57,789 bases of DNA from a virus, in the IMG/VR virus record IMGVR_UViG_3300005582_000010, positions 1 to 57,789 of that record; one strand, written 5' to 3'. The notes beneath the pieces were generated by a model, which saw only the letters and a list, made by a program, of their open reading frames with translations, was not told the DNA's origin and did no database searches. The position numbers and the translations under genes are program-made. Below, one piece after another: positions 1-57,789 of the stretch (position 1 is its first letter; each line of letters opens with the position of its first letter).

Positions 1-1
1 T

Positions 2-187
2 GAAGAAACCATAGCCGAAGAGTGCTTACGTTGTGAGTTGCTCGGTCGCTATGAAACCCTCATTGGCAGTGAAGCCTTTGATGCAGATTGGGAAGATCAC
101 AATGAACCCCTCTCTGCTGAAGAGCAAGCCAAGTTAGTCGCCGCAATTATGGGCGTAATCAACAAAGAAAAAGGGGAAACCTCATGA
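2..187 (+). CDS. Small acidic protein, 5'-truncated
   Basis: The reading frame is open from the window edge to TGA, giving at least 61 residues that are rich in Glu and Asp and end in Glu-Thr-Ser. Its start lies outside the window. It holds a Cys-x-x-Cys pair (CLRC) near the visible beginning, which might bind metal. The stop overlaps the next start as ATGA, the coupling used throughout this gene run. No family is recognised. Confidence 0.6.
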   Translation, partial: EETIAEECLRCELLGRYETLIGSEAFDADWEDHNEPLSAEEQAKLVAAIMGVINKEKGETS

Positions 188-474
188 GAGTTAGTTCACG
201 AGATGCCTGGAAACCAATACAGAATCGCCAGGACTTCAAAACCCATGGTTCGTTATGGGGTACAAATCGTCCCTCTTTATATACGGGTATGCTTGACGGG
301 TATGACATGTCTGAGTACCGAAACAAATATGAAGACATTGACTTCGTTGTTATGTCATACCAAACACCAATTGCTTGGCACTACAAGTCAGCTGACTGTT
401 GGCACATCGTGCGCAGTAAGTTTTCTGTTACCACAAGTAAGCACCAAACTCTTATCCTCAAAGGGGTCATCTAA
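184..474 (+). CDS. Small phage protein with SYQTPIAW / SVTTSKHQ motifs
   Basis: A 96-residue protein. The central segment SYQTPIAWHY and the later SVTTSKHQ resemble small conserved proteins I recall from actinobacterial phages and plasmids, whose function is unknown; this is recollection, not a search. Basic N-terminus, Tyr/Trp-rich middle, no membrane segment. The start overlaps the upstream stop (ATGA), and the stop overlaps the next start inside the first palindrome CTAATGATTAG. Confidence 0.7.
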   Translation: MRVSSRDAWKPIQNRQDFKTHGSLWGTNRPSLYTGMLDGYDMSEYRNKYEDIDFVVMSYQTPIAWHYKSADCWHIVRSKFSVTTSKHQTLILKGVI

Positions 475-481
475 TGATTAG
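471..481. repeat. Palindrome CTAATGATTAG, copy 1
   Basis: A perfect 5-bp inverted repeat around one central base. It straddles the stop/start junction of two small genes, so the next gene's ATG lies inside it. One of six perfect copies in the window, five of them in the first 6 kb. It may be an operator or a translational element; its role is inferred only. Confidence 0.6.
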
Positions 482-659
482 ACAGGACGTAAGAGATGCT
501 CAGGCAGTTGAGTCAGCAGTCGATGTAATTGAGATCGTTGACAAGTCCATGGCCAAACATTCGGGTCATCAAATGATGCCCGTGTCTGATATGTGTGACG
601 TCCTGTTGGATATCAGGTCACGCATGTCCCTAACCATTAAGAGGTACAACGATGAATGA
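474..659 (+). CDS. Hypothetical protein, 61 aa
   Basis: The ATG sits within the palindrome just upstream. The 61-residue product is mixed-charge and probably helical, with no Cys cluster or membrane segment. Its end overlaps the next gene by 8 nt. A degenerate palindrome copy (CTAACCATTAA) lies near its 3' end. No family recognised; the gene is supported by tight packing and coupling with its neighbours. Confidence 0.55.
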   Translation: MIRQDVRDAQAVESAVDVIEIVDKSMAKHSGHQMMPVSDMCDVLLDIRSRMSLTIKRYNDE

Positions 660-939
660 CAGATGGATTCGTACAAAGATGATGAACCTCAATCTTGACA
701 TCTGTGTGCTGGAAGATGACCTAATCTCCACACCTTGGTGGAGGGTATTGCGTAACCGTAGTATCCGCCGTAGCATTGATCAATTAGAACAGAAACTCAA
801 GATGTATGAGTTTGACTACGAAAGTTTGATTGATGCAGTACTTACTGAGCAAGAGAGTAGGAAGTGGGCTGACCCATGCGATCATGAGTACGAGTCATAC
901 TGTCCTGATTGCGGGATTGACTCCCCTGAATACAAATAA
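652..939 (+). CDS. Hypothetical protein with C-terminal zinc-ribbon-like tail
   Basis: A 95-residue protein. The N-terminal two thirds is charged and predicted helical. The C-terminus carries CDHEYESYCPDCG, which gives Cys, His, Cys and Cys ligands for a small zinc knuckle; this ending is common in small phage proteins. It follows the upstream gene with an 8-nt overlap, and its stop is directly followed by a one-mismatch palindrome copy (CTAACCATTAG). Function unknown. Confidence 0.65.
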   Translation: MNDRWIRTKMMNLNLDICVLEDDLISTPWWRVLRNRSIRRSIDQLEQKLKMYEFDYESLIDAVLTEQESRKWADPCDHEYESYCPDCGIDSPEYK

Positions 940-1103
940 CTAACCATTAGATCTACGAGGAAGGTAGGGGGTTTGCTTGTTGTTTACCCTTCATGCAGTA
1001 CTTGAAAGTCGGAGGAAGTGACCTTCCGTCGCTAGACTTGACGGCTCGGAGAGACGAGCACACAACGCAATCGTGCGTACGTCCAATCAAGGAGAACCAT
1101 CTC
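940..1103 (+). other. Intergenic leader with several short inverted repeats
   Basis: A stretch of 164 nt with no convincing gene. It opens with the imperfect palindrome CTAACCATTAG and holds three short stem candidates: GGAAG/CTTCC (1014-1027), CCGTC/GACGG (1026-1044) and GCAC/GTGC (1058-1076). The first two share bases and are mutually exclusive. It ends in the Shine-Dalgarno AAGGAG before the next ATG. It could be a structured 5' leader; no tRNA was recognised. Confidence 0.35.
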
Positions 1104-1313
1104 ATGGATGAAACAGAAGACACTTGTATTTGGCTAATAGAAAGTGGTCAAGACGAGTTTGGTTATTCCACAGTGTTTGAATGTGGTGCGCCAGTAACAT
1201 ACAATGCCAGCGGTTGGTCATGCGCCTCAGGCCATGTCCACCATTCATACGGGTCTTTGGCCTGGGAGCAAGAGCAATTTGAACATCGTGGTGACCCAGC
1301 TTACGGCTGGTAA
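1104..1313 (+). CDS. Small Cys/His-rich protein, probable zinc binder
   Basis: The start was chosen at 1104 because AAGGAGAACCATCTC precedes it. The earlier in-frame ATG at 993 has no ribosome site and would run through the structured leader. The product is 69 residues, acidic at the N-terminus, with Cys at FECG and a later WSCASGHVHH cluster able to coordinate a metal. Aromatic-rich C-terminus. No family recognised. Confidence 0.6.
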   Translation: MDETEDTCIWLIESGQDEFGYSTVFECGAPVTYNASGWSCASGHVHHSYGSLAWEQEQFEHRGDPAYGW

Positions 1314-1336
1314 TCATTAGCCACGCGTTAAACAAT

Positions 1337-1347
1337 CTAATCATTAG
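1337..1347. repeat. Palindrome CTAATCATTAG, copy 2
   Basis: A perfect copy in the short gap before the gene at 1358. It merges directly into the Shine-Dalgarno: the last AG of the palindrome begins AGGAGAACCACC-ATG. A near copy (GTAATCATTAG) lies 26 nt upstream at 1310-1320. This placement suits control of translation initiation or a DNA operator just ahead of the gene. Confidence 0.6.
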
Positions 1348-1357
1348 GAGAACCACC

Positions 1358-1816
1358 ATGCAATTACAAGACTTCGTTAACTTTAACGACCTCTACTTTC
1401 AGACATACGAAGGCTGGGACAAAGCCCCTGCCACAGTGTGGGATACACAAACAGACGGATCAGTAGTTCCACCTGAGTTGATGTATGTGAATGACAACCC
1501 TTATGAACTCATGCATGAGTTTGCTTCACTCGGTGTTACCCGAGAAGCAATCCTTGCTGTTCGTGGATGGGCCGCACCGCTTGACGATGAAGATAAGGAA
1601 AACGACACACGGCCATCGTTGCACCCCAAGAAGATGAGGGTTGTTATGTACCTCCATCTTAAGGATGGCGGTGACACACTTACCGTGGCTGTTAGCCAGG
1701 AGGGTAAGGATCTAATGATTTTGAACGAGGCAGGCATCGGCCCAATGGCTGACGCAATCGCTGAGGCCGTAGCAAATGTTAAGGATCAACTTAGCAAAAC
1801 CAAGGAAGAGGTATGA
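1358..1816 (+). CDS. Hypothetical protein, 152 aa
   Basis: The start follows an AGGAGAACCACC ribosome site fused to the palindrome. An acidic soluble protein with an N-terminal aromatic-rich part (EGWDKAPATVW) and a C-terminal beta-then-helix pattern ending in charged residues. The upstream layout, and a similar EGWD/DPWN-type opening, suggest it may be distantly related to the next gene; that is weak inference. It overlaps the next start by 4 nt. No family recognised. Confidence 0.65.
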   Translation: MQLQDFVNFNDLYFQTYEGWDKAPATVWDTQTDGSVVPPELMYVNDNPYELMHEFASLGVTREAILAVRGWAAPLDDEDKENDTRPSLHPKKMRVVMYLHLKDGGDTLTVAVSQEGKDLMILNEAGIGPMADAIAEAVANVKDQLSKTKEEV

Positions 1817-2382
1817 CCATGACAACCATCCAAGACCTATACAAACACGTGGCTAACAAGATCGCTAACAAAGTTAGTGACCCTTGGAATGACCTGTGGG
1901 CAACCATCATCCCAATTGATGCAGACGGTAACTTCTGTGAGCCAATCTCGTCAATGGATAAGGAAGAGTATGAGGGCGACATCTACACCCTCATCAAGCA
2001 TCTGTGCTTCAACACTGAAGTACTTCCAACACACACCTATGGTTTCTTTTCACCTGGGTATAAGAAAGACCCTGATACCAAAGAGCGCATCGGCAAAATG
2101 ATTTCATTCGCATTGGTACATGACCCAACCACCATTGAGTACATGCTTTGGGATCTTGAAGATAACAGTGTGGGTGATGCGTTTCAAGAGGGAGACGCAG
2201 ATGGTTACACTGGCGAACTACCAATCGCACTCGGTGCCCTAAGTTTTAAGTGGGACATTGACAACGATGTGGAGACAAGCGAACTTGCAAGGGTGACCAA
2301 GCAACTGTTCGAGAATGCAAAACATACTGCTGAGTTACTAGAGCAGGCTATGAAGTTAAGCGCCGAAGAATCTAATGATTAG
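1813..2382 (+). CDS. Hypothetical acidic protein, 189 aa
   Basis: An acidic soluble protein with a central beta-rich segment and a helical C-terminus ending Glu-Glu-Ser-Asn-Asp. ATG at 1813 gives a 4-nt overlap and lies 6 nt after AAGGA; ATG at 1819 is also possible. Its final codons (Ser-Asn-Asp-stop) are encoded by the third palindrome copy. No membrane segment or catalytic motif is seen. Function unknown. Confidence 0.65.
   Translation: MTMTTIQDLYKHVANKIANKVSDPWNDLWATIIPIDADGNFCEPISSMDKEEYEGDIYTLIKHLCFNTEVLPTHTYGFFSPGYKKDPDTKERIGKMISFALVHDPTTIEYMLWDLEDNSVGDAFQEGDADGYTGELPIALGALSFKWDIDNDVETSELARVTKQLFENAKHTAELLEQAMKLSAEESND
2372..2382. repeat. Palindrome CTAATGATTAG, copy 3
   Basis: A perfect copy overlapping the stop codon of the 189-aa gene and running straight into AGGAGAACCATT-ATG of the next gene. 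The layout matches copy 2 closely: palindrome, then AGGAGAACCA, then ATG. Confidence 0.6.
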
Positions 2383-2392
2383 GAGAACCATT

Positions 2393-2683
2393 ATGTCTTA
2401 CAGACAAGATGCAACAGCCACATCAACCAACGTTCATGTGAGGGGGGGACACAGGATTAACTTGGGATTTACTGATCACAGTGATTCTGCCGTTCCTTTT
2501 CATACTCTCAAGTTAGAGGCAGGTGACCATACCCTCAACGTGTTCTTTATGCATCACGATGGGCCAAGCCTTCCTGAAACTTTGCAACACATCATTGAGT
2601 CAGCTACTGCGCAGTTGGAAGAACTGAACAGTACTGCATGGGTCAATGCCATTAACGAACTATCAACGAAAGTAGATCAATGA
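2393..2683 (+). CDS. Hypothetical protein, 96 aa
   Basis: The start at ATG 2393 follows AGGAGAACCATT; the alternative at 2375 lies inside the upstream gene. The product is probably beta-rich in the first half (GHRINLGFTDH, AGDHTLNVFF) and helical in the second. Its stop overlaps the next start (ATGA). No recognised family. Confidence 0.6.
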   Translation: MSYRQDATATSTNVHVRGGHRINLGFTDHSDSAVPFHTLKLEAGDHTLNVFFMHHDGPSLPETLQHIIESATAQLEELNSTAWVNAINELSTKVDQ

Positions 2684-2931
2684 TTATGGAAATCAATTGG
2701 TGTGAACCTCCAGTAAAAAAGTCAACTCGCAAAGAGTTTGTTAATGAGTTGAAGCAACGCCCAAAGACTTGGGCGTTGTGGAAGTCAGCTACATACGCCT
2801 CTGTTGGTTATGAAATCACAAAGTATTACCCAGGTCTTAAAGCAACAACCCATAAGGTTGGTACTAACGACAAAGGTATTGGTATGTATGACATCTATGT
2901 CATGTGGGACCCCGAAAATAAGGAGGCGTAA
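2680..2931 (+). CDS. Hypothetical protein, 83 aa
   Basis: A basic small protein containing KQRPKTWALWKSATYASVGY. This loosely resembles small phage proteins with a Pro-Trp-Ala-x-x-x motif, but the similarity is too weak to name. The start overlaps the upstream stop (ATGA) and the stop overlaps the next start (TAATG). Soluble, unknown function. Confidence 0.55.
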   Translation: MIMEINWCEPPVKKSTRKEFVNELKQRPKTWALWKSATYASVGYEITKYYPGLKATTHKVGTNDKGIGMYDIYVMWDPENKEA

Positions 2932-3215
2932 TGGGTATTGATTACGATGCATGGTTAGAAAAGCCATTCCAAGACGCTTGTAGTTTGGCTGATGAATACG
3001 ACAACGCTTGTGAGTTATTCGCAAACAGCGATTCATATTGGGAAGCCTACGAAGAGTGGGCTAGCCCTTTGCTAAAGGCAGACATTCATTGCAGTACTGA
3101 AGTTTGGGAAGGTACTGCTGACTATGAGCAATCTGTTGGATCTTTTTGGGCAAGGTATACCGAGCCCGAACCAATGCCTGACGACTACCCGTACAACACA
3201 AGGGGATGGGGATGA
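2931..3215 (+). CDS. Hypothetical acidic Trp/Tyr-rich protein, 94 aa
   Basis: A strong ribosome site AAGGAGGCGTA precedes the ATG. The product is very acidic and aromatic-rich, with repeated Tyr-Trp-Glu-Ala-Tyr-Glu-type segments. Small acidic phage proteins of this kind are sometimes DNA mimics or inhibitors of host proteins; there is no motif here to claim that. Overlaps the following gene by 4 nt. Confidence 0.6.
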   Translation: MGIDYDAWLEKPFQDACSLADEYDNACELFANSDSYWEAYEEWASPLLKADIHCSTEVWEGTADYEQSVGSFWARYTEPEPMPDDYPYNTRGWG

Positions 3216-3562
3216 CTGACAAGATCATTGGGTATGTAAATGCTGGGGAGTACGAAACTCCTCAGCAAGCATACGATGAATCAGAAGGATGGGTCACCTG
3301 TGATACACACACAAAAGATCGCATCCTTGCGGAGTTCCAAGAGTTGGTTGAAGAATACCAAGAGGATCATCCTGTGTACGCTCCTAAGGAAATACTTGAT
3401 TGGGTATTAGCCCGTCATAAGGGTATGGATGACCTATTTGAAATCACGGAAGAGATGGTTGCTGGCCATAGCACACAGTGTCCTGAGTGTTATGACGAGT
3501 GGACTAACGAGTTGTATGAATCATCTATGAGAAACGCAGTAGCGCGTTGGGAGGATAGGTAA
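3212..3562 (+). CDS. Hypothetical acidic protein, 116 aa
   Basis: ATG at 3212 is preferred because it forms the ATGA overlap and has AAGGGG upstream; an in-frame ATG at 3206 is two codons longer. Acidic and helical. A single Cys-Pro-Glu-Cys pair (QCPECYDEW) near the C-terminus may be half of a zinc site. The stop/start junction with the next gene is TAATG. Function unknown. Confidence 0.6.
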   Translation: MTDKIIGYVNAGEYETPQQAYDESEGWVTCDTHTKDRILAEFQELVEEYQEDHPVYAPKEILDWVLARHKGMDDLFEITEEMVAGHSTQCPECYDEWTNELYESSMRNAVARWEDR

Positions 3563-3765
3563 TGGCAGATGTAACAGAGGCTCAGAAAGAACTCATACGT
3601 AAGTTGTGGGATGAGCATCACGAGCAACTAAACAGCGGGGAGTACGACTACATCATGGCCTTGCTTCCCGTAGACAACAGGTATAGGGCTGGTAGTTTGA
3701 TTAACGCTTTGTTATCACTACCCAAAGTAGGTGTAGGGCATGAACAAGGTACGAGTATCAAGTAA
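3562..3765 (+). CDS. Hypothetical protein, 67 aa
   Basis: A short helical protein beginning MADVTEAQKELIRKLW, coupled to the gene before it (TAATG). The last 26 nt overlap the next gene in another frame. No Cys, no membrane segment, no recognised family. Supported by operon packing only. Confidence 0.5.
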   Translation: MADVTEAQKELIRKLWDEHHEQLNSGEYDYIMALLPVDNRYRAGSLINALLSLPKVGVGHEQGTSIK

Positions 3766-3970
3766 GCGAACAGTAGTCTTTCAGATTGTTACGGCGTTAG
3801 TGAGTCTAATGATTAGTGGAAGATTGATGTTCACAGATTCCAACATGTTCTACAGGTCACTTGGTTTATGTGGGTTTGTTGTCAGTCTGTACAAATCAAT
3901 GATCATGATCCTGTACGCTCAGTGGCGTTCAAACAGGGGTTGGGCGATGGAAGTTGAACTACCCGAATGA
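3740..3970 (+). CDS. Small membrane protein, two predicted TM segments
   Basis: A 76-residue protein with a basic N-terminus and two hydrophobic stretches (about residues 12-28 and 34-54), then a short hydrophilic tail, so probably an inner-membrane protein. GGTG lies six bases before the ATG. Palindrome copy 4 falls inside its first membrane segment. It could act on the host membrane; no known family is identified. Confidence 0.55.
   Translation: MNKVRVSSKRTVVFQIVTALVSLMISGRLMFTDSNMFYRSLGLCGFVVSLYKSMIMILYAQWRSNRGWAMEVELPE
3806..3816. repeat. Palindrome CTAATGATTAG, copy 4
   Basis: A perfect copy inside the small membrane-protein gene, encoding part of Ser-Leu-Met-Ile-Ser. It lies 170 nt upstream of the SNF2 gene start. 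An intragenic copy argues for a DNA-level role rather than only a ribosome-site role. Confidence 0.55.
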
Positions 3971-3985
3971 GTACAGGAGAACCAC

Positions 3986-5479
3986 ATGGAGATAGACGAA
4001 CTACTATTCGGTCCGGCAAAGCCCGACACCTCAGGTTGGTCGATACCAGCGTTAGCGATAGACCTGTTACCTCATCAGGAGGAAGCAGTGAAGTTTGCGA
4101 TAGCGAAACAGCAGACCTACCTAGCCCTAGACATGGGATTAGGGAAGACGGCATGTGCTATTGCGGTCATCGCTTCGGCACACCAAGCGTCAGCCACCCC
4201 AGCAATTATAATCGTGCCCCCCTCACTGAGGAGGACATGGCTTGAGGAGTTCAAGAAGTTTGCGCCACATCTAACGGTTAGAGAGTTACGTGGTCAAGCA
4301 AGTAAGCCCCTTGAACCTGCTGATGTTTACATCATTGGTGACTCCATCATCTCTTGCTGGGTTGATGACGCAACAGAAGATCCCAACACATTGCTCGGTA
4401 AGTTTCGGGTGATCGTTGTTGATGAGGCTCATCGCAGTAAGAACATGTCGGCATCACGCACTAGGGCAATCATTAAGTTGGCTAACACTTGCGACACCAT
4501 ACGAATACTTATGTCAGGTACGCCTACACCTAACGGGCGTAACCAAGAGATGGGGCCACAGATTGAATCGTTGGGTAGTACTGCTTGGGCAGGTGTAGGT
4601 GGTAAGGGAAAGTTTTGGAGTTACCACTGTCCTGTAGAGCGTGACCCCAATGGCAAACTTAATAAGTTTGGTAAGCGTGCCAACATTGATTCTCTTGGGC
4701 TTAATGAAGCCATGCTCTCATCATTCATGCTGAGGCGTAAGCGTGGTGACGTACTAGACCTACCCACCAAGGGTCGGGGCGCTGTCCATATAGAAGGATT
4801 AGGTAAGGCGGTTAGCGATTACAAGTTAGCCGAAGATGACCTGATCGCATACTTGGCTGGTGAGGGTAAAGAGTGGCGAGCCGCCGTTCGTAACGAAGCA
4901 CTAGTCAAACTAACTACCATGCGTAAGTTAGCGGGAGAGTGCAAGGTTAAGGGCGTAATAGAAAGGGCTAAGGAGTTCCTTAGGGAGACTAAGGATTACG
5001 ACGTAGTTCCTGGATTGCTAATCATTGCTGAGCACCACAGTGTCATGGGACCGTTAGTCACAGGGCTTGAGAAGTACGGGGTAGTTGCGTACAACGGAAC
5101 AATGAATGATGACGAGAAGGCCGAAGCAGTAAAAGACTTCAACTCAGGTAAAGCAAGGGTGTTTGTTGGGCAAATCAAATCAGCAGGTGTTGGGTTGACA
5201 TTGCATGGTGATGGTCGCAACCATCACGTAATCATCTGTCAGTTACCTTGGTCCCCTGCTGATATACAACAGGCCGAGGACAGAGTTCATCGGATTGGTC
5301 AGACGTCAGACGTCAACATTGAGATATGCCTAGCGAGCATTGACAATGTGTGGACAATTGACGAGCGCCTATGGGCGTTGTTAGAAGTAAAAGCATTCTC
5401 TGCTGGAGAGATCATTGACGGCAAGGGAGAGTTTCTTCTTGAGGAAATTCAAGACAACATCATCGACAGTTACAGATAA
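3986..5479 (+). CDS. SNF2-family DNA-dependent ATPase/helicase
   Basis: A 497-residue superfamily 2 ATPase of the SNF2/SMARCAL1 kind, expected to translocate on DNA and remodel protein-DNA complexes or anneal strands. Visible motifs in order: Q-like LLPHQEEAV (about 28), Walker A DMGLGKT (49-55), Ia IIVPPSL, DEAH box (146-149), III SGTPTPNG, IV-V in the second RecA domain (VAYNG, SAGVGLTL) and motif VI QAEDRVHRIGQ (about 428). It appears complete and intact. The ribosome site is AGGAGAACCAC. It precedes the MoxR/VWA pair, separated by one small gene. A second, diverged SNF2-like helicase lies in the replication block, so the two probably have different jobs. Confidence 0.93.
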   Translation: MEIDELLFGPAKPDTSGWSIPALAIDLLPHQEEAVKFAIAKQQTYLALDMGLGKTACAIAVIASAHQASATPAIIIVPPSLRRTWLEEFKKFAPHLTVRELRGQASKPLEPADVYIIGDSIISCWVDDATEDPNTLLGKFRVIVVDEAHRSKNMSASRTRAIIKLANTCDTIRILMSGTPTPNGRNQEMGPQIESLGSTAWAGVGGKGKFWSYHCPVERDPNGKLNKFGKRANIDSLGLNEAMLSSFMLRRKRGDVLDLPTKGRGAVHIEGLGKAVSDYKLAEDDLIAYLAGEGKEWRAAVRNEALVKLTTMRKLAGECKVKGVIERAKEFLRETKDYDVVPGLLIIAEHHSVMGPLVTGLEKYGVVAYNGTMNDDEKAEAVKDFNSGKARVFVGQIKSAGVGLTLHGDGRNHHVIICQLPWSPADIQQAEDRVHRIGQTSDVNIEICLASIDNVWTIDERLWALLEVKAFSAGEIIDGKGEFLLEEIQDNIIDSYR

Positions 5480-5487
5480 GGAGAGGT

Positions 5488-5676
5488 ATGCCAATTATCA
5501 AATCATCAGAACGTGGTGAACACATCACCACGGTTATCTTTAGTAGCGAAGAAGTCGCCGCACTTGTTCTTCTATTAGAGGCTGGTCAATACAACATTGA
5601 GGATGCCAACGTAGCTAATGCGTTGGACATACTTGATGAACTCGTTTACGGGTTAGGCGTTCGCTTAGACGTATAA
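5488..5676 (+). CDS. Hypothetical protein, 62 aa
   Basis: Begins 8 nt after the SNF2 stop with GGAGAGGT before the ATG. Predicted beta hairpin followed by two helices (VAALVLLLEAG, VANALDILDELVYGL); soluble and acidic. It may be a small partner of the neighbouring ATPase, judged from position alone. Confidence 0.6.
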   Translation: MPIIKSSERGEHITTVIFSSEEVAALVLLLEAGQYNIEDANVANALDILDELVYGLGVRLDV

Positions 5677-5760
5677 CGTGACATAAGTCATATATTAAAA
5701 CCAACAACATACTTATCTAATGGATAAGGTACGCAAGAACCACCAACGAAAGGAACCGTA
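5677..5760 (+). promoter_or_regulatory. Gap with inverted repeat CTTATC-N5-GATAAG
   Basis: An 84-nt gap before the MoxR gene, the only sizeable gap between the SNF2 and VWA genes. It contains CTTATC TAATG GATAAG (5712-5728), a perfect 6-bp dyad whose loop TAATG resembles the core of the genome palindrome. It ends with an AAAGGAACC ribosome site. Possible operator or promoter region. Confidence 0.35.
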
Positions 5761-6948
5761 ATGGTTGCAGCAAAGGCCCTACGACAGGGCATGGAAGTCG
5801 TTATCAACTCAGGTCCATACAAGGGACTCTCAGCGAAAGTTACTAACGCTGTTGTGTACCCTGATGGGCACCCTAACCAACGTAAGATGCACGTTGAGAT
5901 CTCTGGTGTAGGTGACACGCTCATCATCCCTAAGCAACTTGATCTCATTGGTATGGCACCTATCGCTAAGCCGGTAGTTACTGTTAGCACTGAGCGTCTA
6001 ATCATTAGCAAGACAGAGATTGAGTCGCTTGATGATCCTTGCTTGGATCGTTGGCGTCCTACTCGTAAGGATGTACTCAAAGAGTATGTGTCTCGTGAAC
6101 TGCCTGGCGGTATCAAAGATATCAATGCGCTCATGTCGTATTGGTCTAGTGCCAGGAACAATGGTTACGCACCTAACATCGGGCTAGTCGGTGACACGCA
6201 GACAGGTAAGACAATGCTTGTTGAAGTGTTGGCTTATAAGGTTGCGGAAGCAATGGGGCTCAGTAAGCCACTGCCAATCTTCCTACTCGCTGGTAGTAGT
6301 GCTATCACTGACCACGATATGTTTGGTCAGTACCGTCCTGACGACACAGGTGAACTTGTGTGGATGGAAGGTGTAGTTGCACTGGCCGCAAGAGTCGGTG
6401 GCATCCTTTACTTAGATGAGGTTAACGCTATGCCTGGTAACGTTACGGCGGCATTACACCCACTACTAGATGATAGGCATCAGTTCATCAACATCCGTAA
6501 GCCTGTGGATGACGGTCACGGTGGCAAGATGGCGGAAGTAGTCAATGCCTCTACCAACCTGTGGATATTGTCAACCTATAACCCAGGGTATGCGGGTATG
6601 AGCAAGACTAACGAAGCCTTTGCGGCCAGGTTCACTTGGTTACCTTGGGACTACGACGAAGAGGTAGAGAAGAAGTTGATCAAGTCACCTGCTATCAGGT
6701 TGCTTGGTCAAGCCTTACGTAATGCTCGTGACTCACGGGCAATCACTACACCTGTAGGCACTAGTGCGTTACAACGATTAGAACAAAGCGTTGCACTGTT
6801 CGGTGTTGACTATGCCTTATGGGGATTCTGTGGGCAGTTCACTGGCAAGTCCGAGCGCACAGTCGTTGACACACTCATTGAGGACAGAAGTATCCGAGTA
6901 ATGCTTAACACTGAACTGGCTGAGAAGTCAGATAGGAAGGATAAGTAA
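5761..6948 (+). CDS. MoxR-type AAA+ ATPase with N-terminal KOW-like domain
   Basis: A 395-residue protein. Residues 8-60 look like a KOW/SH3-like beta domain (GMEVVINSGPYKGLSAKV). The AAA+ core follows: Walker A GDTQTGKT (144-151), Walker B LYLDEVNAM with D219-E220, sensor 1 STYNPG and arginine-finger region AARF. MoxR ATPases act as chaperones for metal or cofactor insertion with VWA partners. The next gene encodes such a VWA protein and starts in the stop codon of this one (TAATG), so the two products very likely work as a complex. The KOW-like N-terminus is an unusual addition. Palindrome copy 5 lies within the gene. Confidence 0.9.
   Translation: MVAAKALRQGMEVVINSGPYKGLSAKVTNAVVYPDGHPNQRKMHVEISGVGDTLIIPKQLDLIGMAPIAKPVVTVSTERLIISKTEIESLDDPCLDRWRPTRKDVLKEYVSRELPGGIKDINALMSYWSSARNNGYAPNIGLVGDTQTGKTMLVEVLAYKVAEAMGLSKPLPIFLLAGSSAITDHDMFGQYRPDDTGELVWMEGVVALAARVGGILYLDEVNAMPGNVTAALHPLLDDRHQFINIRKPVDDGHGGKMAEVVNASTNLWILSTYNPGYAGMSKTNEAFAARFTWLPWDYDEEVEKKLIKSPAIRLLGQALRNARDSRAITTPVGTSALQRLEQSVALFGVDYALWGFCGQFTGKSERTVVDTLIEDRSIRVMLNTELAEKSDRKDK
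5998..6008. repeat. Palindrome CTAATCATTAG, copy 5
   Basis: A perfect copy inside the MoxR gene (encoding Leu-Ile-Ile-Ser), between the KOW-like and AAA+ domains. It is the last of the left-arm cluster. Confidence 0.55.
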
Positions 6949-9014
6949 TGGAATATTACGACGATGACGACAACGCGGGTAGCAAGATCTTTTCACGTAA
7001 GGATCTTGTTAACTCACGTGCAAGGTTGCGTAGTCAAATCAATCGTGATCAAGAATCAGCAAACAAACGTGCGTCATATATGGCACGGGCAATCATTGAA
7101 GCAGGTCGTAGGGATGAAAAGAAAGATCCAGACGAAGATAGATCACAAGCACTTGCTTATGGCATTAGCAATCTAGCTTCTAAGGTATTAGCAAGCCTTA
7201 AGATTAATATCCCCATGTTCCTTAAGCAAACATACGGTAGTGGCCACCGCGCAAATGCACGTACTGACTTCAAGTCAATCACGTTGACTGTTAACACTAG
7301 ATCGTTTGACATGCAGAATAAGGACAGCATCATTGACCTTATGTATATGGTCAAGGGATTGGTGTACCACGAGGGTGGTCACAACATGTGGACATTGCCC
7401 TTTCCTAAATTGCAAGAGCAAGCAAAACCTGCGATGGGTACAGTTGCCCGTGATGTTTGGCCTAACGAAACAGTTGGCAGGCCAGGCATTGCAACAACCT
7501 TTGGTGAGTTAATCATTAAGTATGCGCCTGACTTAATCAATGTTATAGATAAAGATGTTCGTACCAACATATGGAAACTACATGAGGCGTGGAACATACT
7601 TGAAGATCAACGCATGGAAACAGCAATGTGTGTTACGTCTCCTGTTATGGCTAAGTACTTTACAAACATTGTTATCAACATTGTTATCAATGACAATCCT
7701 CAAACAGTGTGGCCTTACATGGCAGGCAGGACTTACTTGCCTAAGGCAATCAGACAACACATTCGTGATCTAGCAGAGGAACATCCACACGCATCAATTA
7801 TTCCTGAGATGAATGACATCATCATGCGGTACAGGGAATCTAATGACGTCTTTGAGATGTATGAATGCGTCTTGTTGTTTGCCGAGTGCTTAGAAGTTTG
7901 GCACTTAGGTACTGGTCGTAACAATACAGTTGACGGGCATAGCTTTGATGGGGACTTCTATCAACCTGGAGTAAGTGAGTTACCTATTGTCCCTAAGCCT
8001 GATAGCAATGAGTTAGAAGAGCCTAAGGGTGGTAAGGAAGTTGTAGTTGCATCAAAGGAATCTTCTGGGAAAGATGTCCCGGAATCTGAGGTTCCTAATG
8101 AGTCCCTTACCGATAGCAAGGTTAAGCCTGATGAACCTAAGGCAGAAGATAAGCAAACTGATACGCCTGGGGCCGCTGCAGGTGCACCTAAATCTACCCC
8201 AAGTACTGACTTCAGGGAAGAGATAAAGAAAGCTAAGCAGGACATACGAGATGCAGTCACCGAAAACGAGGTACTGTCATTCGTCAGTGAAGTTAACGAA
8301 GCAACAAACAGTTCTATTAAGCCTGACCTATCCGTTATGGAGATGAACTCTGATCAAGTCAACGCTACTAATGAAGTAACAAATGGTATGCGTAATGTGT
8401 TAGAGAACATCATTGTACAGAATGAACCCAACTGGGTACACTACCAAGAAGAGGGTGTGCTTGACCCAAGTGCATTTGTTATGAGACGGCCTGGTGATAC
8501 TGACTACTGGTCTGGCCTCAATGGTGTAGGTGCTACTGGCCATGATCTAGCGGTATCTATTCTGCTCGATACGTCTGGCTCAATGATGAATGACACTTCT
8601 AATGTTTCTATTGCCGCCATAGGTATCCGTAAGGCTTGTGACGCATTAGGAATACCATGTACGGTTACGTCATTCAACGATGATGTGTTCATGGTAGCTA
8701 AAGCTGATGAGGAGATTGGTTACCCATGTGTTAGAGCCACGGGTGGTACTAGTGTCCTTAATGCTTTCAGAGCATTAGGAGATCAACGTTATGACAAGAG
8801 ACATCACCTGGCAGTTGTCCTTACCGATGGTGAGTGGTTTGACGTTGAGGACATGCGACCATGGGGCGACCCTGGTCGGTACTTCTTATTGGTTGGCTTC
8901 AATATGGATAAGACATCCTTAATGAATAAAGGTGCTAACCAAGTAGTCGTAGTAAGAGAAGTAAATGAGTTACCCGCCCTAGTCACTGGGGCGTTGATTG
9001 ATTATTTTGCATAA
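6948..9014 (+). CDS. Metallopeptidase-like (HEGGH) protein with C-terminal VWA domain
   Basis: A 688-residue partner of the MoxR ATPase. An N-terminal alpha-helical domain carries HEGGH at 141-145, a match to the HExxH zinc motif, followed by a helix with WNILEDQRMET whose Glu could be a third ligand. This layout recalls the metallopeptidase-like domain plus VWA proteins (DUF2201/CobT-like). A disordered Pro/Glu/Lys linker (about 345-425) leads to a VWA domain with the MIDAS motif DTSGS (D541), a later Thr (GGTS) and Asp (LTDGEW). It has no signal peptide, so it is cytoplasmic. Likely role: client recognition or remodelling with the MoxR ATPase. Whether the peptidase site is active is unknown. 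Confidence 0.85.
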   Translation: MEYYDDDDNAGSKIFSRKDLVNSRARLRSQINRDQESANKRASYMARAIIEAGRRDEKKDPDEDRSQALAYGISNLASKVLASLKINIPMFLKQTYGSGHRANARTDFKSITLTVNTRSFDMQNKDSIIDLMYMVKGLVYHEGGHNMWTLPFPKLQEQAKPAMGTVARDVWPNETVGRPGIATTFGELIIKYAPDLINVIDKDVRTNIWKLHEAWNILEDQRMETAMCVTSPVMAKYFTNIVINIVINDNPQTVWPYMAGRTYLPKAIRQHIRDLAEEHPHASIIPEMNDIIMRYRESNDVFEMYECVLLFAECLEVWHLGTGRNNTVDGHSFDGDFYQPGVSELPIVPKPDSNELEEPKGGKEVVVASKESSGKDVPESEVPNESLTDSKVKPDEPKAEDKQTDTPGAAAGAPKSTPSTDFREEIKKAKQDIRDAVTENEVLSFVSEVNEATNSSIKPDLSVMEMNSDQVNATNEVTNGMRNVLENIIVQNEPNWVHYQEEGVLDPSAFVMRRPGDTDYWSGLNGVGATGHDLAVSILLDTSGSMMNDTSNVSIAAIGIRKACDALGIPCTVTSFNDDVFMVAKADEEIGYPCVRATGGTSVLNAFRALGDQRYDKRHHLAVVLTDGEWFDVEDMRPWGDPGRYFLLVGFNMDKTSLMNKGANQVVVVREVNELPALVTGALIDYFA

Positions 9015-9054
9015 GTACGTTGTTAACTAACAAATGAAAGGTATATTAACCACT

Positions 9055-9411
9055 ATGAACAAATTATTAGAGACCACACTTAAAGAATTCATCTCACTGA
9101 AGCAGGCCATTGAGGCAAGCACAGAGACTTTGAAGAGCCTTGAGCAATCCATCAAAGATGAGATGATTGCCCAAGACATCAAGAAGATTGAGATTGAAGG
9201 CAAGTCAGTAACGCTTGTACAGGCTGAGCAACGCTCATTCAATGCTGAGGAGTTGCAGAAGTTGATCTCTGCCTCAGTGTTCAAGCAAGTTACTGAGCCT
9301 GCCGTCAAGTCCAAGTTGTTTGACGCCGCTGTAAGTCTTGGCAAGATCAAGACAGAGGTTGTAGAGCAGGTAACAAGCAAGAAGCCTTACTCGCAACTGC
9401 GAGTCAACTAA
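9055..9411 (+). CDS. Coiled-coil hypothetical protein
   Basis: A 118-residue helical protein with an N-terminal coiled coil (heptads through LETTLKEF to DEMIAQD) followed by a small beta segment (KIEIEGKSVTLVQAE). The start at ATG 9055 has AAAGG about 13 nt upstream; ATG 9034 has none, so either is uncertain. The layout recalls small phage Gam-like or host-nuclease-inhibitor-like proteins, but the match is weak. Confidence 0.6.
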   Translation: MNKLLETTLKEFISLKQAIEASTETLKSLEQSIKDEMIAQDIKKIEIEGKSVTLVQAEQRSFNAEELQKLISASVFKQVTEPAVKSKLFDAAVSLGKIKTEVVEQVTSKKPYSQLRVN

Positions 9412-9611
9412 GCCTAAGGGGATAACGCTGGCGCCTGAAGAAAACCCTTTCTGTCTTCGGGATATCCTCTCCCCCCTGTCTTATGCCTGTACAGCCCTGG
9501 TAACCCTCCCCCGTTACTCTCGGTTGTTATAGGTAACAAAGTAAGGCAGGGGGGTGAAGCCCGGCTAGACTTTACCTCAACGCAATTGTGGCGTTGTCCA
9601 AGGAGGTAAGT
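9412..9611 (+). other. Intergenic region with hairpins before HNH gene
   Basis: Two hundred nt without a gene. It contains a stem CCTGAAGA/TCTTCGGG (about 9437-9463), without a clear U-tract, and several GTTAC/GTAAC inverted repeats further on (about 9499-9538), interspersed with C-rich runs. It ends with a very strong ribosome site AAGGAGGTAAGT. It may hold a terminator for the MoxR/VWA operon and a promoter for the HNH gene; neither is certain. Confidence 0.35.
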
Positions 9612-10082
9612 ATGAGTCTGTGCCGTGGTCCGGTGTGTAGCGAAAAAGTCGTAGCCAAAGGCTTATGTTCTGCTCACTATAAACAACTACAACGCGATGG
9701 AGTACTCCACGCTATTGAGAAATCAAAACTACCTGAAGATAAGTTTTGGAAGAACATACGTAAAGACGCTAATGAGTGTTGGACATGGACTGGCCCTGTT
9801 GATAAAGGGTATGGCCGTATGTACGTGGGTAACAAAGCGTTTCAAGCGCATCGTTGGTCATATGAACAGCACCGACATGTGTCTTTAACGAAGGTAGAAA
9901 CTCTCGACCACTTGTGTCGTAACACCCTTTGTTGTAACCCTGATCACTTAGAGAAGGTGTCACTCATTGAGAACATTGAGCGCCAACACCTTTACCATGC
10001 TCTTAAAGCAGAGATTAAAAGGTTGCGTGACTTCCTTGAAGATATTGGGTACAACCCTGACAGTCTTACAAAAGAAATGTAA
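9612..10082 (+). CDS. HNH homing-type endonuclease
   Basis: A 156-residue protein. ATG at 9612 was chosen over GTG 9588 because AAGGAGGTAAGT precedes it. The N-terminus has a small Cys/His knuckle (CRGPVCSE, GLCSAHY). The centre has the HNH_3-like pattern: WTWTGPVDKGYGR, AHRWSYE, then LDHLCRN and CCNPDHLE supplying His, Asn and His. The C-terminus is helical. Such free-standing HNH genes nick or cut DNA and are often mobile. Its stop abuts the stop of the convergent WhiB gene with no spacer. Confidence 0.9.
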   Translation: MSLCRGPVCSEKVVAKGLCSAHYKQLQRDGVLHAIEKSKLPEDKFWKNIRKDANECWTWTGPVDKGYGRMYVGNKAFQAHRWSYEQHRHVSLTKVETLDHLCRNTLCCNPDHLEKVSLIENIERQHLYHALKAEIKRLRDFLEDIGYNPDSLTKEM

Positions 10083-10514
10083 TCATTTGTTTTGAGCTAA
10101 TAGACTACGAAATTCTTCTAAATCTAAGTTCATCATCTTTGCTGAGGTTTTCAAAGGAGTTGCGTCTTTTACTTTACGCAATACTTTAATAAGACTAGTA
10201 GCTGTTAATTTTGATGCTTCTTCAGCATCTTCTAATTCCAGCCCACGGCGATTCCTGGGGGTTACCCCACCCCAAATGCCATATTTAAGTTTGTTGGTTA
10301 GCGCAAACTCTAAGCACTCTTTACGTACTGTGCATGTTGCACAACATAACTGAGCCTGTGCAACAATCATGGCAGCGTCAACACCATCTCTATTGGGAAA
10401 GAACTTTTCAGTATCACTATTAGCGCATGCCGCTTTTACACGCCACGTACCGTTGCCCCAATCTTTAAGCATGGGAAGTTCAACATATAGATGTGGTTCG
10501 TCTGTGAGATTCAT
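10083..10514 (-). CDS. WhiB-family Fe-S transcription factor (1)
   Basis: Starting at 10514 gives 143 residues and leaves 10 nt after the glycosyltransferase gene; the longer frame would overlap that gene deeply. The WhiB signature is complete: Cys30 (AACANSD), then Cys58-x2-Cys61-x5-Cys67, and the turn GIWGG (79-83) followed by a basic region TPRNRR. WhiB proteins bind a [4Fe-4S] cluster and, with the main sigma factor, regulate transcription; phage copies can interfere with host WhiB proteins. A C-terminal extension of about 50 residues is extra. Good evidence for an actinobacterial host. Confidence 0.92.
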   Translation of the reverse strand: MNLTDEPHLYVELPMLKDWGNGTWRVKAACANSDTEKFFPNRDGVDAAMIVAQAQLCCATCTVRKECLEFALTNKLKYGIWGGVTPRNRRGLELEDAEEASKLTATSLIKVLRKVKDATPLKTSAKMMNLDLEEFRSLLAQNK

Positions 10515-10524
10515 ACGGGCGATT

Positions 10525-11586
10525 CTACAGATTGGTGATGATGTCAACCAACCTCTGCGCACCATATTTAATGTCACGTGGTTCAATAGCTTCCTTAACG
10601 CGAGCACCTTCTTCGGCTCGAACGTTAGGATCACGTAATTCGTTAAGGTGCCTAATCCATTTAGATGCGTTCTTAGCCACACGACCAACGCCTAGTGATT
10701 GTTGTAGTTCAATGTACGCATCAAGATTCTGTGCAATAAACGGAATACCTGAAGCCGCGTACTCTAAACCTTTGATGTCTGACTTGGCGCGGTTAAAAGG
10801 TGTGCTATTTAACGGAACGATACCTACATCCATTGTGATTAGCTTTGGGTACTCATCTGATGGGCATAAGGAAGCAGTTGTAACGTCACTATCTGATACG
10901 CCAATCTTGCCAGCAAACGTAGGCCCGCCAGGCATAGCACCACCGTGGTACAGGCTTATGCGGTTGTCTTTGACCATTGGGCCAAGGATTCCCTTCATAG
11001 TTTCTAAGTCCCCACTCCTATGGATTGTGCTACCAACCCAACCAACTACTGGAACATCCGAGTCGGTATGTTCTTTTGTTTGGAACCTAGCAATGTCAAC
11101 GGTGTTCTTTGATACTTCAATGGGGCACTTGGTTAGGGCGCTAAGCCTCTCAGCCAGGTATGGGGTACTAGTAATGATTAGATCAGACTTGGCTAATGAA
11201 GCTTTGTAGAACTCAATGTTTTCGGTTAGGTTCTTCTTAGGGTGGTTAACGTGAAAAGCATAGTTCTGAGGTGATAAGCCCCAGTACCAGTCGTCTACAT
11301 CGTTGATAATCTTTTGGCCGTACTTTTGTGCCTCAACAATGTTTTCGGCAATGCCTTTGTGCATCAACCGTTGCATGATGATTACGTCAGGGTCGTAGTG
11401 ATTGCCCCACTGATCTGCAATTGAGAAGTGATCGCGGTTCCACACCAAGATCCCAATAGCGGCGGCCATAGGGAGGCTTGGGACATATTGACCAATACGA
11501 GCCCAACCTGAGCCACCCCAGTGTTCTTGACCATCGTTTGCTTTATCGGGACTTAACCAGTCACCCGATGCTATGCCTAGAAGCAT
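10525..11586 (-). CDS. GT-B fold glycosyltransferase
   Basis: A 353-residue protein with the two-Rossmann layout of GT-B (GT4-like) enzymes. The N-terminal half has a WGGSGWARIGQY segment and INDVDDWYW; the C-terminal half has VGWVGSTIHR, a donor-site-like region, and PFNRAKSDIKGLEYAASGIP, typical of the EX7E/nucleotide-sugar region in GT4. It probably transfers a sugar to host surface glycans, a virion protein or modified DNA; the substrate is not visible. Ribosome site AGGGGAGAAAG. Its 5' end overlaps the zinc-ribbon gene by 26 nt. Confidence 0.82.
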   Translation of the reverse strand: MLLGIASGDWLSPDKANDGQEHWGGSGWARIGQYVPSLPMAAAIGILVWNRDHFSIADQWGNHYDPDVIIMQRLMHKGIAENIVEAQKYGQKIINDVDDWYWGLSPQNYAFHVNHPKKNLTENIEFYKASLAKSDLIITSTPYLAERLSALTKCPIEVSKNTVDIARFQTKEHTDSDVPVVGWVGSTIHRSGDLETMKGILGPMVKDNRISLYHGGAMPGGPTFAGKIGVSDSDVTTASLCPSDEYPKLITMDVGIVPLNSTPFNRAKSDIKGLEYAASGIPFIAQNLDAYIELQQSLGVGRVAKNASKWIRHLNELRDPNVRAEEGARVKEAIEPRDIKYGAQRLVDIITNL

Positions 11587-11734
11587 CTTTCTCCCCTTTA
11601 AACTCCATCACGCTTTTCTTGTTTCCTACCCCACAACGGTGAGTAGGGGCTTCCAGTAAAGGAACATACACCCTAATCTCACTGTTGCATTTGGGGCATT
11701 GGTAGAACCCTGCAGGCAGGTATTCTTTACTCAC
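11561..11734 (-). CDS. Small zinc-ribbon protein
   Basis: A GTG start at 11734 forms a GTGA overlap with the upstream stop, which fits the coupling used elsewhere; an ATG at 11767 would make a 37-nt overlap. The 57-residue product has YQCPKCNSEI and a later HRCG, giving three Cys and a His for a zinc ribbon. Function unknown; a nucleic-acid or protein adaptor is possible. Confidence 0.55.
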   Translation of the reverse strand: MSKEYLPAGFYQCPKCNSEIRVYVPLLEAPTHRCGVGNKKSVMEFKGEKDASRHSIG

Positions 11735-11934
11735 TGCATTCCGTTCGTGGACTTTCGTCGTGTCCATGTAGTAGCGAATACCCGAATGTCTTCAAGGTCC
11801 CACAAAGGAGTTGCGGCGAGTGTGCGAATTGGCTTGGGGAAATCTTTGCGCTTACGAAGAGCAAAGATCTGTTGCTTTGGGCAACCTAGTAGTTCCGCAA
11901 TTTCCGCTGTGCCACCGATATTGTTTACGTCCAT
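11731..11934 (-). CDS. AlpA/MerR-type helix-turn-helix protein
   Basis: A 67-residue protein. GTAEIAELLGCPKQQIFALRKRKDFPKPI is the N-terminal HTH of AlpA/excisionase-like regulators, and PLWDLEDIRVFATTW is the usual wing-and-helix. It is likely a small transcription regulator or excisionase-like factor. Ribosome site AAGGAGAAATT. A promoter-like sequence lies immediately upstream, so it may head its own transcript together with the zinc ribbon, glycosyltransferase and WhiB genes. Confidence 0.75.
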   Translation of the reverse strand: MDVNNIGGTAEIAELLGCPKQQIFALRKRKDFPKPIRTLAATPLWDLEDIRVFATTWTRRKSTNGMQ

Positions 11935-11970
11935 AATTTCTCCTTATGTTGTACACGTTCTATTTGTTAC

Positions 11971-11999
11971 ATATTACACACTAGCACCAGGTGTAGCAA
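11971..11999 (-). promoter_or_regulatory. Sigma-70-like promoter candidate
   Basis: Read on the minus strand: TTGCTA, a 17-nt spacer, then TAATAT. These match the -35 and -10 consensus well with ideal spacing. It sits between the lysozyme-like gene and the HTH gene, 37 nt from the HTH start. Confidence 0.5.
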
Positions 12000-12515
12000 T
12001 TACTTGCACTTGCGAGTCCACGGAATAAATCCGCAACCTTTGTGATCATCAAACCATTTGTACATTTCCCAAGCCCATGTGAAGTTCACAAGGGGGTCTT
12101 GAACCATGTCCCAACTTCCAAAGAAGTCTTCAACTTCGTTAGACCAAACTCCGTTGATCTGAAGAGGCCCATAATCTGAACCGTTCCATTGGGGATGACC
12201 AGGAATTACATTTTGACAACGGGATTCTGACCATGCCTCTTCAAGAACATCTACTAATAGTTCTTGGGGCCAACCCGCCGCTACGGCAATTGGTGCTAAT
12301 TCTTCACACTTTGACCCAAGGGGTACAAGTGTTGTTGTGGTAGTGGTGGTTGGGGCAACAGTTGTGGTTGTGGTTGTAGTTGTTGGGGGTGGGGTAGTTG
12401 TTGTAGTTGAAGTTTCTGCTGTGGTTTGAACTTCTTGTGTGCTTACTGGTCCGTTACAGTTTGTGAGTAGTAGAGCGCCCACAATGGCTGCACTCGTTAG
12501 GGTAAGTTTACGCAA
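12000..12515 (-). CDS. Secreted lysozyme/transglycosylase-like protein with Thr-rich linker
   Basis: A TTG start seven bases after AAGGAG gives 171 residues. An N-terminal signal (basic MRKLTLTS, hydrophobic stretch, LLTNC at 17-20 as a loose lipobox) leads to a Thr/Pro-rich linker (about 30-64), then a lysozyme-like domain. Likely catalytic Glu in EAWSESRC (E97) and the hallmark SDYGPLQIN. Small actinobacterial and phage proteins of this type cleave peptidoglycan glycan strands outside the membrane. It could be the endolysin, or a lipoprotein that alters the wall or blocks superinfection; the signal and linker favour export. Asn at lipobox -1 is unusual. Confidence 0.78.
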   Translation of the reverse strand: MRKLTLTSAAIVGALLLTNCNGPVSTQEVQTTAETSTTTTTPPPTTTTTTTTVAPTTTTTTTLVPLGSKCEELAPIAVAAGWPQELLVDVLEEAWSESRCQNVIPGHPQWNGSDYGPLQINGVWSNEVEDFFGSWDMVQDPLVNFTWAWEMYKWFDDHKGCGFIPWTRKCK

Positions 12516-12545
12516 TAGTCTTCTCCTTGATAGGGGATATGGAAA

Positions 12546-12568
12546 GGCCCTACTTTTGGGGTAGGGCC
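12546..12568 (-). terminator. Hairpin between WhiB and lysozyme-like genes
   Basis: A perfect 8-bp inverted repeat GGCCCTAC/GTAGGGCC with a 7-nt loop, followed on the minus strand by TTTCC. It is a plausible weak terminator of the WhiB transcript or an RNA-processing hairpin ahead of the lysozyme-like gene, whose start is about 30 nt further on. Confidence 0.5.
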
Positions 12569-12608
12569 ATACACATATATTACCATCATGTTACGAGGAC
12601 TTCCTACA

Positions 12609-12977
12609 TTATCTACCAATTAGGTCAAAGAGCAGGGCTTTTATATCGATGGGGGTATTCTTTTGTGGGAGTTTTGACAGTTGAAGTGGTTGTGGGAGTA
12701 CATGATTCATACACTCACTACAACGACATCCTTTACGGAATTGCTCAATGGAACCATGAAGAGGACGCACAGTACCGCGTCGTTCTTGTGGAGTTAAACC
12801 ACCCCACATACCCCATGTCTCATCTGCACCAAAATTCATGCATTCCTCCCAGACAGCACAATTAGCACACACTAGTTTACCTACTGTGTAATAGTCACTA
12901 GGTGTTGGTGAATCCATGGGTGGATACCAAATGTCAGGGTGTTTACCCCTGCATGATGCGTCTTGTAGCCAGTCCAT
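12609..12977 (-). CDS. WhiB-family Fe-S transcription factor (2)
   Basis: A 122-residue protein with Cys9, then Cys37-x2-Cys40-x5-Cys46 and the turn GMWGG (56-60) followed by TPQERRG: a full WhiB cluster site and turn. The C-terminus adds another Cys group (GCRCSEC), possibly a separate metal site used in DNA binding. It is clearly diverged from the first WhiB, so the two probably act at different times or on different partners. No strong ribosome site is visible. Confidence 0.92.
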   Translation of the reverse strand: MDWLQDASCRGKHPDIWYPPMDSPTPSDYYTVGKLVCANCAVWEECMNFGADETWGMWGGLTPQERRGTVRPLHGSIEQFRKGCRCSECMNHVLPQPLQLSKLPQKNTPIDIKALLFDLIGR

Positions 12978-12985
12978 TGAAATGA

Positions 12986-13198
12986 TTACTTTGACTCCCG
13001 TGGTGACAATTTGTCTACGAGTTTCCCAAGAGTCAGGGGTGCGGTTGTTAGAACTGTAAAGAACCCAAATGAAGCCAAAATTGGCCAGCCAGTTCCATGC
13101 TTAGAAAAAGCATCTGTTACAGATGCTACGAGTGATAGCGACAGTGCTATTGCTGTCCTTCTACGGTCTTGATATACGTGCTCGGGTAAGGCGTCCAA
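12986..13198 (-). CDS. Small membrane protein, holin candidate
   Basis: A TTG start with AGGAG seven bases ahead gives 70 residues. Two hydrophobic segments (about 15-32 and 38-57) are separated by a short loop and followed by a basic tail. Size, topology and proximity to the lysozyme-like gene would suit a holin, but no signature proves it. It overlaps the upstream gene by 52 nt, long for this genome. Confidence 0.5.
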   Translation of the reverse strand: MDALPEHVYQDRRRTAIALSLSLVASVTDAFSKHGTGWPILASFGFFTVLTTAPLTLGKLVDKLSPRESK

Positions 13199-13440
13199 TC
13201 TTGTTCTCCTTTTGGTTCATATGTTGTGGGGATCTTGCCTATGAGACGGGCGGCAGTATCAATTGCTGGCTCCATCAGTGGAAGCTCTTCTTCTAGGCCC
13301 ACTAGCCACCCAGCCGCCCAGTAATGCTCGGAGTAGTAGCCCATAGCTAGAGGTAGTAGTTCTTCAATTGTTTTTTCAAGACAAGCAATTTGGTGTTTGT
13401 AAACGTTTATGAGTGCTTGCTTTGAGGCGTCAATGTCCAT
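13147..13440 (-). CDS. Hypothetical helical protein, 97 aa
   Basis: The ribosome site AGAGGTTACAA precedes the ATG. The N-terminal half is a long helix (KHQIACLEKTIEELLPLA); a Tyr/Trp-rich segment and a Pro-rich C-terminus follow. Soluble. Lies between the 478-aa gene and the membrane-protein gene. No family recognised. Confidence 0.6.
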   Translation of the reverse strand: MDIDASKQALINVYKHQIACLEKTIEELLPLAMGYYSEHYWAAGWLVGLEEELPLMEPAIDTAARLIGKIPTTYEPKGEQDWTPYPSTYIKTVEGQQ

Positions 13441-13449
13441 TTGTAACCT

Positions 13450-14886
13450 CTAACCCTGTCCGTCAATGTTTATTACATCAGATATAAAACGGTCAGTCAT
13501 AGATTGGTCAAAGCCTCCACCAGGAAGTTGTCGAGCGACGTCCCCAGCTTTGTTACCAAACAGGCGGGATAAGACGCCGGCTCCACCACGTGCTTCAACT
13601 TCAATACGCATCATGTCACGACTATCAGAGATGTTTTTAAACTTGTCAACAAGAGAAAACAAGCGATCCATTTCGGATGACAAGGCTGGGTCAAGACCTT
13701 GGCCTTCCAGTTCTTCAGCAAAGCGTGCAAACAAAACTCGGCTTGCTTGCATCTCTAACATGGCTTGAAGTATGGCCTGTAACTGGTCTTTGGTACGTAT
13801 CTCTACAGGAAGTTTAAAGCCACAATCTGAATGTTCACGGAATGCAGGACAACGTGCCGCTAGATAGCAACTATCGCACTGTCGTAAAGGATTAGATTGA
13901 TACTTAATTACAGCAGTCTCTTCAGGGCTGATTTCAATGTGTTCACCCTGGTCAGAAGCACTTTGCGTACCCATGGATACAATGTGCTCTATACCTATAA
14001 CCGGTAGCAATACACGATCACTCTCGTGCCGCTTCTCAACAGGTCCGCTAGCAATACCTGTACCCCTAGAAACCGGTTTCACCCCAGTATGCGTTTCAGG
14101 GGGTATAGCAACTATCTCATCACTTTCGTTGTTTACAAACTCTTCTTCGTCAGGTACTTCTTGAGGGTCATAGGCCCCAAAAGAATGGTTCTCCCATTCC
14201 ATCCAAGAACGAATAGCAAGGTTGCCAACTGCCGATACGTCGTCTTCCATAACGGCTTCAAAGTCAATTCCTAGACGGATAATATCCGGCCTGTGCTTCC
14301 GTCTAGACGACTCTTTTTGTTGAGCGGGGTATCGTCGTAAACCGTGACCATCCCATACTTGAGTTTCACCATAACGAATGGCAGAGGTCCACGAGCCAAC
14401 AACAACTGCGGCCCATGGGAGTGCTTCAATGATGTCTGGCTTACTTGTCAACCCAACTAATTCGGCATTCCAACGCTGCGAAAGCGAGCGAATTCGAGGG
14501 ATGGTCTTACCTGTAATAGCCTTGTCTGATATAGCTGCTCGCCCATAACGTTGGCATAGCCAGGCTAAGCGTTCAAGGTCATCATTGTCTGACCAAACTG
14601 GGATGTACTTCTCCCCCATCCAGTCACCGTCATAGCCTGGGCGACCAATTACAAAAGCAAGATCTTCAATGTGCGTGCGCACAAAATCCGTGTAACGGTT
14701 CTCGTCCTCATCATTTTCTGATGTGTACAAAATAACATCAGCACCACCAAACACTGTTGGGATGTGAAACTCTTTTGTCTTTGGGATAGGCAAATGAGTT
14801 AGGTTTACCGCCATGCTTTGGACGTCATTTGCTAATAGCAGGCTCCTATGGGAACCCTTCTCAGCACCACCAAGGAAAACCCTCAT
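13450..14886 (-). CDS. Large protein of unknown function with Cys cluster
   Basis: A 478-residue protein, not recognised. Residues 1-200 look like an alpha/beta domain (MRVFLGGAEKGSHRSLLL, ADVILYTS, WAAVVVGSWTSAIRYG). An acidic disordered region follows (about 235-320), then QCDSCYLAARCPAF, a Cys-x2-Cys-x5-Cys group with one more Cys (DCGF) suggesting a metal site, and a helical C-terminal domain. The start forms an ATGA overlap with the HAD-like gene. It may be an enzyme tied to the neighbouring HAD-like and zinc genes. No membrane segments. Confidence 0.65.
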   Translation of the reverse strand: MRVFLGGAEKGSHRSLLLANDVQSMAVNLTHLPIPKTKEFHIPTVFGGADVILYTSENDEDENRYTDFVRTHIEDLAFVIGRPGYDGDWMGEKYIPVWSDNDDLERLAWLCQRYGRAAISDKAITGKTIPRIRSLSQRWNAELVGLTSKPDIIEALPWAAVVVGSWTSAIRYGETQVWDGHGLRRYPAQQKESSRRKHRPDIIRLGIDFEAVMEDDVSAVGNLAIRSWMEWENHSFGAYDPQEVPDEEEFVNNESDEIVAIPPETHTGVKPVSRGTGIASGPVEKRHESDRVLLPVIGIEHIVSMGTQSASDQGEHIEISPEETAVIKYQSNPLRQCDSCYLAARCPAFREHSDCGFKLPVEIRTKDQLQAILQAMLEMQASRVLFARFAEELEGQGLDPALSSEMDRLFSLVDKFKNISDSRDMMRIEVEARGGAGVLSRLFGNKAGDVARQLPGGGFDQSMTDRFISDVINIDGQG

Positions 14887-15356
14887 TCATCTCTCCATGT
14901 TCTTTCAGCAGACTTCAATGCTTGACTGTCCATCTCATCAACGAGGTTTCCCCACTCTTTAATCTTGCGCCCACTATCCCACTCGGGGCGCACAATATAA
15001 GGGGAGGCAACAACAAGAGTTGGTATACCTAGTTTTAGGGTTTCTTGGCATGTCCTGGGATCGTTATCTACATACCAGTTGATACGACCTGCTGCTGACC
15101 CAACCCTGTGCACTGCTTCTGCCTTAAGTACAGGATCTGTTTGGTCAATAAAGTCCAACATGGATGCTTTGAACTGTTCACGTTTAAGCCAGTCCATGAA
15201 TTGTGGACGGTCATATACGTCATTACACACAAGGATTATACGACCCATGTACTTTTCAAATAACGCTCCCCAAATGGCCCTACCATCTGAGTCAGGTTGG
15301 CGAGTCGCTAGAGAATCTGCCGGACGTGCTATGACGTCAAAGTTAAATACGATCAC
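14883..15356 (-). CDS. HAD-like protein with altered motif I
   Basis: A 157-residue protein resembling short HAD-superfamily phosphatases/nucleotidases. The N-terminal strand reads VFNFDVIA where the family has DxD, so the usual nucleophilic Asp is Asn. The acidic motif IV is clear (WYVDNDPRTC), followed by LGIPTLVVASP. The fold call is moderate; the altered motif suggests either a non-catalytic role or an unusual enzyme. Overlaps both neighbours by 4 nt, so it is co-expressed with the 478-aa and zinc-finger genes. Confidence 0.6.
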   Translation of the reverse strand: MIVFNFDVIARPADSLATRQPDSDGRAIWGALFEKYMGRIILVCNDVYDRPQFMDWLKREQFKASMLDFIDQTDPVLKAEAVHRVGSAAGRINWYVDNDPRTCQETLKLGIPTLVVASPYIVRPEWDSGRKIKEWGNLVDEMDSQALKSAERTWRDE

Positions 15357-15808
15357 CCATACATCCCTTTAGCGATGCGATTCTTGTGTGTCACGTATTC
15401 CTGCGCAGGGCAGTAGTGGCACAAATACTGACGATTCTCCTTGGGGACACCAATGGTGCGACCAATTGTTTTAGAAGCGTCCTCGTAGTCAATACAGCCT
15501 GCGGCGGGTCGGTTATGACGGTTAAAACATTTAAGAGCATCAACCTTAAGGTCGTCACGCAAAGCACGTACTTCCCATTCGTTCTTCATTAGTTCTTTTT
15601 GAATGGGTGTTTCGTTACCAAGTTTTTCCCAAGTAGCTTCGTCAACACGAAATACAAGGGAAATATGGCTTGCTGGATCTGGGTCACGGGCTTCGCCAAG
15701 GTGACGCTTAATTAGCTCCTGCAACTCCATGTCGTAATCAGCGGAACCTTCATAGTCTCGCATTTTGTACATGGTTCCACAAGACTTACACGCAAGTAGT
15801 CTAGGCAT
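15353..15808 (-). CDS. Hypothetical protein with two CxxC pairs
   Basis: A 151-residue protein. It starts with a zinc-knuckle half-site (CKSCGTMY) and has a second pair near the C-terminus (CHYCPAQ), with a charged helical middle. The two pairs could form one zinc site. Four-nt overlap with the HAD-like gene. No family recognised. Confidence 0.6.
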   Translation of the reverse strand: MPRLLACKSCGTMYKMRDYEGSADYDMELQELIKRHLGEARDPDPASHISLVFRVDEATWEKLGNETPIQKELMKNEWEVRALRDDLKVDALKCFNRHNRPAAGCIDYEDASKTIGRTIGVPKENRQYLCHYCPAQEYVTHKNRIAKGMYG

Positions 15809-15830
15809 TTTGTGCTCCTAATTATAGATA

Positions 15831-16058
15831 TTAGTCTTCAGCGTATCCGGTTTCGTACTCGTGGTCAAGTACCTTAGGGGTAACATCTTTAATAAAGTCA
15901 GTTACGTTGTACTGTGCTTGAAGCTGGCCTGCGCGAATTGAAACCTTAGGGTCGCTATCCAATACCCCACCACGATCAGGGGTAAGGCTCTTTAGGCGCC
16001 CGTCGTTAACACCTGAGTGTAGATCTGCATTCATTGAGCGTGCTGAGTTAACTGCCAT
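15831..16058 (-). CDS. Hypothetical protein, 75 aa
   Basis: The ribosome site AAGGAATTACC precedes the ATG. A polar protein, probably partly disordered, with an acidic C-terminus (HEYETGYAED). It opens the run of low-complexity genes that continues to 22.4 kb. Unknown. Confidence 0.55.
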   Translation of the reverse strand: MAVNSARSMNADLHSGVNDGRLKSLTPDRGGVLDSDPKVSIRAGQLQAQYNVTDFIKDVTPKVLDHEYETGYAED

Positions 16059-16067
16059 GGTAATTCC

Positions 16068-16643
16068 TTAGGGTGTTTTAGGGTTTAAGTCCATGTTCAT
16101 TGGAGTTGGAACAGGGCCTTGCATTGGTTTAGCATTTTTTGCTTTTGAAGGCCTGCCAGTTACAGGGCTTCGTGGTTGGTTAAAGTCTTTTTGTTTTTTG
16201 TCGTGCTGTTCAAGACCATAGGGGAGAACGCGAGAGTTCCAGTCATTTGCTTCTTGAACTTTTTTAACCCTGTCCTGCTTCTCTTGGTTGTTACGAAGTT
16301 TACTGCGGGTGTCAAACCCCCATTTAACAGCTTCAACAGCGTTACCAACAGATCTGCTAAGTGTGCCGTAGTTGTAGGCACCTGGGTTTGATGGGGTGTT
16401 ACCTCCACCAAAACGCATGTTTACACTGCCTGATCCCAGCCAGTCTGAACCGCCACCAGACCGACCACTTGAGCCAAACCCACTAGATGGGTTCATTACC
16501 CCTTCGCTTTGCATACCATATGCAATAATGTCGTCTGTTCTGCCAGTACCATACCTTTGTCGCATGCCGCGAGTCCAAGCATCCGCTGGTGTAAGTCCGC
16601 TAGCTAAAGGGCTAGATGACCAGCCTGGTTCTTGGTTAGCCAT
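16068..16643 (-). CDS. Disordered Gly/Ser/Asn/Pro-rich protein, 191 aa
   Basis: Nearly the whole sequence is low complexity: a Gly/Ser-rich half (SGFGSSGRSGGGSDW), a short helical part, and a Lys/Pro-rich tail. The start overlaps the upstream stop (TAATG). Such composition is typical of virion-associated, internal or DNA-condensing proteins, but nothing here shows which. Confidence 0.55.
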   Translation of the reverse strand: MANQEPGWSSSPLASGLTPADAWTRGMRQRYGTGRTDDIIAYGMQSEGVMNPSSGFGSSGRSGGGSDWLGSGSVNMRFGGGNTPSNPGAYNYGTLSRSVGNAVEAVKWGFDTRSKLRNNQEKQDRVKKVQEANDWNSRVLPYGLEQHDKKQKDFNQPRSPVTGRPSKAKNAKPMQGPVPTPMNMDLNPKTP

Positions 16644-16945
16644 TAGGCGCTACCTCCCCATAGGCTACCCATGGAGTAGCGACCTGAACTAGAGAATGAG
16701 CCGTCATTGAATGACGAGCTCATAACCGGCATGCCAGACACCCATGAGCGGCGTGAAGGTACATAACGGTCAATGTTCATAACAGACATTATAGTATGTT
16801 CTTGCCTAGCAAATCCCATGCGCTCAGGGAAGAGTTGCTGAGGTACCGCTGGGCGTGTTTGCCTAATGGTCTCAGGATCGCTAATGGCCGCCTGTAATGC
16901 TTGGTCAACCATCATCTCTTGACGTGTTTGCCAGGGTCTGGCCAT
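16643..16945 (-). CDS. Hypothetical protein, 100 aa
   Basis: A helical N-terminus (TRQEMMVDQALQAAI), a Met/Arg-rich middle, and a Ser/Gly-rich C-terminus similar in style to its neighbour. Part of the unknown cassette. No recognised domain. Confidence 0.55.
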   Translation of the reverse strand: MARPWQTRQEMMVDQALQAAISDPETIRQTRPAVPQQLFPERMGFARQEHTIMSVMNIDRYVPSRRSWVSGMPVMSSSFNDGSFSSSGRYSMGSLWGGSA

Positions 16946-16948
16946 TAG

Positions 16949-17152
16949 TTAGACGTCCTTAGTAGTTAAACGTGGACGTTCTGGCTTTGGGCCAAAGAGC
17001 TGGTGCACACGGTCAGAGATGGCGTTTGTAATGGTACTGATATCCTCACCAGCTTGATTGCCAGCTAAAGCTTCACGACTTACGGGAATACGAGAACCTG
17101 GGGCAATGGGTTGACCATTAGCCCATAAGCCACGATTACGGGGAGCAGCCAT
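16949..17152 (-). CDS. Hypothetical protein, 67 aa
   Basis: A polar, basic N-terminus (MAAPRNRGLWANGQPI) followed by a helix (ISTITNAISDRVHQLFG) and a basic tail. Closely spaced with its neighbours, same strand. Unknown. Confidence 0.5.
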   Translation of the reverse strand: MAAPRNRGLWANGQPIAPGSRIPVSREALAGNQAGEDISTITNAISDRVHQLFGPKPERPRLTTKDV

Positions 17153-17164
17153 TAGTTGCTACCT

Positions 17165-17569
17165 TCAGTCATTCCAAGACGTCATCGGATCAAATGGGTT
17201 CATCCTTTTATCTGGAGGCGGTTGTTTAGTAACTGATTTTTTGCCGTAGTTACCCATAACAGAGGGCATCGAAGAAGGACGTTTAAGTTCTCTTTTAGCA
17301 GGTTTTCCTAAACTTGCCAATTTTTGGCCAGCGGCATCTTGCTCTGGGCTTCTAGGATTTGAAAAGGGGTCATAATCAGAATTGACTTCATTCCCATAGA
17401 TGCCACCTGTCCTTCCTTTATTACCTTCCTGTACCTGCCTAATTGAATCAATATTTTTACGTGCTACACGCTTTGAGGTAATACCGTGGTCGTTGGCAGT
17501 TTGCATGTCTTGACCAGTAAGTTGAGGGCGAGCGTTACGGCCCGCAATGCTTCTAATATTAAATGCCAT
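17165..17569 (-). CDS. Basic low-complexity protein; shares modules with two neighbours
   Basis: A 134-residue protein. Its N-terminus MAFNIRSIAGRN matches MAFNVRSILGRN of the gene at 17991-18554, and the ribosome-site region is nearly identical. Its next part (QDMQTANDHGITSKRVARKN) matches QDKETAAGFGITSKKGIKKN of the gene at 17581-17988. It is therefore a mosaic of its two neighbours. The rest is disordered, Pro/Lys/Asn-rich. Unknown role; possibly a virion-internal or nucleic-acid-binding protein. Confidence 0.65.
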   Translation of the reverse strand: MAFNIRSIAGRNARPQLTGQDMQTANDHGITSKRVARKNIDSIRQVQEGNKGRTGGIYGNEVNSDYDPFSNPRSPEQDAAGQKLASLGKPAKRELKRPSSMPSVMGNYGKKSVTKQPPPDKRMNPFDPMTSWND

Positions 17570-17581
17570 AATAGGCTCCTT
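17551..17581 (-). repeat. Duplicated gene-start segment, copy A
   Basis: Thirty-one nt covering the ribosome site AAGGAG, the start codon and the first six codons. It is 29/31 identical to copy B at 18536-18566; the two differences are both C/T. This indicates recent duplication or recombination between gene starts. Confidence 0.75.
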
Positions 17582-17988
17582 CAGTCGAATGGGTCTTGAT
17601 TTTTGTCAATAAGATTGTTATAACTTGTTTTTGATTCTTTTGCTTGAATTTTTTCAGGAGAATAACCAGACATTCCTTGTGATACTTTTTTTGCAGCCTT
17701 AGAAACACGTTGGCCAATTGATGGTTTGTCTGCTTTCCCTGCAGCGGTAAGTTTTTCAACATGCGGTTTAGCGGTATTTCCAAAATCTTTACCGTTATTT
17801 GCGTCATGCCAATCTTGTGAAACTGCACCTTGCATCCCACGAATGCTTTCCATGTTCTTTTTAATACCTTTTTTTGACGTAATGCCAAAACCAGCTGCAG
17901 TTTCTTTGTCTTGCACGGTAACGGAAGTGCGTCTTGTATGTGAGTCGCGGTCCGTTTTGCGTCCTAGATGCTTAGCTTGAGAGTCCAT
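17581..17988 (-). CDS. Basic low-complexity protein sharing the GITSK module
   Basis: A 135-residue, Lys-rich, mostly disordered protein, start after AAGGAGATAATC. Residues about 24-50 (VQDKETAAGFGITSKKGIKK and following) align with the gene immediately downstream, with conserved GITSK, basic KN and (I/M)(D/E)SIR. It lacks the MAFN N-terminus of that paralogue. Ends in DPFD, echoing DPFS/NPFDP in the paralogue. Function unknown. Confidence 0.65.
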   Translation of the reverse strand: MDSQAKHLGRKTDRDSHTRRTSVTVQDKETAAGFGITSKKGIKKNMESIRGMQGAVSQDWHDANNGKDFGNTAKPHVEKLTAAGKADKPSIGQRVSKAAKKVSQGMSGYSPEKIQAKESKTSYNNLIDKNQDPFD

Positions 17989-17990
17989 GA

Positions 17991-18554
17991 TTATCTCCTT
18001 GGTGATGCGCCCGGTGGGCGTTCGTTTTGCGAGGTGTTAGCGCGACCTTTGCCAGCTACCTTTTCAGTAGAGCTGGTGAGGGGTTGATAGAACTTAGCAT
18101 CCATTTTACCAGTTTTATCGTACTTAACATCATTACCTTTAGCGCGATCTTGTGTTTGAGTTTGGAAAGGACTGATCTTTCTCTTACTCATTTCATTAAT
18201 AGAGTCTTTAACTCTAGGGTCATTTAGATCAACTCCGCCACTTCCCTTTTTTGATTGTGCCTTTGGGTCAGTAGAAGTTTTTTGCCAATGGTCTGTAAGT
18301 TGCTTATCATCCATTGCTTCAAGATGGTCACGAGTCATCTCACTGTGGGGGCCAGCAACTCGACCTGATTCAGTACGATCAATGTTAGGTTTAGCAGGTG
18401 CAGTTGATTGGCGTTGAGTAGAAGCAGATGGTCGTTCTTTTGACATTTCTCCTGGTAATTTACGACGAGGAGCGGGCCTGTCTTCTGAGCGTTGAGGCGC
18501 TGGAGATTGCTGTGCACTATTACGACCCAAAATACTTCTAACATTAAACGCCAT
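17991..18554 (-). CDS. Disordered basic protein with MAFNVRSILGRN N-terminus
   Basis: The start at 18554 was chosen because AAGGAGCCTATT precedes it and because the N-terminus matches the paralogue; a longer frame to 18611 has no support. The 187-residue product is Ser/Pro/Lys/Arg-rich and almost entirely low complexity with high predicted disorder. Member of the cassette of shuffled small proteins. Confidence 0.65.
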   Translation of the reverse strand: MAFNVRSILGRNSAQQSPAPQRSEDRPAPRRKLPGEMSKERPSASTQRQSTAPAKPNIDRTESGRVAGPHSEMTRDHLEAMDDKQLTDHWQKTSTDPKAQSKKGSGGVDLNDPRVKDSINEMSKRKISPFQTQTQDRAKGNDVKYDKTGKMDAKFYQPLTSSTEKVAGKGRANTSQNERPPGASPRR

Positions 18555-18566
18555 AATAGGCTCCTT
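18536..18566 (-). repeat. Duplicated gene-start segment, copy B
   Basis: Partner of the segment at 17551-17581 (29 of 31 positions equal), again spanning ribosome site, ATG and first codons. The identity extends into non-coding bases, so it is not explained by protein conservation alone. Confidence 0.75.
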
Positions 18567-18607
18567 ACTTAAGTTTAATTGTGATAATTCTAGCAGGTTA
18601 TTAAAGG

Positions 18608-19120
18608 TCACTTCCAGGGTGGGGCTAGTGTTTTGAGCATTGACTGACGCTGACGGTCAATGATCTCTTGCTGGGGCCTGTCTAAGCCACGGGGGATGCC
18701 TCTTGGGCCAGCCTTACCATCATTGGTCAAACGTACTGGTTCTGCTCCTGGGGGCGCAAACTTGAGCCCCTGAGACTCAAGTTGTAAGCCTGTGTAAAGA
18801 TTAAACTCGTCTGGCCACATGTAATCGCCTTGATTGATACGTTCGCCCTTATGAACACCACGGGTATAAGGTACTTTGTTCATGCGGTGTACTGCGTTAA
18901 CTATCTTGTCTTGGCGCCTATTAGACGACATAGTGCCAAGGTATCCGTCTGGATACTGAGTGTCTGGACCAGCACCAAATGAAGCTAACTGGGCATCCTT
19001 GCTGTTACGGAATACAGGGGCAGGACCCATAGACGCTGAGGTTACAGCACCTGCGTTAGGGTCATAGCTTCCGCCCCAGTGAGTAAAGGCTTGCTGACTA
19101 GCGGGCACTTGAAGCGCCAC
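18608..19120 (-). CDS. Hypothetical protein, 170 aa
   Basis: A GTG start at 19120; an in-frame stop lies just upstream, so no longer frame exists. The start lacks a clear ribosome site and overlaps the end of the Lys-rich micro-gene by 23 nt, so coupling is possible. The protein is more ordered than its neighbours (GDYMWPDEFNLYTGLQLES) with a helical C-terminus. Unknown. Confidence 0.6.
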   Translation of the reverse strand: MALQVPASQQAFTHWGGSYDPNAGAVTSASMGPAPVFRNSKDAQLASFGAGPDTQYPDGYLGTMSSNRRQDKIVNAVHRMNKVPYTRGVHKGERINQGDYMWPDEFNLYTGLQLESQGLKFAPPGAEPVRLTNDGKAGPRGIPRGLDRPQQEIIDRQRQSMLKTLAPPWK

Positions 19121-19262
19121 CAGTTCCAGTTAGCATTGAACCTTGTCCACCACCAGTAGCGGGGATTGGGCGTGGGATAGCAGGGATAACGTTAGCAGCC
19201 TGCTTTTTAACAGGCTTCTTCTTCTTCTTCTTTTTGTCTTCAGTAGTCTTCTTTGAGGCCAA
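19098..19262 (-). CDS. Lys-rich micro-protein, 54 aa
   Basis: From TTG 19262 the frame reads a run of seven Lys (KKKKKKK) followed by PVKKQAANVIPAIPRPIPAT and a Gly/Ser-rich end. A GTG 15 nt earlier is an alternative start. It fills a stretch otherwise empty of long frames, and its style (basic then Pro/Gly) fits the cassette. The ribosome site is weak (AGG). A tentative gene. Confidence 0.4.
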   Translation of the reverse strand: MASKKTTEDKKKKKKKPVKKQAANVIPAIPRPIPATGGGQGSMLTGTGGASSAR

Positions 19263-19392
19263 AGCGCACCTGCTCACGTTTCTTTTGCTTGCTGTCTCTT
19301 ACAATTTCCTCTTCGTATAAATCATCAAAGTGTTCATTGTAATCTGGTGTATTGGCTATTTTTTGCCAGTTTTTATATTCTTTTTTATGCAT
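19240..19392 (-). CDS. Charged micro-protein, 50 aa
   Basis: An ATG frame encoding an acidic/basic helical protein (begins MHKKEYKNWQKIANTPDYNE, ends FGLKEDY). Its last 23 nt overlap the Lys-rich micro-gene in another frame. No clear ribosome site. Composition looks protein-like and it fills the gap after the 987-aa gene; tentative. Confidence 0.4.
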   Translation of the reverse strand: MHKKEYKNWQKIANTPDYNEHFDDLYEEEIVRDSKQKKREQVRFGLKEDY

Positions 19393-19430
19393 AAATTTTT
19401 GTAGAACCTATGGTAGCAAACATGGTGTTG

Positions 19431-22394
19431 TTACTTAAACTGCCCACTACTTAAATTGGTGTTTTTCTTATACGCGCTAGGTGCCATAGCTTCTAAATCT
19501 GCGTCATCATTAATTGAATAACCTGCCAGCATTGGGATGCCTTTTCCAGAGACTGTTTCAGTTCTGCTTGTACCTGAATCATTGTTATTAGGCACTGAAA
19601 CTTCCGCTTCTCCGTACTTTCCAGTTTTTTCACTAAACATTGCGCCTTGGCTACCATAAAAACCAGGTCCAGCAGTTTTAGCGTCATAACCTGAATGGAA
19701 TTTAGAGGAACCTCTTCCACCCGGAAGGGCTTCGTAGTCTTTAATAAAATCAACTGTGTCGTAGTCTGCGTTTGCTCCTGTACGCAAAGCTTTACGAGTA
19801 TCATTAAGCTCTGTTGCCTCAAGATTTCGAGCATCTACACCAGGTTTTGCGATCTTAGCAAGCCTTGCATAACGCGTGCTTTCCTCAACTTTTCTTGCTG
19901 CTGAAATTCCTGCTTCGCGCCTTGGACGAGCAGCAGCACGTCGCATGTTTTCTGGTGTAGCTGGTACGCCACCAGAGCCTTGAATGTTGCCAAACTGGCT
20001 ACTTCGGACCATGCTTGTAGGGCCAGTTGACCCATCGTTTACCACTACTTCAGTACCAGGTGCCAAGCTATTCCATGGGGTTCTGCCGCTTGCTTCCCTA
20101 GTTGACATTGCAGCAATGCTGGATGCAGTTGACATAGCTATGGGTGCAACATCTCGGGTGCTTGGGCCACTAGGTGTTTGAAACTGCACACTGATAGATC
20201 CAGGAATGCGTGCTGCTGTGGGAAAGGCAACCGATTCACCAGTTGCTGTTCCACGACCAAAGGGGTTGTCTTCACTCTTTACGCCGTCAGTTGCCCTGAC
20301 AGGAATTGAGCCCACATCACCTGAAGCAGTTGTAATGCTCATTGCACCAGGTTGCCCTGGGCGCCTGTCAAAAACTGGAGCAAGACGGGGCTGTTTATCT
20401 TTCATAATAGACAATTGATCAGATGTTGGCTGTGCTGCCCCTGAACCAGTTAGCGGGATTTTACCCACTACCGCCATAACACCTTTACCAGTAACTGGTT
20501 GACCAGTTGTTGGATCTGTAACTTTGTTTCGGTCAGCTAATGCACGTGCGCTAGGACCAGTTGATTGTGGTTGCATGAAGTCATTTGCAATAGTTCTGTT
20601 GGTTGCTTCGTTAATTGCCAAAGTACGAGCAGCTTCTTTGCCAGTTTGTTCCGTAATTGCTTCAACTGGAGCTGTCCTTGTTGAACCACGGCGACGCCTG
20701 CTTACTGAAGCAACTTCTGTTGCTACGGCTTTATTTGCGCTTGCAACTTTTCCAAAAGCTTCGTTACTACTATCACGAACCGTAGTTCCATTAATTTTAG
20801 TTGACTTTTCTTCTGCTTCGGATATTGGGGAGTTAGGGTGCGCTCCAGCAGCAAGTAAGCGGCTTTCAAGGTTTTTACGTGCTGAGTCATTTGGCAAACT
20901 TGCCAAGTGAACATTTAAACGTTCACGCCAATCTCGTCCTTCAAGGATTGGAGATTCATCTTCAACCCCTCCAGCCGTAGTGTTTGTGCGGTTTCCGCCT
21001 TGTCCAGTACTAACCTCTGTCCTACGGCTTTTTGCATTAGCAACAGATTGGCGAATTTCGTTATAAAGATCTGGTTGATCAGATAACAAATCTTTAAAAC
21101 TATAACCCTGTAGGTCGGTAATGTCTTCTGGAATCGCTGTTTTTGAGTCAGCAGCTACCGTTTTGGCAACATTAGCTTTAAATTCTGGGGTAACTTCAGA
21201 AGAACCAACAGTTCCTCCAATGTAACCACCTGTGCGAGACGGGGCGCCTTTAACTACTTGTTGAGCCAAGTTGCCCATGCTCTTTTTATCTTCTGAAGTC
21301 ATGGTGCTAAGAACTTCATCACGGCCAACTGCTGTTTGTGCAATACGGGTGGTAGCCTCAACTTTTCCGCCTAATGCGGCATTTGCACCACCTGTAACCT
21401 CAGTAATTTTGTAAGGCTTACCAACGTCTGCCGGTGTGGGGGCAGTTCCCGTGGTGTAAACAGCGTCTTTTGTCATGCCTTCAACAGGTGCGCCACGACC
21501 AGTTGAACCAGGGCCTTGACGAGTTTCGTCAATACCTTGAATAGCTTCTCCTGCTTTTAACGCAGCTTCTGCTTCTTTCCTATTTCGCGTTGTATCTTTA
21601 TCTACAGATTTTGCCAATCTGCGTACGGGGCCAAGACGATTAGCACGTGAAACAGCACCTTGTACTAATTTACCAGACTTGTCTCGACCTACAATACCCA
21701 AACCTTGGCGCGGGTTTGCGGTACGAATAGGTGCTTGTTTTACTGGAAGATCCCCACCAGTAACTGCGGCTGCTTCAACTGCTGCCGGGGACGTGTCAAC
21801 ATCATCAGTAAAGAAACGCTGACGTGCTTCTGCTGACCTTAGGTCAGTTGCAATGCGTCCTGATTGCACGCCTTCAATAACTGACTTACGTTGACGACCT
21901 TGGCTAACTTTTGCGGCAGATTTGCGTTCTGCCTGTTGCTCTGGGGTAACGGCTTTTTTGGGATCTAAAACAGGAATTCCTGTGTCGGTAAAGCCTACTT
22001 CAACCTCTTTGGGTTCTTTGAGTTTTGCACCACTTTTAGCAAGTGCACTAGCAACACTTGAAAGAGTGCCTTTTGTTTGAGTATCATCAGAAAGACCAGA
22101 AGATCTACCAGGACCAGAACCAGCTAATTGAGTTGCTCTTGCTTCTTTTGGAAGGGTAGGAGCTTCTAATTCTTTTTTTGTCGTTTTCTTTGATTGGTTT
22201 AAACGGTATGTTCCATAACTGTCGTCACCTAAGAGGTCTACACCACCGACGGTATTGGCAGTCCTTCGTTCAGCTTTTGCTGGCTTAGCAATACGACCTG
22301 CGCGTGGAAGTCCTGACTGAGTTACACCACTCTTACGGTTTGCAGCGTTTACTGGCTTTGCTAATTCAGCTTTGGTTGCTTTACGACTTGCCAT
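19431..22394 (-). CDS. Very large low-complexity protein, 987 aa, unknown
   Basis: The largest gene in the window. Almost all of the sequence is Ala/Gly/Ser/Thr/Arg/Lys-rich with no hydrophobic core pattern over long stretches, no membrane segment and no recognised catalytic motif. The N-terminus is Lys/Ala-rich (MASRKATKAELAKPVNAANR). The last ~150 residues are more structured (TVDFIKDYEALPGGRGSSKF, AGPGFYGSQGAMF) and may be a folded domain. Preceded by GAGGTAAATA. The size, disorder and basic charge suggest a virion-packaged or ejected protein, or a scaffold; this is inference from composition. Confidence 0.6.
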   Translation of the reverse strand: MASRKATKAELAKPVNAANRKSGVTQSGLPRAGRIAKPAKAERRTANTVGGVDLLGDDSYGTYRLNQSKKTTKKELEAPTLPKEARATQLAGSGPGRSSGLSDDTQTKGTLSSVASALAKSGAKLKEPKEVEVGFTDTGIPVLDPKKAVTPEQQAERKSAAKVSQGRQRKSVIEGVQSGRIATDLRSAEARQRFFTDDVDTSPAAVEAAAVTGGDLPVKQAPIRTANPRQGLGIVGRDKSGKLVQGAVSRANRLGPVRRLAKSVDKDTTRNRKEAEAALKAGEAIQGIDETRQGPGSTGRGAPVEGMTKDAVYTTGTAPTPADVGKPYKITEVTGGANAALGGKVEATTRIAQTAVGRDEVLSTMTSEDKKSMGNLAQQVVKGAPSRTGGYIGGTVGSSEVTPEFKANVAKTVAADSKTAIPEDITDLQGYSFKDLLSDQPDLYNEIRQSVANAKSRRTEVSTGQGGNRTNTTAGGVEDESPILEGRDWRERLNVHLASLPNDSARKNLESRLLAAGAHPNSPISEAEEKSTKINGTTVRDSSNEAFGKVASANKAVATEVASVSRRRRGSTRTAPVEAITEQTGKEAARTLAINEATNRTIANDFMQPQSTGPSARALADRNKVTDPTTGQPVTGKGVMAVVGKIPLTGSGAAQPTSDQLSIMKDKQPRLAPVFDRRPGQPGAMSITTASGDVGSIPVRATDGVKSEDNPFGRGTATGESVAFPTAARIPGSISVQFQTPSGPSTRDVAPIAMSTASSIAAMSTREASGRTPWNSLAPGTEVVVNDGSTGPTSMVRSSQFGNIQGSGGVPATPENMRRAAARPRREAGISAARKVEESTRYARLAKIAKPGVDARNLEATELNDTRKALRTGANADYDTVDFIKDYEALPGGRGSSKFHSGYDAKTAGPGFYGSQGAMFSEKTGKYGEAEVSVPNNNDSGTSRTETVSGKGIPMLAGYSINDDADLEAMAPSAYKKNTNLSSGQFK

Positions 22395-22457
22395 TATTTA
22401 CCTCACAAGGATAAGAGAGTTATATAGATATTACCACTTTGTGGCATGGCAATATTT

Positions 22458-22742
22458 TCAGCGGGCTACGGGTTTGAATGTGATAGCTGAAATGGTTTCA
22501 CCATTTTCACCTTGGATATCATCAAAGCCAATAACAAATAATAAGTCAATACCACGAGGTGCTACAAAGCCACGAGCAATTGCACAAGCCTTAGTGGCTT
22601 GATTAACTGCACTAGCTCCAATGGCACGGATCTTGGGGGAATGCCCTGCTACTACTGAGCGAGCAACAATAGACCCGACACTCTGGGGGTTGCTGGTTCC
22701 TGATACTTTGACGATATCGTCAACTGGTTGTTCTTCTGACAT
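22458..22742 (-). CDS. SpoVS/Alba-like protein
   Basis: A 94-residue protein matching the Stage V sporulation protein S family across its length: KVSGTSNPQSVGS, then KIRAIGASAVNQATKACAIA and GFVAPRGIDLL, the family's most conserved stretch. SpoVS is an Alba-like fold thought to bind nucleic acid; in Bacillus it affects septation and sporulation. A phage copy may act on host development or on phage nucleic acid. It sits just before the recombination genes. Confidence 0.88.
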   Translation of the reverse strand: MSEEQPVDDIVKVSGTSNPQSVGSIVARSVVAGHSPKIRAIGASAVNQATKACAIARGFVAPRGIDLLFVIGFDDIQGENGETISAITFKPVAR

Positions 22743-22780
22743 GATTTACTCCGTATTAAACAATTGGTACTTGTTTAATA

Positions 22781-23143
22781 CTATGAGTAACCGGCTTCTT
22801 TTAGTAACTCAACCAAGTCAGATAACCTAAGCACAGCATATGAATCACCAACTGCTTTTTCCCCTTTACCAGGCCGTTTAACAACCAAAGCGGGAAGGGC
22901 ACCTTTTAAATTGGATGCTTGTTCAACCGTATCATTTAGCCACTGACTAAGTGAAAACGCTTTTTGATTTTTGCACTGTAAAGCAACCTGTCGGTTTTCT
23001 TTATTCCTAATGCCGTTGATATCTCCAGTGTCGCCGCCACCCTTTAAGACGGTACGGTGAGCTACCGGGAAGCCGTTATCATTAAGATATGTTCTTATAA
23101 GGGTTTCAAACGAAGTACCCTTCTGCTTAGCGCGATTAGCCAT
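22781..23143 (-). CDS. PD-(D/E)XK nuclease, Holliday-junction-resolvase-like
   Basis: A start at 23143 gives MANRAKQKG and an ATGGCTAA overlap with the upstream gene; 120 residues. The resolvase pattern is clear: KGTSFE (Glu13), AHRTVLKGGGDTGDI (Asp41), then VALQCKN with Gln56-x-Lys58 where most members have Glu-x-Lys. The C-terminus holds ALVVKRPG. It likely resolves branched DNA before packaging or during recombination. Confidence 0.78.
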   Translation of the reverse strand: MANRAKQKGTSFETLIRTYLNDNGFPVAHRTVLKGGGDTGDINGIRNKENRQVALQCKNQKAFSLSQWLNDTVEQASNLKGALPALVVKRPGKGEKAVGDSYAVLRLSDLVELLKEAGYS

Positions 23144-23306
23144 TCTTAATAGCTTCTCTAATTTCAATTAGTAAGGCTTTAATCTCTTTAAGAGTCTGAT
23201 TTACTTCGTTAATAGGAGCAACAGAAGCCCTAGCATTGCTTTCTTGGCGCGCACGTTCATTCATTTCTCTAGCTGCTCTAGCGCCTTCTTCTTGCCATGT
23301 TGACAT
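23136..23306 (-). CDS. Helical hypothetical protein, 56 aa
   Basis: The start at 23306 follows TGGAG by six bases. An all-helical charged protein (MSTWQEEGARAAREMNERAR; later EVNQTLKEIKALLIEIREAI) likely to form a coiled coil. Coupled at both ends to its neighbours. Possible accessory factor of the resolvase, by position. Confidence 0.55.
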   Translation of the reverse strand: MSTWQEEGARAAREMNERARQESNARASVAPINEVNQTLKEIKALLIEIREAIKNG

Positions 23307-23307
23307 G

Positions 23308-23508
23308 TCATTCTCCAAAAGCTGGTGTGATGTATGGGGCAACTGGCTTATCCCAGAAATAAGGATTTTGGTTTGAGGGATACAAAGTGATACTTGGGTT
23401 ATTGCTGTCTATATCTGGCAAACCAGTTTGGTCAACTGTGTACTGTTCAAGGTCTGTGCCTAGTAGGCGACTTGCAACACGTGCGTATTTTTCTTGTAGA
23501 GTTTCCAT
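23308..23508 (-). CDS. Hypothetical protein, 66 aa
   Basis: The start at 23508 follows TTGGAG; the longer frame is not supported. A helical start (METLQEKYARVASRLLG), then a Pro/Asn-rich C-terminus (NQNPYFWDKPVAPYITPAFG). Same GGAG-N6-ATG arrangement as the next gene. Unknown. Confidence 0.5.
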   Translation of the reverse strand: METLQEKYARVASRLLGTDLEQYTVDQTGLPDIDSNNPSITLYPSNQNPYFWDKPVAPYITPAFGE

Positions 23509-23509
23509 G

Positions 23510-24010
23510 TCATGCTCCAAATCGTGATGTACGTTGTTCTTTGCTGTGTAGGCCAATCCTACGACTAAGTTCTCGTGAAAGCAACTGTGCGCCACGTTCA
23601 CAGGATTCAAACATTGTTTCAACTAATTTCCGGTAAGCGCGAGCAACTTGATACTTCTCTTGCTGATCTACGACTCGGGTGTCCACATCTCGCCTAGCTT
23701 TAGCGATTGTAACCCTGTCTCCCTTGGCGTCAGCACCCCATTGCTCAATAAGAACTCGGGCTTCTAATACACGGCAGGTATTTGATTCTTTGTCTTCGTC
23801 AATCTCTGATTTTACTAATTCAGCTTTGGCGTAAGACACCCAAGCCATAAACTTTGCATAAGACTCCATAAGCTCTGAGTCAGACATGTCATCTAAGTTA
23901 AAAGGGATTGTTGGTATCTGATCGTCTGGGCGCTGTGGCAATGAGAACTTGTTATTGAATTTAGTAATAGCAGGATGGTCGGGTACTTCTCTAGTAATAA
24001 TACGAGTCAT
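23510..24010 (-). CDS. Helical hypothetical protein, 166 aa
   Basis: The start at 24010 makes an ATGA overlap with the Cas4-like nuclease gene. Mostly long helices (DSELMESYAKFMAWVSYAKA, TRVVDQQEKYQVARAYRKLV) with charged residues: a probable coiled-coil protein. Encoded tightly behind the nuclease, so a recombination or replication accessory role is possible. Confidence 0.6.
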   Translation of the reverse strand: MTRIITREVPDHPAITKFNNKFSLPQRPDDQIPTIPFNLDDMSDSELMESYAKFMAWVSYAKAELVKSEIDEDKESNTCRVLEARVLIEQWGADAKGDRVTIAKARRDVDTRVVDQQEKYQVARAYRKLVETMFESCERGAQLLSRELSRRIGLHSKEQRTSRFGA

Positions 24011-24876
24011 TCCCAACACACTTTCTTATATGGGCAGTACTTACAGCCGTTACATGTTGTTGACGTTGCCCAATCTGGGCGTTCAGGGGTTGTGTTCTCC
24101 TCAAGGGATTTGATAACAACCTTACAGTTTTCAAGTATGGGGGCAGCAATCTCCTCGTTGTACTTGATTGTGAACTCTTTAATTTCCTGTGTGGGTTTCC
24201 ACTCATAGATAAATACCATGGTGTCAATACCAGTGCAGTACATGTACAAAGTTGCTTGTCGTATGTGAGATGCAAATGGAGTTTTAATGTTCTTCCACAT
24301 CTCGTCTAAGGTAATTACACCTTTACTGTAATCTGCAAACAGTCCTGGTTTTTCAAAACGAACTGTGCCTACGCCTACACTCTTGATTTCAATGAGTGCT
24401 CGGCCTTCCGCATCAACCACTTCTCCATCGGCGTGGCCCAAGATTCTGTATTCATCGCTATGTATAGGAACCTCACGGTACTTAAGACGAACAGAAGAGC
24501 AGCTAGGGCAGGAACTAGGAGCAGTTGCATTCCAAGTATGATCACACGCTTTGCAACACCAAAGACCTGCGAGGACTCCCGCTTTCCATAACCAGGTTTG
24601 CCACTTCTCATGGATTGCATGCCCTTCCTCAAAAACGTTGAGACGACTAAAGGCTAGGTTTTCTGCCTTGCCCTCTACGCCAGTAATTTTGTAAACAGAT
24701 GCACGAGGACACCATTCTTTTTTAGCCATTTCACTTGGATGTAAGTGTTGAGTGTCCCTGCCGGAATTGCGTTCGGCATTTGACTTCATGATCTGTGCTT
24801 CTACAAGGGGGATTAATCTACCCTTGGAGCGCATGGCTTTTTTGTAGTCCTGCATGTACCATGGGGTATCAGTCAT
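24007..24876 (-). CDS. Cas4/RecB-like PD-(D/E)XK exonuclease with zinc insert
   Basis: The start at 24876 follows AAGGGAAACTA; 289 residues. RecB-type nuclease core: HPSEMAKKEWCPRA (with the first cluster Cys), GHADGEVV and ALIEIKSVG (Glu-x-Lys), then RQATLYMYCTG. Three Cys at the C-terminus (CNGCKYCPYKKVCW) complete a Cas4-type Fe-S site. A zinc ribbon is inserted in the middle (CCKACDHTW ... CPSC), which is unusual. It likely resects DNA ends for RecA-dependent recombination. No CRISPR array or other cas gene is near. Confidence 0.85.
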   Translation of the reverse strand: MTDTPWYMQDYKKAMRSKGRLIPLVEAQIMKSNAERNSGRDTQHLHPSEMAKKEWCPRASVYKITGVEGKAENLAFSRLNVFEEGHAIHEKWQTWLWKAGVLAGLWCCKACDHTWNATAPSSCPSCSSVRLKYREVPIHSDEYRILGHADGEVVDAEGRALIEIKSVGVGTVRFEKPGLFADYSKGVITLDEMWKNIKTPFASHIRQATLYMYCTGIDTMVFIYEWKPTQEIKEFTIKYNEEIAAPILENCKVVIKSLEENTTPERPDWATSTTCNGCKYCPYKKVCWE

Positions 24877-25036
24877 TAGTTTCCCTTGGAAAAGCAGCGA
24901 TGATGTCTTCAACGCCCTTATCTTTCCAGTTGTACATTGACGAAATGATCCTTGCCAAATGGGCACGGTCACTTAATAATTTCTCAATTTGAATACCTAA
25001 ATCAAGATGAGCGTTCTCAACATGTGAATCAGTCAT
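24869..25036 (-). CDS. Small helical protein, 55 aa
   Basis: A short frame with coupled ends: it starts inside the upstream gene's end (8-nt overlap) and its stop overlaps the Cas4-like start. It encodes a helical charged protein (MTDSHVENAHLDLGIQIEKL; later MYNWKDKGVEDIIAAFPRE). Its junctions read AATGACTGA at both ends. Unknown. Confidence 0.6.
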   Translation of the reverse strand: MTDSHVENAHLDLGIQIEKLLSDRAHLARIISSMYNWKDKGVEDIIAAFPRETND

Positions 25037-25205
25037 TGTTTGCCTCTTCGTAGTTGTACATTGCTGGGATTGACCTATTCCTACATGGTTTACAGTTGTT
25101 TATATGGGCTGCCGCCATGTATAGATCATGAGCAATCTTTTTCCATTTATTGCGTTCTTCTAGTAAAGACTCATAGCTAGGTGAGGCTGTATCTGAGGTA
25201 CTCAT
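25029..25205 (-). CDS. Small protein with CxxC, 58 aa
   Basis: ATGAG overlaps the stop of the upstream nuclease gene, and its own end (AATGACTGA) overlaps the next gene by 8 nt. A Ser/Thr-rich start, then LLEERNKWKKIAHDLYMAAA and NNCKPCRN with a Cys-x2-Cys pair. HNNC/His nearby could complete a metal site. Unknown. Confidence 0.6.
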   Translation of the reverse strand: MSTSDTASPSYESLLEERNKWKKIAHDLYMAAAHINNCKPCRNRSIPAMYNYEEANND

Positions 25206-25543
25206 ACTTCTCCAATAATCATTTGAAAGTCTGCTTCATTAAGGATGACGTAATTACGCCCGCCAATATCGAACTGCAACACAGGAAGCCTATCTTCAAG
25301 TACAGCACGTTGGGTTAACTCCTGTAATTCTTTGGCCTTAATTGAATAAGACTTTTCGTTATACGTCAATTTGTTTTCTATAAGCATGTCATGGGTGCGC
25401 ACGTCATTCTTACGCATCCACCCAGAACCTGATCCTGCATTGCGACTGCCATTGTAAGCCTTAGCAGATCGTAGTTCCTGCTTTTTAGAGGCTTTCATTA
25501 TTTGGCGTTGTTTATCTTTTGGGTCTTCACGACCAAGAATCAT
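25202..25543 (-). CDS. Second Holliday-resolvase-like PD-(D/E)XK protein
   Basis: A 113-residue protein. A basic N-terminus leads to the small-resolvase core: RNAGSGSGWMRKNDV, then Asp52 and LIENKLT with Glu56-x-Lys58, then a helix and VLQFDIGGRNYVIL, a strand typical of the fold. It lies between RecA and the small genes, overlapping RecA by 4 nt. Distinct in sequence from the first resolvase-like protein, so the phage has two candidate junction nucleases. Confidence 0.7.
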   Translation of the reverse strand: MILGREDPKDKQRQIMKASKKQELRSAKAYNGSRNAGSGSGWMRKNDVRTHDMLIENKLTYNEKSYSIKAKELQELTQRAVLEDRLPVLQFDIGGRNYVILNEADFQMIIGEV

Positions 25544-26556
25544 AGAAACTTCTCTGTGGCTTTCTGTTTAAGGATTGCCTGTAGACCTAGGTCTTCTCGT
25601 ACACCCTGTAACAGGGCGTCTTTGCCTTGCCACTTTTGACCGTCATAGTTGTAATAGGCACCACCACGAGTAATGATTTCTGTAGCAATACAAATGTTAA
25701 CGATATCTTTTATGGTGTCAAACTCCCCAAGGGAAAAACCGTTTGAGTCAGTGAAATAGAAGTCCACCTGCGCTACTTGCTGTGGGCGGTAGGTCTTGTT
25801 CTTCATGGTACGACCACGAATAGTTTGGCCTACTGGCTCATCCTTTTCCTTGATCCACTCATCACGCTTAACTTCAACACGGCAGAAATAGTGGAAATTC
25901 TTGGCCTTGCCACCTGGTGTGGTACGAGGATCGCCGTACATGACGCCAATCTTTTCACGCCACTGGTTAATGATAAGCCCAGTGCAACCACGGTCTTCGT
26001 TAACCATAGAACGCTTCTGCGCTTTGGATGACTTACGAAAGAACTTACCAGTAAGTCGTGCACCAAGGCCCATTTGAAACTCTGCCATGGTCTTCTCATC
26101 CTCATCGCCAGGAACAAGTGCTGGGAGTGAGTCAAGGACAATGCAGTCAACAGCACGGTTCTGCATAGCCCTAATGATTAGATCGTAGGCATGCTCCATA
26201 ATGTTGGTTTCAACAACCCACAGACGCTCCAAGTCAACACCAATTGATGCGGCGTACTCGGGAACAAACTCTTCTGCCGCAACCCACATAGCAATCCACT
26301 CAGGGTCTAATGCCTGATTGGCCGCAATGGTTTTGTAAGCAACTGCAGTTTTGCCTGATGACTCATCACCAATGATTTCAGACCACTGGTTCATAGGCCA
26401 ACCACCACCAAGCATCAAGTCATATGCAAGGATGCCAGTTGTAATGCGTGGAAGTTCTTCTTTAACACGGTTGCCTTGGACAATAATGTCTTCGCCGTAC
26501 TTCTTGTTGATGGACGCAATAATAGACGCAAGCGTCTCATGCTCTTCAATTTTCAA
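25540..26556 (-). CDS. recA: RecA-family recombinase
   Basis: A TTG start follows AGGAG by six to seven bases; 338 residues. Walker A GDESSGKT (63-70; RecA usually GPESSGKT), Walker B CIVLDSLPAL, and loop L2 INQWREKIGVMYGDPRTTPG, the canonical RecA signature. It forms filaments on single-stranded DNA for strand exchange and recombination-dependent replication. Position between the resolvase-like gene and DNA polymerase fits. Palindrome copy 6 lies inside the gene. Complete, with no missing motif. Confidence 0.95.
   Translation of the reverse strand: MKIEEHETLASIIASINKKYGEDIIVQGNRVKEELPRITTGILAYDLMLGGGWPMNQWSEIIGDESSGKTAVAYKTIAANQALDPEWIAMWVAAEEFVPEYAASIGVDLERLWVVETNIMEHAYDLIIRAMQNRAVDCIVLDSLPALVPGDEDEKTMAEFQMGLGARLTGKFFRKSSKAQKRSMVNEDRGCTGLIINQWREKIGVMYGDPRTTPGGKAKNFHYFCRVEVKRDEWIKEKDEPVGQTIRGRTMKNKTYRPQQVAQVDFYFTDSNGFSLGEFDTIKDIVNICIATEIITRGGAYYNYDGQKWQGKDALLQGVREDLGLQAILKQKATEKFL
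26171..26181. repeat. Palindrome CTAATGATTAG, copy 6
   Basis: The only perfect copy outside the left arm, within recA, where it encodes part of Leu-Ile-Ile-Arg. It may be a chance occurrence or an outlier of the array. Confidence 0.4.
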
Positions 26557-26569
26557 TTTGTGCTCCTAA

Positions 26570-26980
26570 TTAGACAGCCCAAGAGGACTGCGAACCTTGA
26601 TCGTAAATACCATTCCAACCGCATTCAAAACAACGGGGTGCTGGGTTACTACCTGAAATCATGGTGTTGCCACCTTTGGCTGTACGAACAAATATGTTTT
26701 GACTACCGCATTCGGGGCAGTACATATCGGGTTGCTTTTTGGCGGCTTCGCCACCCTTCCACAAACGGATTGCGTCACCCATAGAAACATTCTCAGTAGG
26801 TGCGCGGTTCTCATCAAGTACACGTTGCTGTGGTTGTTGGGGTTGTGGCTGATGCTGTACTGGGATTTGGATAGAGCCAAAACGTGCAGGAGGCGTAACG
26901 GGAGGCGAAGAATGGTTCTCCTGCCGTGGAGCCGTACGTTGCTGTGGAGTTGATAACTGACGTGACCACCAATCACTCAT
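26570..26980 (-). CDS. Zinc-ribbon protein with Pro/Gln-rich linker
   Basis: The start at 26980 sits next to the upstream stop with GAGGAAGAT ahead. 136 residues: a Trp/Arg-rich N-terminus, a Gln/Pro-rich linker (QHQPQPQQPQQR), then a zinc ribbon (YCPECGSQNIF and RCFECGWNG, two CxxC pairs). It is encoded between RecA and the polymerase and may be a DNA or protein adaptor of the replisome. Confidence 0.65.
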   Translation of the reverse strand: MSDWWSRQLSTPQQRTAPRQENHSSPPVTPPARFGSIQIPVQHQPQPQQPQQRVLDENRAPTENVSMGDAIRLWKGGEAAKKQPDMYCPECGSQNIFVRTAKGGNTMISGSNPAPRCFECGWNGIYDQGSQSSWAV

Positions 26981-27404
26981 CTTCGTAATCTTCCTCTTCG
27001 TCGTCTTCTGTTGCAAAAGTTAGGAAACTAAAGATAGCAGAACTATCTTCTTTTACAAGGCTACTTCCAGATCTTTCTGGAAGCAACAACATATCGTTAT
27101 CTACAAGATGGGAAACTAAAGCCATTCCAAAAGAAAGTATTACGTTCTTTGTGTTTTCAAGCTCAGACTCAGTTAGGTCGTTGTGTACTTTGACAACTTC
27201 TAACATCCATTCAGCACAGTTTTGGGTGGTTTCAAAGATGCCCATGCTAGCAAGTATTACCCACTTGCTAATAATGTCCATGATTTCGCTTTCCTGTACT
27301 TCTGTTGAAGGTACGGAAAACCCAGCTGATGATGCAATCTTTTGCCCTTCGGCAATTGAAAGGGATAAATAGAAGTTTCGCTTATCTATAGGAGTATGGG
27401 GCAT
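26973..27404 (-). CDS. Hypothetical helical protein with acidic tail, 143 aa
   Basis: The start at 27404 follows immediately after the polymerase stop; the longer frame lies inside polA. Helical throughout (IMDIISKWVILASMGIFETT; ESELENTKNVILSFGMALV), ending in a strongly acidic tail (EDDEEEDYEDE). The acidic tail resembles those of SSB-like proteins that recruit partners; its role is unknown. Confidence 0.6.
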   Translation of the reverse strand: MPHTPIDKRNFYLSLSIAEGQKIASSAGFSVPSTEVQESEIMDIISKWVILASMGIFETTQNCAEWMLEVVKVHNDLTESELENTKNVILSFGMALVSHLVDNDMLLLPERSGSSLVKEDSSAIFSFLTFATEDDEEEDYEDE

Positions 27405-27405
27405 G

Positions 27406-29496
27406 CTATTTACCTTTTGCCTCGGCCCAACTGGATGCTGCATGGCCTGATACCTTTAATGGTATACCTTCGTACACAACCCCGTCCCCCATGGCATTTA
27501 TCATTACTGGGAATATATCAGCGGATAACTCGGTTCGTGTCATAACTAGTAATTCGTCATGAACTTGTACCAGCATGTTTGCCTCAAGCCCAGATAGGGC
27601 CTCGTAAACGTCAATCATTGCTTTCTTACAGATGTCAGCGGCTGAACCTTGAACGACTGCGTTTACTGCTTGTCGTTCTGCTCGTGCTTTCAAGTTGTTA
27701 TCTGATGAGCAAAGATCTGGCAAATGCCGGCGCCTACCTGAGATTGTAGAAACGTAACCCTTAGACCTGCCCTCAGCAATGACTTCTTGCTTCCACTTGG
27801 TAATACCTGAGAACTGTCGATAGTACTGGTCAATTACGTGCTTGGCATGGTCTTCGTCTATACCAGTCGTGCGGGCAAGCTTTTGTGCGCCACCGCCATA
27901 GGCAGTCAAAAAGTTAACACCTTTACCAAGTTGTCGTTCTTCTGCGGTAACTTCACTAACGTCCTTGCCTAATACAAGTGCCGCTGCTCCTGAGTGGATG
28001 TCTTCTCCTGTAAGGAAGAACTCACTCATTTTAGGGTCATGGGAAAACATGCACATAACCCGAAGTTCAATCTGGTCATAGTCAGCAACTAATAGTTCAT
28101 AACCTGCTGGTGCCCTAAATAAGTTGCGCACCGTGCTGTCACGGGGGATGTTCTGCAGGTTGGGGTTGCTTGAAGATAGACGACCAGTTGCAGTCCTATG
28201 TAGGTGGAACGAGGGGTGAAGTCTGCCATTGTGGAGTTTTGGTAGTAGCCCGTCAACGTAAGTTGTAACCAACTTCTTTGTTTCTGCCCACTCAAGCAAC
28301 ATGGGCACTACTGGGTGCTTGGTCTCAAGTTTGTGTAAAGCTTCCTCGTCTACTGAGGCGTTACCACCAGGGGTTGTCTTTACTGACTTAAGTCCAAGGC
28401 CACCCTCACGCTTCTTATTAAACAACAACTGTTGTTTGTGCTTTGAACTGTCGGGGTTAAACCCTGGGGGAGCGTAATCATTGAGGTCAAGAAGTATCTC
28501 GTTTAATCTAACCTCAAGACGCTTGCCCAAAGCAGTCATCTCACGTTGGTTGACTGGGATACCAGTGTCTTCCATCTCCATGATGACGCGTAATACCTGC
28601 ATGTCTTGGCGAAGAGAGTTAAGTAGCTCGGGGACGTGTGTTACCTTTTTATATAACACCTTGTATAAAAGCCAAGTCCAACGTGCGTCTAAGTGCACGT
28701 AATGTAACGCTTTAGAAAAAGACACCTCAGTGATGAATGCGCCTAGCTTGCCATCACGATGGTAAGCACTGAACCCCGAAAAGTTATGAGAAATCAAATG
28801 CGCAAGGTTGTACTCCATCAAGTTCTCATTAACAATATGCTGCATAAGCATCGTGTCAAGAAAAGGACCCTCAGGTAAATCCCCACCAAAGTATTTACGA
28901 ACTGACCGTGCATCAAACTTTACGTTGTGGCCAATTTTAACAATGTCACTAAAGAACAACGGACGTAGAACTTCAAAAACTTCTGCTGGAGTCAACTGCT
29001 TTGGGGCAGGACTAAACACCGCTGGCTTAAAGTATCTTGCTTTGGCCATGGACTCTTTGCCACTGGCCGTAAACTTCCTATAACCGGGCGGAGGTACTGT
29101 AGAGCCATCACCTCGTTCTTCTGGAACAATTACCTCGCCGTTGGGGTGGCCCATGGGGATTGCCCATGAACGTCCCTCTGTGGCAATAGCAATCCAAAAG
29201 ACGCTGTTGCGGAGTGGGTCAAGTGCAAGCATGTTCTTCCAACGCCCAACAATGATTTCCCTAGCACGAGCCAGTACATCATCGTTAGTTGTTTTCAGAG
29301 TAGCAAGGTGTTCTTGCCATTCCTTTTCAATCCACTTCTCAACATCGGGGTGGCGATCAATAGCACCGTATGTTTCAACGTCAAATACAAAAGCGCCATG
29401 CTCTTGTACTACGCGAACAATCTCTTCTAGTTCTTCTACTGTAGATACGAAGTGGGGGGCATTTCTGCCCCCCACCTCAAACGCATCATGCGCCAC
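27406..29496 (-). CDS. polA: DNA polymerase I (family A) with 3'-5' exonuclease
   Basis: A 696-residue replicative polymerase. Exonuclease motifs: Exo I FVFDVETYG (D39/E41), Exo II GHNVKFDAR, and a later Tyr/Asp region. Polymerase motifs: A VADYDQIELR (D472), B KGVNFLTAYGG (about 520) and C VHDELL (D647). No 5'-nuclease domain, as usual in phage versions. The GTG start gives this length, without a clear ribosome site. A 9-bp GC hairpin covers codons 8-15. It is the polymerase of the replication block with RecA, primase and helicase. Confidence 0.96.
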   Translation of the reverse strand: MAHDAFEVGGRNAPHFVSTVEELEEIVRVVQEHGAFVFDVETYGAIDRHPDVEKWIEKEWQEHLATLKTTNDDVLARAREIIVGRWKNMLALDPLRNSVFWIAIATEGRSWAIPMGHPNGEVIVPEERGDGSTVPPPGYRKFTASGKESMAKARYFKPAVFSPAPKQLTPAEVFEVLRPLFFSDIVKIGHNVKFDARSVRKYFGGDLPEGPFLDTMLMQHIVNENLMEYNLAHLISHNFSGFSAYHRDGKLGAFITEVSFSKALHYVHLDARWTWLLYKVLYKKVTHVPELLNSLRQDMQVLRVIMEMEDTGIPVNQREMTALGKRLEVRLNEILLDLNDYAPPGFNPDSSKHKQQLLFNKKREGGLGLKSVKTTPGGNASVDEEALHKLETKHPVVPMLLEWAETKKLVTTYVDGLLPKLHNGRLHPSFHLHRTATGRLSSSNPNLQNIPRDSTVRNLFRAPAGYELLVADYDQIELRVMCMFSHDPKMSEFFLTGEDIHSGAAALVLGKDVSEVTAEERQLGKGVNFLTAYGGGAQKLARTTGIDEDHAKHVIDQYYRQFSGITKWKQEVIAEGRSKGYVSTISGRRRHLPDLCSSDNNLKARAERQAVNAVVQGSAADICKKAMIDVYEALSGLEANMLVQVHDELLVMTRTELSADIFPVMINAMGDGVVYEGIPLKVSGHAASSWAEAKGK
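29452..29475 (-). promoter_or_regulatory. GC-rich hairpin in the first codons of polA
   Basis: A perfect 9-bp inverted repeat, GTGGGGGGC/GCCCCCCAC with a 6-nt loop, inside the coding sequence about 22 nt after the start codon. It is strong enough to influence initiation or elongation. No U-tract follows, so it is not a typical terminator. Confidence 0.5.
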
Positions 29497-29501
29497 GGAT
29501 A

Positions 29502-30206
29502 TCAGTCGTCCAGATCTTCAAGAGCAATCTGCTGGAGATCCTTGCGAGAAGGAATCTGAATGATGTCCGGAGTGTAGGACTTGTTACGGAAGTCTTTAAG
29601 TTCTTCCGCAGTTGGCTCAGTGAGGTTCCACTCTTCAAGGTCGCGGTCCTTTACCAACTGATGATTGGTAGCGGATGTTGCGCCCTTACCCGAACGGCTG
29701 ACTGCCCAAAAGTGCTTTGACAAAGGTCCCTGACGAGGATCGTTGTGAAAGTTCTTAAGTTGGTCAATTACTCGTGGGCCTACTTCGTAGGACTTGATTG
29801 TTGAGTCGCTGTCTGGGCTAAGCAAAACTACGTTAAATGCAAAGCGTGTTGACGGACGGCTACCTGCGTCACAAAGAGGACAACCCTTAGGGTCAATGTC
29901 CGCAATGCAAGTGAATGACTTCTGACCTGAACGCTCTACCCAGTGCTGGCGGTAAGAGGCGTAGGGTTCGTCTTCAAGGAACTTGATGACAATGGGATCT
30001 TCCATTACACGCAACCGTTGTGCGTATGGTGAGTCGGCGTGCTTGACAGAATCTGCTGCACCCCAACCACGACGGATTACCCTAGAGGCAGAAGCGGGTC
30101 GCTCTTCCTCTTCTTCAATATCTTCAACTACCAACTTGGCTGTCTTGGGTGCACGTACTGGTGCATCCTCAACAATCTCGTTTTCGTCATCTTCGTATCT
30201 GCTCAT
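29502..30206 (-). CDS. gp32-like single-stranded DNA-binding protein
   Basis: The start at 30206 follows AAGGAAAAACATT; 234 residues. The pattern fits T4 gp32-type SSBs in actinophages: an acidic N-terminus, a Cys-rich zinc element (FTCIADIDPKGCPLCDAG) inside an OB-like domain with RFAFNVVLL, and an acidic C-terminus (QIALEDLDD). It coats single-stranded DNA and recruits helicase and recombination factors. Immediately upstream of the polymerase. Confidence 0.78.
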   Translation of the reverse strand: MSRYEDDENEIVEDAPVRAPKTAKLVVEDIEEEEERPASASRVIRRGWGAADSVKHADSPYAQRLRVMEDPIVIKFLEDEPYASYRQHWVERSGQKSFTCIADIDPKGCPLCDAGSRPSTRFAFNVVLLSPDSDSTIKSYEVGPRVIDQLKNFHNDPRQGPLSKHFWAVSRSGKGATSATNHQLVKDRDLEEWNLTEPTAEELKDFRNKSYTPDIIQIPSRKDLQQIALEDLDD

Positions 30207-30217
30207 AATGTTTTTCC

Positions 30218-30655
30218 TTAATCGTTGGGCCATTGGTTTTTTATGTGCTGTCTGAAGCCGTCCCAGTTGGCCTTCGCTGGGTTGTCTATCTCAAACCGCA
30301 ACAGCGCGGTTAGTAGAAACTCTACTTGCTCTAGCGAGTAAAGCCTACGTCCTTTTGCAACTTTTCCAGGAATTTGTGTTCCCTTGGGTGCTGGTGTTCG
30401 GTACTTGGCTTTTGGCAACCAACCGTTCAATTCCCATGACCTGATTGTAACGGGCTTACGGTTAACTGCCTTAGCTAATTCACCTACTGTAAAAAACTGT
30501 CTGTCAACGCCATTGATCTTCATAATCTTTGACTTAGCGCCATTAAGCCTATCTTCAGCTAAAGGATCTTTTGAAACAATCTTGCGGTTCTTCGGTGCAG
30601 TCTTTCCAGGAAAGTCTGGAAGGCTATTAAAGAAAGCAAGAGGGTCACGATTCAT
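30218..30655 (-). CDS. MerR-type helix-turn-helix DNA-binding protein
   Basis: A 145-residue protein. After a basic N-terminus, FTVGELAKAVNRKPVTIRSWELNGWLP is a clear MerR-type HTH, and GRRLYSLEQVEFLLTALL is the wing and following helix. It ends in a helical part. It probably regulates the replication genes or marks an origin; nothing in the sequence identifies its site. Overlaps the next gene by 11 nt. Confidence 0.85.
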   Translation of the reverse strand: MNRDPLAFFNSLPDFPGKTAPKNRKIVSKDPLAEDRLNGAKSKIMKINGVDRQFFTVGELAKAVNRKPVTIRSWELNGWLPKAKYRTPAPKGTQIPGKVAKGRRLYSLEQVEFLLTALLRFEIDNPAKANWDGFRQHIKNQWPND

Positions 30656-30830
30656 TAAAATACTCTTCGTCTAAATCTTGGATTACCGCTTTAAGTAATT
30701 CAACTTCTGCTCTTAACTCACGCACTTTTTTTACCAGCATCTTGTTTTCAATCATAAGCTGATCTTTGGCAGGCATATGAGGGTTTTCTTCTTTTTTTGG
30801 CTTTGTGTATGGGTTGTACAAATTACTCAT
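30645..30830 (-). CDS. Short coiled-coil protein, 61 aa
   Basis: The start at 30830 makes an overlap with the upstream gene. The C-terminal half is a coiled coil (IENKMLVKKVRELRAEVELL) with an acidic end. Likely an oligomerising accessory factor. Unknown. Confidence 0.55.
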   Translation of the reverse strand: MSNLYNPYTKPKKEENPHMPAKDQLMIENKMLVKKVRELRAEVELLKAVIQDLDEEYFNES

Positions 30831-31245
30831 CGTCGTAGCTCTTTTGATCAACTACTTTAAATGCCCATGACTCTTTCTCGCTATAGAAAGAGGCAAGGGT
30901 GGACTCATGCTCTGGGTGTGACCACACGTACTTTAAAATCTGGTCTTCGCTGGTAGTTTCAACTACCTCTTTAACTTCATCCCAGATTCCAATTTCTTTA
31001 GCCCATTCTTTTGCGGACTGAAGGTCAAAAGATTTGCTTACGCGACGTTCGTGCTTTACCTGGTTCTCTAAACCAGGCAACCATAGGTGTCCCCTGTCAT
31101 CAGGCTTGCCGTGCATCTTCACTAAGCGAGTTAGTTCTTTTTTAAACTCATCAACTCGTGCTTGAACTTTGTCTGCCATGTGTCTTGAGTTTTTGTATTC
31201 CTCAATTAACCGACTAATAGTATCTTTGTCAATTTTGTCTGACAT
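30823..31245 (-). CDS. Hypothetical protein, 140 aa
   Basis: A helical N-terminus (ISRLIEEYKNSRHMADKVQA), then a small domain with LWLPGLENQVKHERRVSKSF and a helical C-terminus. Encoded 1 nt after the SNF2-like helicase gene, so probably co-translated; it may be a helicase partner. It resembles phage proteins of unknown function; no catalytic motif. Confidence 0.6.
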   Translation of the reverse strand: MSDKIDKDTISRLIEEYKNSRHMADKVQARVDEFKKELTRLVKMHGKPDDRGHLWLPGLENQVKHERRVSKSFDLQSAKEWAKEIGIWDEVKEVVETTSEDQILKYVWSHPEHESTLASFYSEKESWAFKVVDQKSYDDE

Positions 31246-31246
31246 T

Positions 31247-32794
31247 TTAAACCTGTGATTCTCTTAGGAAGGATGTAAGACTACCTAACATGATGTCAAA
31301 TCCACCACGAATGTCGTGATGTTTTCCGTCAACGAAAGCTTCATTGATTGAACGCTTCTGCTGAAGCATCTCGTATTGTCTTTCTTCAATGGAACCTTGC
31401 ATGACGAACGTGGCAATCGTAACATGAGAGAATTGTGAAGACAACCTAATGATACGAGCTTCTCTTTGTTCAAGCTTGCCGCTACTCCAAGGAAGGTCAT
31501 AAGAGATTAAATAGTTAGCCATGGGTAGGTCAACGCCGTAACCACCAGCGTCTGATGATAAGAAGAGCCGAGTGTTAGGGTCGTTGGAAAATTGTTGCTT
31601 GGCTTGGTCTTTTTCTTCTGATGACATGTCCCCTGTAAAAAGAACACTGTTAGTGATGCGGGCGGTAGCTGCTTTTAGAAGCTTTAAGTTTTCTTTAAAG
31701 AATGAAAAAAGAACTACCTTGTTCTTTGGGTCTTCGTCAAGAACTTGAGTGATGTAGTCCATCACGGCATCTAGTTTTGGGGAACCGAGGTTTGGGGTTA
31801 CAAAACCTTTTTTAGTAATTGCGTCTGCATAAGCACTACCTTGGTTGGGTCTGTTGGGGTCGGCGTATGCTGCAGCTGACCTTGTTACTAAATGGGGGTT
31901 ATCGCATAGCATCCGCAATACGGTTAGGCGAGACATAATCTGACCTTGGGCCTCATTAGAAGCTGGGTCGTTATAGTGTTTCCACAAGTTAAATCCAGCA
32001 CCATGGGTATTAAGAACCTTTTGAAGCTCATTAAGAAGGTCAGTTGATATGGTTCTGTAAAGACTAGCCCCTGCCGCATCAAAAGGAACTGGGATGGTTT
32101 GATGAATAATGTTTGGCAGTTGGTCTGCAATGTCCTCGCGTGTTTTACGAACCATGCATTCGCTCATTGACTCGTGCAAAGACTTTAAGTTCCTGTACCT
32201 AGTTGCTTTACCGTAGTGGTCCCTAACAATAAACGTCCTGTCAAACAGGTCAAACCGACCAAGTACATCTGGGTCAACAAACTCCATAATTGAGAACAAC
32301 TCTTCTGGCCTGTTTTCAATTGGCTGGCCAGTAAGGGCAAACCTATAGTGCACCCTCTTGCCAATCTTTTTAATCATCTTTGAGCGTTTGCTGACCCTAG
32401 ACTTAATGATTGTTGCTTCGTCAACAACAACTGATTGGAAGTTGACTTTAAGACAGTGAGACGAATCTCGTATAAGTGTCTCAGGGTTAGCAATAATGTA
32501 CTTAGCTGAGAGGGTTGCTCTCCATGCTTTTTCCCTGGTTTTGGGCGTACCGTCAATGACAATGACTCGTGAGTTTGTGAAACGTTCAATCTCGCGTTTC
32601 CACTGATACTTGAGGGATGAGGGAACTATGACTAGGCACTTTTCAACTTCGTTAGCTTCCATGAGCTGCTCAATGCAAGCAATAGTTGTGACTGTCTTAC
32701 CTGCGCCCATAACAAGACCTAAGAGCATCTGGCCACGGTCAACCATGCGGTCAACTGACTCTTCTTGATATGGGTACAGCTTTCCGTTAAACAT
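31247..32794 (-). CDS. SNF2-like DNA helicase (second)
   Basis: A 515-residue superfamily 2 enzyme. Walker A GLVMGAGKT (26-34), DEAT in place of DEAH (VVVDEATI), motif III ALTGQPIENR, and in the second RecA domain KVVLFSFF, SSDAGGYGVDL and the motif VI region LEQREARIIRLSSQ. It starts MFNGKLYPYQEESV, typical of phage SNF2 helicases. It likely unwinds or remodels DNA during replication and recombination. Overlaps the primase start by 1 nt. Diverged from the left-arm SNF2 protein. Confidence 0.9.
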   Translation of the reverse strand: MFNGKLYPYQEESVDRMVDRGQMLLGLVMGAGKTVTTIACIEQLMEANEVEKCLVIVPSSLKYQWKREIERFTNSRVIVIDGTPKTREKAWRATLSAKYIIANPETLIRDSSHCLKVNFQSVVVDEATIIKSRVSKRSKMIKKIGKRVHYRFALTGQPIENRPEELFSIMEFVDPDVLGRFDLFDRTFIVRDHYGKATRYRNLKSLHESMSECMVRKTREDIADQLPNIIHQTIPVPFDAAGASLYRTISTDLLNELQKVLNTHGAGFNLWKHYNDPASNEAQGQIMSRLTVLRMLCDNPHLVTRSAAAYADPNRPNQGSAYADAITKKGFVTPNLGSPKLDAVMDYITQVLDEDPKNKVVLFSFFKENLKLLKAATARITNSVLFTGDMSSEEKDQAKQQFSNDPNTRLFLSSDAGGYGVDLPMANYLISYDLPWSSGKLEQREARIIRLSSQFSHVTIATFVMQGSIEERQYEMLQQKRSINEAFVDGKHHDIRGGFDIMLGSLTSFLRESQV

Positions 32795-33711
32795 TAGCCA
32801 ATCCAGGGAGGAACTACTGTTGCTGTTAGTAATCCTTCTTCAATCTCTTCGTCTGTCATGTCGCCTATATCTTTAGCTTCGGTGTTGCTGTAGTTCCACC
32901 ACTTGATGCCTTTGCGGGGCGTACCCATAAACTTGTAAAGCTTCTTGCTTGATTCAATACCTGCCTGGTCGTTGTCCATTGCAACAACAACTGAATCAGC
33001 AACATGTAAAAGTAAATCCATTTGAGCCCTACTAACTTGTGCACCAAATGAAGCTAGAGCACTTGGTTTAGAAAAGACATCTGCAAACCTAACAATGTCT
33101 AAAGGAGACTCTACCAGAACGGCTGTTCGTCCACGGAACCTTTCAATGCCAAACAGGGTTTTGCCTTTTTCTACACCAACAGGAAAGTTACGAACCCATC
33201 CTGGTTTCTTTTCCTGCCAGCCTTTAAGTTGCCCAGTAGCTGAGATAATCGGCAAGGCCCATGTCTTATTAGATGTGTTCCACCTAACACCATGCCTGTA
33301 AACCAGTTCTGGGTTTAGGTTCTTAGATAGGCAACGCTTATCGGATACACGATCAAACTTTAAAAACGCATCTGGGTTTACAAGCGGGGTTAGTTCAAGT
33401 GGCTTTGGCCCATCCGTCAAACGCTGCATTCCAGCATTAATAAGAAACTGCTGTGCCGATATGGAGCTATCACCAATTAGCTGGTAGAGCAATGACGACA
33501 AGGTGCCGCGAGCGCCACACGAGAAGCAGATCCATAAGCCACTGGAGGAGTTGATGCTCCATGACGGAGAGTTGTCAGCACGGCCAGTTGTGTGGATGTG
33601 GACTGGGCACTTGCCTGTAATTTCCCTGTCACCAATCTTGGATATCTCTACTCCTGCTGTTTCAAGGATTAGAGCAACATCAGTCGAAAGAGGGGTCGAA
33701 GTCTGCGCCAT
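32794..33711 (-). CDS. DnaG-type primase with CHC2 zinc finger and TOPRIM
   Basis: The start at 33711 (MAQTSTPLS) gives 305 residues; the longer frame intrudes on the helicase gene. Zinc finger C35-x2-H38 ... C62-x2-C65 (CHC2 type), then a TOPRIM domain with VESPLDIVRF (Glu near residue 200) and VVAMDNDQAG (DND near 255). It makes RNA primers for the lagging strand, working with the DnaB-type helicase encoded by the adjacent gene; the two overlap by 32 nt. Shorter than bacterial DnaG and lacking its helicase-binding domain. Confidence 0.92.
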   Translation of the reverse strand: MAQTSTPLSTDVALILETAGVEISKIGDREITGKCPVHIHTTGRADNSPSWSINSSSGLWICFSCGARGTLSSLLYQLIGDSSISAQQFLINAGMQRLTDGPKPLELTPLVNPDAFLKFDRVSDKRCLSKNLNPELVYRHGVRWNTSNKTWALPIISATGQLKGWQEKKPGWVRNFPVGVEKGKTLFGIERFRGRTAVLVESPLDIVRFADVFSKPSALASFGAQVSRAQMDLLLHVADSVVVAMDNDQAGIESSKKLYKFMGTPRKGIKWWNYSNTEAKDIGDMTDEEIEEGLLTATVVPPWIG

Positions 33712-34933
33712 TCTCGTATACCTCCTCAAACTCCATTGTTGTCCAATCCCACTTGATGTGTACTTCACCATTTGGCGAAGACCTTGCTAGTACAACTCTG
33801 ATGATTGCTTGGTCATCCATGTCTGGGTTGCGCTCAACACCAAGGATTAAGTCGGCGTCTTGAGCGAATGAGGAGGTGTAACCAATTGCGTCTGCTGTTA
33901 CCGCACGCGTCTTCTTGTTCCCTAGTTTCCAAGACAGTACTTGGGTTGTGGCAACTACAGGAATGTCAAACCTTTGTGCAAGTCGTTTTAGTGAACGAGT
34001 GATATTGGTGAGTGCTTGAGGTGAACCTTTTGCTTCGCCCTCTTCGTCATCCATTAGGTACACGCCGTCCACGACTAGCAAGTCCGGTTGGTACTCTTGT
34101 ACTTTTCCAGCAAGCCCGCTAACAGTTGTTAGAGAAGCGGTGTCCTCACTGAACACAAACGGTTGCATGTGTTTGCGGATGGATAATGCTTTACGAATTT
34201 TCTCCATGTCCTTGTTCGTGAGATCTCCAGCAAGGATTCGGCCATACGGTACTTTTGCAATCAAAGCGTCGTAGCGAGCCTCCTGTTCTTCAATGCTCAT
34301 TTCAAAGGACACGAAGAGAGGGCGCTTGCCGTAGATGTGCGCTGAGTTAGCAACGATCAAGGCAAACAAAGATTTACCACGCTTAGGCTCACCTGCAAAG
34401 ACAATGAACTGCTGTGGGCGTAGGCCATGCGTGATCTTGTCAAGACCATGAAATCCTGTAGGGATTCCGCGTAGTGCGTTTGGTTGTAAGCGCATCTCTT
34501 CATAGCGGTTAAGACGGTTCTCGTAGTTTTGAATAATGTCTACGTCACGCAACCTAGAAGCTTCAACACTTGCTTTCTGTAAACCCGACGCAAGTGTTGA
34601 CATTGCTTTGTCAATGTCATCGTCGTTGAGTGCATTGATTGCTGGTTGTAATGCGTCCAGCATGCAACGCTTGCGGTAAGCATCAAAGATTTCATCAAGC
34701 AATCTTGAGAATGGTTCGTCCTTGACGTCATGTAAGGTGATGCCACCAAACTGTTGCATGAATACACGCTCAGTAGGTACAGAACCATGAGCACGTTGGA
34801 ACTCTAAGATCCACTGCCATACACCTTGCCACTCACCAGTTAGGTGGTCTGGCTTTAGCCCAGCACGAATAGGTATGTTTGTTTCTTTTTCAAGAATGAC
34901 TTTTGAAACTAAGTAAAGTTCACTAGATGCCAT
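33680..34933 (-). CDS. dnaB: DnaB-type replicative helicase
   Basis: A 417-residue protein. An N-terminal helical domain (1-150), a linker with IPTGFHGLDKITHGL, then a RecA-like ATPase core: Walker A GEPKRGKS (181-188), the conserved FVSFEMS, Walker B LLVVDGVYLM, and QVLSWKLGNK near the end. It unwinds DNA at the fork 5' to 3'. The downstream primase overlaps it, and a DnaC-type loader is encoded 0.4 kb upstream. Complete. Confidence 0.94.
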   Translation of the reverse strand: MASSELYLVSKVILEKETNIPIRAGLKPDHLTGEWQGVWQWILEFQRAHGSVPTERVFMQQFGGITLHDVKDEPFSRLLDEIFDAYRKRCMLDALQPAINALNDDDIDKAMSTLASGLQKASVEASRLRDVDIIQNYENRLNRYEEMRLQPNALRGIPTGFHGLDKITHGLRPQQFIVFAGEPKRGKSLFALIVANSAHIYGKRPLFVSFEMSIEEQEARYDALIAKVPYGRILAGDLTNKDMEKIRKALSIRKHMQPFVFSEDTASLTTVSGLAGKVQEYQPDLLVVDGVYLMDDEEGEAKGSPQALTNITRSLKRLAQRFDIPVVATTQVLSWKLGNKKTRAVTADAIGYTSSFAQDADLILGVERNPDMDDQAIIRVVLARSSPNGEVHIKWDWTTMEFEEVYENGADFDPSFD

Positions 34934-35376
34934 CAGAGTCTCCAGGCCGATTTGGGGCTAACTACCGTGGCTCGCATGCCAAGTGTGTAAGCAATTTCTT
35001 TGTTGGGTGTGTAGACAACCTTTACGCCACGGTTGTACTTAAGATCTTCAGCGTACAGTTCGGGTGTGTCATAGTGAACTACCGCTAGGTGTATTCCTTT
35101 TCTTACAAGCCACCTGTACATTGGTTCAACTGCGTCTGCGTCAAGGAATGTAATGATGTCGGTAGCAATCCCCATTCTTTCGGATGAATCAATTAAAGAC
35201 TTCAGTGGGAGTTCGTTAGGTGTCCAAAGCTTTAATGCATCGTCCCAAGAGCCACGGCGAATGTGATATTTCTCTTTAACAAGTGCAACACCTACAGGTG
35301 GTGATGCTAGTACGCCCTCAAAAACACATGCTTGCCCAATGCGTGAGCCAACTCCAATGTCTCCAGCCTCCATCAC
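34933..35376 (-). CDS. Hypothetical protein between helicase and loader, 147 aa
   Basis: Begins in the loader's stop region (4-nt overlap) and ends at the helicase start (TGATG-type junction). An alpha/beta pattern (IATDIITFLDADAVEPMYRW, GIHLAVVHYDT, VVYTPNKEIAYTLG) suggests a Rossmann- or HAD-like fold, but no catalytic motif is convincing. Placement suggests a replication accessory protein. Confidence 0.6.
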   Translation of the reverse strand: MMEAGDIGVGSRIGQACVFEGVLASPPVGVALVKEKYHIRRGSWDDALKLWTPNELPLKSLIDSSERMGIATDIITFLDADAVEPMYRWLVRKGIHLAVVHYDTPELYAEDLKYNRGVKVVYTPNKEIAYTLGMRATVVSPKSAWRL

Positions 35377-35957
35377 ACAACCTTGACTTCCACCATGTCA
35401 AGCACGGCACTTTTAACACGGTCACCGTAGCGACGTGTAAAGTCAGAGACTCCAAGAGTTGTTGTAATGATTGTTGTGCGCATGTCTTCGTGACGACGCC
35501 GAATCAAACTACCAATTTCATGGATTGAGAATTCTGTTTCACGTTCTTGGCCAACACCGTCAAGGACAACAATGTCAAAGACCCCTTGGATGTACTTAAT
35601 CAGGTATGGACTTGAGTACATCTCTGGAAGAAGATTGTCGTTGTCAAACTGGTCTTTGAGCATCTCAATGTATCTATCGGATGTGACAAAGCGACCTGAC
35701 AGAGGGTTGTCTAAAACAAGCGCCCTAAGTACGGCTTGGGCCATTGTTGATTTTCCAGTTCCTGGCTTGCCCTGAATGAGAATGCTGTCGCCTTGTTTGT
35801 AATCCATAACCCATTTTGCAATCTTTGGGTTAGTGATATCTTCGCAGTCAGCAAATCTGCGAGGTATTTTAGAATGAAATACACGTTCTTCTGGAGAACG
35901 GTTACGCCACCAAGCTGCTGACTTCCAATCAGTCGGTGTCTGAAATGTTTGGCTCAT
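35373..35957 (-). CDS. DnaC/IstB-type AAA+ helicase loader
   Basis: A 194-residue AAA+ protein. Walker A GKPGTGKS (63-70), Walker B IVVLDGVGQE (Asp then Gly where Glu is usual), sensor 1 TIITTTLG and an arginine-finger-like region SDFTRRYGDRVKSAVLDM. The layout (short N-terminus, IstB/DnaC core) fits loaders that place the DnaB ring on DNA. GAGGACCACA precedes the ATG. Four-nt overlap with the next gene. Confidence 0.88.
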   Translation of the reverse strand: MSQTFQTPTDWKSAAWWRNRSPEERVFHSKIPRRFADCEDITNPKIAKWVMDYKQGDSILIQGKPGTGKSTMAQAVLRALVLDNPLSGRFVTSDRYIEMLKDQFDNDNLLPEMYSSPYLIKYIQGVFDIVVLDGVGQERETEFSIHEIGSLIRRRHEDMRTTIITTTLGVSDFTRRYGDRVKSAVLDMVEVKVV

Positions 35958-36285
35958 TGTGGTCCTCGTTGTGGTCGTTGTAAGTGGTTTTGATTATGTC
36001 CCAGAATTCTGCGTTATCCAACTTGCGTGTGTGCACAACATTGTGATGGATGCTTAATCCTGACTTTGTTGTGAACTGGGCTTTGCACTCTACACAGACA
36101 TGCATCTTTTCCACTTTCTTTTGTGGACGAGTACAAAAAACTTCTGAAGGGACGGCTAAGTCAAGTGAATGCTCAAACCAACCTTCGTACTCTTCGGGGG
36201 ACTCAAAATTCTCGTGCACCCATTGAGCAAAGATCAAAATGTCGTTTATGTTTTCAAAGACATACATAGGTTCACTTTCGTCCAT
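35929..36285 (-). CDS. C2H2 zinc-finger protein
   Basis: The start at 36285 follows AGGAGAAGTACTC; 118 residues. An acidic N-terminal domain (ENINDILIFAQWVHENFESP) is followed by VCVECKAQF and LSIHHNVVH, a classical Cys-x2-Cys-x12-His-x4-His finger with the usual Phe and Leu core residues. The C-terminus is acidic and Asn/His-rich. Classical C2H2 fingers are uncommon in phages; this one probably binds DNA, or the initiator-like neighbour. It overlaps its neighbours on both sides. Confidence 0.8.
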   Translation of the reverse strand: MDESEPMYVFENINDILIFAQWVHENFESPEEYEGWFEHSLDLAVPSEVFCTRPQKKVEKMHVCVECKAQFTTKSGLSIHHNVVHTRKLDNAEFWDIIKTTYNDHNEDHNEPNISDTD

Positions 36286-37498
36286 GAGTACTTCTCCTGT
36301 AGTTGTACACGGCTTCAAGTAGAGATTCTGCCGCAGGGCGCAGATCTTTCTTTGAAGTTTTGTGTAGTTCTGGTGGAAGACTCACAGAAGACACCGCAGC
36401 GTGAAGTTCGGTTAAGTCACCATCTTCTTCGCCAGATAAAACCCTTACAAGAGAGTTTAGCGCACGCAAAGTTGCAGTAAAGTTTGTACTTGGTACACCA
36501 TTGTGGGTTTTAATTAGTTCTGCCACAACTTCAGGGTAGCGGTAGCAGATGTCAATGCCGTGACGAATAACTTCACGCTTTAGTAATTGATCGTTTGTAT
36601 AATCCCACGGCAAATTAATACCGACACGTTCAAAGTCGCTCATCATCAAAGCAAGAACTGGGTCTTCTGTAACAACCTCAGTGTCAACTTGGTCCATGAG
36701 TTTTTGCTGCACTGCCTTGTTGGTAAAAACTAAAACTGGTGTTTCTGAATTACGCCAGTGCTCAACGTCAAGGAATCGCTTGATCATTTGTGAAACGGTG
36801 AACTCTGTAAGGCCCGAGTCTCTAAGGGTGTTAAGGGTCTTACGTAAGATAATAATTTCCTTATAAGAATAACTGTGGCTCATAATCGTACGTGGGTCAC
36901 TTATGAACTGGGTGACCAGACTGTTGACGTTCCTTTGACTCTTCTTCTTAACCTTTGTTTCCACTTTCACTTCGGCCTCCTCTGGGTCTCCACCTAAGAT
37001 CATTTCTTCCTCCAGGCCGCTTGCGGCTTTCTTTACCTTATTAGTATCTATATTTAATACTTCTATAGAAGAGTCACGTAATCCGCAAGCAGTATGGGCC
37101 AAACGTGGTTTTGATGGGGTCACGGCTGACCCCATCATAGGGTCACTGGTGACCCTATCTACCCACTTATCCACAGCCCTAATGGGGTCACCGCTGACCC
37201 CATCTGCTGGTGCATAGTTAATTGTGTAAACATTCACTGAAGGCTTTTTACGGCGTCCAATTGTAACCACACCTGACTCTTCTAGCCACCTAAGGGAACG
37301 CTTGACAGTCTCTTTGGAGAGTACAGAGTAATCAGCAATCTGTTGTACGGAAGCACTAACTTCTTTGGTACGGCGCTCCATAAGAGCGATAAGAGATAAT
37401 AAGACTTGCATGTCCCTAGAATGCCCAGAGTCACGTATCAGTTCATGCGCCCAAAGCGGAACTGCCAAGAATGGCCCCTGGAAATGGTTGGTGGTCAT
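36272..37498 (-). CDS. Winged-helix protein, candidate replication initiator
   Basis: ATG 37498 (MTTNHFQGPFLAVP) or GTG 37516 could be the start; neither has a good ribosome site. The N-terminus is a winged HTH (SASVQQIADYSVLSKETVKR, then LEESGVVTIGRRKKPSVNVY) as in plasmid-type Rep and phage replication proteins. A disordered, acidic-basic linker and a helical C-terminal domain (about 250-408) follow. It is the first gene of the leftward replication operon, next to loader, helicase and primase, so an origin-binding role is plausible. The origin itself is not located. Confidence 0.72.
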   Translation of the reverse strand: MTTNHFQGPFLAVPLWAHELIRDSGHSRDMQVLLSLIALMERRTKEVSASVQQIADYSVLSKETVKRSLRWLEESGVVTIGRRKKPSVNVYTINYAPADGVSGDPIRAVDKWVDRVTSDPMMGSAVTPSKPRLAHTACGLRDSSIEVLNIDTNKVKKAASGLEEEMILGGDPEEAEVKVETKVKKKSQRNVNSLVTQFISDPRTIMSHSYSYKEIIILRKTLNTLRDSGLTEFTVSQMIKRFLDVEHWRNSETPVLVFTNKAVQQKLMDQVDTEVVTEDPVLALMMSDFERVGINLPWDYTNDQLLKREVIRHGIDICYRYPEVVAELIKTHNGVPSTNFTATLRALNSLVRVLSGEEDGDLTELHAAVSSVSLPPELHKTSKKDLRPAAESLLEAVYNYRRSTHGRK

Positions 37499-37541
37499 GG
37501 GTCGGAAACTGTACACACTTTTGAGGTACTTAGCAACGGCG

Positions 37542-37570
37542 TTGCAAATATAATTTGACGCTGGTACACT
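37542..37570 (+). promoter_or_regulatory. Promoter candidate for the Dps island
   Basis: TTGCAA, a 17-nt spacer, then TACACT on the plus strand. Each box matches 4 of 6 consensus bases. It lies in the gap between divergent operons and would give a leader of roughly 100 nt before the Dps gene. Confidence 0.35.
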
Positions 37571-37615
37571 CTTTGCACCGGGAAGTTGGTGGTTCTCCTA
37601 CCTGGTTGTAGGTCA

Positions 37616-37664
37616 GCAAACGCCGGGGTTAATGGGGTACAATCCTTATTACCCTGGCGTTTGC
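37616..37664 (+). promoter_or_regulatory. Long leader hairpin with loop TACAAT
   Basis: A stem of about 21 bp: GCAAACGCC pairs perfectly with GGCGTTTGC, continues through GGGT/ACCC, and after one bulged T closes with AATGGGG/CCTTATT (two G-U pairs) on the loop TACAAT. CCCTTTT follows, then the AGGAG ribosome site. As RNA it could block or gate the Dps ribosome site or act as an attenuator; as DNA the loop resembles a -10 box within a dyad operator. Confidence 0.6.
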
Positions 37665-37680
37665 CCTTTTAGGAGACCTA

Positions 37681-38115
37681 ATGAACGAATTAATCAAGTC
37701 ACTTAAGGTGCTTGTTTCAGATGTAGTAACTTTTTATTTCATGGCCCACGGATATCACTGGAACGTAGAAGGCCAAGACTTTAGTCAGTACCACTCTCTT
37801 TTTGCTGACATCTACGAAGATGCCTACGGATCAATTGACCCCATTGCAGAAAACATTCGTAAGCTTGATGACTACGCTCCATTCAGTCTTAAAAAATACA
37901 TGGAACTAACTACCGTTACTTTTAAAGATGTTGAGCCATCCCCTAAAGCAATGGCAAAGGCGCTTGCAACAGCAAATGAATCTGTTATTAAAACTTTAAA
38001 TGATTCTTTTGATAAGGCAACAAAAGCCAACGAACAAGGTATTGCAGACTTTATTTCAGGTCGCATTGACATGCATAAAAAATGGGCATGGCAACTCCGT
38101 GCCTCAACCAAGTAA
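37681..38115 (+). CDS. dps: Dps-family ferritin-like DNA-protection protein
   Basis: A 144-residue four-helix protein. The intersubunit ferroxidase residues match the spacing known for Listeria Dps (H31, H43, D47, D58, E62): here H26, H38, D43 (one residue off), D53 and E57, within HGYHWNVEG and later AYGSIDPIAENI. It should oxidise and store iron and protect DNA from oxidants; Dps dodecamers can also bind DNA. The ribosome site AGGAGACCTA follows the leader hairpin. It sits alone on the plus strand with two basic-protein genes, so the group may form a DNA-protection or condensation unit. Confidence 0.92.
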   Translation: MNELIKSLKVLVSDVVTFYFMAHGYHWNVEGQDFSQYHSLFADIYEDAYGSIDPIAENIRKLDDYAPFSLKKYMELTTVTFKDVEPSPKAMAKALATANESVIKTLNDSFDKATKANEQGIADFISGRIDMHKKWAWQLRASTK

Positions 38116-38124
38116 GGGGACATA

Positions 38125-38424
38125 ATGGCAGAGAAAAAGAAAGCACCGGCTAAGAAAACAGCAGCTTGGTCGCGTGCTGAGGGCAAAGACCCAAAGGGTG
38201 GCCTTAATGAAAAAGGACGCAAGTCTTATGAAAAGGCAAACCCTGGAAGCAATCTTAAGCCACCGGTAAAGAAAGAACAGGCAGCTAAGTCTGAGAAGTC
38301 AGCAGCGCGTCGTGATTCTTTCTGTGCACGCATGGAAGGCATGAAGAAGAAGAACACTTCATCCAAGACAGCCAACGATCCTAATTCTCGTATTAACAAG
38401 TCTTTGCGCGCTTGGGATTGCTGA
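38125..38424 (+). CDS. DUF6321-like basic protein
   Basis: A 99-residue, Lys/Ala-rich protein ending in a Cys. The order KKTAAWSRAEGKDPKGGLN, SYEKANPGSNLKPPVK, RRDSFCARMEGMKKK and the ending SLRAWDC matches, from memory, the DUF6321 family of phage and marine-virus proteins of unknown function. It is strongly basic, so DNA contact is plausible. Ten nt after dps, same transcript. Confidence 0.75.
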   Translation: MAEKKKAPAKKTAAWSRAEGKDPKGGLNEKGRKSYEKANPGSNLKPPVKKEQAAKSEKSAARRDSFCARMEGMKKKNTSSKTANDPNSRINKSLRAWDC

Positions 38425-38471
38425 CATGGCTGCTAAGAAGACAAGCAAATACAGGAAGGGAGGTAACTAAT

Positions 38472-38585
38472 ATGTGTACAGCATGTGGATGTGGTTTGAA
38501 AGACAAAAAGGACCCCGGGTATGGCAAAGGGCCTGCAAAGAAGAAGGCAGCTCCTGCGAAGAAAGCAGCAGCCAAGAAGAAGTGA
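38472..38585 (+). CDS. Cys-rich, Lys/Ala-rich micro-protein, 37 aa
   Basis: ATG follows the strong site AGGGAGGTAACTAAT. The product starts MCTACGCGLK (three Cys in seven residues) and ends in a histone-H1-like Lys/Ala/Pro tail (PAKKKAAPAKKAAAKKK). A 14-residue frame at 38426-38470 (MAAKKTSKYRKGGN) lies just before it and is too short to call. Last gene of the Dps island. Confidence 0.6.
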   Translation: MCTACGCGLKDKKDPGYGKGPAKKKAAPAKKAAAKKK

Positions 38586-38620
38586 AGTCTTAAATAAATG
38601 GTAGTTACCATTGCAAATGA

Positions 38621-38645
38621 AAAAGCCCCCTTGCGGGGGCTTTTT
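38621..38645. terminator. Bidirectional intrinsic terminator
   Basis: A GCCCCC/GGGGGC stem with a TTGC loop, flanked by AAAA on one side and TTTTT on the other. It works in both directions and separates the plus-strand Dps island from the leftward virion operon whose last gene ends at 38662. Confidence 0.88.
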
Positions 38646-38661
38646 CTTTTATGTGGTTAGG

Positions 38662-39393
38662 TCACCAAGCACTAGTGTGCTCTGACACGACATCAAATAT
38701 CTTTTGAAGTAACTCTTGAGTTCCATTGAACCCAACCTCTGAGCCGTCACGCATCAAGAAGATAACGGAACCAATTAAACTCTTTTCGTCAAGCTTCTGA
38801 TCAGCTGGGGAAAGCATCTCAACTGCTTCTTCCTTTGACTTTGGAGTAAGCCCTTTATCTTTAGCCATGCGCTTAACTAGTGCTGAGGGCATCATCTCAA
38901 GAGTTTCACGATCATATGAAGCTTCGCCAAGATCTGGCATTTCATCTTCAATAACTGTTTCTTCTGAGTCATTCAAGATAATAGGAACAAGCCCATTAGT
39001 AAGTTCCAAAGTAGGAAGCTTGAGGTCAATGGCCATTGAGGCAACCTCAACAGAGTATTTCTCTTTGTCTTGGTCCCATAGCACAAGGACCATACCTTGT
39101 ACTTCACGCTCTTTAAGTGTGCGCACAATGTGTGCGTCAACATCTTGAACGACCATTACTGAGGTTGCTTTACTTGCTAAAACTTTAGGGGGATCTTTAA
39201 CTTCATCTTTTGCAACAATTGAAAAGATTGCTCCGTTGTCCAATACCCAGTCGTAGACAACTTCTAAACCGTCTGTCATTTTTCCATACCAGGGGATAAT
39301 AAATACTGATGAAACACCAATGTCATTTAATCCAGCTTCAATAACTTTGCGTGGTGCAACTCCAGCACCAACAACACCATATGCTTCTCTCAT
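38662..39393 (-). CDS. Hypothetical protein at the end of the virion operon, 243 aa
   Basis: An N-terminal alpha/beta half (SSVFIIPWYGKMTDGLEVVYD, then TSVMVVQDVDAH) and a helical acidic C-terminal half (PSALVKRMAKDKGLTPKSKE). The first half looks Rossmann-like; no catalytic motif is clear. It is the last gene before the terminator, just beyond the possible holin. Function unknown. Confidence 0.65.
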   Translation of the reverse strand: MREAYGVVGAGVAPRKVIEAGLNDIGVSSVFIIPWYGKMTDGLEVVYDWVLDNGAIFSIVAKDEVKDPPKVLASKATSVMVVQDVDAHIVRTLKEREVQGMVLVLWDQDKEKYSVEVASMAIDLKLPTLELTNGLVPIILNDSEETVIEDEMPDLGEASYDRETLEMMPSALVKRMAKDKGLTPKSKEEAVEMLSPADQKLDEKSLIGSVIFLMRDGSEVGFNGTQELLQKIFDVVSEHTSAW

Positions 39394-39401
39394 GGTTTCT
39401 C

Positions 39402-39656
39402 CTATCGTAGGTTCTTACGCTGAGCGAGATCACCCGCTAGCGTAAGTAATCTTAATAGGGTGTGCACCCCACCCGCAACCGCCGTGACAGCTAAACCTGA
39501 AATTATTAAGTCATCAAGTTGGCAGATTGCAGCAGCACCATAACCAAGTGCGATGCTTGCTAAAAGCTTTACCCATGGCATTGGTTCTTTTGGCAAGAGC
39601 GCATCAATTGTTTGTACAGTTTTATAAACAGCAAGGGAACAGATTAAGAAAAGCAT
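39402..39656 (-). CDS. Three-TM small membrane protein, holin candidate
   Basis: An 84-residue protein with hydrophobic segments about 1-17, 29-47 and 50-71 and a basic C-terminus (LAQRKNLR), a layout like class I holins. It is encoded right after the tail-tip gene (stop/start TAATG). Another holin candidate lies near the lysozyme-like gene at 13 kb; which one, if either, triggers lysis is open. Confidence 0.55.
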   Translation of the reverse strand: MLFLICSLAVYKTVQTIDALLPKEPMPWVKLLASIALGYGAAAICQLDDLIISGLAVTAVAGGVHTLLRLLTLAGDLAQRKNLR

Positions 39657-41431
39657 TATGGGTAAGTTACTCCTGGTATATGGTTAAACGTAATAGTCCA
39701 CTCTGGATCTGGGACAGTGCCGTTACTATACACTGGAGCAGTTCCAGTTGTAAGTTGTGTTACTGGTAACAGGTTGGTTAGAAACCTATTTGCTACTGCT
39801 CGTGTCTTTTGGTAGTTAGAGTTGTACACAGAAAAATTTTCAATTGGTAGTCCAGGTGAAGCGCCGTTTGGTGCTACTGGGTTATACCACCTGTAGTCAG
39901 AAATAGTATTTCCGTCTACAAGCCAACCACCAAAAGATGTGGTTCCATCAAAGTATTTGCCATTTGCCGCGCGCTCTAACAACATGTAATTAAAGTGTTG
40001 TTGTGCATCAACAACAGATTCTTGAAATATTGCAAAATACACAGGTGTGTAAGAAGTATAGGTTGAAGGAACAGTTAGCCTCCAATATTTAATACCAGCT
40101 ACCGTTGTTGCTGTGGTTGCCTGTGCTACAAGCACTGGAGCAGGACTAACGTTGCCATATGGTGCATCTTTATACAAAGCAACTTTTATAATACTGTTCT
40201 GTGCTGGTGAAATTGTTCCTGCCTGAACAGAGAAATAAAGGTCATCATTAGCAATTACATAGATGTAATTTGAGGTTGTTTGCAAAACATTAACTGAACC
40301 ACCAGAAGTTAAATCTGGGATGTATCCCCAAAGTTCGTTTCCAACAGTTGATCCTCCAGTAGCAGAAGGAGTACCACCTTCATATGTTGTTGTAAAAGTA
40401 GAAGTACTAGCAATACCTGCGTCTAGTTCAAGAGAAAAAGTAGACGAGGATGGCGAACCACCGTCAAACAAACCAGCAATGATTCGTTCTAGGTTTGGGT
40501 CTTTTAAGAGGTTCACTCTTTGTGCAAAAACTTTAACTACTTTATTAACTGTATCAATTTCAATATCAGACCCAGTTATTGCCTGCATTGCATACTCAAG
40601 GCTTCCAATGGTTCCTTCAGACCGGCGAAGATAACCAATAATGTTCATGAGACTACGTAAACGTGCTGAACCAAGTTCGTGTGCGCGTAGGTCAACTCCA
40701 AGGTCTTGTGCAAGATAATCAAGCACTTCGCTGTTAGCAAGCTGTGGGTCTTTCATTGAAATCATGAAGTCAAGCTCTGTCCGAACTTTGTCAATTTCAA
40801 ATCCAAAAATACTTAAGTAACGGTAAAGTGGGCCACCAAGACCTGTTGACATATTGTCATCAAGGGTTCGGTAATACTCTGGAATCTTCCTATACAGATC
40901 ATCAACACTGTTATATTTTGCTGGCGTTAAAACAGCAAGTTTTGCAGTTGGTTCGTAATACAGATCACCATCTCGTGATTCAAACTTTACAAACATTGTG
41001 TAATAAGCCCATTTGCCAGAAGGGACTTTATGGTAATAAATTTTTGAAGTTGCATCAGAAGTAATGACAGTTCCATCACTAACTGTTGGTGGCTCCCCAT
41101 CTTCTGAATAAGCAATTAACAAAGCAGTAGCTACTACTGTTGAGCTAGTTGGCGCCAAACTAAGGTCGTTAAGAGGGGCATCCCATGTAAGGATAATTTC
41201 CTCGTAGTCACTAACCTCTGCGGAAAAAAACGATGCGTAAGGTAAAAGTGATCCAGACCTAACTGGAGTATTTAGAATTGGGGCAACTAATAAATCGTCT
41301 GACTTAAGCCTTGAGTCATCATCAGTACGTACCGTTAAGCCTACGGAAGCAGCACCAGTACCCGATGGATACTGAACATAGCTACCATATTCTGCTGATA
41401 ATTTTTGAAGTGTAAAAGATTTACGTGCCAT
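39656..41431 (-). CDS. P2 gpI-like tail protein with added N- and C-terminal domains
   Basis: The start at 41431 (MARKSFTL) follows the gpJ-like stop. 591 residues in three parts: an N-terminal FN3-like beta domain (YEEIILTWDAPLNDLSLAPT region); a central gpI-type segment (VLDYLAQDLGVDLRAHELGS, LMNIIGYLRRSEGT), the wedge protein that joins baseplate and fibres; and a long C-terminal beta domain resembling a carbohydrate-binding module (YIYVIANDDLYFSVQAG). The C-terminal part may be the fibre or receptor-binding part, since no separate tail-fibre gene follows it. Confidence 0.8.
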   Translation of the reverse strand: MARKSFTLQKLSAEYGSYVQYPSGTGAASVGLTVRTDDDSRLKSDDLLVAPILNTPVRSGSLLPYASFFSAEVSDYEEIILTWDAPLNDLSLAPTSSTVVATALLIAYSEDGEPPTVSDGTVITSDATSKIYYHKVPSGKWAYYTMFVKFESRDGDLYYEPTAKLAVLTPAKYNSVDDLYRKIPEYYRTLDDNMSTGLGGPLYRYLSIFGFEIDKVRTELDFMISMKDPQLANSEVLDYLAQDLGVDLRAHELGSARLRSLMNIIGYLRRSEGTIGSLEYAMQAITGSDIEIDTVNKVVKVFAQRVNLLKDPNLERIIAGLFDGGSPSSSTFSLELDAGIASTSTFTTTYEGGTPSATGGSTVGNELWGYIPDLTSGGSVNVLQTTSNYIYVIANDDLYFSVQAGTISPAQNSIIKVALYKDAPYGNVSPAPVLVAQATTATTVAGIKYWRLTVPSTYTSYTPVYFAIFQESVVDAQQHFNYMLLERAANGKYFDGTTSFGGWLVDGNTISDYRWYNPVAPNGASPGLPIENFSVYNSNYQKTRAVANRFLTNLLPVTQLTTGTAPVYSNGTVPDPEWTITFNHIPGVTYP

Positions 41432-41432
41432 A

Positions 41433-42881
41433 TCAGCTCGATGTAGTAATGCCACCGGAGGTGGTCAGGGTGTACGTGCCTTTTTTAATTAATTGAATAT
41501 TTGTAGGAGAACTACCAGAAACAGTAACAGTGGCGTAAAGAACACCCTCAACGTTATGTATTGCTCTGTAAACGTCACCAATTTTAAGATCTTCACCAAA
41601 CTCAATTCCATTTAATTCAAACAAAACATCCAGAGCACTAGATACCGCTGAACTAACCGAAGACGCAACGTAGCTTTCATCAACATAGATTGTTGCACTA
41701 ACATTTTTTGGGACTAAAGTAATTGTACTTCCCGCCAAAACAGTTACACCTAAAGTTGCTAAAGGTTGAATGCTACTCACAATCTCGCTTTGAACAGAAG
41801 CTGGGACACCAACAGAAGCTGCTGAGTAAGAAGTGTATGAAGAAATATATGGTAATCCATATACAGTCACACTTCCACCGCTAGTTAGAGATGGGTCGTA
41901 CTTAGCTACAGCCTTATATACACCAGGAATAATTAGTGCAAGGTCAACAAAATCTTGAAGTGTTACAGCACGATTTTGTGATTTAATAACTGCTTTAAGT
42001 GATGTTTTAATTGAATCAACAGTCTCACCACTACTTCCACCAATTGCTGCGCTAGAAGACACGATTGCAATACCAAATGGTTGCGCTAATTTAAAAGAAG
42101 TTATTTTGTTTTGACTTAAATTTCCAGCAGCACCACTGGTAACGTTATAAGTTGCTGTAATTTTTGAGTTTGTTGGAGGAACCCTACCGCTAATCCTGTT
42201 ACCAAATACAATTTGAGTTTCGTTATTGGCATTTACATTTACTGAATAAACACTACTTGAGGTTGGGGCTAAGGCAACATCTGTAATTTTATTCCATGCA
42301 GTAGGTGTTACCCCATCTTCATAAACATAAACTTGCGCGCTTGTTGGAACTGCTGAAGTTTTTGCTAAGGAGTATTTTTGTCCAACCTGGCCAGATGCGG
42401 AAGTTGTCAAAACTTCTTCAACAATTTTTGTTCCTTGAGTTACCGGAATTGCAACGTTGGATACACCAGAGTTAATAACAACTGTTGAATTAGAAAAGAA
42501 TTCTAAATTGTCAGATTCACCAACACCAATAAAAACGGTATTTGCTGGGATGGTCACAGAAGCTGAAGAAGTGTTTGAAACATAAACAGTTGCTGTAGCT
42601 GATGTTCGTGTAAACGGAGTGTAATCAAATAAGTTGGCTAATGCCAACATGCTTTCCTTTTGTGTAGCAGTAGAAACAAAGGCTTCCCCAGCAGCACGGT
42701 CAATGTAATAATGGAGGATGTCGCCCATATAGGCCCACAAGTCAACCATAAGTACACCAAAGTCAGAAGGATCACGGTCAACCCATTCCGGAGTAACGCG
42801 TCCTGCTCGGAGCAGTAAGTCATTTCGAATATTTGTGTAGTCACGACTTGCAAAGTCAAAACCAGGTGTGTTCAATGCCAT
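41433..42881 (-). CDS. Baseplate wedge protein, P2 gpJ-like
   Basis: A 482-residue protein with the baseplate J family layout: N-terminal FASRDYTNIRNDLLLRAGRV and DPSDFGVLMVDLWAYMGDIL, a central beta domain, and a C-terminal region with SVTVYGLPYISS and DVYRAIHNVEG. It forms the wedge ring of the contractile baseplate with the gp25- and gpI-like proteins encoded on both sides. Confidence 0.9.
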   Translation of the reverse strand: MALNTPGFDFASRDYTNIRNDLLLRAGRVTPEWVDRDPSDFGVLMVDLWAYMGDILHYYIDRAAGEAFVSTATQKESMLALANLFDYTPFTRTSATATVYVSNTSSASVTIPANTVFIGVGESDNLEFFSNSTVVINSGVSNVAIPVTQGTKIVEEVLTTSASGQVGQKYSLAKTSAVPTSAQVYVYEDGVTPTAWNKITDVALAPTSSSVYSVNVNANNETQIVFGNRISGRVPPTNSKITATYNVTSGAAGNLSQNKITSFKLAQPFGIAIVSSSAAIGGSSGETVDSIKTSLKAVIKSQNRAVTLQDFVDLALIIPGVYKAVAKYDPSLTSGGSVTVYGLPYISSYTSYSAASVGVPASVQSEIVSSIQPLATLGVTVLAGSTITLVPKNVSATIYVDESYVASSVSSAVSSALDVLFELNGIEFGEDLKIGDVYRAIHNVEGVLYATVTVSGSSPTNIQLIKKGTYTLTTSGGITTSS

Positions 42882-42889
42882 GATTGCTC

Positions 42890-43300
42890 CTAAATTGAGG
42901 TGTCTTCAGTAGTAATTCCAGGTGCTGCTACCCTAAAGGATACAACCTGAGGTGCTGCTAATGGAATCCTGTAAACAACAGTTATACCTAAGGTTGTTTC
43001 ACTATTGCCATATGACGCAACAGTATCTGGGGGGGTTAACTTTATATTTAAAATGTCAGTACGACTAATATTGTCAGAGGCTTCTTGTTTGGCGTCAACA
43101 ATAAAGTCAGCAATTGAGAGATCATCAATTGATTCGTATAGTAATTGATTAATATTTGCACCATAACGATGTCGCATAACACGTTCGTATTGATTGGTAG
43201 TCAACACATTAATAATTTTTTGTTCAGCAGCAACTGTTGGAGAAGACGTTGTGCCTACACGCCCACCACTAAAATTAAAAGGCATTTTTATTGATTTCAT
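42890..43300 (-). CDS. Baseplate wedge protein, gp25/gpW-like
   Basis: A 136-residue protein. The family core is visible: GAEQKIINVL-like AAEQKIINVLTTNQYERVM, RHRYGANINQLLYES, then IRTD-like ISRTDILNIK and TLGITVVYRI. GPW/gp25 proteins bind the sheath to the baseplate. GGAGG precedes the ATG. The C-terminal 15 residues are an extra tail. Lies between the spike-like and gpJ-like genes as in P2-type clusters. Confidence 0.88.
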   Translation of the reverse strand: MKSIKMPFNFSGGRVGTTSSPTVAAEQKIINVLTTNQYERVMRHRYGANINQLLYESIDDLSIADFIVDAKQEASDNISRTDILNIKLTPPDTVASYGNSETTLGITVVYRIPLAAPQVVSFRVAAPGITTEDTSI

Positions 43301-43542
43301 TATGCTGAACCTCCGTCAATTCCAGATCCAGAACCTGGACCAGAGACTATGTGTACATTTGACATTTTTGAATCTTCTACAGCAACAAGTACTTGGTCAC
43401 CAGTAGAAACTGTCGGTGCATTAATGATAGTTGACACGGGCAGCGAAACTGCTGTTCCAAGTAACGCAGGTATTTGAACGTACACGGATGTTCCTGCACT
43501 GTATGAAACTACACCTCTGTAAAGTTTCATTCCGTCATACAT
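43300..43542 (-). CDS. Small OB-like baseplate protein (spike/gpV-like)
   Basis: An 80-residue beta-rich protein (LYRGVVSYSAGTSVYVQIPA, GDQVLVAVED) with a Gly/Ser-rich end. The size and beta pattern fit a single OB domain, and the position matches the spike protein in gpV/gpD-type clusters, but it lacks the long spike helix, so the call is by context. Stop/start overlap with the gp25-like gene is 1 nt. Confidence 0.6.
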   Translation of the reverse strand: MYDGMKLYRGVVSYSAGTSVYVQIPALLGTAVSLPVSTIINAPTVSTGDQVLVAVEDSKMSNVHIVSGPGSGSGIDGGSA

Positions 43543-44701
43543 AAGTCAATACTCTTTCAACGCTACTTTGCCATCTATTATTTACGTATTTTGAGTCTGG
43601 AGGGCTTTCTGCTAATTCAGTAGGTGGAACAAGGTATTCAGAAGTTGTATTAAAATCTCTAGATATATTTAAAGTTGTCATACAACTGGAGCCTCCAATT
43701 GTATGCTTTACTGCTTTTACATACCATAATCCTTCAAAATTAGTTTTGTAACCTGCAATGTTAACAATACCACCAGGTACTGTACCTATTGTTGCGCTTG
43801 TTTCTAGTACTGCATTAAATGGTAATTTTTTACGAATTTCAGCGGCAACTAATTTTTGTGCCTCACCAATCGACAAAGCTGAACTACGTAAAGCTGAGTT
43901 ATATTTTGAACCATGGCCAACACCAGACCATGAAAATTCTGGATCAGTATGGTCCCCTACAGATGTGTTAACCGTTCCCGTGTCATCAATAGAGTTAACT
44001 GAATAGTTCCAAGAAACACCTTCTGGTGTCAGGTACCCAAAAGTTCCATTAAATTTAAGGATTGAACCTGGGGATGGGGTAGATGAGCCAATTGGTGCAG
44101 TAAGCGTTTCATACGATGGCCTTCTACCAATAGCTTTAAATGGGTCCCAAATATGCATATGTGTGGCATTTACAGAAATGGAATATCCATAAGTAGCACA
44201 AAACGTGTTTAAAAATTCCCAATCAGATTGTTTAGCTTGTACAATTCTAGGTAATTTAAAACCATCGTCAATTACATCTAAACTAAAGCCATACGTTTCA
44301 GCCATATCTTTAGCAATGGTTACAACAGAAGCATTTTCCCATACTCTAGTTTTAGTGCCTTTCATATTTAAAGATGCACCAAAACACACAATACGTGTCA
44401 ATTGAAATGGGCTGTTATTAACAATTGACGATCCGCTAATAGCTTCGGGCTCTAAATAAAGAACATAACCACGAAACTCAGTTGTTCTACCCGGACCTAA
44501 AGTTACAGTTACACTAACTGCTGCGTCAATGTAATCGGTAATTGCCTTAGGTGGTATACCAGCTACATGCAAAGAAACAACATCATGTTTGTTTGCCGCT
44601 AAATCAATAACAATTTTTGTAATTGCATTGTAGTTAACCTCAACACCATTTATTTGTACAAAAACTTTTGGTGAAAGAGGGTTACCACTATGAACTATCA
44701 T
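43535..44701 (-). CDS. Baseplate hub protein, gpD/gp27-like
   Basis: The start at 44701 (MIVHSGNPLSP) forms an ATGA overlap with the LysM gene; 388 residues. Order of domains as in late-control gpD hubs: beta barrel with VQINGVEV, second barrel with FRGYVLYLEPEA, helical AKDMAETYGFSLDVID, then QSDWEFLNTFCATYGYSISV and a C-terminal barrel with GGIVNIAGY and WYVKAVKHTIGG. It forms the hub trimer that holds the spike and meets the tail tube. Confidence 0.82.
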   Translation of the reverse strand: MIVHSGNPLSPKVFVQINGVEVNYNAITKIVIDLAANKHDVVSLHVAGIPPKAITDYIDAAVSVTVTLGPGRTTEFRGYVLYLEPEAISGSSIVNNSPFQLTRIVCFGASLNMKGTKTRVWENASVVTIAKDMAETYGFSLDVIDDGFKLPRIVQAKQSDWEFLNTFCATYGYSISVNATHMHIWDPFKAIGRRPSYETLTAPIGSSTPSPGSILKFNGTFGYLTPEGVSWNYSVNSIDDTGTVNTSVGDHTDPEFSWSGVGHGSKYNSALRSSALSIGEAQKLVAAEIRKKLPFNAVLETSATIGTVPGGIVNIAGYKTNFEGLWYVKAVKHTIGGSSCMTTLNISRDFNTTSEYLVPPTELAESPPDSKYVNNRWQSSVERVLTYV

Positions 44702-44940
44702 GTTGGAATCCTTAATACCGTACCTGTTGGAAGTACATCTGGCCATTGGACTTGTGGGTTAATGTCAGCAATTTCCCAATATCGAGAACTATCATTTAAT
44801 ACTTTTGCAGCAAGTATTGGAAAGGTATCCCCATCACGTGAGGTGTACTGGTAGTAACTGCCCCCATTGTTAGTAACCCTGTCGGCAGTACGACCGCCAT
44901 TAGATAAACGGTACCTACTTGAAACTGTGTAATTTGCCAT
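44698..44940 (-). CDS. LysM-like tail protein, gpX-like
   Basis: An 80-residue protein with the LysM core: TSRDGDTFPILAAKVL, SSRYWEIADINPQ and PTGTVLRIP at the C-terminus. Small LysM proteins of this kind sit between tube and hub (P2 gpX, T4 gp53-type domains). It starts 14 nt from the larger tail gene and overlaps the hub gene by 4 nt. Confidence 0.85.
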   Translation of the reverse strand: MANYTVSSRYRLSNGGRTADRVTNNGGSYYQYTSRDGDTFPILAAKVLNDSSRYWEIADINPQVQWPDVLPTGTVLRIPT

Positions 44941-44953
44941 AATTAATCCTTAC

Positions 44954-46693
44954 CTATCCAACAATTATTACAGGAGTGTTGCCAAGCCAATTTAAATAAA
45001 AATTGTGTTCACCAATAGGGTTTTCCCCATTTACAACAAAGCTTTTAGTGCCAGTTCTAGTTATGGATGCTTCTGATGAAGCACTTGCTGACACAGATAT
45101 ATCAATATCAACAATATAATAAGATTCCATAAAGTATGAAGGAAGGTCACGATGGTCATCTTCAATCCATGCACTTTGTGCTGTATTTGAGACTACGGTA
45201 ACGTCACCAAAAGTTAAGTATGTCCTTCTTCTAATTCTCTTAGCACCTGAACCTGGCTCAGAAGTACCACTACCCCACTCCTCTTTAGAAGAGGCAGTTT
45301 CTGATCCTGAATAAGATCCCATTAATTTAAAGGTTGTGCCTGATGTATAAGACTTAGCTGCAAGAGCAGTTCTTGCTTGAGATTCAGATAACCCTGCCGT
45401 TGCGCCTGCACCTAGGCCATAAATACTCATTGTCCAGTTATATGTAATAGTTGGGCTTGACCCAGACTCATAAAGTTTTAAAATTGAATCAACATCGTTT
45501 CCATAGCGTGTCTCAACGCCATTTACGTTTACTGTGTAACCACCTTCTATTGGTTTAACACTTGGAAATCCAGTATAAAAAGTTCTATACAGACCAGCTT
45601 CTGAGCTAGTGAAATTGGTTGAAATTGGATTTTTAATGGCGTATAACCAAGCCGGTGCATATTGTGGTTTAGGATCATCCCATTCTCCAAAAGTGTCAGC
45701 ACCGTTTCTTGGTCGACCACCAGTGGCAAACTTGAATTTGTCCATTGTTTTAGCTAATGAAGTACTAAGTTCTTGTTTTGCTGCAGCAGTTTCTGCATCA
45801 GCTGCAGTTTTTGCGGAAGCTGCGTTTTCTAAATTTTTAGTTAAAAATGTATCTTGCTTTGCAAACCCAATGTACATAGCACTCATTGAAAGTGTTACTT
45901 TACATTGCATTGGAACCATGTTTGTATTGAACTTTAAAAATGCAACACTAGTTCCAGTTACAAAACCGTCAACCATAAATAACGAAGAAAACAAAACACG
46001 TACTGGGTTTGGCATTAGAAATGCTGCGTTACCATAATTTGATTCCATAATGTCTTTAATTTTTACGTCGTCGTAAATAATTTCAGCAGCAGGTGATCCT
46101 GCTGAGGCTGAACTTTGATTTGCAGCAGCATACTCATAAGAATTTTTTAATGATTCCATTTGAAACGCAAGCATTTCTTTTGAAAAACCTTGACCAATTA
46201 CAGAATATAAAACACGCAAATCTGCAAGAACACCTATGTCGTAAACGTCAAACTCACTAGTTTCTCCAAATAAATTTGCATTGCGGTCTACTGCTAGTGC
46301 TCCAGGTCCACCTTTTGCTAATTCCATAGACCTATCAAAAACTAAGTCAAAAGTAAAACTAGTAACAGCACCAATAGGTTGTGTCAGTTGGGCTGGGTCT
46401 TGAAGAATTGCGTGGTAAACGTCTTCACGCATTGACACATCTTGACGAATTTCTTGTGGATTAAATTGAAATTTACATTTACTTACAGGAAATGCTGCCC
46501 CTAAAGCAGGTTGGTCTAAGTTTCGAATATATCCACGATGTAGTTTGTAACTATCTTTTACTTTGTCAAGTGCTGCTTGGGCTTCAAGAAACCTAATACC
46601 CCTAGTAGGGTACGTAAAAGTTGGGTTTGTAATTCCACTACTGATTGGGTATTGATCAATAAATCCAAAATTTCCATCTTCGCGGTAACCCAT
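44954..46693 (-). CDS. Large tail protein, CIS-tube-like, 579 aa
   Basis: The N-terminal part has KCKFQFNPQEIRQDV and a later TFDLVFDRSME, matching the pattern of CIS tube/tube-initiator proteins (as in Afp7/PVC7). The middle is helical (residues ~300-345), and the C-terminal region is beta-rich (TYNWTMSIYG, TRTGTKSFVVNGEN). It lies directly after the tape measure gene, where a tube-hub adaptor is expected. The C-terminal half is larger than usual, and its role is unclear. Confidence 0.7.
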   Translation of the reverse strand: MGYREDGNFGFIDQYPISSGITNPTFTYPTRGIRFLEAQAALDKVKDSYKLHRGYIRNLDQPALGAAFPVSKCKFQFNPQEIRQDVSMREDVYHAILQDPAQLTQPIGAVTSFTFDLVFDRSMELAKGGPGALAVDRNANLFGETSEFDVYDIGVLADLRVLYSVIGQGFSKEMLAFQMESLKNSYEYAAANQSSASAGSPAAEIIYDDVKIKDIMESNYGNAAFLMPNPVRVLFSSLFMVDGFVTGTSVAFLKFNTNMVPMQCKVTLSMSAMYIGFAKQDTFLTKNLENAASAKTAADAETAAAKQELSTSLAKTMDKFKFATGGRPRNGADTFGEWDDPKPQYAPAWLYAIKNPISTNFTSSEAGLYRTFYTGFPSVKPIEGGYTVNVNGVETRYGNDVDSILKLYESGSSPTITYNWTMSIYGLGAGATAGLSESQARTALAAKSYTSGTTFKLMGSYSGSETASSKEEWGSGTSEPGSGAKRIRRRTYLTFGDVTVVSNTAQSAWIEDDHRDLPSYFMESYYIVDIDISVSASASSEASITRTGTKSFVVNGENPIGEHNFYLNWLGNTPVIIVG

Positions 46694-49320
46694 TAGTTAC
46701 TCCTCAACATCTCAAGTTCTAATTCACGGCGAGTTAGAACTGCTATTTCATGTGCAATCTTTTGCAAATCAATTTGAGAACCAGATCCCCCACCAGACAC
46801 ATTAATTGTTGGGCTGATGTTAAAAGTGTGGCCACCTGAAAGGGAAACACTTCCACCTCCGCCACTACCCCCACTCATTCTTGTACCCACTGGGTCTCCC
46901 GATGTTGTTGGTTCAGGTACATGTCGTGCTTGCAAGTTTTGGCGAACAAGAGTATTTTTTGGTGATCCTTTGCCTTGAAAACTTGCGTTTTCAATAGCAG
47001 TTGCAATGTCGTATGGGTTATTGCTTTTATTTTTTAAAGCGTTAATAACACCTACACCATGTTTAGTCATGTGCCTTACGTTGTACTCAAGACCCTGTTC
47101 GTAACTTGTAAAGTTTGTTACTCCAGCAGAGTTAAATTCGGTCCAACCAAGAGCGCCAGCATCTGGATTAGTGATTACAGCAAGAGGGTTAAATGCTGCT
47201 CTAGTTCCTTCACTAGCAATCCATGATGCCATTGCTTGAATGTTTGACTCTGTAACAGGTGCTCCAACTTTATTTAAAAAATCAGTAGACCATTGCGTGA
47301 TACTTACACCAGATGGTGCTTGTCCACCAAAAGGCAAGTTTGAAGATGTAATGACATCAGTGCCACTAGCTCCTTTAACGCGCCCAGATATAACCCTTCG
47401 TCCAGATGGAGCACTAGACCCACCAGCACCAATTGGGCTTAGTTTTGCTGCTACTTTTTCAGAAATTGTTGGAGCACGCATACTCCTACTGGAACTCCTA
47501 CTAGAAGAAGATTGGGAGGTACTAGAACCACCTGCCATTTTTCCTCTAGGTGAGTGATCTAATGAATCACCAAAATTTGAGCTTGGATCAAAAGGAGCTG
47601 CGCCAGCAGGGCCCCTACCCCAAGGTGCTCCCATTTTTTCATAAGCAGCTCTACCATTAGGGAGTTCTGCGGGTTGAACGTGCCAGTTTTCTCCATTGAC
47701 ATCTGCAAAGTGTTTTAGTCCGTATTTGTGAGCATTCCTAACAACCCAATCCAAGTCTCCACCAAGGTCTGCTGCAAGTCCAATTTCGTGCATAGAACGT
47801 CCTGGGGGTGCTGCAGGTGCTCCACTTGTGTGTTCCCAGTAGGCGCCGTCCCATTGCCAGTTCTTTTCACCATTAGCATTTGTTGGAGAGTTTGTTTTGG
47901 TATAACGGGATAAGAACATTGTTCGCTGATCAGCTGATGAACGAACACCCTGACCAAACGTAACATTTGGGTTGTCTGCCATCATTTTAGTAAGGCGTTC
48001 TTTAAATTGAGCGCTTAGATTGTTAAATGAAGTTTTTGACGCCGCTGCAGAAATGTTTTGTGGCATAGGAATACCAGCTGGGTCTCCACCGCCAGATGGG
48101 TCTCCAAATGGTCCCGTTGCAGATTGAAAAATTGATGTTGCAATTTTATTAGATCCAACTAAACCAAGAACTCCAGATAGCTTGTCTTCTAGAGCGCCAA
48201 ACATTTTAGTCAAAGATTGAGTTTGTCGTTCAAGATGAGCGTAGTTGTCTACTTGACGACGGTAGAAGTTTTCGTCACGCTTTGTCTCCAGTCGTTGTGT
48301 TTCTTCAACTTGAGTAGCAAAGTTTTCCTCAATACCCATTTTACGACGATCAGCTTCTTTGCTGGGGTCGTACATACCTTTGCCACCCTTACCTTTAAAG
48401 GTTTGGTTTTGCATAGCATACTGAATTGCCTGAGTCTGCATTTCCTCAGGTACACCCATCATTGAGAGTTTTGAACGAGTAATTGAACCTGGAGCTAACG
48501 CTCCTTTGAGGATTGCTGGGTCAGTAAGTCCTGCTGACTTAACAATACCCTTCATAACATCCATTGCCGAGTTTTGTTTTCCGCCAATACCAACAAGAGA
48601 TGTTCCACCCATCATAAACATACGGTTTACAGTTGAGGCGCTTGCTAGGTTGTTAATCATTCCAGTTGCTTCACCAGCACCCATGGTGTAACCAGACATG
48701 GTACGAAAAGCTTCAACGCTTGAAGCCTGTTGGCGACCACTGATGCCTGTAGAGGCTTCTAAGCCCATCAAAGCATTAATACCACCTGCACCTAGGCGGT
48801 AGTTGGTAAGGGGCATTCTGTAGGTAGAGCTGACACCAAGTTGACTTTTACCAGTCATTTGCTGGTAAAGCACAGACATACGGTCTGCTTCTAAAACGCC
48901 TTCTCGTCCACGATCAAACCTAGAGTTTGCAGCGTCAATGCCCATATTGACTGCCGTAACACCCATATTTATGCGGTTCATTGCAGTAGCACTGAGGTTA
49001 CCCATCATCTTGGTCTTGCCAAGCATGCCACCTACTCCACCAATACTTTCCGCACCAGATTCGGCACCCTTGCCCATTGCGGAACTTGTTGGTTGGAATA
49101 TGCCACCAGCAATTTTGGTGCCAGCACCACCAACTTTCCCACCCGCAGAGTCGTTTACTGCTCCACTAACTGTTTCAGCAAACTTCTGACCAATTTTGTC
49201 TAAGCGCTTTTCAACAGTGTCAAGAACCCTATTAAGGGCAGACGTCATTTCGCGTTCTACTTTTTGGATGTTTTTGGATACTACTGCACCATCATCGCCA
49301 ATGATTGGTTTATCTGCCAT
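46693..49320 (-). CDS. Tape measure protein with two peptidoglycan-hydrolase domains
   Basis: An 875-residue protein with the start after GGAGGAACCT. The N-terminal 400 residues are helical, Gly/Ala/Met-rich, with hydrophobic parts, as in tape measure proteins. Then a VanY-type (M15) peptidase domain with HEIGLAAD (H511, D518) and a distal Trp-His (W546-H547). After a Gly/Ser-rich linker, an SLT-like muramidase domain with ASWIASEG (E704) and NFTSYEQGLEYN follows. The C-terminus is again helical. It sets tail length and likely opens a hole in the peptidoglycan at infection. Two hydrolase types in one tape measure are notable. Confidence 0.87.
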   Translation of the reverse strand: MADKPIIGDDGAVVSKNIQKVEREMTSALNRVLDTVEKRLDKIGQKFAETVSGAVNDSAGGKVGGAGTKIAGGIFQPTSSAMGKGAESGAESIGGVGGMLGKTKMMGNLSATAMNRINMGVTAVNMGIDAANSRFDRGREGVLEADRMSVLYQQMTGKSQLGVSSTYRMPLTNYRLGAGGINALMGLEASTGISGRQQASSVEAFRTMSGYTMGAGEATGMINNLASASTVNRMFMMGGTSLVGIGGKQNSAMDVMKGIVKSAGLTDPAILKGALAPGSITRSKLSMMGVPEEMQTQAIQYAMQNQTFKGKGGKGMYDPSKEADRRKMGIEENFATQVEETQRLETKRDENFYRRQVDNYAHLERQTQSLTKMFGALEDKLSGVLGLVGSNKIATSIFQSATGPFGDPSGGGDPAGIPMPQNISAAASKTSFNNLSAQFKERLTKMMADNPNVTFGQGVRSSADQRTMFLSRYTKTNSPTNANGEKNWQWDGAYWEHTSGAPAAPPGRSMHEIGLAADLGGDLDWVVRNAHKYGLKHFADVNGENWHVQPAELPNGRAAYEKMGAPWGRGPAGAAPFDPSSNFGDSLDHSPRGKMAGGSSTSQSSSSRSSSRSMRAPTISEKVAAKLSPIGAGGSSAPSGRRVISGRVKGASGTDVITSSNLPFGGQAPSGVSITQWSTDFLNKVGAPVTESNIQAMASWIASEGTRAAFNPLAVITNPDAGALGWTEFNSAGVTNFTSYEQGLEYNVRHMTKHGVGVINALKNKSNNPYDIATAIENASFQGKGSPKNTLVRQNLQARHVPEPTTSGDPVGTRMSGGSGGGGSVSLSGGHTFNISPTINVSGGGSGSQIDLQKIAHEIAVLTRRELELEMLRSN

Positions 49321-49331
49321 AGGTTCCTCCG

Positions 49332-49469
49332 TTAGGTATTACGCCATTTTGCCATACGGAACCAGAAGTCCCTTTGGCGGACAGTCATTGACCGTAAATC
49401 CGAGAGGTTAAACCCTTTGTAAACAGAAGCAATCAGTTCGTATTCCCAATAAGTATATTTGATATTAGC
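49332..49469 (-). CDS. Frameshift extension of the tail-assembly chaperone
   Basis: A 45-residue open frame without its own start codon, lying +1 (equivalent to -2) relative to the end of the chaperone gene, and ending 11 nt before the tape measure start. The product has YWEYELIASVYKGFNLSDLR and MTVRQRDFWFRMAKW, typical of the second half of tail-chaperone fusions. The overlap in which slippage could occur is 49465-49496, and it holds CTT TTA CTT AGC TAA. Ty1-like slippage on CTT-A would move CTT to TTA and enter this frame. Confidence 0.65.
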   Translation of the reverse strand, partial: ANIKYTYWEYELIASVYKGFNLSDLRSMTVRQRDFWFRMAKWRNT

Positions 49470-50265
49470 TAAGTAAAAGTGAGATCCAGTCGATCCTTAT
49501 AACCATTTCTTCGTTACAGTGAGCGCACGGGACATTCACCGCCTCGAGCTTCGGGCCAGCCTTGATTTCAAGGAGGCTGCGAACAAGGTTATTACGGTCG
49601 GCAACATTAAGGGTTTTAGCCCATGCCTCAACGTCAGTAGGTGCTGTTTCCCCATCTTCCCAGACTGCACACTTTGCAATCATAAGGGTGTTCTGGGCAG
49701 AAGCAGATTGTGCGTTTTTGGCAATTTGCATGTTGTCTGCTGACGTAGGAACACGCAACTTAACAATTTTACCTTTACGAAGAGTGTGACTTGTTGTACC
49801 ACGTAAATCTACGTTTGGTGTTTGAATTGGAAAATCCTCATCAAGATTCATAACAATGTCATTACTCTTGTTACAACTACCACATTCAACTTGGAAGTCT
49901 TTTGAAGTACCGTAGGTTGCCTTGATAACACCCAAGAAAAGAATGTCTCGATCACCGATTGTAAGGTTGTCTAATGCCGAAGGATGATCGCCAATGTTAA
50001 TTGAACCAACACGAACAACAGTCCTCTTAAGCAAAGTTGCCATGTACTCACCATAAGTTACGGCATTTTTTGATTCTAAAGAAGCCATGTACTCTTCGTC
50101 AGCCCCAGTCATTTCACGCACTTCTGAGTCAACCTGCCACAACCCCGTAGCAGGGTCAATTAGGCCGCGCTGAAGGGTTGCTGAGACTGTTTCTGGAGCG
50201 TGTAGTTCAGGAACTGGTTCACGGATAGCGGAGTTAACCGCGTCTGCGTCTGTTTTAAGTGTCAA
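49465..50265 (-). CDS. Tail assembly protein, T4 gp26-like, zinc-ribbon type
   Basis: A 266-residue protein. It has LTIGDRDILFLGVIKATYG, typical of the T4 gp26/gp51-like baseplate hub assembly family, with two CxxC pairs (VECGSCNK and VPCAHCNE) forming a zinc ribbon on each side of a helical middle. It stands between tube and tape measure genes, the place of tail-assembly chaperones. A frameshift near its end would add 45 residues. N-terminal 90 residues are acidic and helical. Confidence 0.78.
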   Translation of the reverse strand: MTLKTDADAVNSAIREPVPELHAPETVSATLQRGLIDPATGLWQVDSEVREMTGADEEYMASLESKNAVTYGEYMATLLKRTVVRVGSINIGDHPSALDNLTIGDRDILFLGVIKATYGTSKDFQVECGSCNKSNDIVMNLDEDFPIQTPNVDLRGTTSHTLRKGKIVKLRVPTSADNMQIAKNAQSASAQNTLMIAKCAVWEDGETAPTDVEAWAKTLNVADRNNLVRSLLEIKAGPKLEAVNVPCAHCNEEMVIRIDWISLLLS

Positions 50266-50287
50266 TTTGTAGTCCTATGTTTAAGTA

Positions 50288-50881
50288 TTAGATTGATGAA
50301 AGTTTTTCTACGTCTTCTTTAGTCCAGGCTATCACAAAGCCTTCGTGGTTAAGAGTCATCTGTTGGACCATAATGCCACTGTCACCAGCGTTAAGGTCGT
50401 TCAATGAGTAGGTTCCAGGGAAGCAGTTAAACAACTTGAAACCAAAACGAGCATCACCAACATTTCCTGAGTTCCCATTTACGGCACCAGGGGTACTGTA
50501 TGAACCAGAAGAAACAGGGTGATCAAAAACTTTGACAAGGATGTCACAACGGTAGTCATTGTCCGCACTTGTTGAACCACTTGAAGCCTGGTTCCACGAA
50601 TGCAAAAACTGCTGCCACTTGTACAGTTGGTCCTGTTCAGCAAACACACCACGGCTAAATGTAACCGGAGCAAAATCTGACTGGCCAATAAACTTGTGCG
50701 GGTGGGTGTTCATGCCACCTTCACGGTAACCAACCATTTCGTTGTTAACTGAGAGACCGGACATAGCGGCAAAGCCGATGCTTCCTAGTCCTGTAGTAGC
50801 GGCACCAAGGGCGCCTGAGGTATTGATCGTAACCTGGAATTTAAAGTTACGAATTGGGTCTGTTGCAGCTGAACGTGCCAT
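50288..50881 (-). CDS. Tail tube protein, gp19-like
   Basis: A 197-residue protein with the T4 gp19-type pattern: DPIRNFKFQVTI, MVGYREGGMNTHPHKFIGQS, FSRGVFAEQDQLYKWQQFL and later FKLFNCFPGTYSLNDL. It polymerises to the inner tail tube inside the sheath. The gene is right after the sheath gene with a short gap. Confidence 0.93.
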   Translation of the reverse strand: MARSAATDPIRNFKFQVTINTSGALGAATTGLGSIGFAAMSGLSVNNEMVGYREGGMNTHPHKFIGQSDFAPVTFSRGVFAEQDQLYKWQQFLHSWNQASSGSTSADNDYRCDILVKVFDHPVSSGSYSTPGAVNGNSGNVGDARFGFKLFNCFPGTYSLNDLNAGDSGIMVQQMTLNHEGFVIAWTKEDVEKLSSI

Positions 50882-50891
50882 TTATTACTCC

Positions 50892-52466
50892 TTAGAGATT
50901 CGATACGGTGTTAGAGCCGCCAGTCCATTGACTGACGTTGATTACAATGAATTCGGCTGGGTATTGTAGGGCTACTCCAACCTCAAGGCGTACTTCACCG
51001 TTGTTGATACTGGTTGACGTATTGTTGGTGCTGTTACAAGTAACGTAAAAAGCTTCTGCAGAGTTGCCACCCTTAAGACCACCAGCACGCCAGAACTCAC
51101 CAAGGAAGGCTGAGGTTGTCATGCTGATACGGTCCCATAGGCGCTGGTCGTTAGGTTCAAATACTGCAAACTGCGTTGCGTCCTTAAGGGACTGCTTAAT
51201 GTAGTTAAGCGAACGGCGGATTGGGATGTATTTGCCGGGTGAAAGCTTGTCAAGGGTGCGAGTACCATTAATGATAACTCCCGCTCCAGGAACCGACTTA
51301 AACAAGTTAATTCCGTACTTTGCGTAAAGGTCATCTGCTTCTGTTGGTGTAAATGTAGCCGTGAGGCCAATCGCATTGCGAACATCAGTGCCATAACCTG
51401 CAGGAGCCTTAGCAACCGTACGAGTCACTTCTGAACGAATGTACGCTCCAACAACAGCGCCACCTGGGTAGGTGTCACGAATTGCAGCAGGCCCAGTCTT
51501 GGTTGGATCAGCCATCTTGAGCATTGGGTAGTACACCGCTGCGTATGACGAGGGGGTGTAACCCTGTACAGTACCTGCACCAATGGTTGCAGCATCAGTT
51601 GAAGTTGACGGGTCAATAACAACAAAGGAATCACCACGAGTTTCGGCCTTAGCAATAAGGGCGTTCACAACGAGGCTACTTGTTTGCCCAACGGCATTTA
51701 AGATAAGAACACCTTCAATGGTTTCAAGTTTACTGTTAATAGCAGCCGTGTAGTCGTCACCAGTAACTGCGGTTCCATCAACCGATGCGGAGAACTTCTT
51801 CTCAGTAGTAATGAATTCCCAAGTAGCACTAGCGGCTGTAACACTTCCAGCAGAAGCACCAACTACACCATTGATGTACTGGGAGTAGGTGTTCAATACA
51901 GTGGGCGCATATCGGTTGTTTGCTGGATCTGTTGAAATCTCATTCCAACGCTCAACTTCAGCACCATCAAGATAAACGGTCAAGTTAAAAGTAGGGATAA
52001 CCGATGCAGTAGCAGTAATTGCTCCGGTGCGGTTGTCCGAGTTAACTTTTACAGACAAACCTTTATTGGTTAAGGTTCCGTCAGCCCATGCTCCAGGGCT
52101 GGTTGCACTCAACGTAAGGAGTGAACCAGAGGCTGAGCCACTACCAGTTGGGTAGTACGGAACAGTTGCCGTAGCAGTTGTTGCAAGAGGAGCACTTCCA
52201 GAGGTGTGCAAAACACGAACAATGTAGGCTTCACGACCACCGTTTGCAAAGAAGTGATAGACAGCGTAGCCAAGTTCATTGTTAGCACTGATATCCCCAT
52301 AAATTGACTTAAAGCCACTCCATGAGTTAATCAAAGTTGCAGCAAGTGGACCGCGCGGGGCAGTACCAAAGAATACGGCAGTTGAATCGGCGTTGTTAGA
52401 ACGTTGGGTGTTGCTAACTAACGTTGATTCACTTACGTATACACCTGGAGTTGAATATGTGGCCAT
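50892..52466 (-). CDS. Tail sheath protein
   Basis: A 524-residue contractile sheath protein: N-terminal MATYSTPGVYVSESTL, a family hallmark, then AVFFGTAPRGPLAATLINSW and a C-terminal core with SPGKYIPIRRSLNYIKQSLK and QYPAEFIVINVSQ. The middle is a Ser/Thr/Gly-rich beta domain. The presence of this gene and the tube gene shows the contractile (myovirus) tail. Confidence 0.95.
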   Translation of the reverse strand: MATYSTPGVYVSESTLVSNTQRSNNADSTAVFFGTAPRGPLAATLINSWSGFKSIYGDISANNELGYAVYHFFANGGREAYIVRVLHTSGSAPLATTATATVPYYPTGSGSASGSLLTLSATSPGAWADGTLTNKGLSVKVNSDNRTGAITATASVIPTFNLTVYLDGAEVERWNEISTDPANNRYAPTVLNTYSQYINGVVGASAGSVTAASATWEFITTEKKFSASVDGTAVTGDDYTAAINSKLETIEGVLILNAVGQTSSLVVNALIAKAETRGDSFVVIDPSTSTDAATIGAGTVQGYTPSSYAAVYYPMLKMADPTKTGPAAIRDTYPGGAVVGAYIRSEVTRTVAKAPAGYGTDVRNAIGLTATFTPTEADDLYAKYGINLFKSVPGAGVIINGTRTLDKLSPGKYIPIRRSLNYIKQSLKDATQFAVFEPNDQRLWDRISMTTSAFLGEFWRAGGLKGGNSAEAFYVTCNSTNNTSTSINNGEVRLEVGVALQYPAEFIVINVSQWTGGSNTVSNL

Positions 52467-53171
52467 TTAAAATACCTCCAAAAACGGCGGGATGAATACA
52501 GAATTACTCGAATTGTTTATGTTTGTTATCTTACCAACAACAGAGGTGACGTGCTTGAGGGCAGTCATATCTGAAGCTGGTATCTCGGCTGACATATGAA
52601 TTGTGTACACTTTTCTAAAGATCCTCTTGCGGTACCCAGCTTCTCCATCAAGAAGGTCACTGTTACCCCAAGACATAAGGTCAAACCTACGAATTGTCCC
52701 ATCTTCTGGGACGTCAATAAAGCCCTTGCGCAAAGGTACTACTCGGCGCATAATCTTTGACGTAAGTTGACGATCATGAAGGGCACTTCGTGCGTATGTA
52801 GATACCTGGTAGATCAAGGTAACTGGCACAAAGGAATCCATTTTTAAGTAAGCGCCTGCACCAAGGGTGGTAGACATACCTGCAGCATCTAGTTCTGACG
52901 GAAAGTAGTCAATAAAGGACGGCGAAAGTGAAGCTCCAGCAAAGTCGTTACTGTAGTAATAGTTCTGTTCAGAATGCTGTAACGCCCTATTATGGGTAAT
53001 GCCTACGTTTTCAATGGTAATAAATGGGTAGTTTTTTTCTTTCTCACCATCCGGATACCTAAAGAACACATCAGCAACGCGAGTTGCTTCTCGGTCATCC
53101 GAAACAGCAATGTTTGCAAATCTGGCTTTTACAGCAGCATCTTCTGCCAAGAGGAATCCAGCGTTACTCAA
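52467..53171 (-). CDS. Structural protein next to sheath, tail-terminator candidate
   Basis: A 234-residue protein with an N-terminal helix, then DVFFRYPDGEKEKNYPFITI and a beta-rich body (SFVPVTLIYQVSTYARSALH; KVYTIHMSAE). It stands between neck-type genes and the sheath gene, where tail terminator or sheath-cap proteins are found. The family is not firmly recognised. Confidence 0.6.
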   Translation of the reverse strand: MSNAGFLLAEDAAVKARFANIAVSDDREATRVADVFFRYPDGEKEKNYPFITIENVGITHNRALQHSEQNYYYSNDFAGASLSPSFIDYFPSELDAAGMSTTLGAGAYLKMDSFVPVTLIYQVSTYARSALHDRQLTSKIMRRVVPLRKGFIDVPEDGTIRRFDLMSWGNSDLLDGEAGYRKRIFRKVYTIHMSAEIPASDMTALKHVTSVVGKITNINNSSNSVFIPPFLEVF

Positions 53172-53548
53172 TTGTAACCCCTAAGTGACATTTGTACATC
53201 ATCATTAAACTTAGATTCAAACGTTCTAATAAGGGCATTAGGTGATTTTTCACCGGTGCCGTACTCAAGCATCTTGGCTTTTTCTTTAATTTCATTTGAA
53301 CCATCAATTGAAACTTTTACAGAATTATTATTTAAAATAGAAACTTTAAGGGAATCAGCAATTTCAGACCAACCCTCTTGGGTCTTGGCGTGTTTACGAA
53401 CTTCAGCCTGGTACTTAGCTGCAAGTTTACGGGTCTTAGTATTTACCCCAGTTGATTTAGTGAATTGCTTATTAAGACCGGTAGAGCCAACCAAAATAGC
53501 GGCAAGTGAAAGACTCAAAGAAGAAGGTTTTGAGGAAGCCAATCGCAT
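53168..53548 (-). CDS. HK97 gp10-like neck protein
   Basis: The start at 53548 follows GGAGA; 126 residues. A basic helical N-terminus, then a beta region with KMLEYGTGEKSPNALIRTFE, which matches the LEYGT...P-x-L-R pattern of HK97 gp10-like head-tail joining proteins. Stop overlaps the next start by 4 nt. A neck component that connects head and tail. Confidence 0.7.
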   Translation of the reverse strand: MRLASSKPSSLSLSLAAILVGSTGLNKQFTKSTGVNTKTRKLAAKYQAEVRKHAKTQEGWSEIADSLKVSILNNNSVKVSIDGSNEIKEKAKMLEYGTGEKSPNALIRTFESKFNDDVQMSLRGYN

Positions 53549-53606
53549 GGCGCACTCTCCGAGTCTAGGCAGTTGGGGCACTCAACGCTCGTTGAGTACT
53601 CCTATT

Positions 53607-54143
53607 CTACTCTATTATTGGAAGTGTTGCAGGCCAAGGAAAGTTGTCTAGACCAAGCGCACCAGGGCCTGGATCATTTAGGAACTCTTGGTTAATAAAT
53701 GTTTCTTGACCTGAAATAAGGACAAATATGTCGTCTTTTAGACGACCTCTAACCTTGTAGTCATACACCGCATAGTACCGTCCGTCATACAAAAATAAAT
53801 CATTTAAATGGTCACGGTATTCGTATGGTGTAGAAATACCAGCATCACGCATGTCTTTAATTGACACAAAAATGTCCATTGTTTGAACAGGCTGTCTGGC
53901 TTCTGGAATAGCCCTTTTTTGATCTTCATTTTCAGACCCCAACATAATTGGGATAATTACGCCATCTTTATATGATTTGCCACCAGTTCCGCGAATTCCT
54001 TCGTCGTAAACATCATCATAAATACTGTTTACGCTGGCAGAACCCAGGATGTTAAATTCATACCAAACTACAGTTTCGTTAGCTACCTTATGGTGCCTAC
54101 GAAAGTGTTTGTTAATAATGTCAAGTTCTCTACGTACATCCAT
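53607..54143 (-). CDS. Neck/head-closure candidate, 178 aa
   Basis: An alpha/beta protein: N-terminal helix (MDVRRELDIINKHFRRHHKV), then beta strands (ETVVWYEFNI; DGRYYAVYDYKVRG) and an acidic C-terminus. Position between connector-like and gp10-like genes suggests a head-closure or stopper protein. No clear family match. Confidence 0.6.
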   Translation of the reverse strand: MDVRRELDIINKHFRRHHKVANETVVWYEFNILGSASVNSIYDDVYDEGIRGTGGKSYKDGVIIPIMLGSENEDQKRAIPEARQPVQTMDIFVSIKDMRDAGISTPYEYRDHLNDLFLYDGRYYAVYDYKVRGRLKDDIFVLISGQETFINQEFLNDPGPGALGLDNFPWPATLPIIE

Positions 54144-54940
54144 CAGTAATAGGCGTTAGTGGTCTGCCCAGACCTTGGGGTAGTGTCAATGTAAACATCT
54201 GTGCGCAAGTCGTCTTCAAGCACTTCACGATTCATGATGCCAGGGTCAACATCGGGCCACAAGCGTTCCATGGGTGAGTAGTCACCAAATTCCTTGGGCT
54301 TGTATAGCGGAATAAGTCGGTTAGTTGTACGTGATGTACGACGCAAACTAAAGACCTCAATACGGTCAATACCAATGTTAAGAGCAGTGGCGTGACGTTG
54401 GTATTCCCCTTCCCATTGGGATAGCAATGACTGAGCCATGCGGAAACGCTGGCTGGCGGGGATGTGCACAGACTCAGATGTAATCACATCAATATCACGG
54501 CTGAACTCGGTCATTAGAGCCCACAAAGACTCACAAATGGCGGCAATACCAATTGCGTTAATGAGAACTTCAGACATTCCGTCAATACCTACGCCAAGGT
54601 CACGGATATGCTTTTCTAAAGCGCGCTGCGAGTAGAAATCAAGATCAGCAGGGGTAAGCCACTCGTAGTAGTACCCTTCAATCATGATTTTTGAGCCAGA
54701 AGCTGGCAAGGTAGCGAGGCGTAAAATACCATTACGCTCATCAAGTGCATAACTAGTTGAAGCAAGTTCTGTAGTAGCCCCACCAGATGTGTATGTTGCG
54801 ATCCAGATACTGGATGTGTCAATGTTGACATGACCCAACTCATATGTACGCCCAGCAGCATCAAAGGTTACTTGAAAGAACCTTGGGAAATCTCGTAAAT
54901 AAGTACGAGCAATTGTGCTTATATCAGCAAAAGTGGCCAC
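54143..54940 (-). CDS. Head-tail adaptor candidate, 265 aa
   Basis: A GTG start (MATFADISTIARTYLRDFPR). An N-terminal region beginning with a helix and a beta part, then long helices (YSQRALEKHIRDLG, QSLLSQWEGEYQRHA) and a disordered C-terminus. Likely an adaptor or neck protein by context. The 47-aa micro-gene lies 12 nt upstream. No family named. Confidence 0.6.
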   Translation of the reverse strand: MATFADISTIARTYLRDFPRFFQVTFDAAGRTYELGHVNIDTSSIWIATYTSGGATTELASTSYALDERNGILRLATLPASGSKIMIEGYYYEWLTPADLDFYSQRALEKHIRDLGVGIDGMSEVLINAIGIAAICESLWALMTEFSRDIDVITSESVHIPASQRFRMAQSLLSQWEGEYQRHATALNIGIDRIEVFSLRRTSRTTNRLIPLYKPKEFGDYSPMERLWPDVDPGIMNREVLEDDLRTDVYIDTTPRSGQTTNAYY

Positions 54941-54952
54941 GTCTATAGTGTA

Positions 54953-55096
54953 CTAGATGTTGCTAGGTGGCGGAAGAGTGTCCTGTTTAGGCTGATTGTA
55001 AGCGGGTTGTGTCTCTCGGTTGCGCGCACTTGAAACAGTGCGCTTTAAAACTACCTGCTGAGCAGGGATATTTGTGGGCTTAGGGAGGTTACTCAT
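54953..55096 (-). CDS. Small Pro-rich protein, 47 aa
   Basis: An ATG that overlaps the stop of the fibre gene (ATGA), with AGGGAGG-like sequence overlapping its own first codons and no clear site upstream. The product (MSNLPKPTNIPAQQVVLKRT... ending in PPPSNI) is basic and Pro/Gln-rich. Coupled position supports the gene; role unknown. Confidence 0.55.
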   Translation of the reverse strand: MSNLPKPTNIPAQQVVLKRTVSSARNRETQPAYNQPKQDTLPPPSNI

Positions 55097-56442
55097 GCGT
55101 AACGGATGTAGTACTTAACGTACATTGTGTTTGGCTGGATGTTGATAGGGGTAGGGGTAGATTGTCCAGCAAAACCAGACACCAAACCACTTGAAAGTGG
55201 GACATCAACTGTGTGTGTATGTGTGGGTGCGGGTGAAGTAGTTGTGTTATAGCTAATTGCCATACCACTACCAGCACCCCCAGCATAAGTTACGCCGTCT
55301 CCGTAACCGTCTCCGTTGGTGTCATACAATGCAAGGTAACCATTTGGTGGGTACTCTGTTCTTCCACGAGTAGCAAAGTCTTGGTCACCGTTGCTTGGGG
55401 TGTGAGTGTGTACCCCACCGTCTTGTGCAGTTCCAGTGTGCCCGTGGTTAATACTGTGTTGATGAGAAGGGATATTTGTTATCCCAATATCAATTGCGTT
55501 GTCCAAGTTTCCAGCAGCAGTTCCCAATGCTCCACCAGCAGATGGTAGGCCAGCCATATAAAAACCACGGAAATCTGGGAGGTTAAACGTTGTTGAGCCA
55601 TTACCAGTTCCATAAGGGAACGTAGCTCCACTGTTTGTAAGCACAGTATACAAAGAAGAATAAGTAGTACGGGAAACTGGATCACCATTACACTCAATCC
55701 ATACAGCACCATTTGGAGCAACTGGAGAAACCCAGGTAATAACAGTCCCAATCGGTACGCCTGGATCAATAGGAGTAATTGCTAATTGAATCCACGTAGA
55801 TGCATCGCGCTTTACATGCACACCAGATTCGCCAGTTAAGAGCGTTGATGTACGCAAGTAAAGATCACCAATATCGCCTGTGGTAGCTGCCGGATAAGCG
55901 GCTGCTCGGTAGGCAATTGGGGTGTTGATATCACGACGCTTGTCAACAATGTGTGATGCAAGGACTGTGGGAATACCTTGAGCACGGTACACAGAAGCCA
56001 AAACCACATCGGTAGCAGGATTGAAGTAAGACAAAACGTCTACTCCAATTGTAGAAACCAAACGGCTAGACGACTTAGGGTGCGTTGGGTTTGCCGCAGA
56101 CTCTGTTCCGTAAAGGCCAGTTAAGACCATTGCAGAGCCACTGAGGCGTGCTACAACTAAGTCAAATCGCCCAAAGGTAGAGGTAGTGGGTGGTTGTGGG
56201 ATAGTTACGAAAGTGTTTTCAGCAACTGTGTAAACCACATTATTAAGTACGACCACACCCCCAGCAACTGATACTGCAGTATTGCTACCAGCAACAGTAG
56301 GAGTTACAGCGCAACCGCTAATAACACCAGTCTTGTCATTGCCAAGAATCTCAAAGTCAATTGAGTCTGGCTCAGCCTGGTCTAGAACTGCATACTTGTT
56401 ACCTGAAGTGGTATCAGTTGCATTGGGGATTATATAGGCCAT
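55093..56442 (-). CDS. Tail-collar-type fibre/appendage protein
   Basis: A 449-residue protein. An N-terminal beta domain (residues 1-170), then a phage tail collar domain (GTVITWVSPVAPNGAVWIEC, SLYTVLTNSGATFPYG, TFNLPDFRGFYMAG) and a His-rich trimerisation/metal region (HQHSINHGHTG, VHTHTP, HTHTVD) as in T4 gp12-type fibres. GAGGTAACCG precedes the ATG. It probably forms an adhesion appendage. It is encoded between capsid and neck genes, unusual for a tail fibre, so it might decorate the head or neck. Confidence 0.85.
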   Translation of the reverse strand: MAYIIPNATDTTSGNKYAVLDQAEPDSIDFEILGNDKTGVISGCAVTPTVAGSNTAVSVAGGVVVLNNVVYTVAENTFVTIPQPPTTSTFGRFDLVVARLSGSAMVLTGLYGTESAANPTHPKSSSRLVSTIGVDVLSYFNPATDVVLASVYRAQGIPTVLASHIVDKRRDINTPIAYRAAAYPAATTGDIGDLYLRTSTLLTGESGVHVKRDASTWIQLAITPIDPGVPIGTVITWVSPVAPNGAVWIECNGDPVSRTTYSSLYTVLTNSGATFPYGTGNGSTTFNLPDFRGFYMAGLPSAGGALGTAAGNLDNAIDIGITNIPSHQHSINHGHTGTAQDGGVHTHTPSNGDQDFATRGRTEYPPNGYLALYDTNGDGYGDGVTYAGGAGSGMAISYNTTTSPAPTHTHTVDVPLSSGLVSGFAGQSTPTPINIQPNTMYVKYYIRYA

Positions 56443-56450
56443 CGGTTACC

Positions 56451-56717
56451 TCAGAGGGTGTCGTAGATGTTGCTGCTCTTGCGAAGGTAGGCATACAAGT
56501 CCTTGGGGAGCTTGTAACGCTTACCATCAACAAAGTCATAAGAATCACTGCCCCAGAACATTTTCCATGTTCCCTTAACACGGGCGTTTACGTAGTCGCT
56601 GTCAGCAGACATTACTGTCACTGGTTCTGCAACAACAACTTCGTCTTCCGAATCGAACTCGTCTTGATCTTCAACTTGTTCAGCAGTGAATGCTGAGGGC
56701 TTCTTACGTGCTGCCAT
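56451..56717 (-). CDS. Small protein behind the capsid gene, 88 aa
   Basis: An acidic N-terminal half (QDEFDSEDEVVVAEP) and a C-terminal folded part with VKGTWKMFWGSDSYDFVDG and YKLPKDLYAYLRKSS. Small proteins with this tail (a Gly-x-Tyr-x-Leu-Pro strand-helix end) are common just after the major capsid gene. Possibly a head-completion or decoration protein. Confidence 0.65.
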   Translation of the reverse strand: MAARKKPSAFTAEQVEDQDEFDSEDEVVVAEPVTVMSADSDYVNARVKGTWKMFWGSDSYDFVDGKRYKLPKDLYAYLRKSSNIYDTL

Positions 56718-56746
56718 GATTTCTCCTTATTGAGTACATAAATGAA

Positions 56747-56778
56747 TATGGTGGGGGTGATTAACCACCCCCACCATA
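56747..56778 (-). terminator. Strong hairpin after the capsid gene
   Basis: A perfect 13-bp inverted repeat TATGGTGGGGGTG/CACCCCCACCATA with a 6-nt loop, followed on the minus strand by TTCATTTAT. It stands between the capsid gene and the 88-aa gene. It is likely a partial terminator or mRNA-stabilising 3' end that raises capsid mRNA over downstream genes. Confidence 0.75.
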
Positions 56779-56801
56779 CTACATCATTCTTACTAAATAA
56801 C

Positions 56802-57789
56802 TCAGGTGGACGAAATTGCTCCACCCTTGGTGTTGATGATGACGCGAGACTCGTGGGTGATAACACCGAAGCCCCAAATTGCGTACCAAGCCAAGCCGTG
56901 CTCACGACCGAAGTCAATGACACCACCGTCACGGAGTTCAACCGGGAGGGCAATAGCGTGACCGAATGCGTTGTCACCAATCATGATTGCGCTGTATGAA
57001 GCAGCATCAGGAGCCTGAGCACCTGCGGTCACTGAGTCAATGTCAGCAGGAATCGTGAGACCCTGCTTGACCTGCGTGGTCTCAATGAACACTACGTCGT
57101 ACAAACGACCGATTTCACCGAGCATGAAGTTGCCGGGAGCGGCGTACTTCGTGACTTCGATGAATTCCGGCCAGTCACGGAGCGAGCGGCTCTGCGACGG
57201 GTGGACGAAACACACGTAGGTGTCGCCCAAACGCGGGATGTTCTGACCAGCGAGGACTTCAACTGCGTCCTTGATTGAGGCAGGGCTGAGGTAGCCAGGC
57301 GACGAAGCGGTACCAAGGGTGCCAGCATCGTACGGAGCAATTGAGCCACGGGTTGAACCCAAGGTCTTGCGACCGAAGACAACGCTCGGAGCTACAGCTG
57401 ATCCACCAGCAAACGGAACACCATTCGAGTAGAGGGTGTTACGAGCCTGGATGTCCATGCTCTGTGCCATGTGACGACCGAGCAAACGTGAAGACGAAGC
57501 CATAACGTCATCGAATGCTGCGTTGAGCAACAATTCGGTAACGGCAACGGCCTGTCCGTGTTCTGACACGGTAATCTGGATCTGGCTAGCCGAAAGGGCT
57601 ACCGGCTCCATACGCACACCTTCTGACAAGGCTGCGCCAGCGGTTTCGCTGACTGCCAAGTTGTTGTAGCGCATGAAGTTGATGGTCAAACCAGGCTGAA
57701 CGCCAAGCTCGGTCTTCTTGACAGCGAACTGTTCAAAACGAAGAACCGGCATAGCCTGGAACAAGATTTCCTTGGACCAGATCTGCTGG
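56802..57789 (-). CDS. Major capsid protein, N4-gp56-like, 5'-truncated
   Basis: The frame is open to the window edge (reading QQIWSKEILFQAMPVLRFEQ at the visible start), so the true start lies outside. At least 328 residues. N4-gp56 family features: the LRFEQFAV start region, GQAVAVTELLLNAAF, a VCFVHPSQSRSLRDWPEFIE segment, MLGEIGRLYDVVFIE and IMIGDNAFGHAI. It forms the capsid shell. Its GC content appears higher than the neighbouring genes, as is common in highly expressed genes. An unusual partner for a T4/P2-like tail. Confidence 0.9.
   Translation of the reverse strand, partial: QQIWSKEILFQAMPVLRFEQFAVKKTELGVQPGLTINFMRYNNLAVSETAGAALSEGVRMEPVALSASQIQITVSEHGQAVAVTELLLNAAFDDVMASSSRLLGRHMAQSMDIQARNTLYSNGVPFAGGSAVAPSVVFGRKTLGSTRGSIAPYDAGTLGTASSPGYLSPASIKDAVEVLAGQNIPRLGDTYVCFVHPSQSRSLRDWPEFIEVTKYAAPGNFMLGEIGRLYDVVFIETTQVKQGLTIPADIDSVTAGAQAPDAASYSAIMIGDNAFGHAIALPVELRDGGVIDFGREHGLAWYAIWGFGVITHESRVIINTKGGAISST

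Follow-up and report, generated by a model that had tools for sequence, protein, structure and literature searches.

Small proteins in a variable cassette of a contractile-tailed phage group exchange short N-terminal tags, which may be prohead-targeting signals

We find that the small proteins encoded in a variable cassette of a contractile-tailed phage group reuse one another's modules, and that this reuse is concentrated at the N-terminus. The case that led to this finding is a run of three neighbouring genes, here called A, B and C, in the window (the whole 57.8-kb virus record that was analysed). Relatives carry the same N-terminal segments, or tags, on other protein bodies, and one tag family recurs among the head genes of a related phage group. 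We tentatively propose that the tags direct swappable proteins into the prohead.

Results

The phage and its relatives

The window comes from a contractile-tailed phage, with recognisable sheath, tube, baseplate and major head proteins, a DNA polymerase, DnaB and a RecA-like protein. A 73-kb IMG/VR contig, 3300027608_000024, carries A, B and C unchanged. The closest cultured relatives that we found are the Streptomyces phages pSt2308, BRock, LuckySocke, Alone3 and GiJojo, with an MCP about 60% identical. BRock, whose announcement reports the genome, its GC content and gene counts (PMC7453282), is classified as Borockvirus. Homologues of RecA and of the genes flanking the cassette are present in Borockvirus and its kin (BRock, LuckySocke, GiJojo and pSt2308). 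Among cultured phages we found no member of the window's own group; the kinship with Streptomyces phages hints at an actinobacterium as host.

Genes A, B and C share starts and bodies in different pairings

The three genes have the following features (L and G numbers, here and below, are our handles for loci and whole records).

17165..17569, minus strand: gene A, 134 aa; tag 1 on a B-like body
17581..17988, minus strand: gene B, 135 aa; MDSQAKH-type N-terminus on an A-like body
17991..18554, minus strand: gene C, 187 aa from its ATG; tag-1 N-terminus
17534..17569, minus strand: tag 1 on A, MAFNIRSIAGRN
18519..18554, minus strand: tag 1 on C, MAFNVRSILGRN
17565..17581, minus strand: ribosome site and start of A, 17 nt, identical to those of C
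18550..18566, minus strand: ribosome site and start of C, 17 nt, identical to those of A
17189..17530, minus strand: A body shared with B, including the GITSK...SIR segment (A residues 29-44)
17584..17931, minus strand: B body, paralogous to the A body
17923..17988, minus strand: N-terminal tag of B, MDSQAKHLGRKTDRDSHTRRTS; similar tags stand on two different bodies in L091

A preliminary description of the window had placed these genes at 17165, 17581 and 17991, and all three are real ORFs there, on the minus strand; for C the ORF list gives a longer form with a GTG start at 18611. The common start of A and C that it also reported, MAFN(I/V)RSI(A/L)GRN, spans 12 residues, with nothing alignable beyond. 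At the protein level the match is modest, with a local score of 57 that 6 of 500 shuffles attain, and it is the DNA that bears the shared start out: 47 aligned positions, running from the Shine-Dalgarno sequence into the gene, score 35, against 16 for the best of 200 shuffles. Within this stretch 17 nucleotides are identical, and the window contains the 17-mer AAGGAGCCTATTATGGC at A and at C and nowhere else (chance mean 0.10, allowing up to three mismatches).

The match between A and B is of a different extent. It scores 101 (shuffled mean 33; reached by none of 500 shuffles) and joins A residues 14-127 with B residues 20-135. The GITSK segment, described earlier as the part common to A and B, is indeed shared, but the likeness is not limited to it. 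Because the alignment spans nearly the whole of both bodies, A and B are best described as paralogues with different N-termini. None of the three proteins matched a PHROGs or Pfam family at E <= 0.1, and a tblastn search of cultured phages with A gave a single match, at E 0.9.

A slot between conserved genes holds changing small genes

The genes lie between two conserved genes, together with a fourth.

18608..19120, minus strand: conserved gene on the upstream side, homologue of gp177 of Streptomyces phage LuckySocke
16643..16945, minus strand: conserved gene on the downstream side, with a weak, remote match to LuckySocke gp178
16949..17152, minus strand: fourth cassette gene, 67 aa

We collected 105 loci by searches with A, B, the 16643 gene (23 loci) and RecA (best 80 of 224). 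Both flanking genes are present in 49 of the 105, with 35 distinct sequences between them (the RecA part being the best 80 of 224). The slot holds one to eight small ORFs by our calls, and often little is common between phages. In the Borockvirus kin, by contrast, it is empty in the four genomes viewed: in LuckySocke, BRock, pSt2308 and GiJojo the flank homologues either have 2 nt between them or share 4 nt. The 18608 product is clearly homologous to gp177, and the 15831 product strongly so to gp180, whereas gp178 matches the 16643 product weakly (hmmsearch E 2.6e-5 to 8.7e-5 among 12 proteins searched; hhalign probability 61, E 8e-5). The start of the fourth cassette gene, MAAPRNRGLWANGxPIAPGSR, also stands on other bodies in L008 and L033.

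Annotation of the region is sparse. Pfam and PHROG scans of most cassette neighbours returned no informative family; the small cassette proteins that were scanned had no Pfam family above cut-off and a single PHROGs match, to a family of unknown function. An AlphaFold model of the 18608 product was unusable (pLDDT 52, pTM 0.15). In the window's group the cassette sits outside the head module, with a SpoVS gene on one side and a DpdA-like gene on the other, and in LuckySocke lysis genes follow the corresponding place.

Several observations concern these surroundings. The SpoVS-family protein (window 22458-22742; Pfam E 7e-21) has matches in 75 of the 105 loci, and at the corresponding place BRock has a gene annotated as a sporulation protein. 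The product of window 13450-14886 matches the queuine tRNA-ribosyltransferase PHROG (E 1.8e-36); GiJojo, in the same gene order further downstream, has a gene annotated as a dpdA-like tRNA-guanine transglycosylase. Presumably this dpdA-like gene and its GiJojo counterpart would fit a modified phage DNA. Adjoining the cassette, window 19431-22394 encodes an apparently disordered 987-aa protein with matches in only 5 of the 105 loci, three of which are one contig; since its matches are few and its neighbours widely conserved, it may be a second variable position. Finally, a small basic protein of the type MPW..xDAxKxxKKADTxxEK.. is often among the first cassette genes (L009 7234, L011 6278, L014 594, L023 859, L085 16284 and L091 16622); the one scanned had no family above cut-off.

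Reuse is concentrated in the first residues

For a survey of module reuse we divided each of 119 distinct ORFs, from the 35 distinct cassettes, into an N-terminus (first 22 residues) and a body (the rest) and compared all 7021 pairs. In 131 pairs the N-termini alone are alike, the bodies being at background (about 3.5 expected); in 42 the bodies alone are alike (about 0.7 expected), and in 121 both are. These pair counts are not independent, as related phages repeat. We called the ORFs with a preference for ribosome sites and kept doubtful ones, among them ORFs of L017 and L025 that begin with TTG. Part of the 42 body-only pairs, L020/L021 and L013/L017 among them, may be due to start calls or truncated frames and not to swaps. 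As a control, 22-residue segments were compared in the 89 proteins of at least 66 residues (3916 pairs). Segment-reuse pairs number 115 for residues 2-23 (62 proteins), 5 for residues 23-44, 11 for the middle and 9 for the C-terminus.

Individual bodies illustrate the exchange. The A/B body stands behind tag 1 (A, L009, L042), MDSQAKH (B) and MALFKRKP (L011, L012), and the C body behind tag 1 (C, L006, L007) or MFKKNSKAK (L012, L042). In further examples, an SAESTGGGxxDS body follows starts of the MAKGQDS, MPHSPEHM, MDSQARH and MARGKDT types, and an NKGLxxLGxPE body follows MPRGEDT in L008 and MDSQAKH in L091. The suggestion that recombination builds new proteins in this cassette therefore holds for many relatives, in which N-terminal modules have been exchanged: the same segments recur there in other combinations, and their similarity does not fall to background.

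The bodies themselves are diverse. By eye, several contain CxxC pairs resembling small zinc ribbons and many look disordered. One recurring body (L011 6852-7283) gave a low-confidence OB-like AlphaFold model (pLDDT 56, pTM 0.47), whose best PDB match, among OB-like folds, is not significant (E 0.04). A second short motif, such as DDAPPHGIPRP, has 17 copies in 12 cassette proteins, sometimes two per protein (cassettes of L008, L011, L013, L017, L023, L026, L027, L033, L064, L082, L104 and L105); the same pattern has no match in the window.

B is the likelier product of a swap

The reading of A as a fusion of the start of C with the middle of B proves too simple, as tag 1 or a closely similar tag is present on the A body in L009 and L042. 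That fusion is not favoured, and the C body occurs with another start in L012 and L042. In an unrooted tree of six A/B bodies, B is the neighbour of A, at modest support (0.80 / 70). Given that tag 1 is already on the A body in relatives and that B adjoins A in the tree, B, with its MDSQAKH start, is more probably the swapped copy than A.

Tag 2, a second tag family considered below, is represented by a first model with an 8-bit line. The start of B, MDSQAKHLGRKTDR, scores 4.8 bits with that model and so falls below the line, while its close relatives in L127 and L128, which are the contigs of L092 and L091, reach 14.5-15.0 and 8.6 bits. An iterated tag-2 model includes B and was trained on two of the L127/L128 relatives; profile A6 has no match in G001, the 73-kb record containing B. 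As judged from sequence, then, B belongs to a tag-2 superfamily only via intermediates, and A and C carry tag 1. A and B being copies of one body with two tag types, the tags may be interchangeable, or may be alternative addresses.

Tag 1 is kept as a peptide and was found in cassettes only

Among eleven tag-1 genes, 605 codon comparisons gave 225 identical codons, 199 synonymous ones and 181 with a different residue, and the DNA upstream of these genes mostly differs. The peptide is retained although its codons have diverged, so it is the peptide that is selected. The part of the preliminary description that saw a reused targeting or packaging signal is thus upheld as to reuse, the start behaving as a reused peptide signal; the matter of destination is taken up in the Discussion.

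A DNA pattern for tag 1, which is rare, found 6 contigs among the 2.9 million of IMG/VR; all are from the window's phage group and were already among the loci of the 16643 and RecA searches. In 18 whole records a tag-1 profile has 15 matches, in 11 records, all of them in cassettes by coordinates. Since the 13 rows of the profile come from such cassette genes, the news in this result is only the absence elsewhere: in these 18 records tag 1 was never found in head modules.

Tag 2 recurs among the head genes of a related phage group

The second tag family, MxxGxDTxxHPxRxVxR, occurs in cassettes of the window's group and recurs in a related phage group. In 22 chosen rows M1, G4, T7, P11, R13 and V15 are invariant. 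A DNA pattern for MxxGxDxxxHPxR-like starts has 61 sites on 47 contigs, 35 of which carry hallmark genes of the window's group; 7 of the remaining 12 have terminase, portal or MCP homologues of the related group. An eighth, L151, with no head gene in view, is the same contig as portal locus L210; the pattern matches in L139, L141 and L158 look like chance, and the twelfth contig is L168.

The first tag-2 model was trained on 9 cassette N-termini only and run on 30-residue N-termini. At 8 bits or more it finds 83 distinct N-termini (training sequences and a few alternative starts included) and none among shuffled sequences; 50 column-permuted decoys, run on 35-residue N-termini, have a mean of 2.4 and at most 8 matches.

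The gene order in the related group is terminase, small genes, portal, scaffold-like gene, MCP. The scaffold-like gene, which has no PHROG match, is named for its place, where LuckySocke has a gene annotated as a scaffolding protein. As far as the contigs show, tagged genes lie within the terminase-portal stretch in L133, L136, L148, L152, L157 and L172. For instance, L172 has three tandem tagged genes upstream of portal, scaffold-like gene and MCP, and in L157 a tagged gene lies 26 nt before the portal gene. L171, found by the tag pattern, has its tagged genes about 7 kb upstream of the terminase.

L171, 12024-12751, reverse strand: tag-2 genes, one with a CxxC...CxxC body

For a view of position we took 80 portal loci, the best 80 of at least 599 confirmed, which were picked without regard to tags, by a portal query that came from the tag-bearing contig L172. 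Because the iterated model was trained partly on matches from portal loci, the positional claim uses the first model. Among these best 80 of at least 599 loci it finds 20 tagged genes in 14 loci; all 20 are upstream of the portal gene and on the same strand, and none is downstream, with 442 kb searched downstream and 394 kb upstream. Where terminase and portal are both in view within this set, 9 of 9 tagged genes lie between them.

Within loci that have both cassette flanks, 91 of 100 tag-2 matches (a number that includes loci overlapping on one contig) fall inside the slot; three genes account for the other 9. Whole records have 28 matches, in 14 of 20 records; those off the slot are in G004, G005 and G008, with further matches beside the slot in G011 and away from the portal in G016. 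Even phages with a portal no more than 55-58% identical to that of G006, which belongs to the window's group, retain tag 2. In LuckySocke, the only Borockvirus searched, head genes are present and neither tag has a match, and a search of cultured phages with a tag-2 peptide found no match.

Two occurrences outside the cassette can be described further. In L259 (4806-5327; G005:C1 near 77036) a tag-2-like stretch, GRQDTGSHPGRKTDR, is internal to a proline-rich 173-aa protein far from the cassette. In L257 a tag-2 protein, MARGEDTSRHPGRQVTR..., is encoded outside the cassette (reverse strand, 4530-4829; G008:C1 near 13421), and the 9-kb stretch around it has no match to the window query genes.

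Discussion

Based on these data, we propose that the tags are prohead-targeting peptides on swappable small genes in an exchange slot, a proposal to which we give slightly less than an even chance of being right. It is the best single explanation in light of the terminase, portal and scaffold-like neighbourhood, the N-termini shared by unrelated bodies, and precedent in T4, P1 and giant phages. The slot between 18608 and 16643 would be the site of exchange, each gene consisting of a short N-terminal address tag and a changing body. Recombination would swap tags and bodies, and A, B and C would be a snapshot of this process, with tag 1 on the bodies of both C and A, and a copy of the A body behind an MDSQAKH-type tag. 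The cassette genes would be expressed late, and the tags would attach to a part of the head under assembly, whether scaffold, portal or capsid protein, and so bring their proteins into the prohead. At infection these proteins would travel with the DNA and act on the host, their changing bodies serving as the tools delivered. Several facts count against prohead targeting: the cassette of the window's group lies outside the head module, tag 1 is found in cassettes only, and B reaches the tag-2 superfamily only via intermediates. In L171 the tagged genes stand off the terminase-portal stretch and L151 shows no head gene; some tag-2 genes lie outside the slot, a tag-2 gene is present in only 14 of the best 80 of at least 599 portal loci, and LuckySocke has head genes with neither tag. 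The link of tag 2 to the head-gene region of the related group favours the packaging idea, and a reused packaging signal is plausible.

The nearest likeness is to phage T4, whose internal proteins IPI, IPII and IPIII are described in PMC9026906 as otherwise different small proteins with a common short N-terminal peptide, the CTS; the same review suggests that the CTS lets T4-like phages place various proteins in heads. The T4 CTS is a propeptide removed by gp21 during head maturation, whereas here Peptidase_S78 was found in none of 11 records (the control found it in 4 of 14 genomes). A search for Peptidase_S77 had no match anywhere, controls included, and PHROGs gave no protease among 10 scanned ORFs of the G006 head region. 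T4-style removal of the tag is thus unsupported, and without an S78 protease any tag would probably stay on. Also unlike T4, there are at least two tag families here, many more bodies, and exchange of tags between copies of one body.

Other systems share single features. The first 30 residues of P1 DarB suffice to bring a reporter into the head, according to PMC9024508, and the tags here are of similar length; in that work the P1 Dar N-termini are said to lack a consensus, whereas here a strong consensus crosses unrelated bodies. N-terminal propeptides of the giant phage SPN3US are inferred, in PMC5694885, to target ejection proteins into the prohead, but they are cleaved and several exceed 100 residues, unlike the tags here. 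The recombination that yields diverse C-terminal parts in polymorphic toxin systems, as outlined in PMC3482391, is a further likeness; those toxins are not phage virion proteins, and no toxin family was matched among the cassette proteins scanned.

The strongest competitor is that the cassette is an anti-defence or host-takeover island, whose tags dock on a common partner (polymerase, nucleoid or nuclease) in the infected cell and not in the virion. We judge this unlikely, though it deserves real weight: the proteins are small and hypervariable, those scanned have no Pfam family and one PHROG match, and swapping of bodies fits an arms race. The position of all 20 tagged genes on the terminase side of the portal, among the best 80 of at least 599 loci, points instead to head assembly. 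The two roles can also overlap, since packaged T4 internal proteins help to defeat restriction, as stated in PMC9024508.

Less probable still, the tags could be short basic DNA-binding peptides, with any entry into the head made by riding on the DNA. Arg, Lys and His abound in tag 2, the last residues of tag 1 are GRN, and to the eye the bodies of A, B and C look rich in Lys and Arg. The invariant positions of tag 2, however, are more specific than bulk DNA binding needs, and in tag 1 one or two Arg stand among largely hydrophobic residues.

We think it quite doubtful that the shared start is a seam of recombination at the DNA level, made of ribosome site and first codons, with the peptide idle. 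The 17 nucleotides common to A and C do cover the ribosome site and start codon, the tag-1 genes L007a and L033b have similar AAGGAGCC sites in front of them, and such a seam may have aided the exchange between A and C. As the whole story it is largely refuted, and we reject it on codon divergence: of the 424 codon comparisons in which the residue is the same, 199 show different codons, the DNA before the genes is mostly unlike, and MDSQA[KR]H is kept in B, L091a and L091b with three different serine codons (TCT, AGT and AGC). The retention of tag 2 in phages with so divergent a portal also argues against a seam. Chance likeness of low-complexity small proteins would account for an A-C protein match that 6 of 500 shuffles reach, but we consider it next to impossible in view of the shuffle counts, the other-segment control and the decoy models.

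Returning to prohead targeting, the fuller picture, which we offer a shade more cautiously than the proposal itself, is of scaffold-type heads, in which no protease was detected, where interchangeable zip codes (at least MAFN[IVL]xSIxGRN and MxxGxDTxxHPxRxVxR) would load a rotating kit of unrelated proteins; the C/B/A slot would be the site where tag and cargo are assembled. The exact tag strings had no match in the literature, and the titles and abstract openings searched did not describe these tags. Should the tags direct proteins to the head, they would be a new loading signal, portable and perhaps independent of cleavage, and would provide a sequence rule for recognising proteins that are packaged, and perhaps injected, by uncultured phages; the accessory proteins of such phages are otherwise without annotation. 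Whatever the destination, the locus is a clear natural case of recombining N-terminal signals and bodies, with many combinations to compare.
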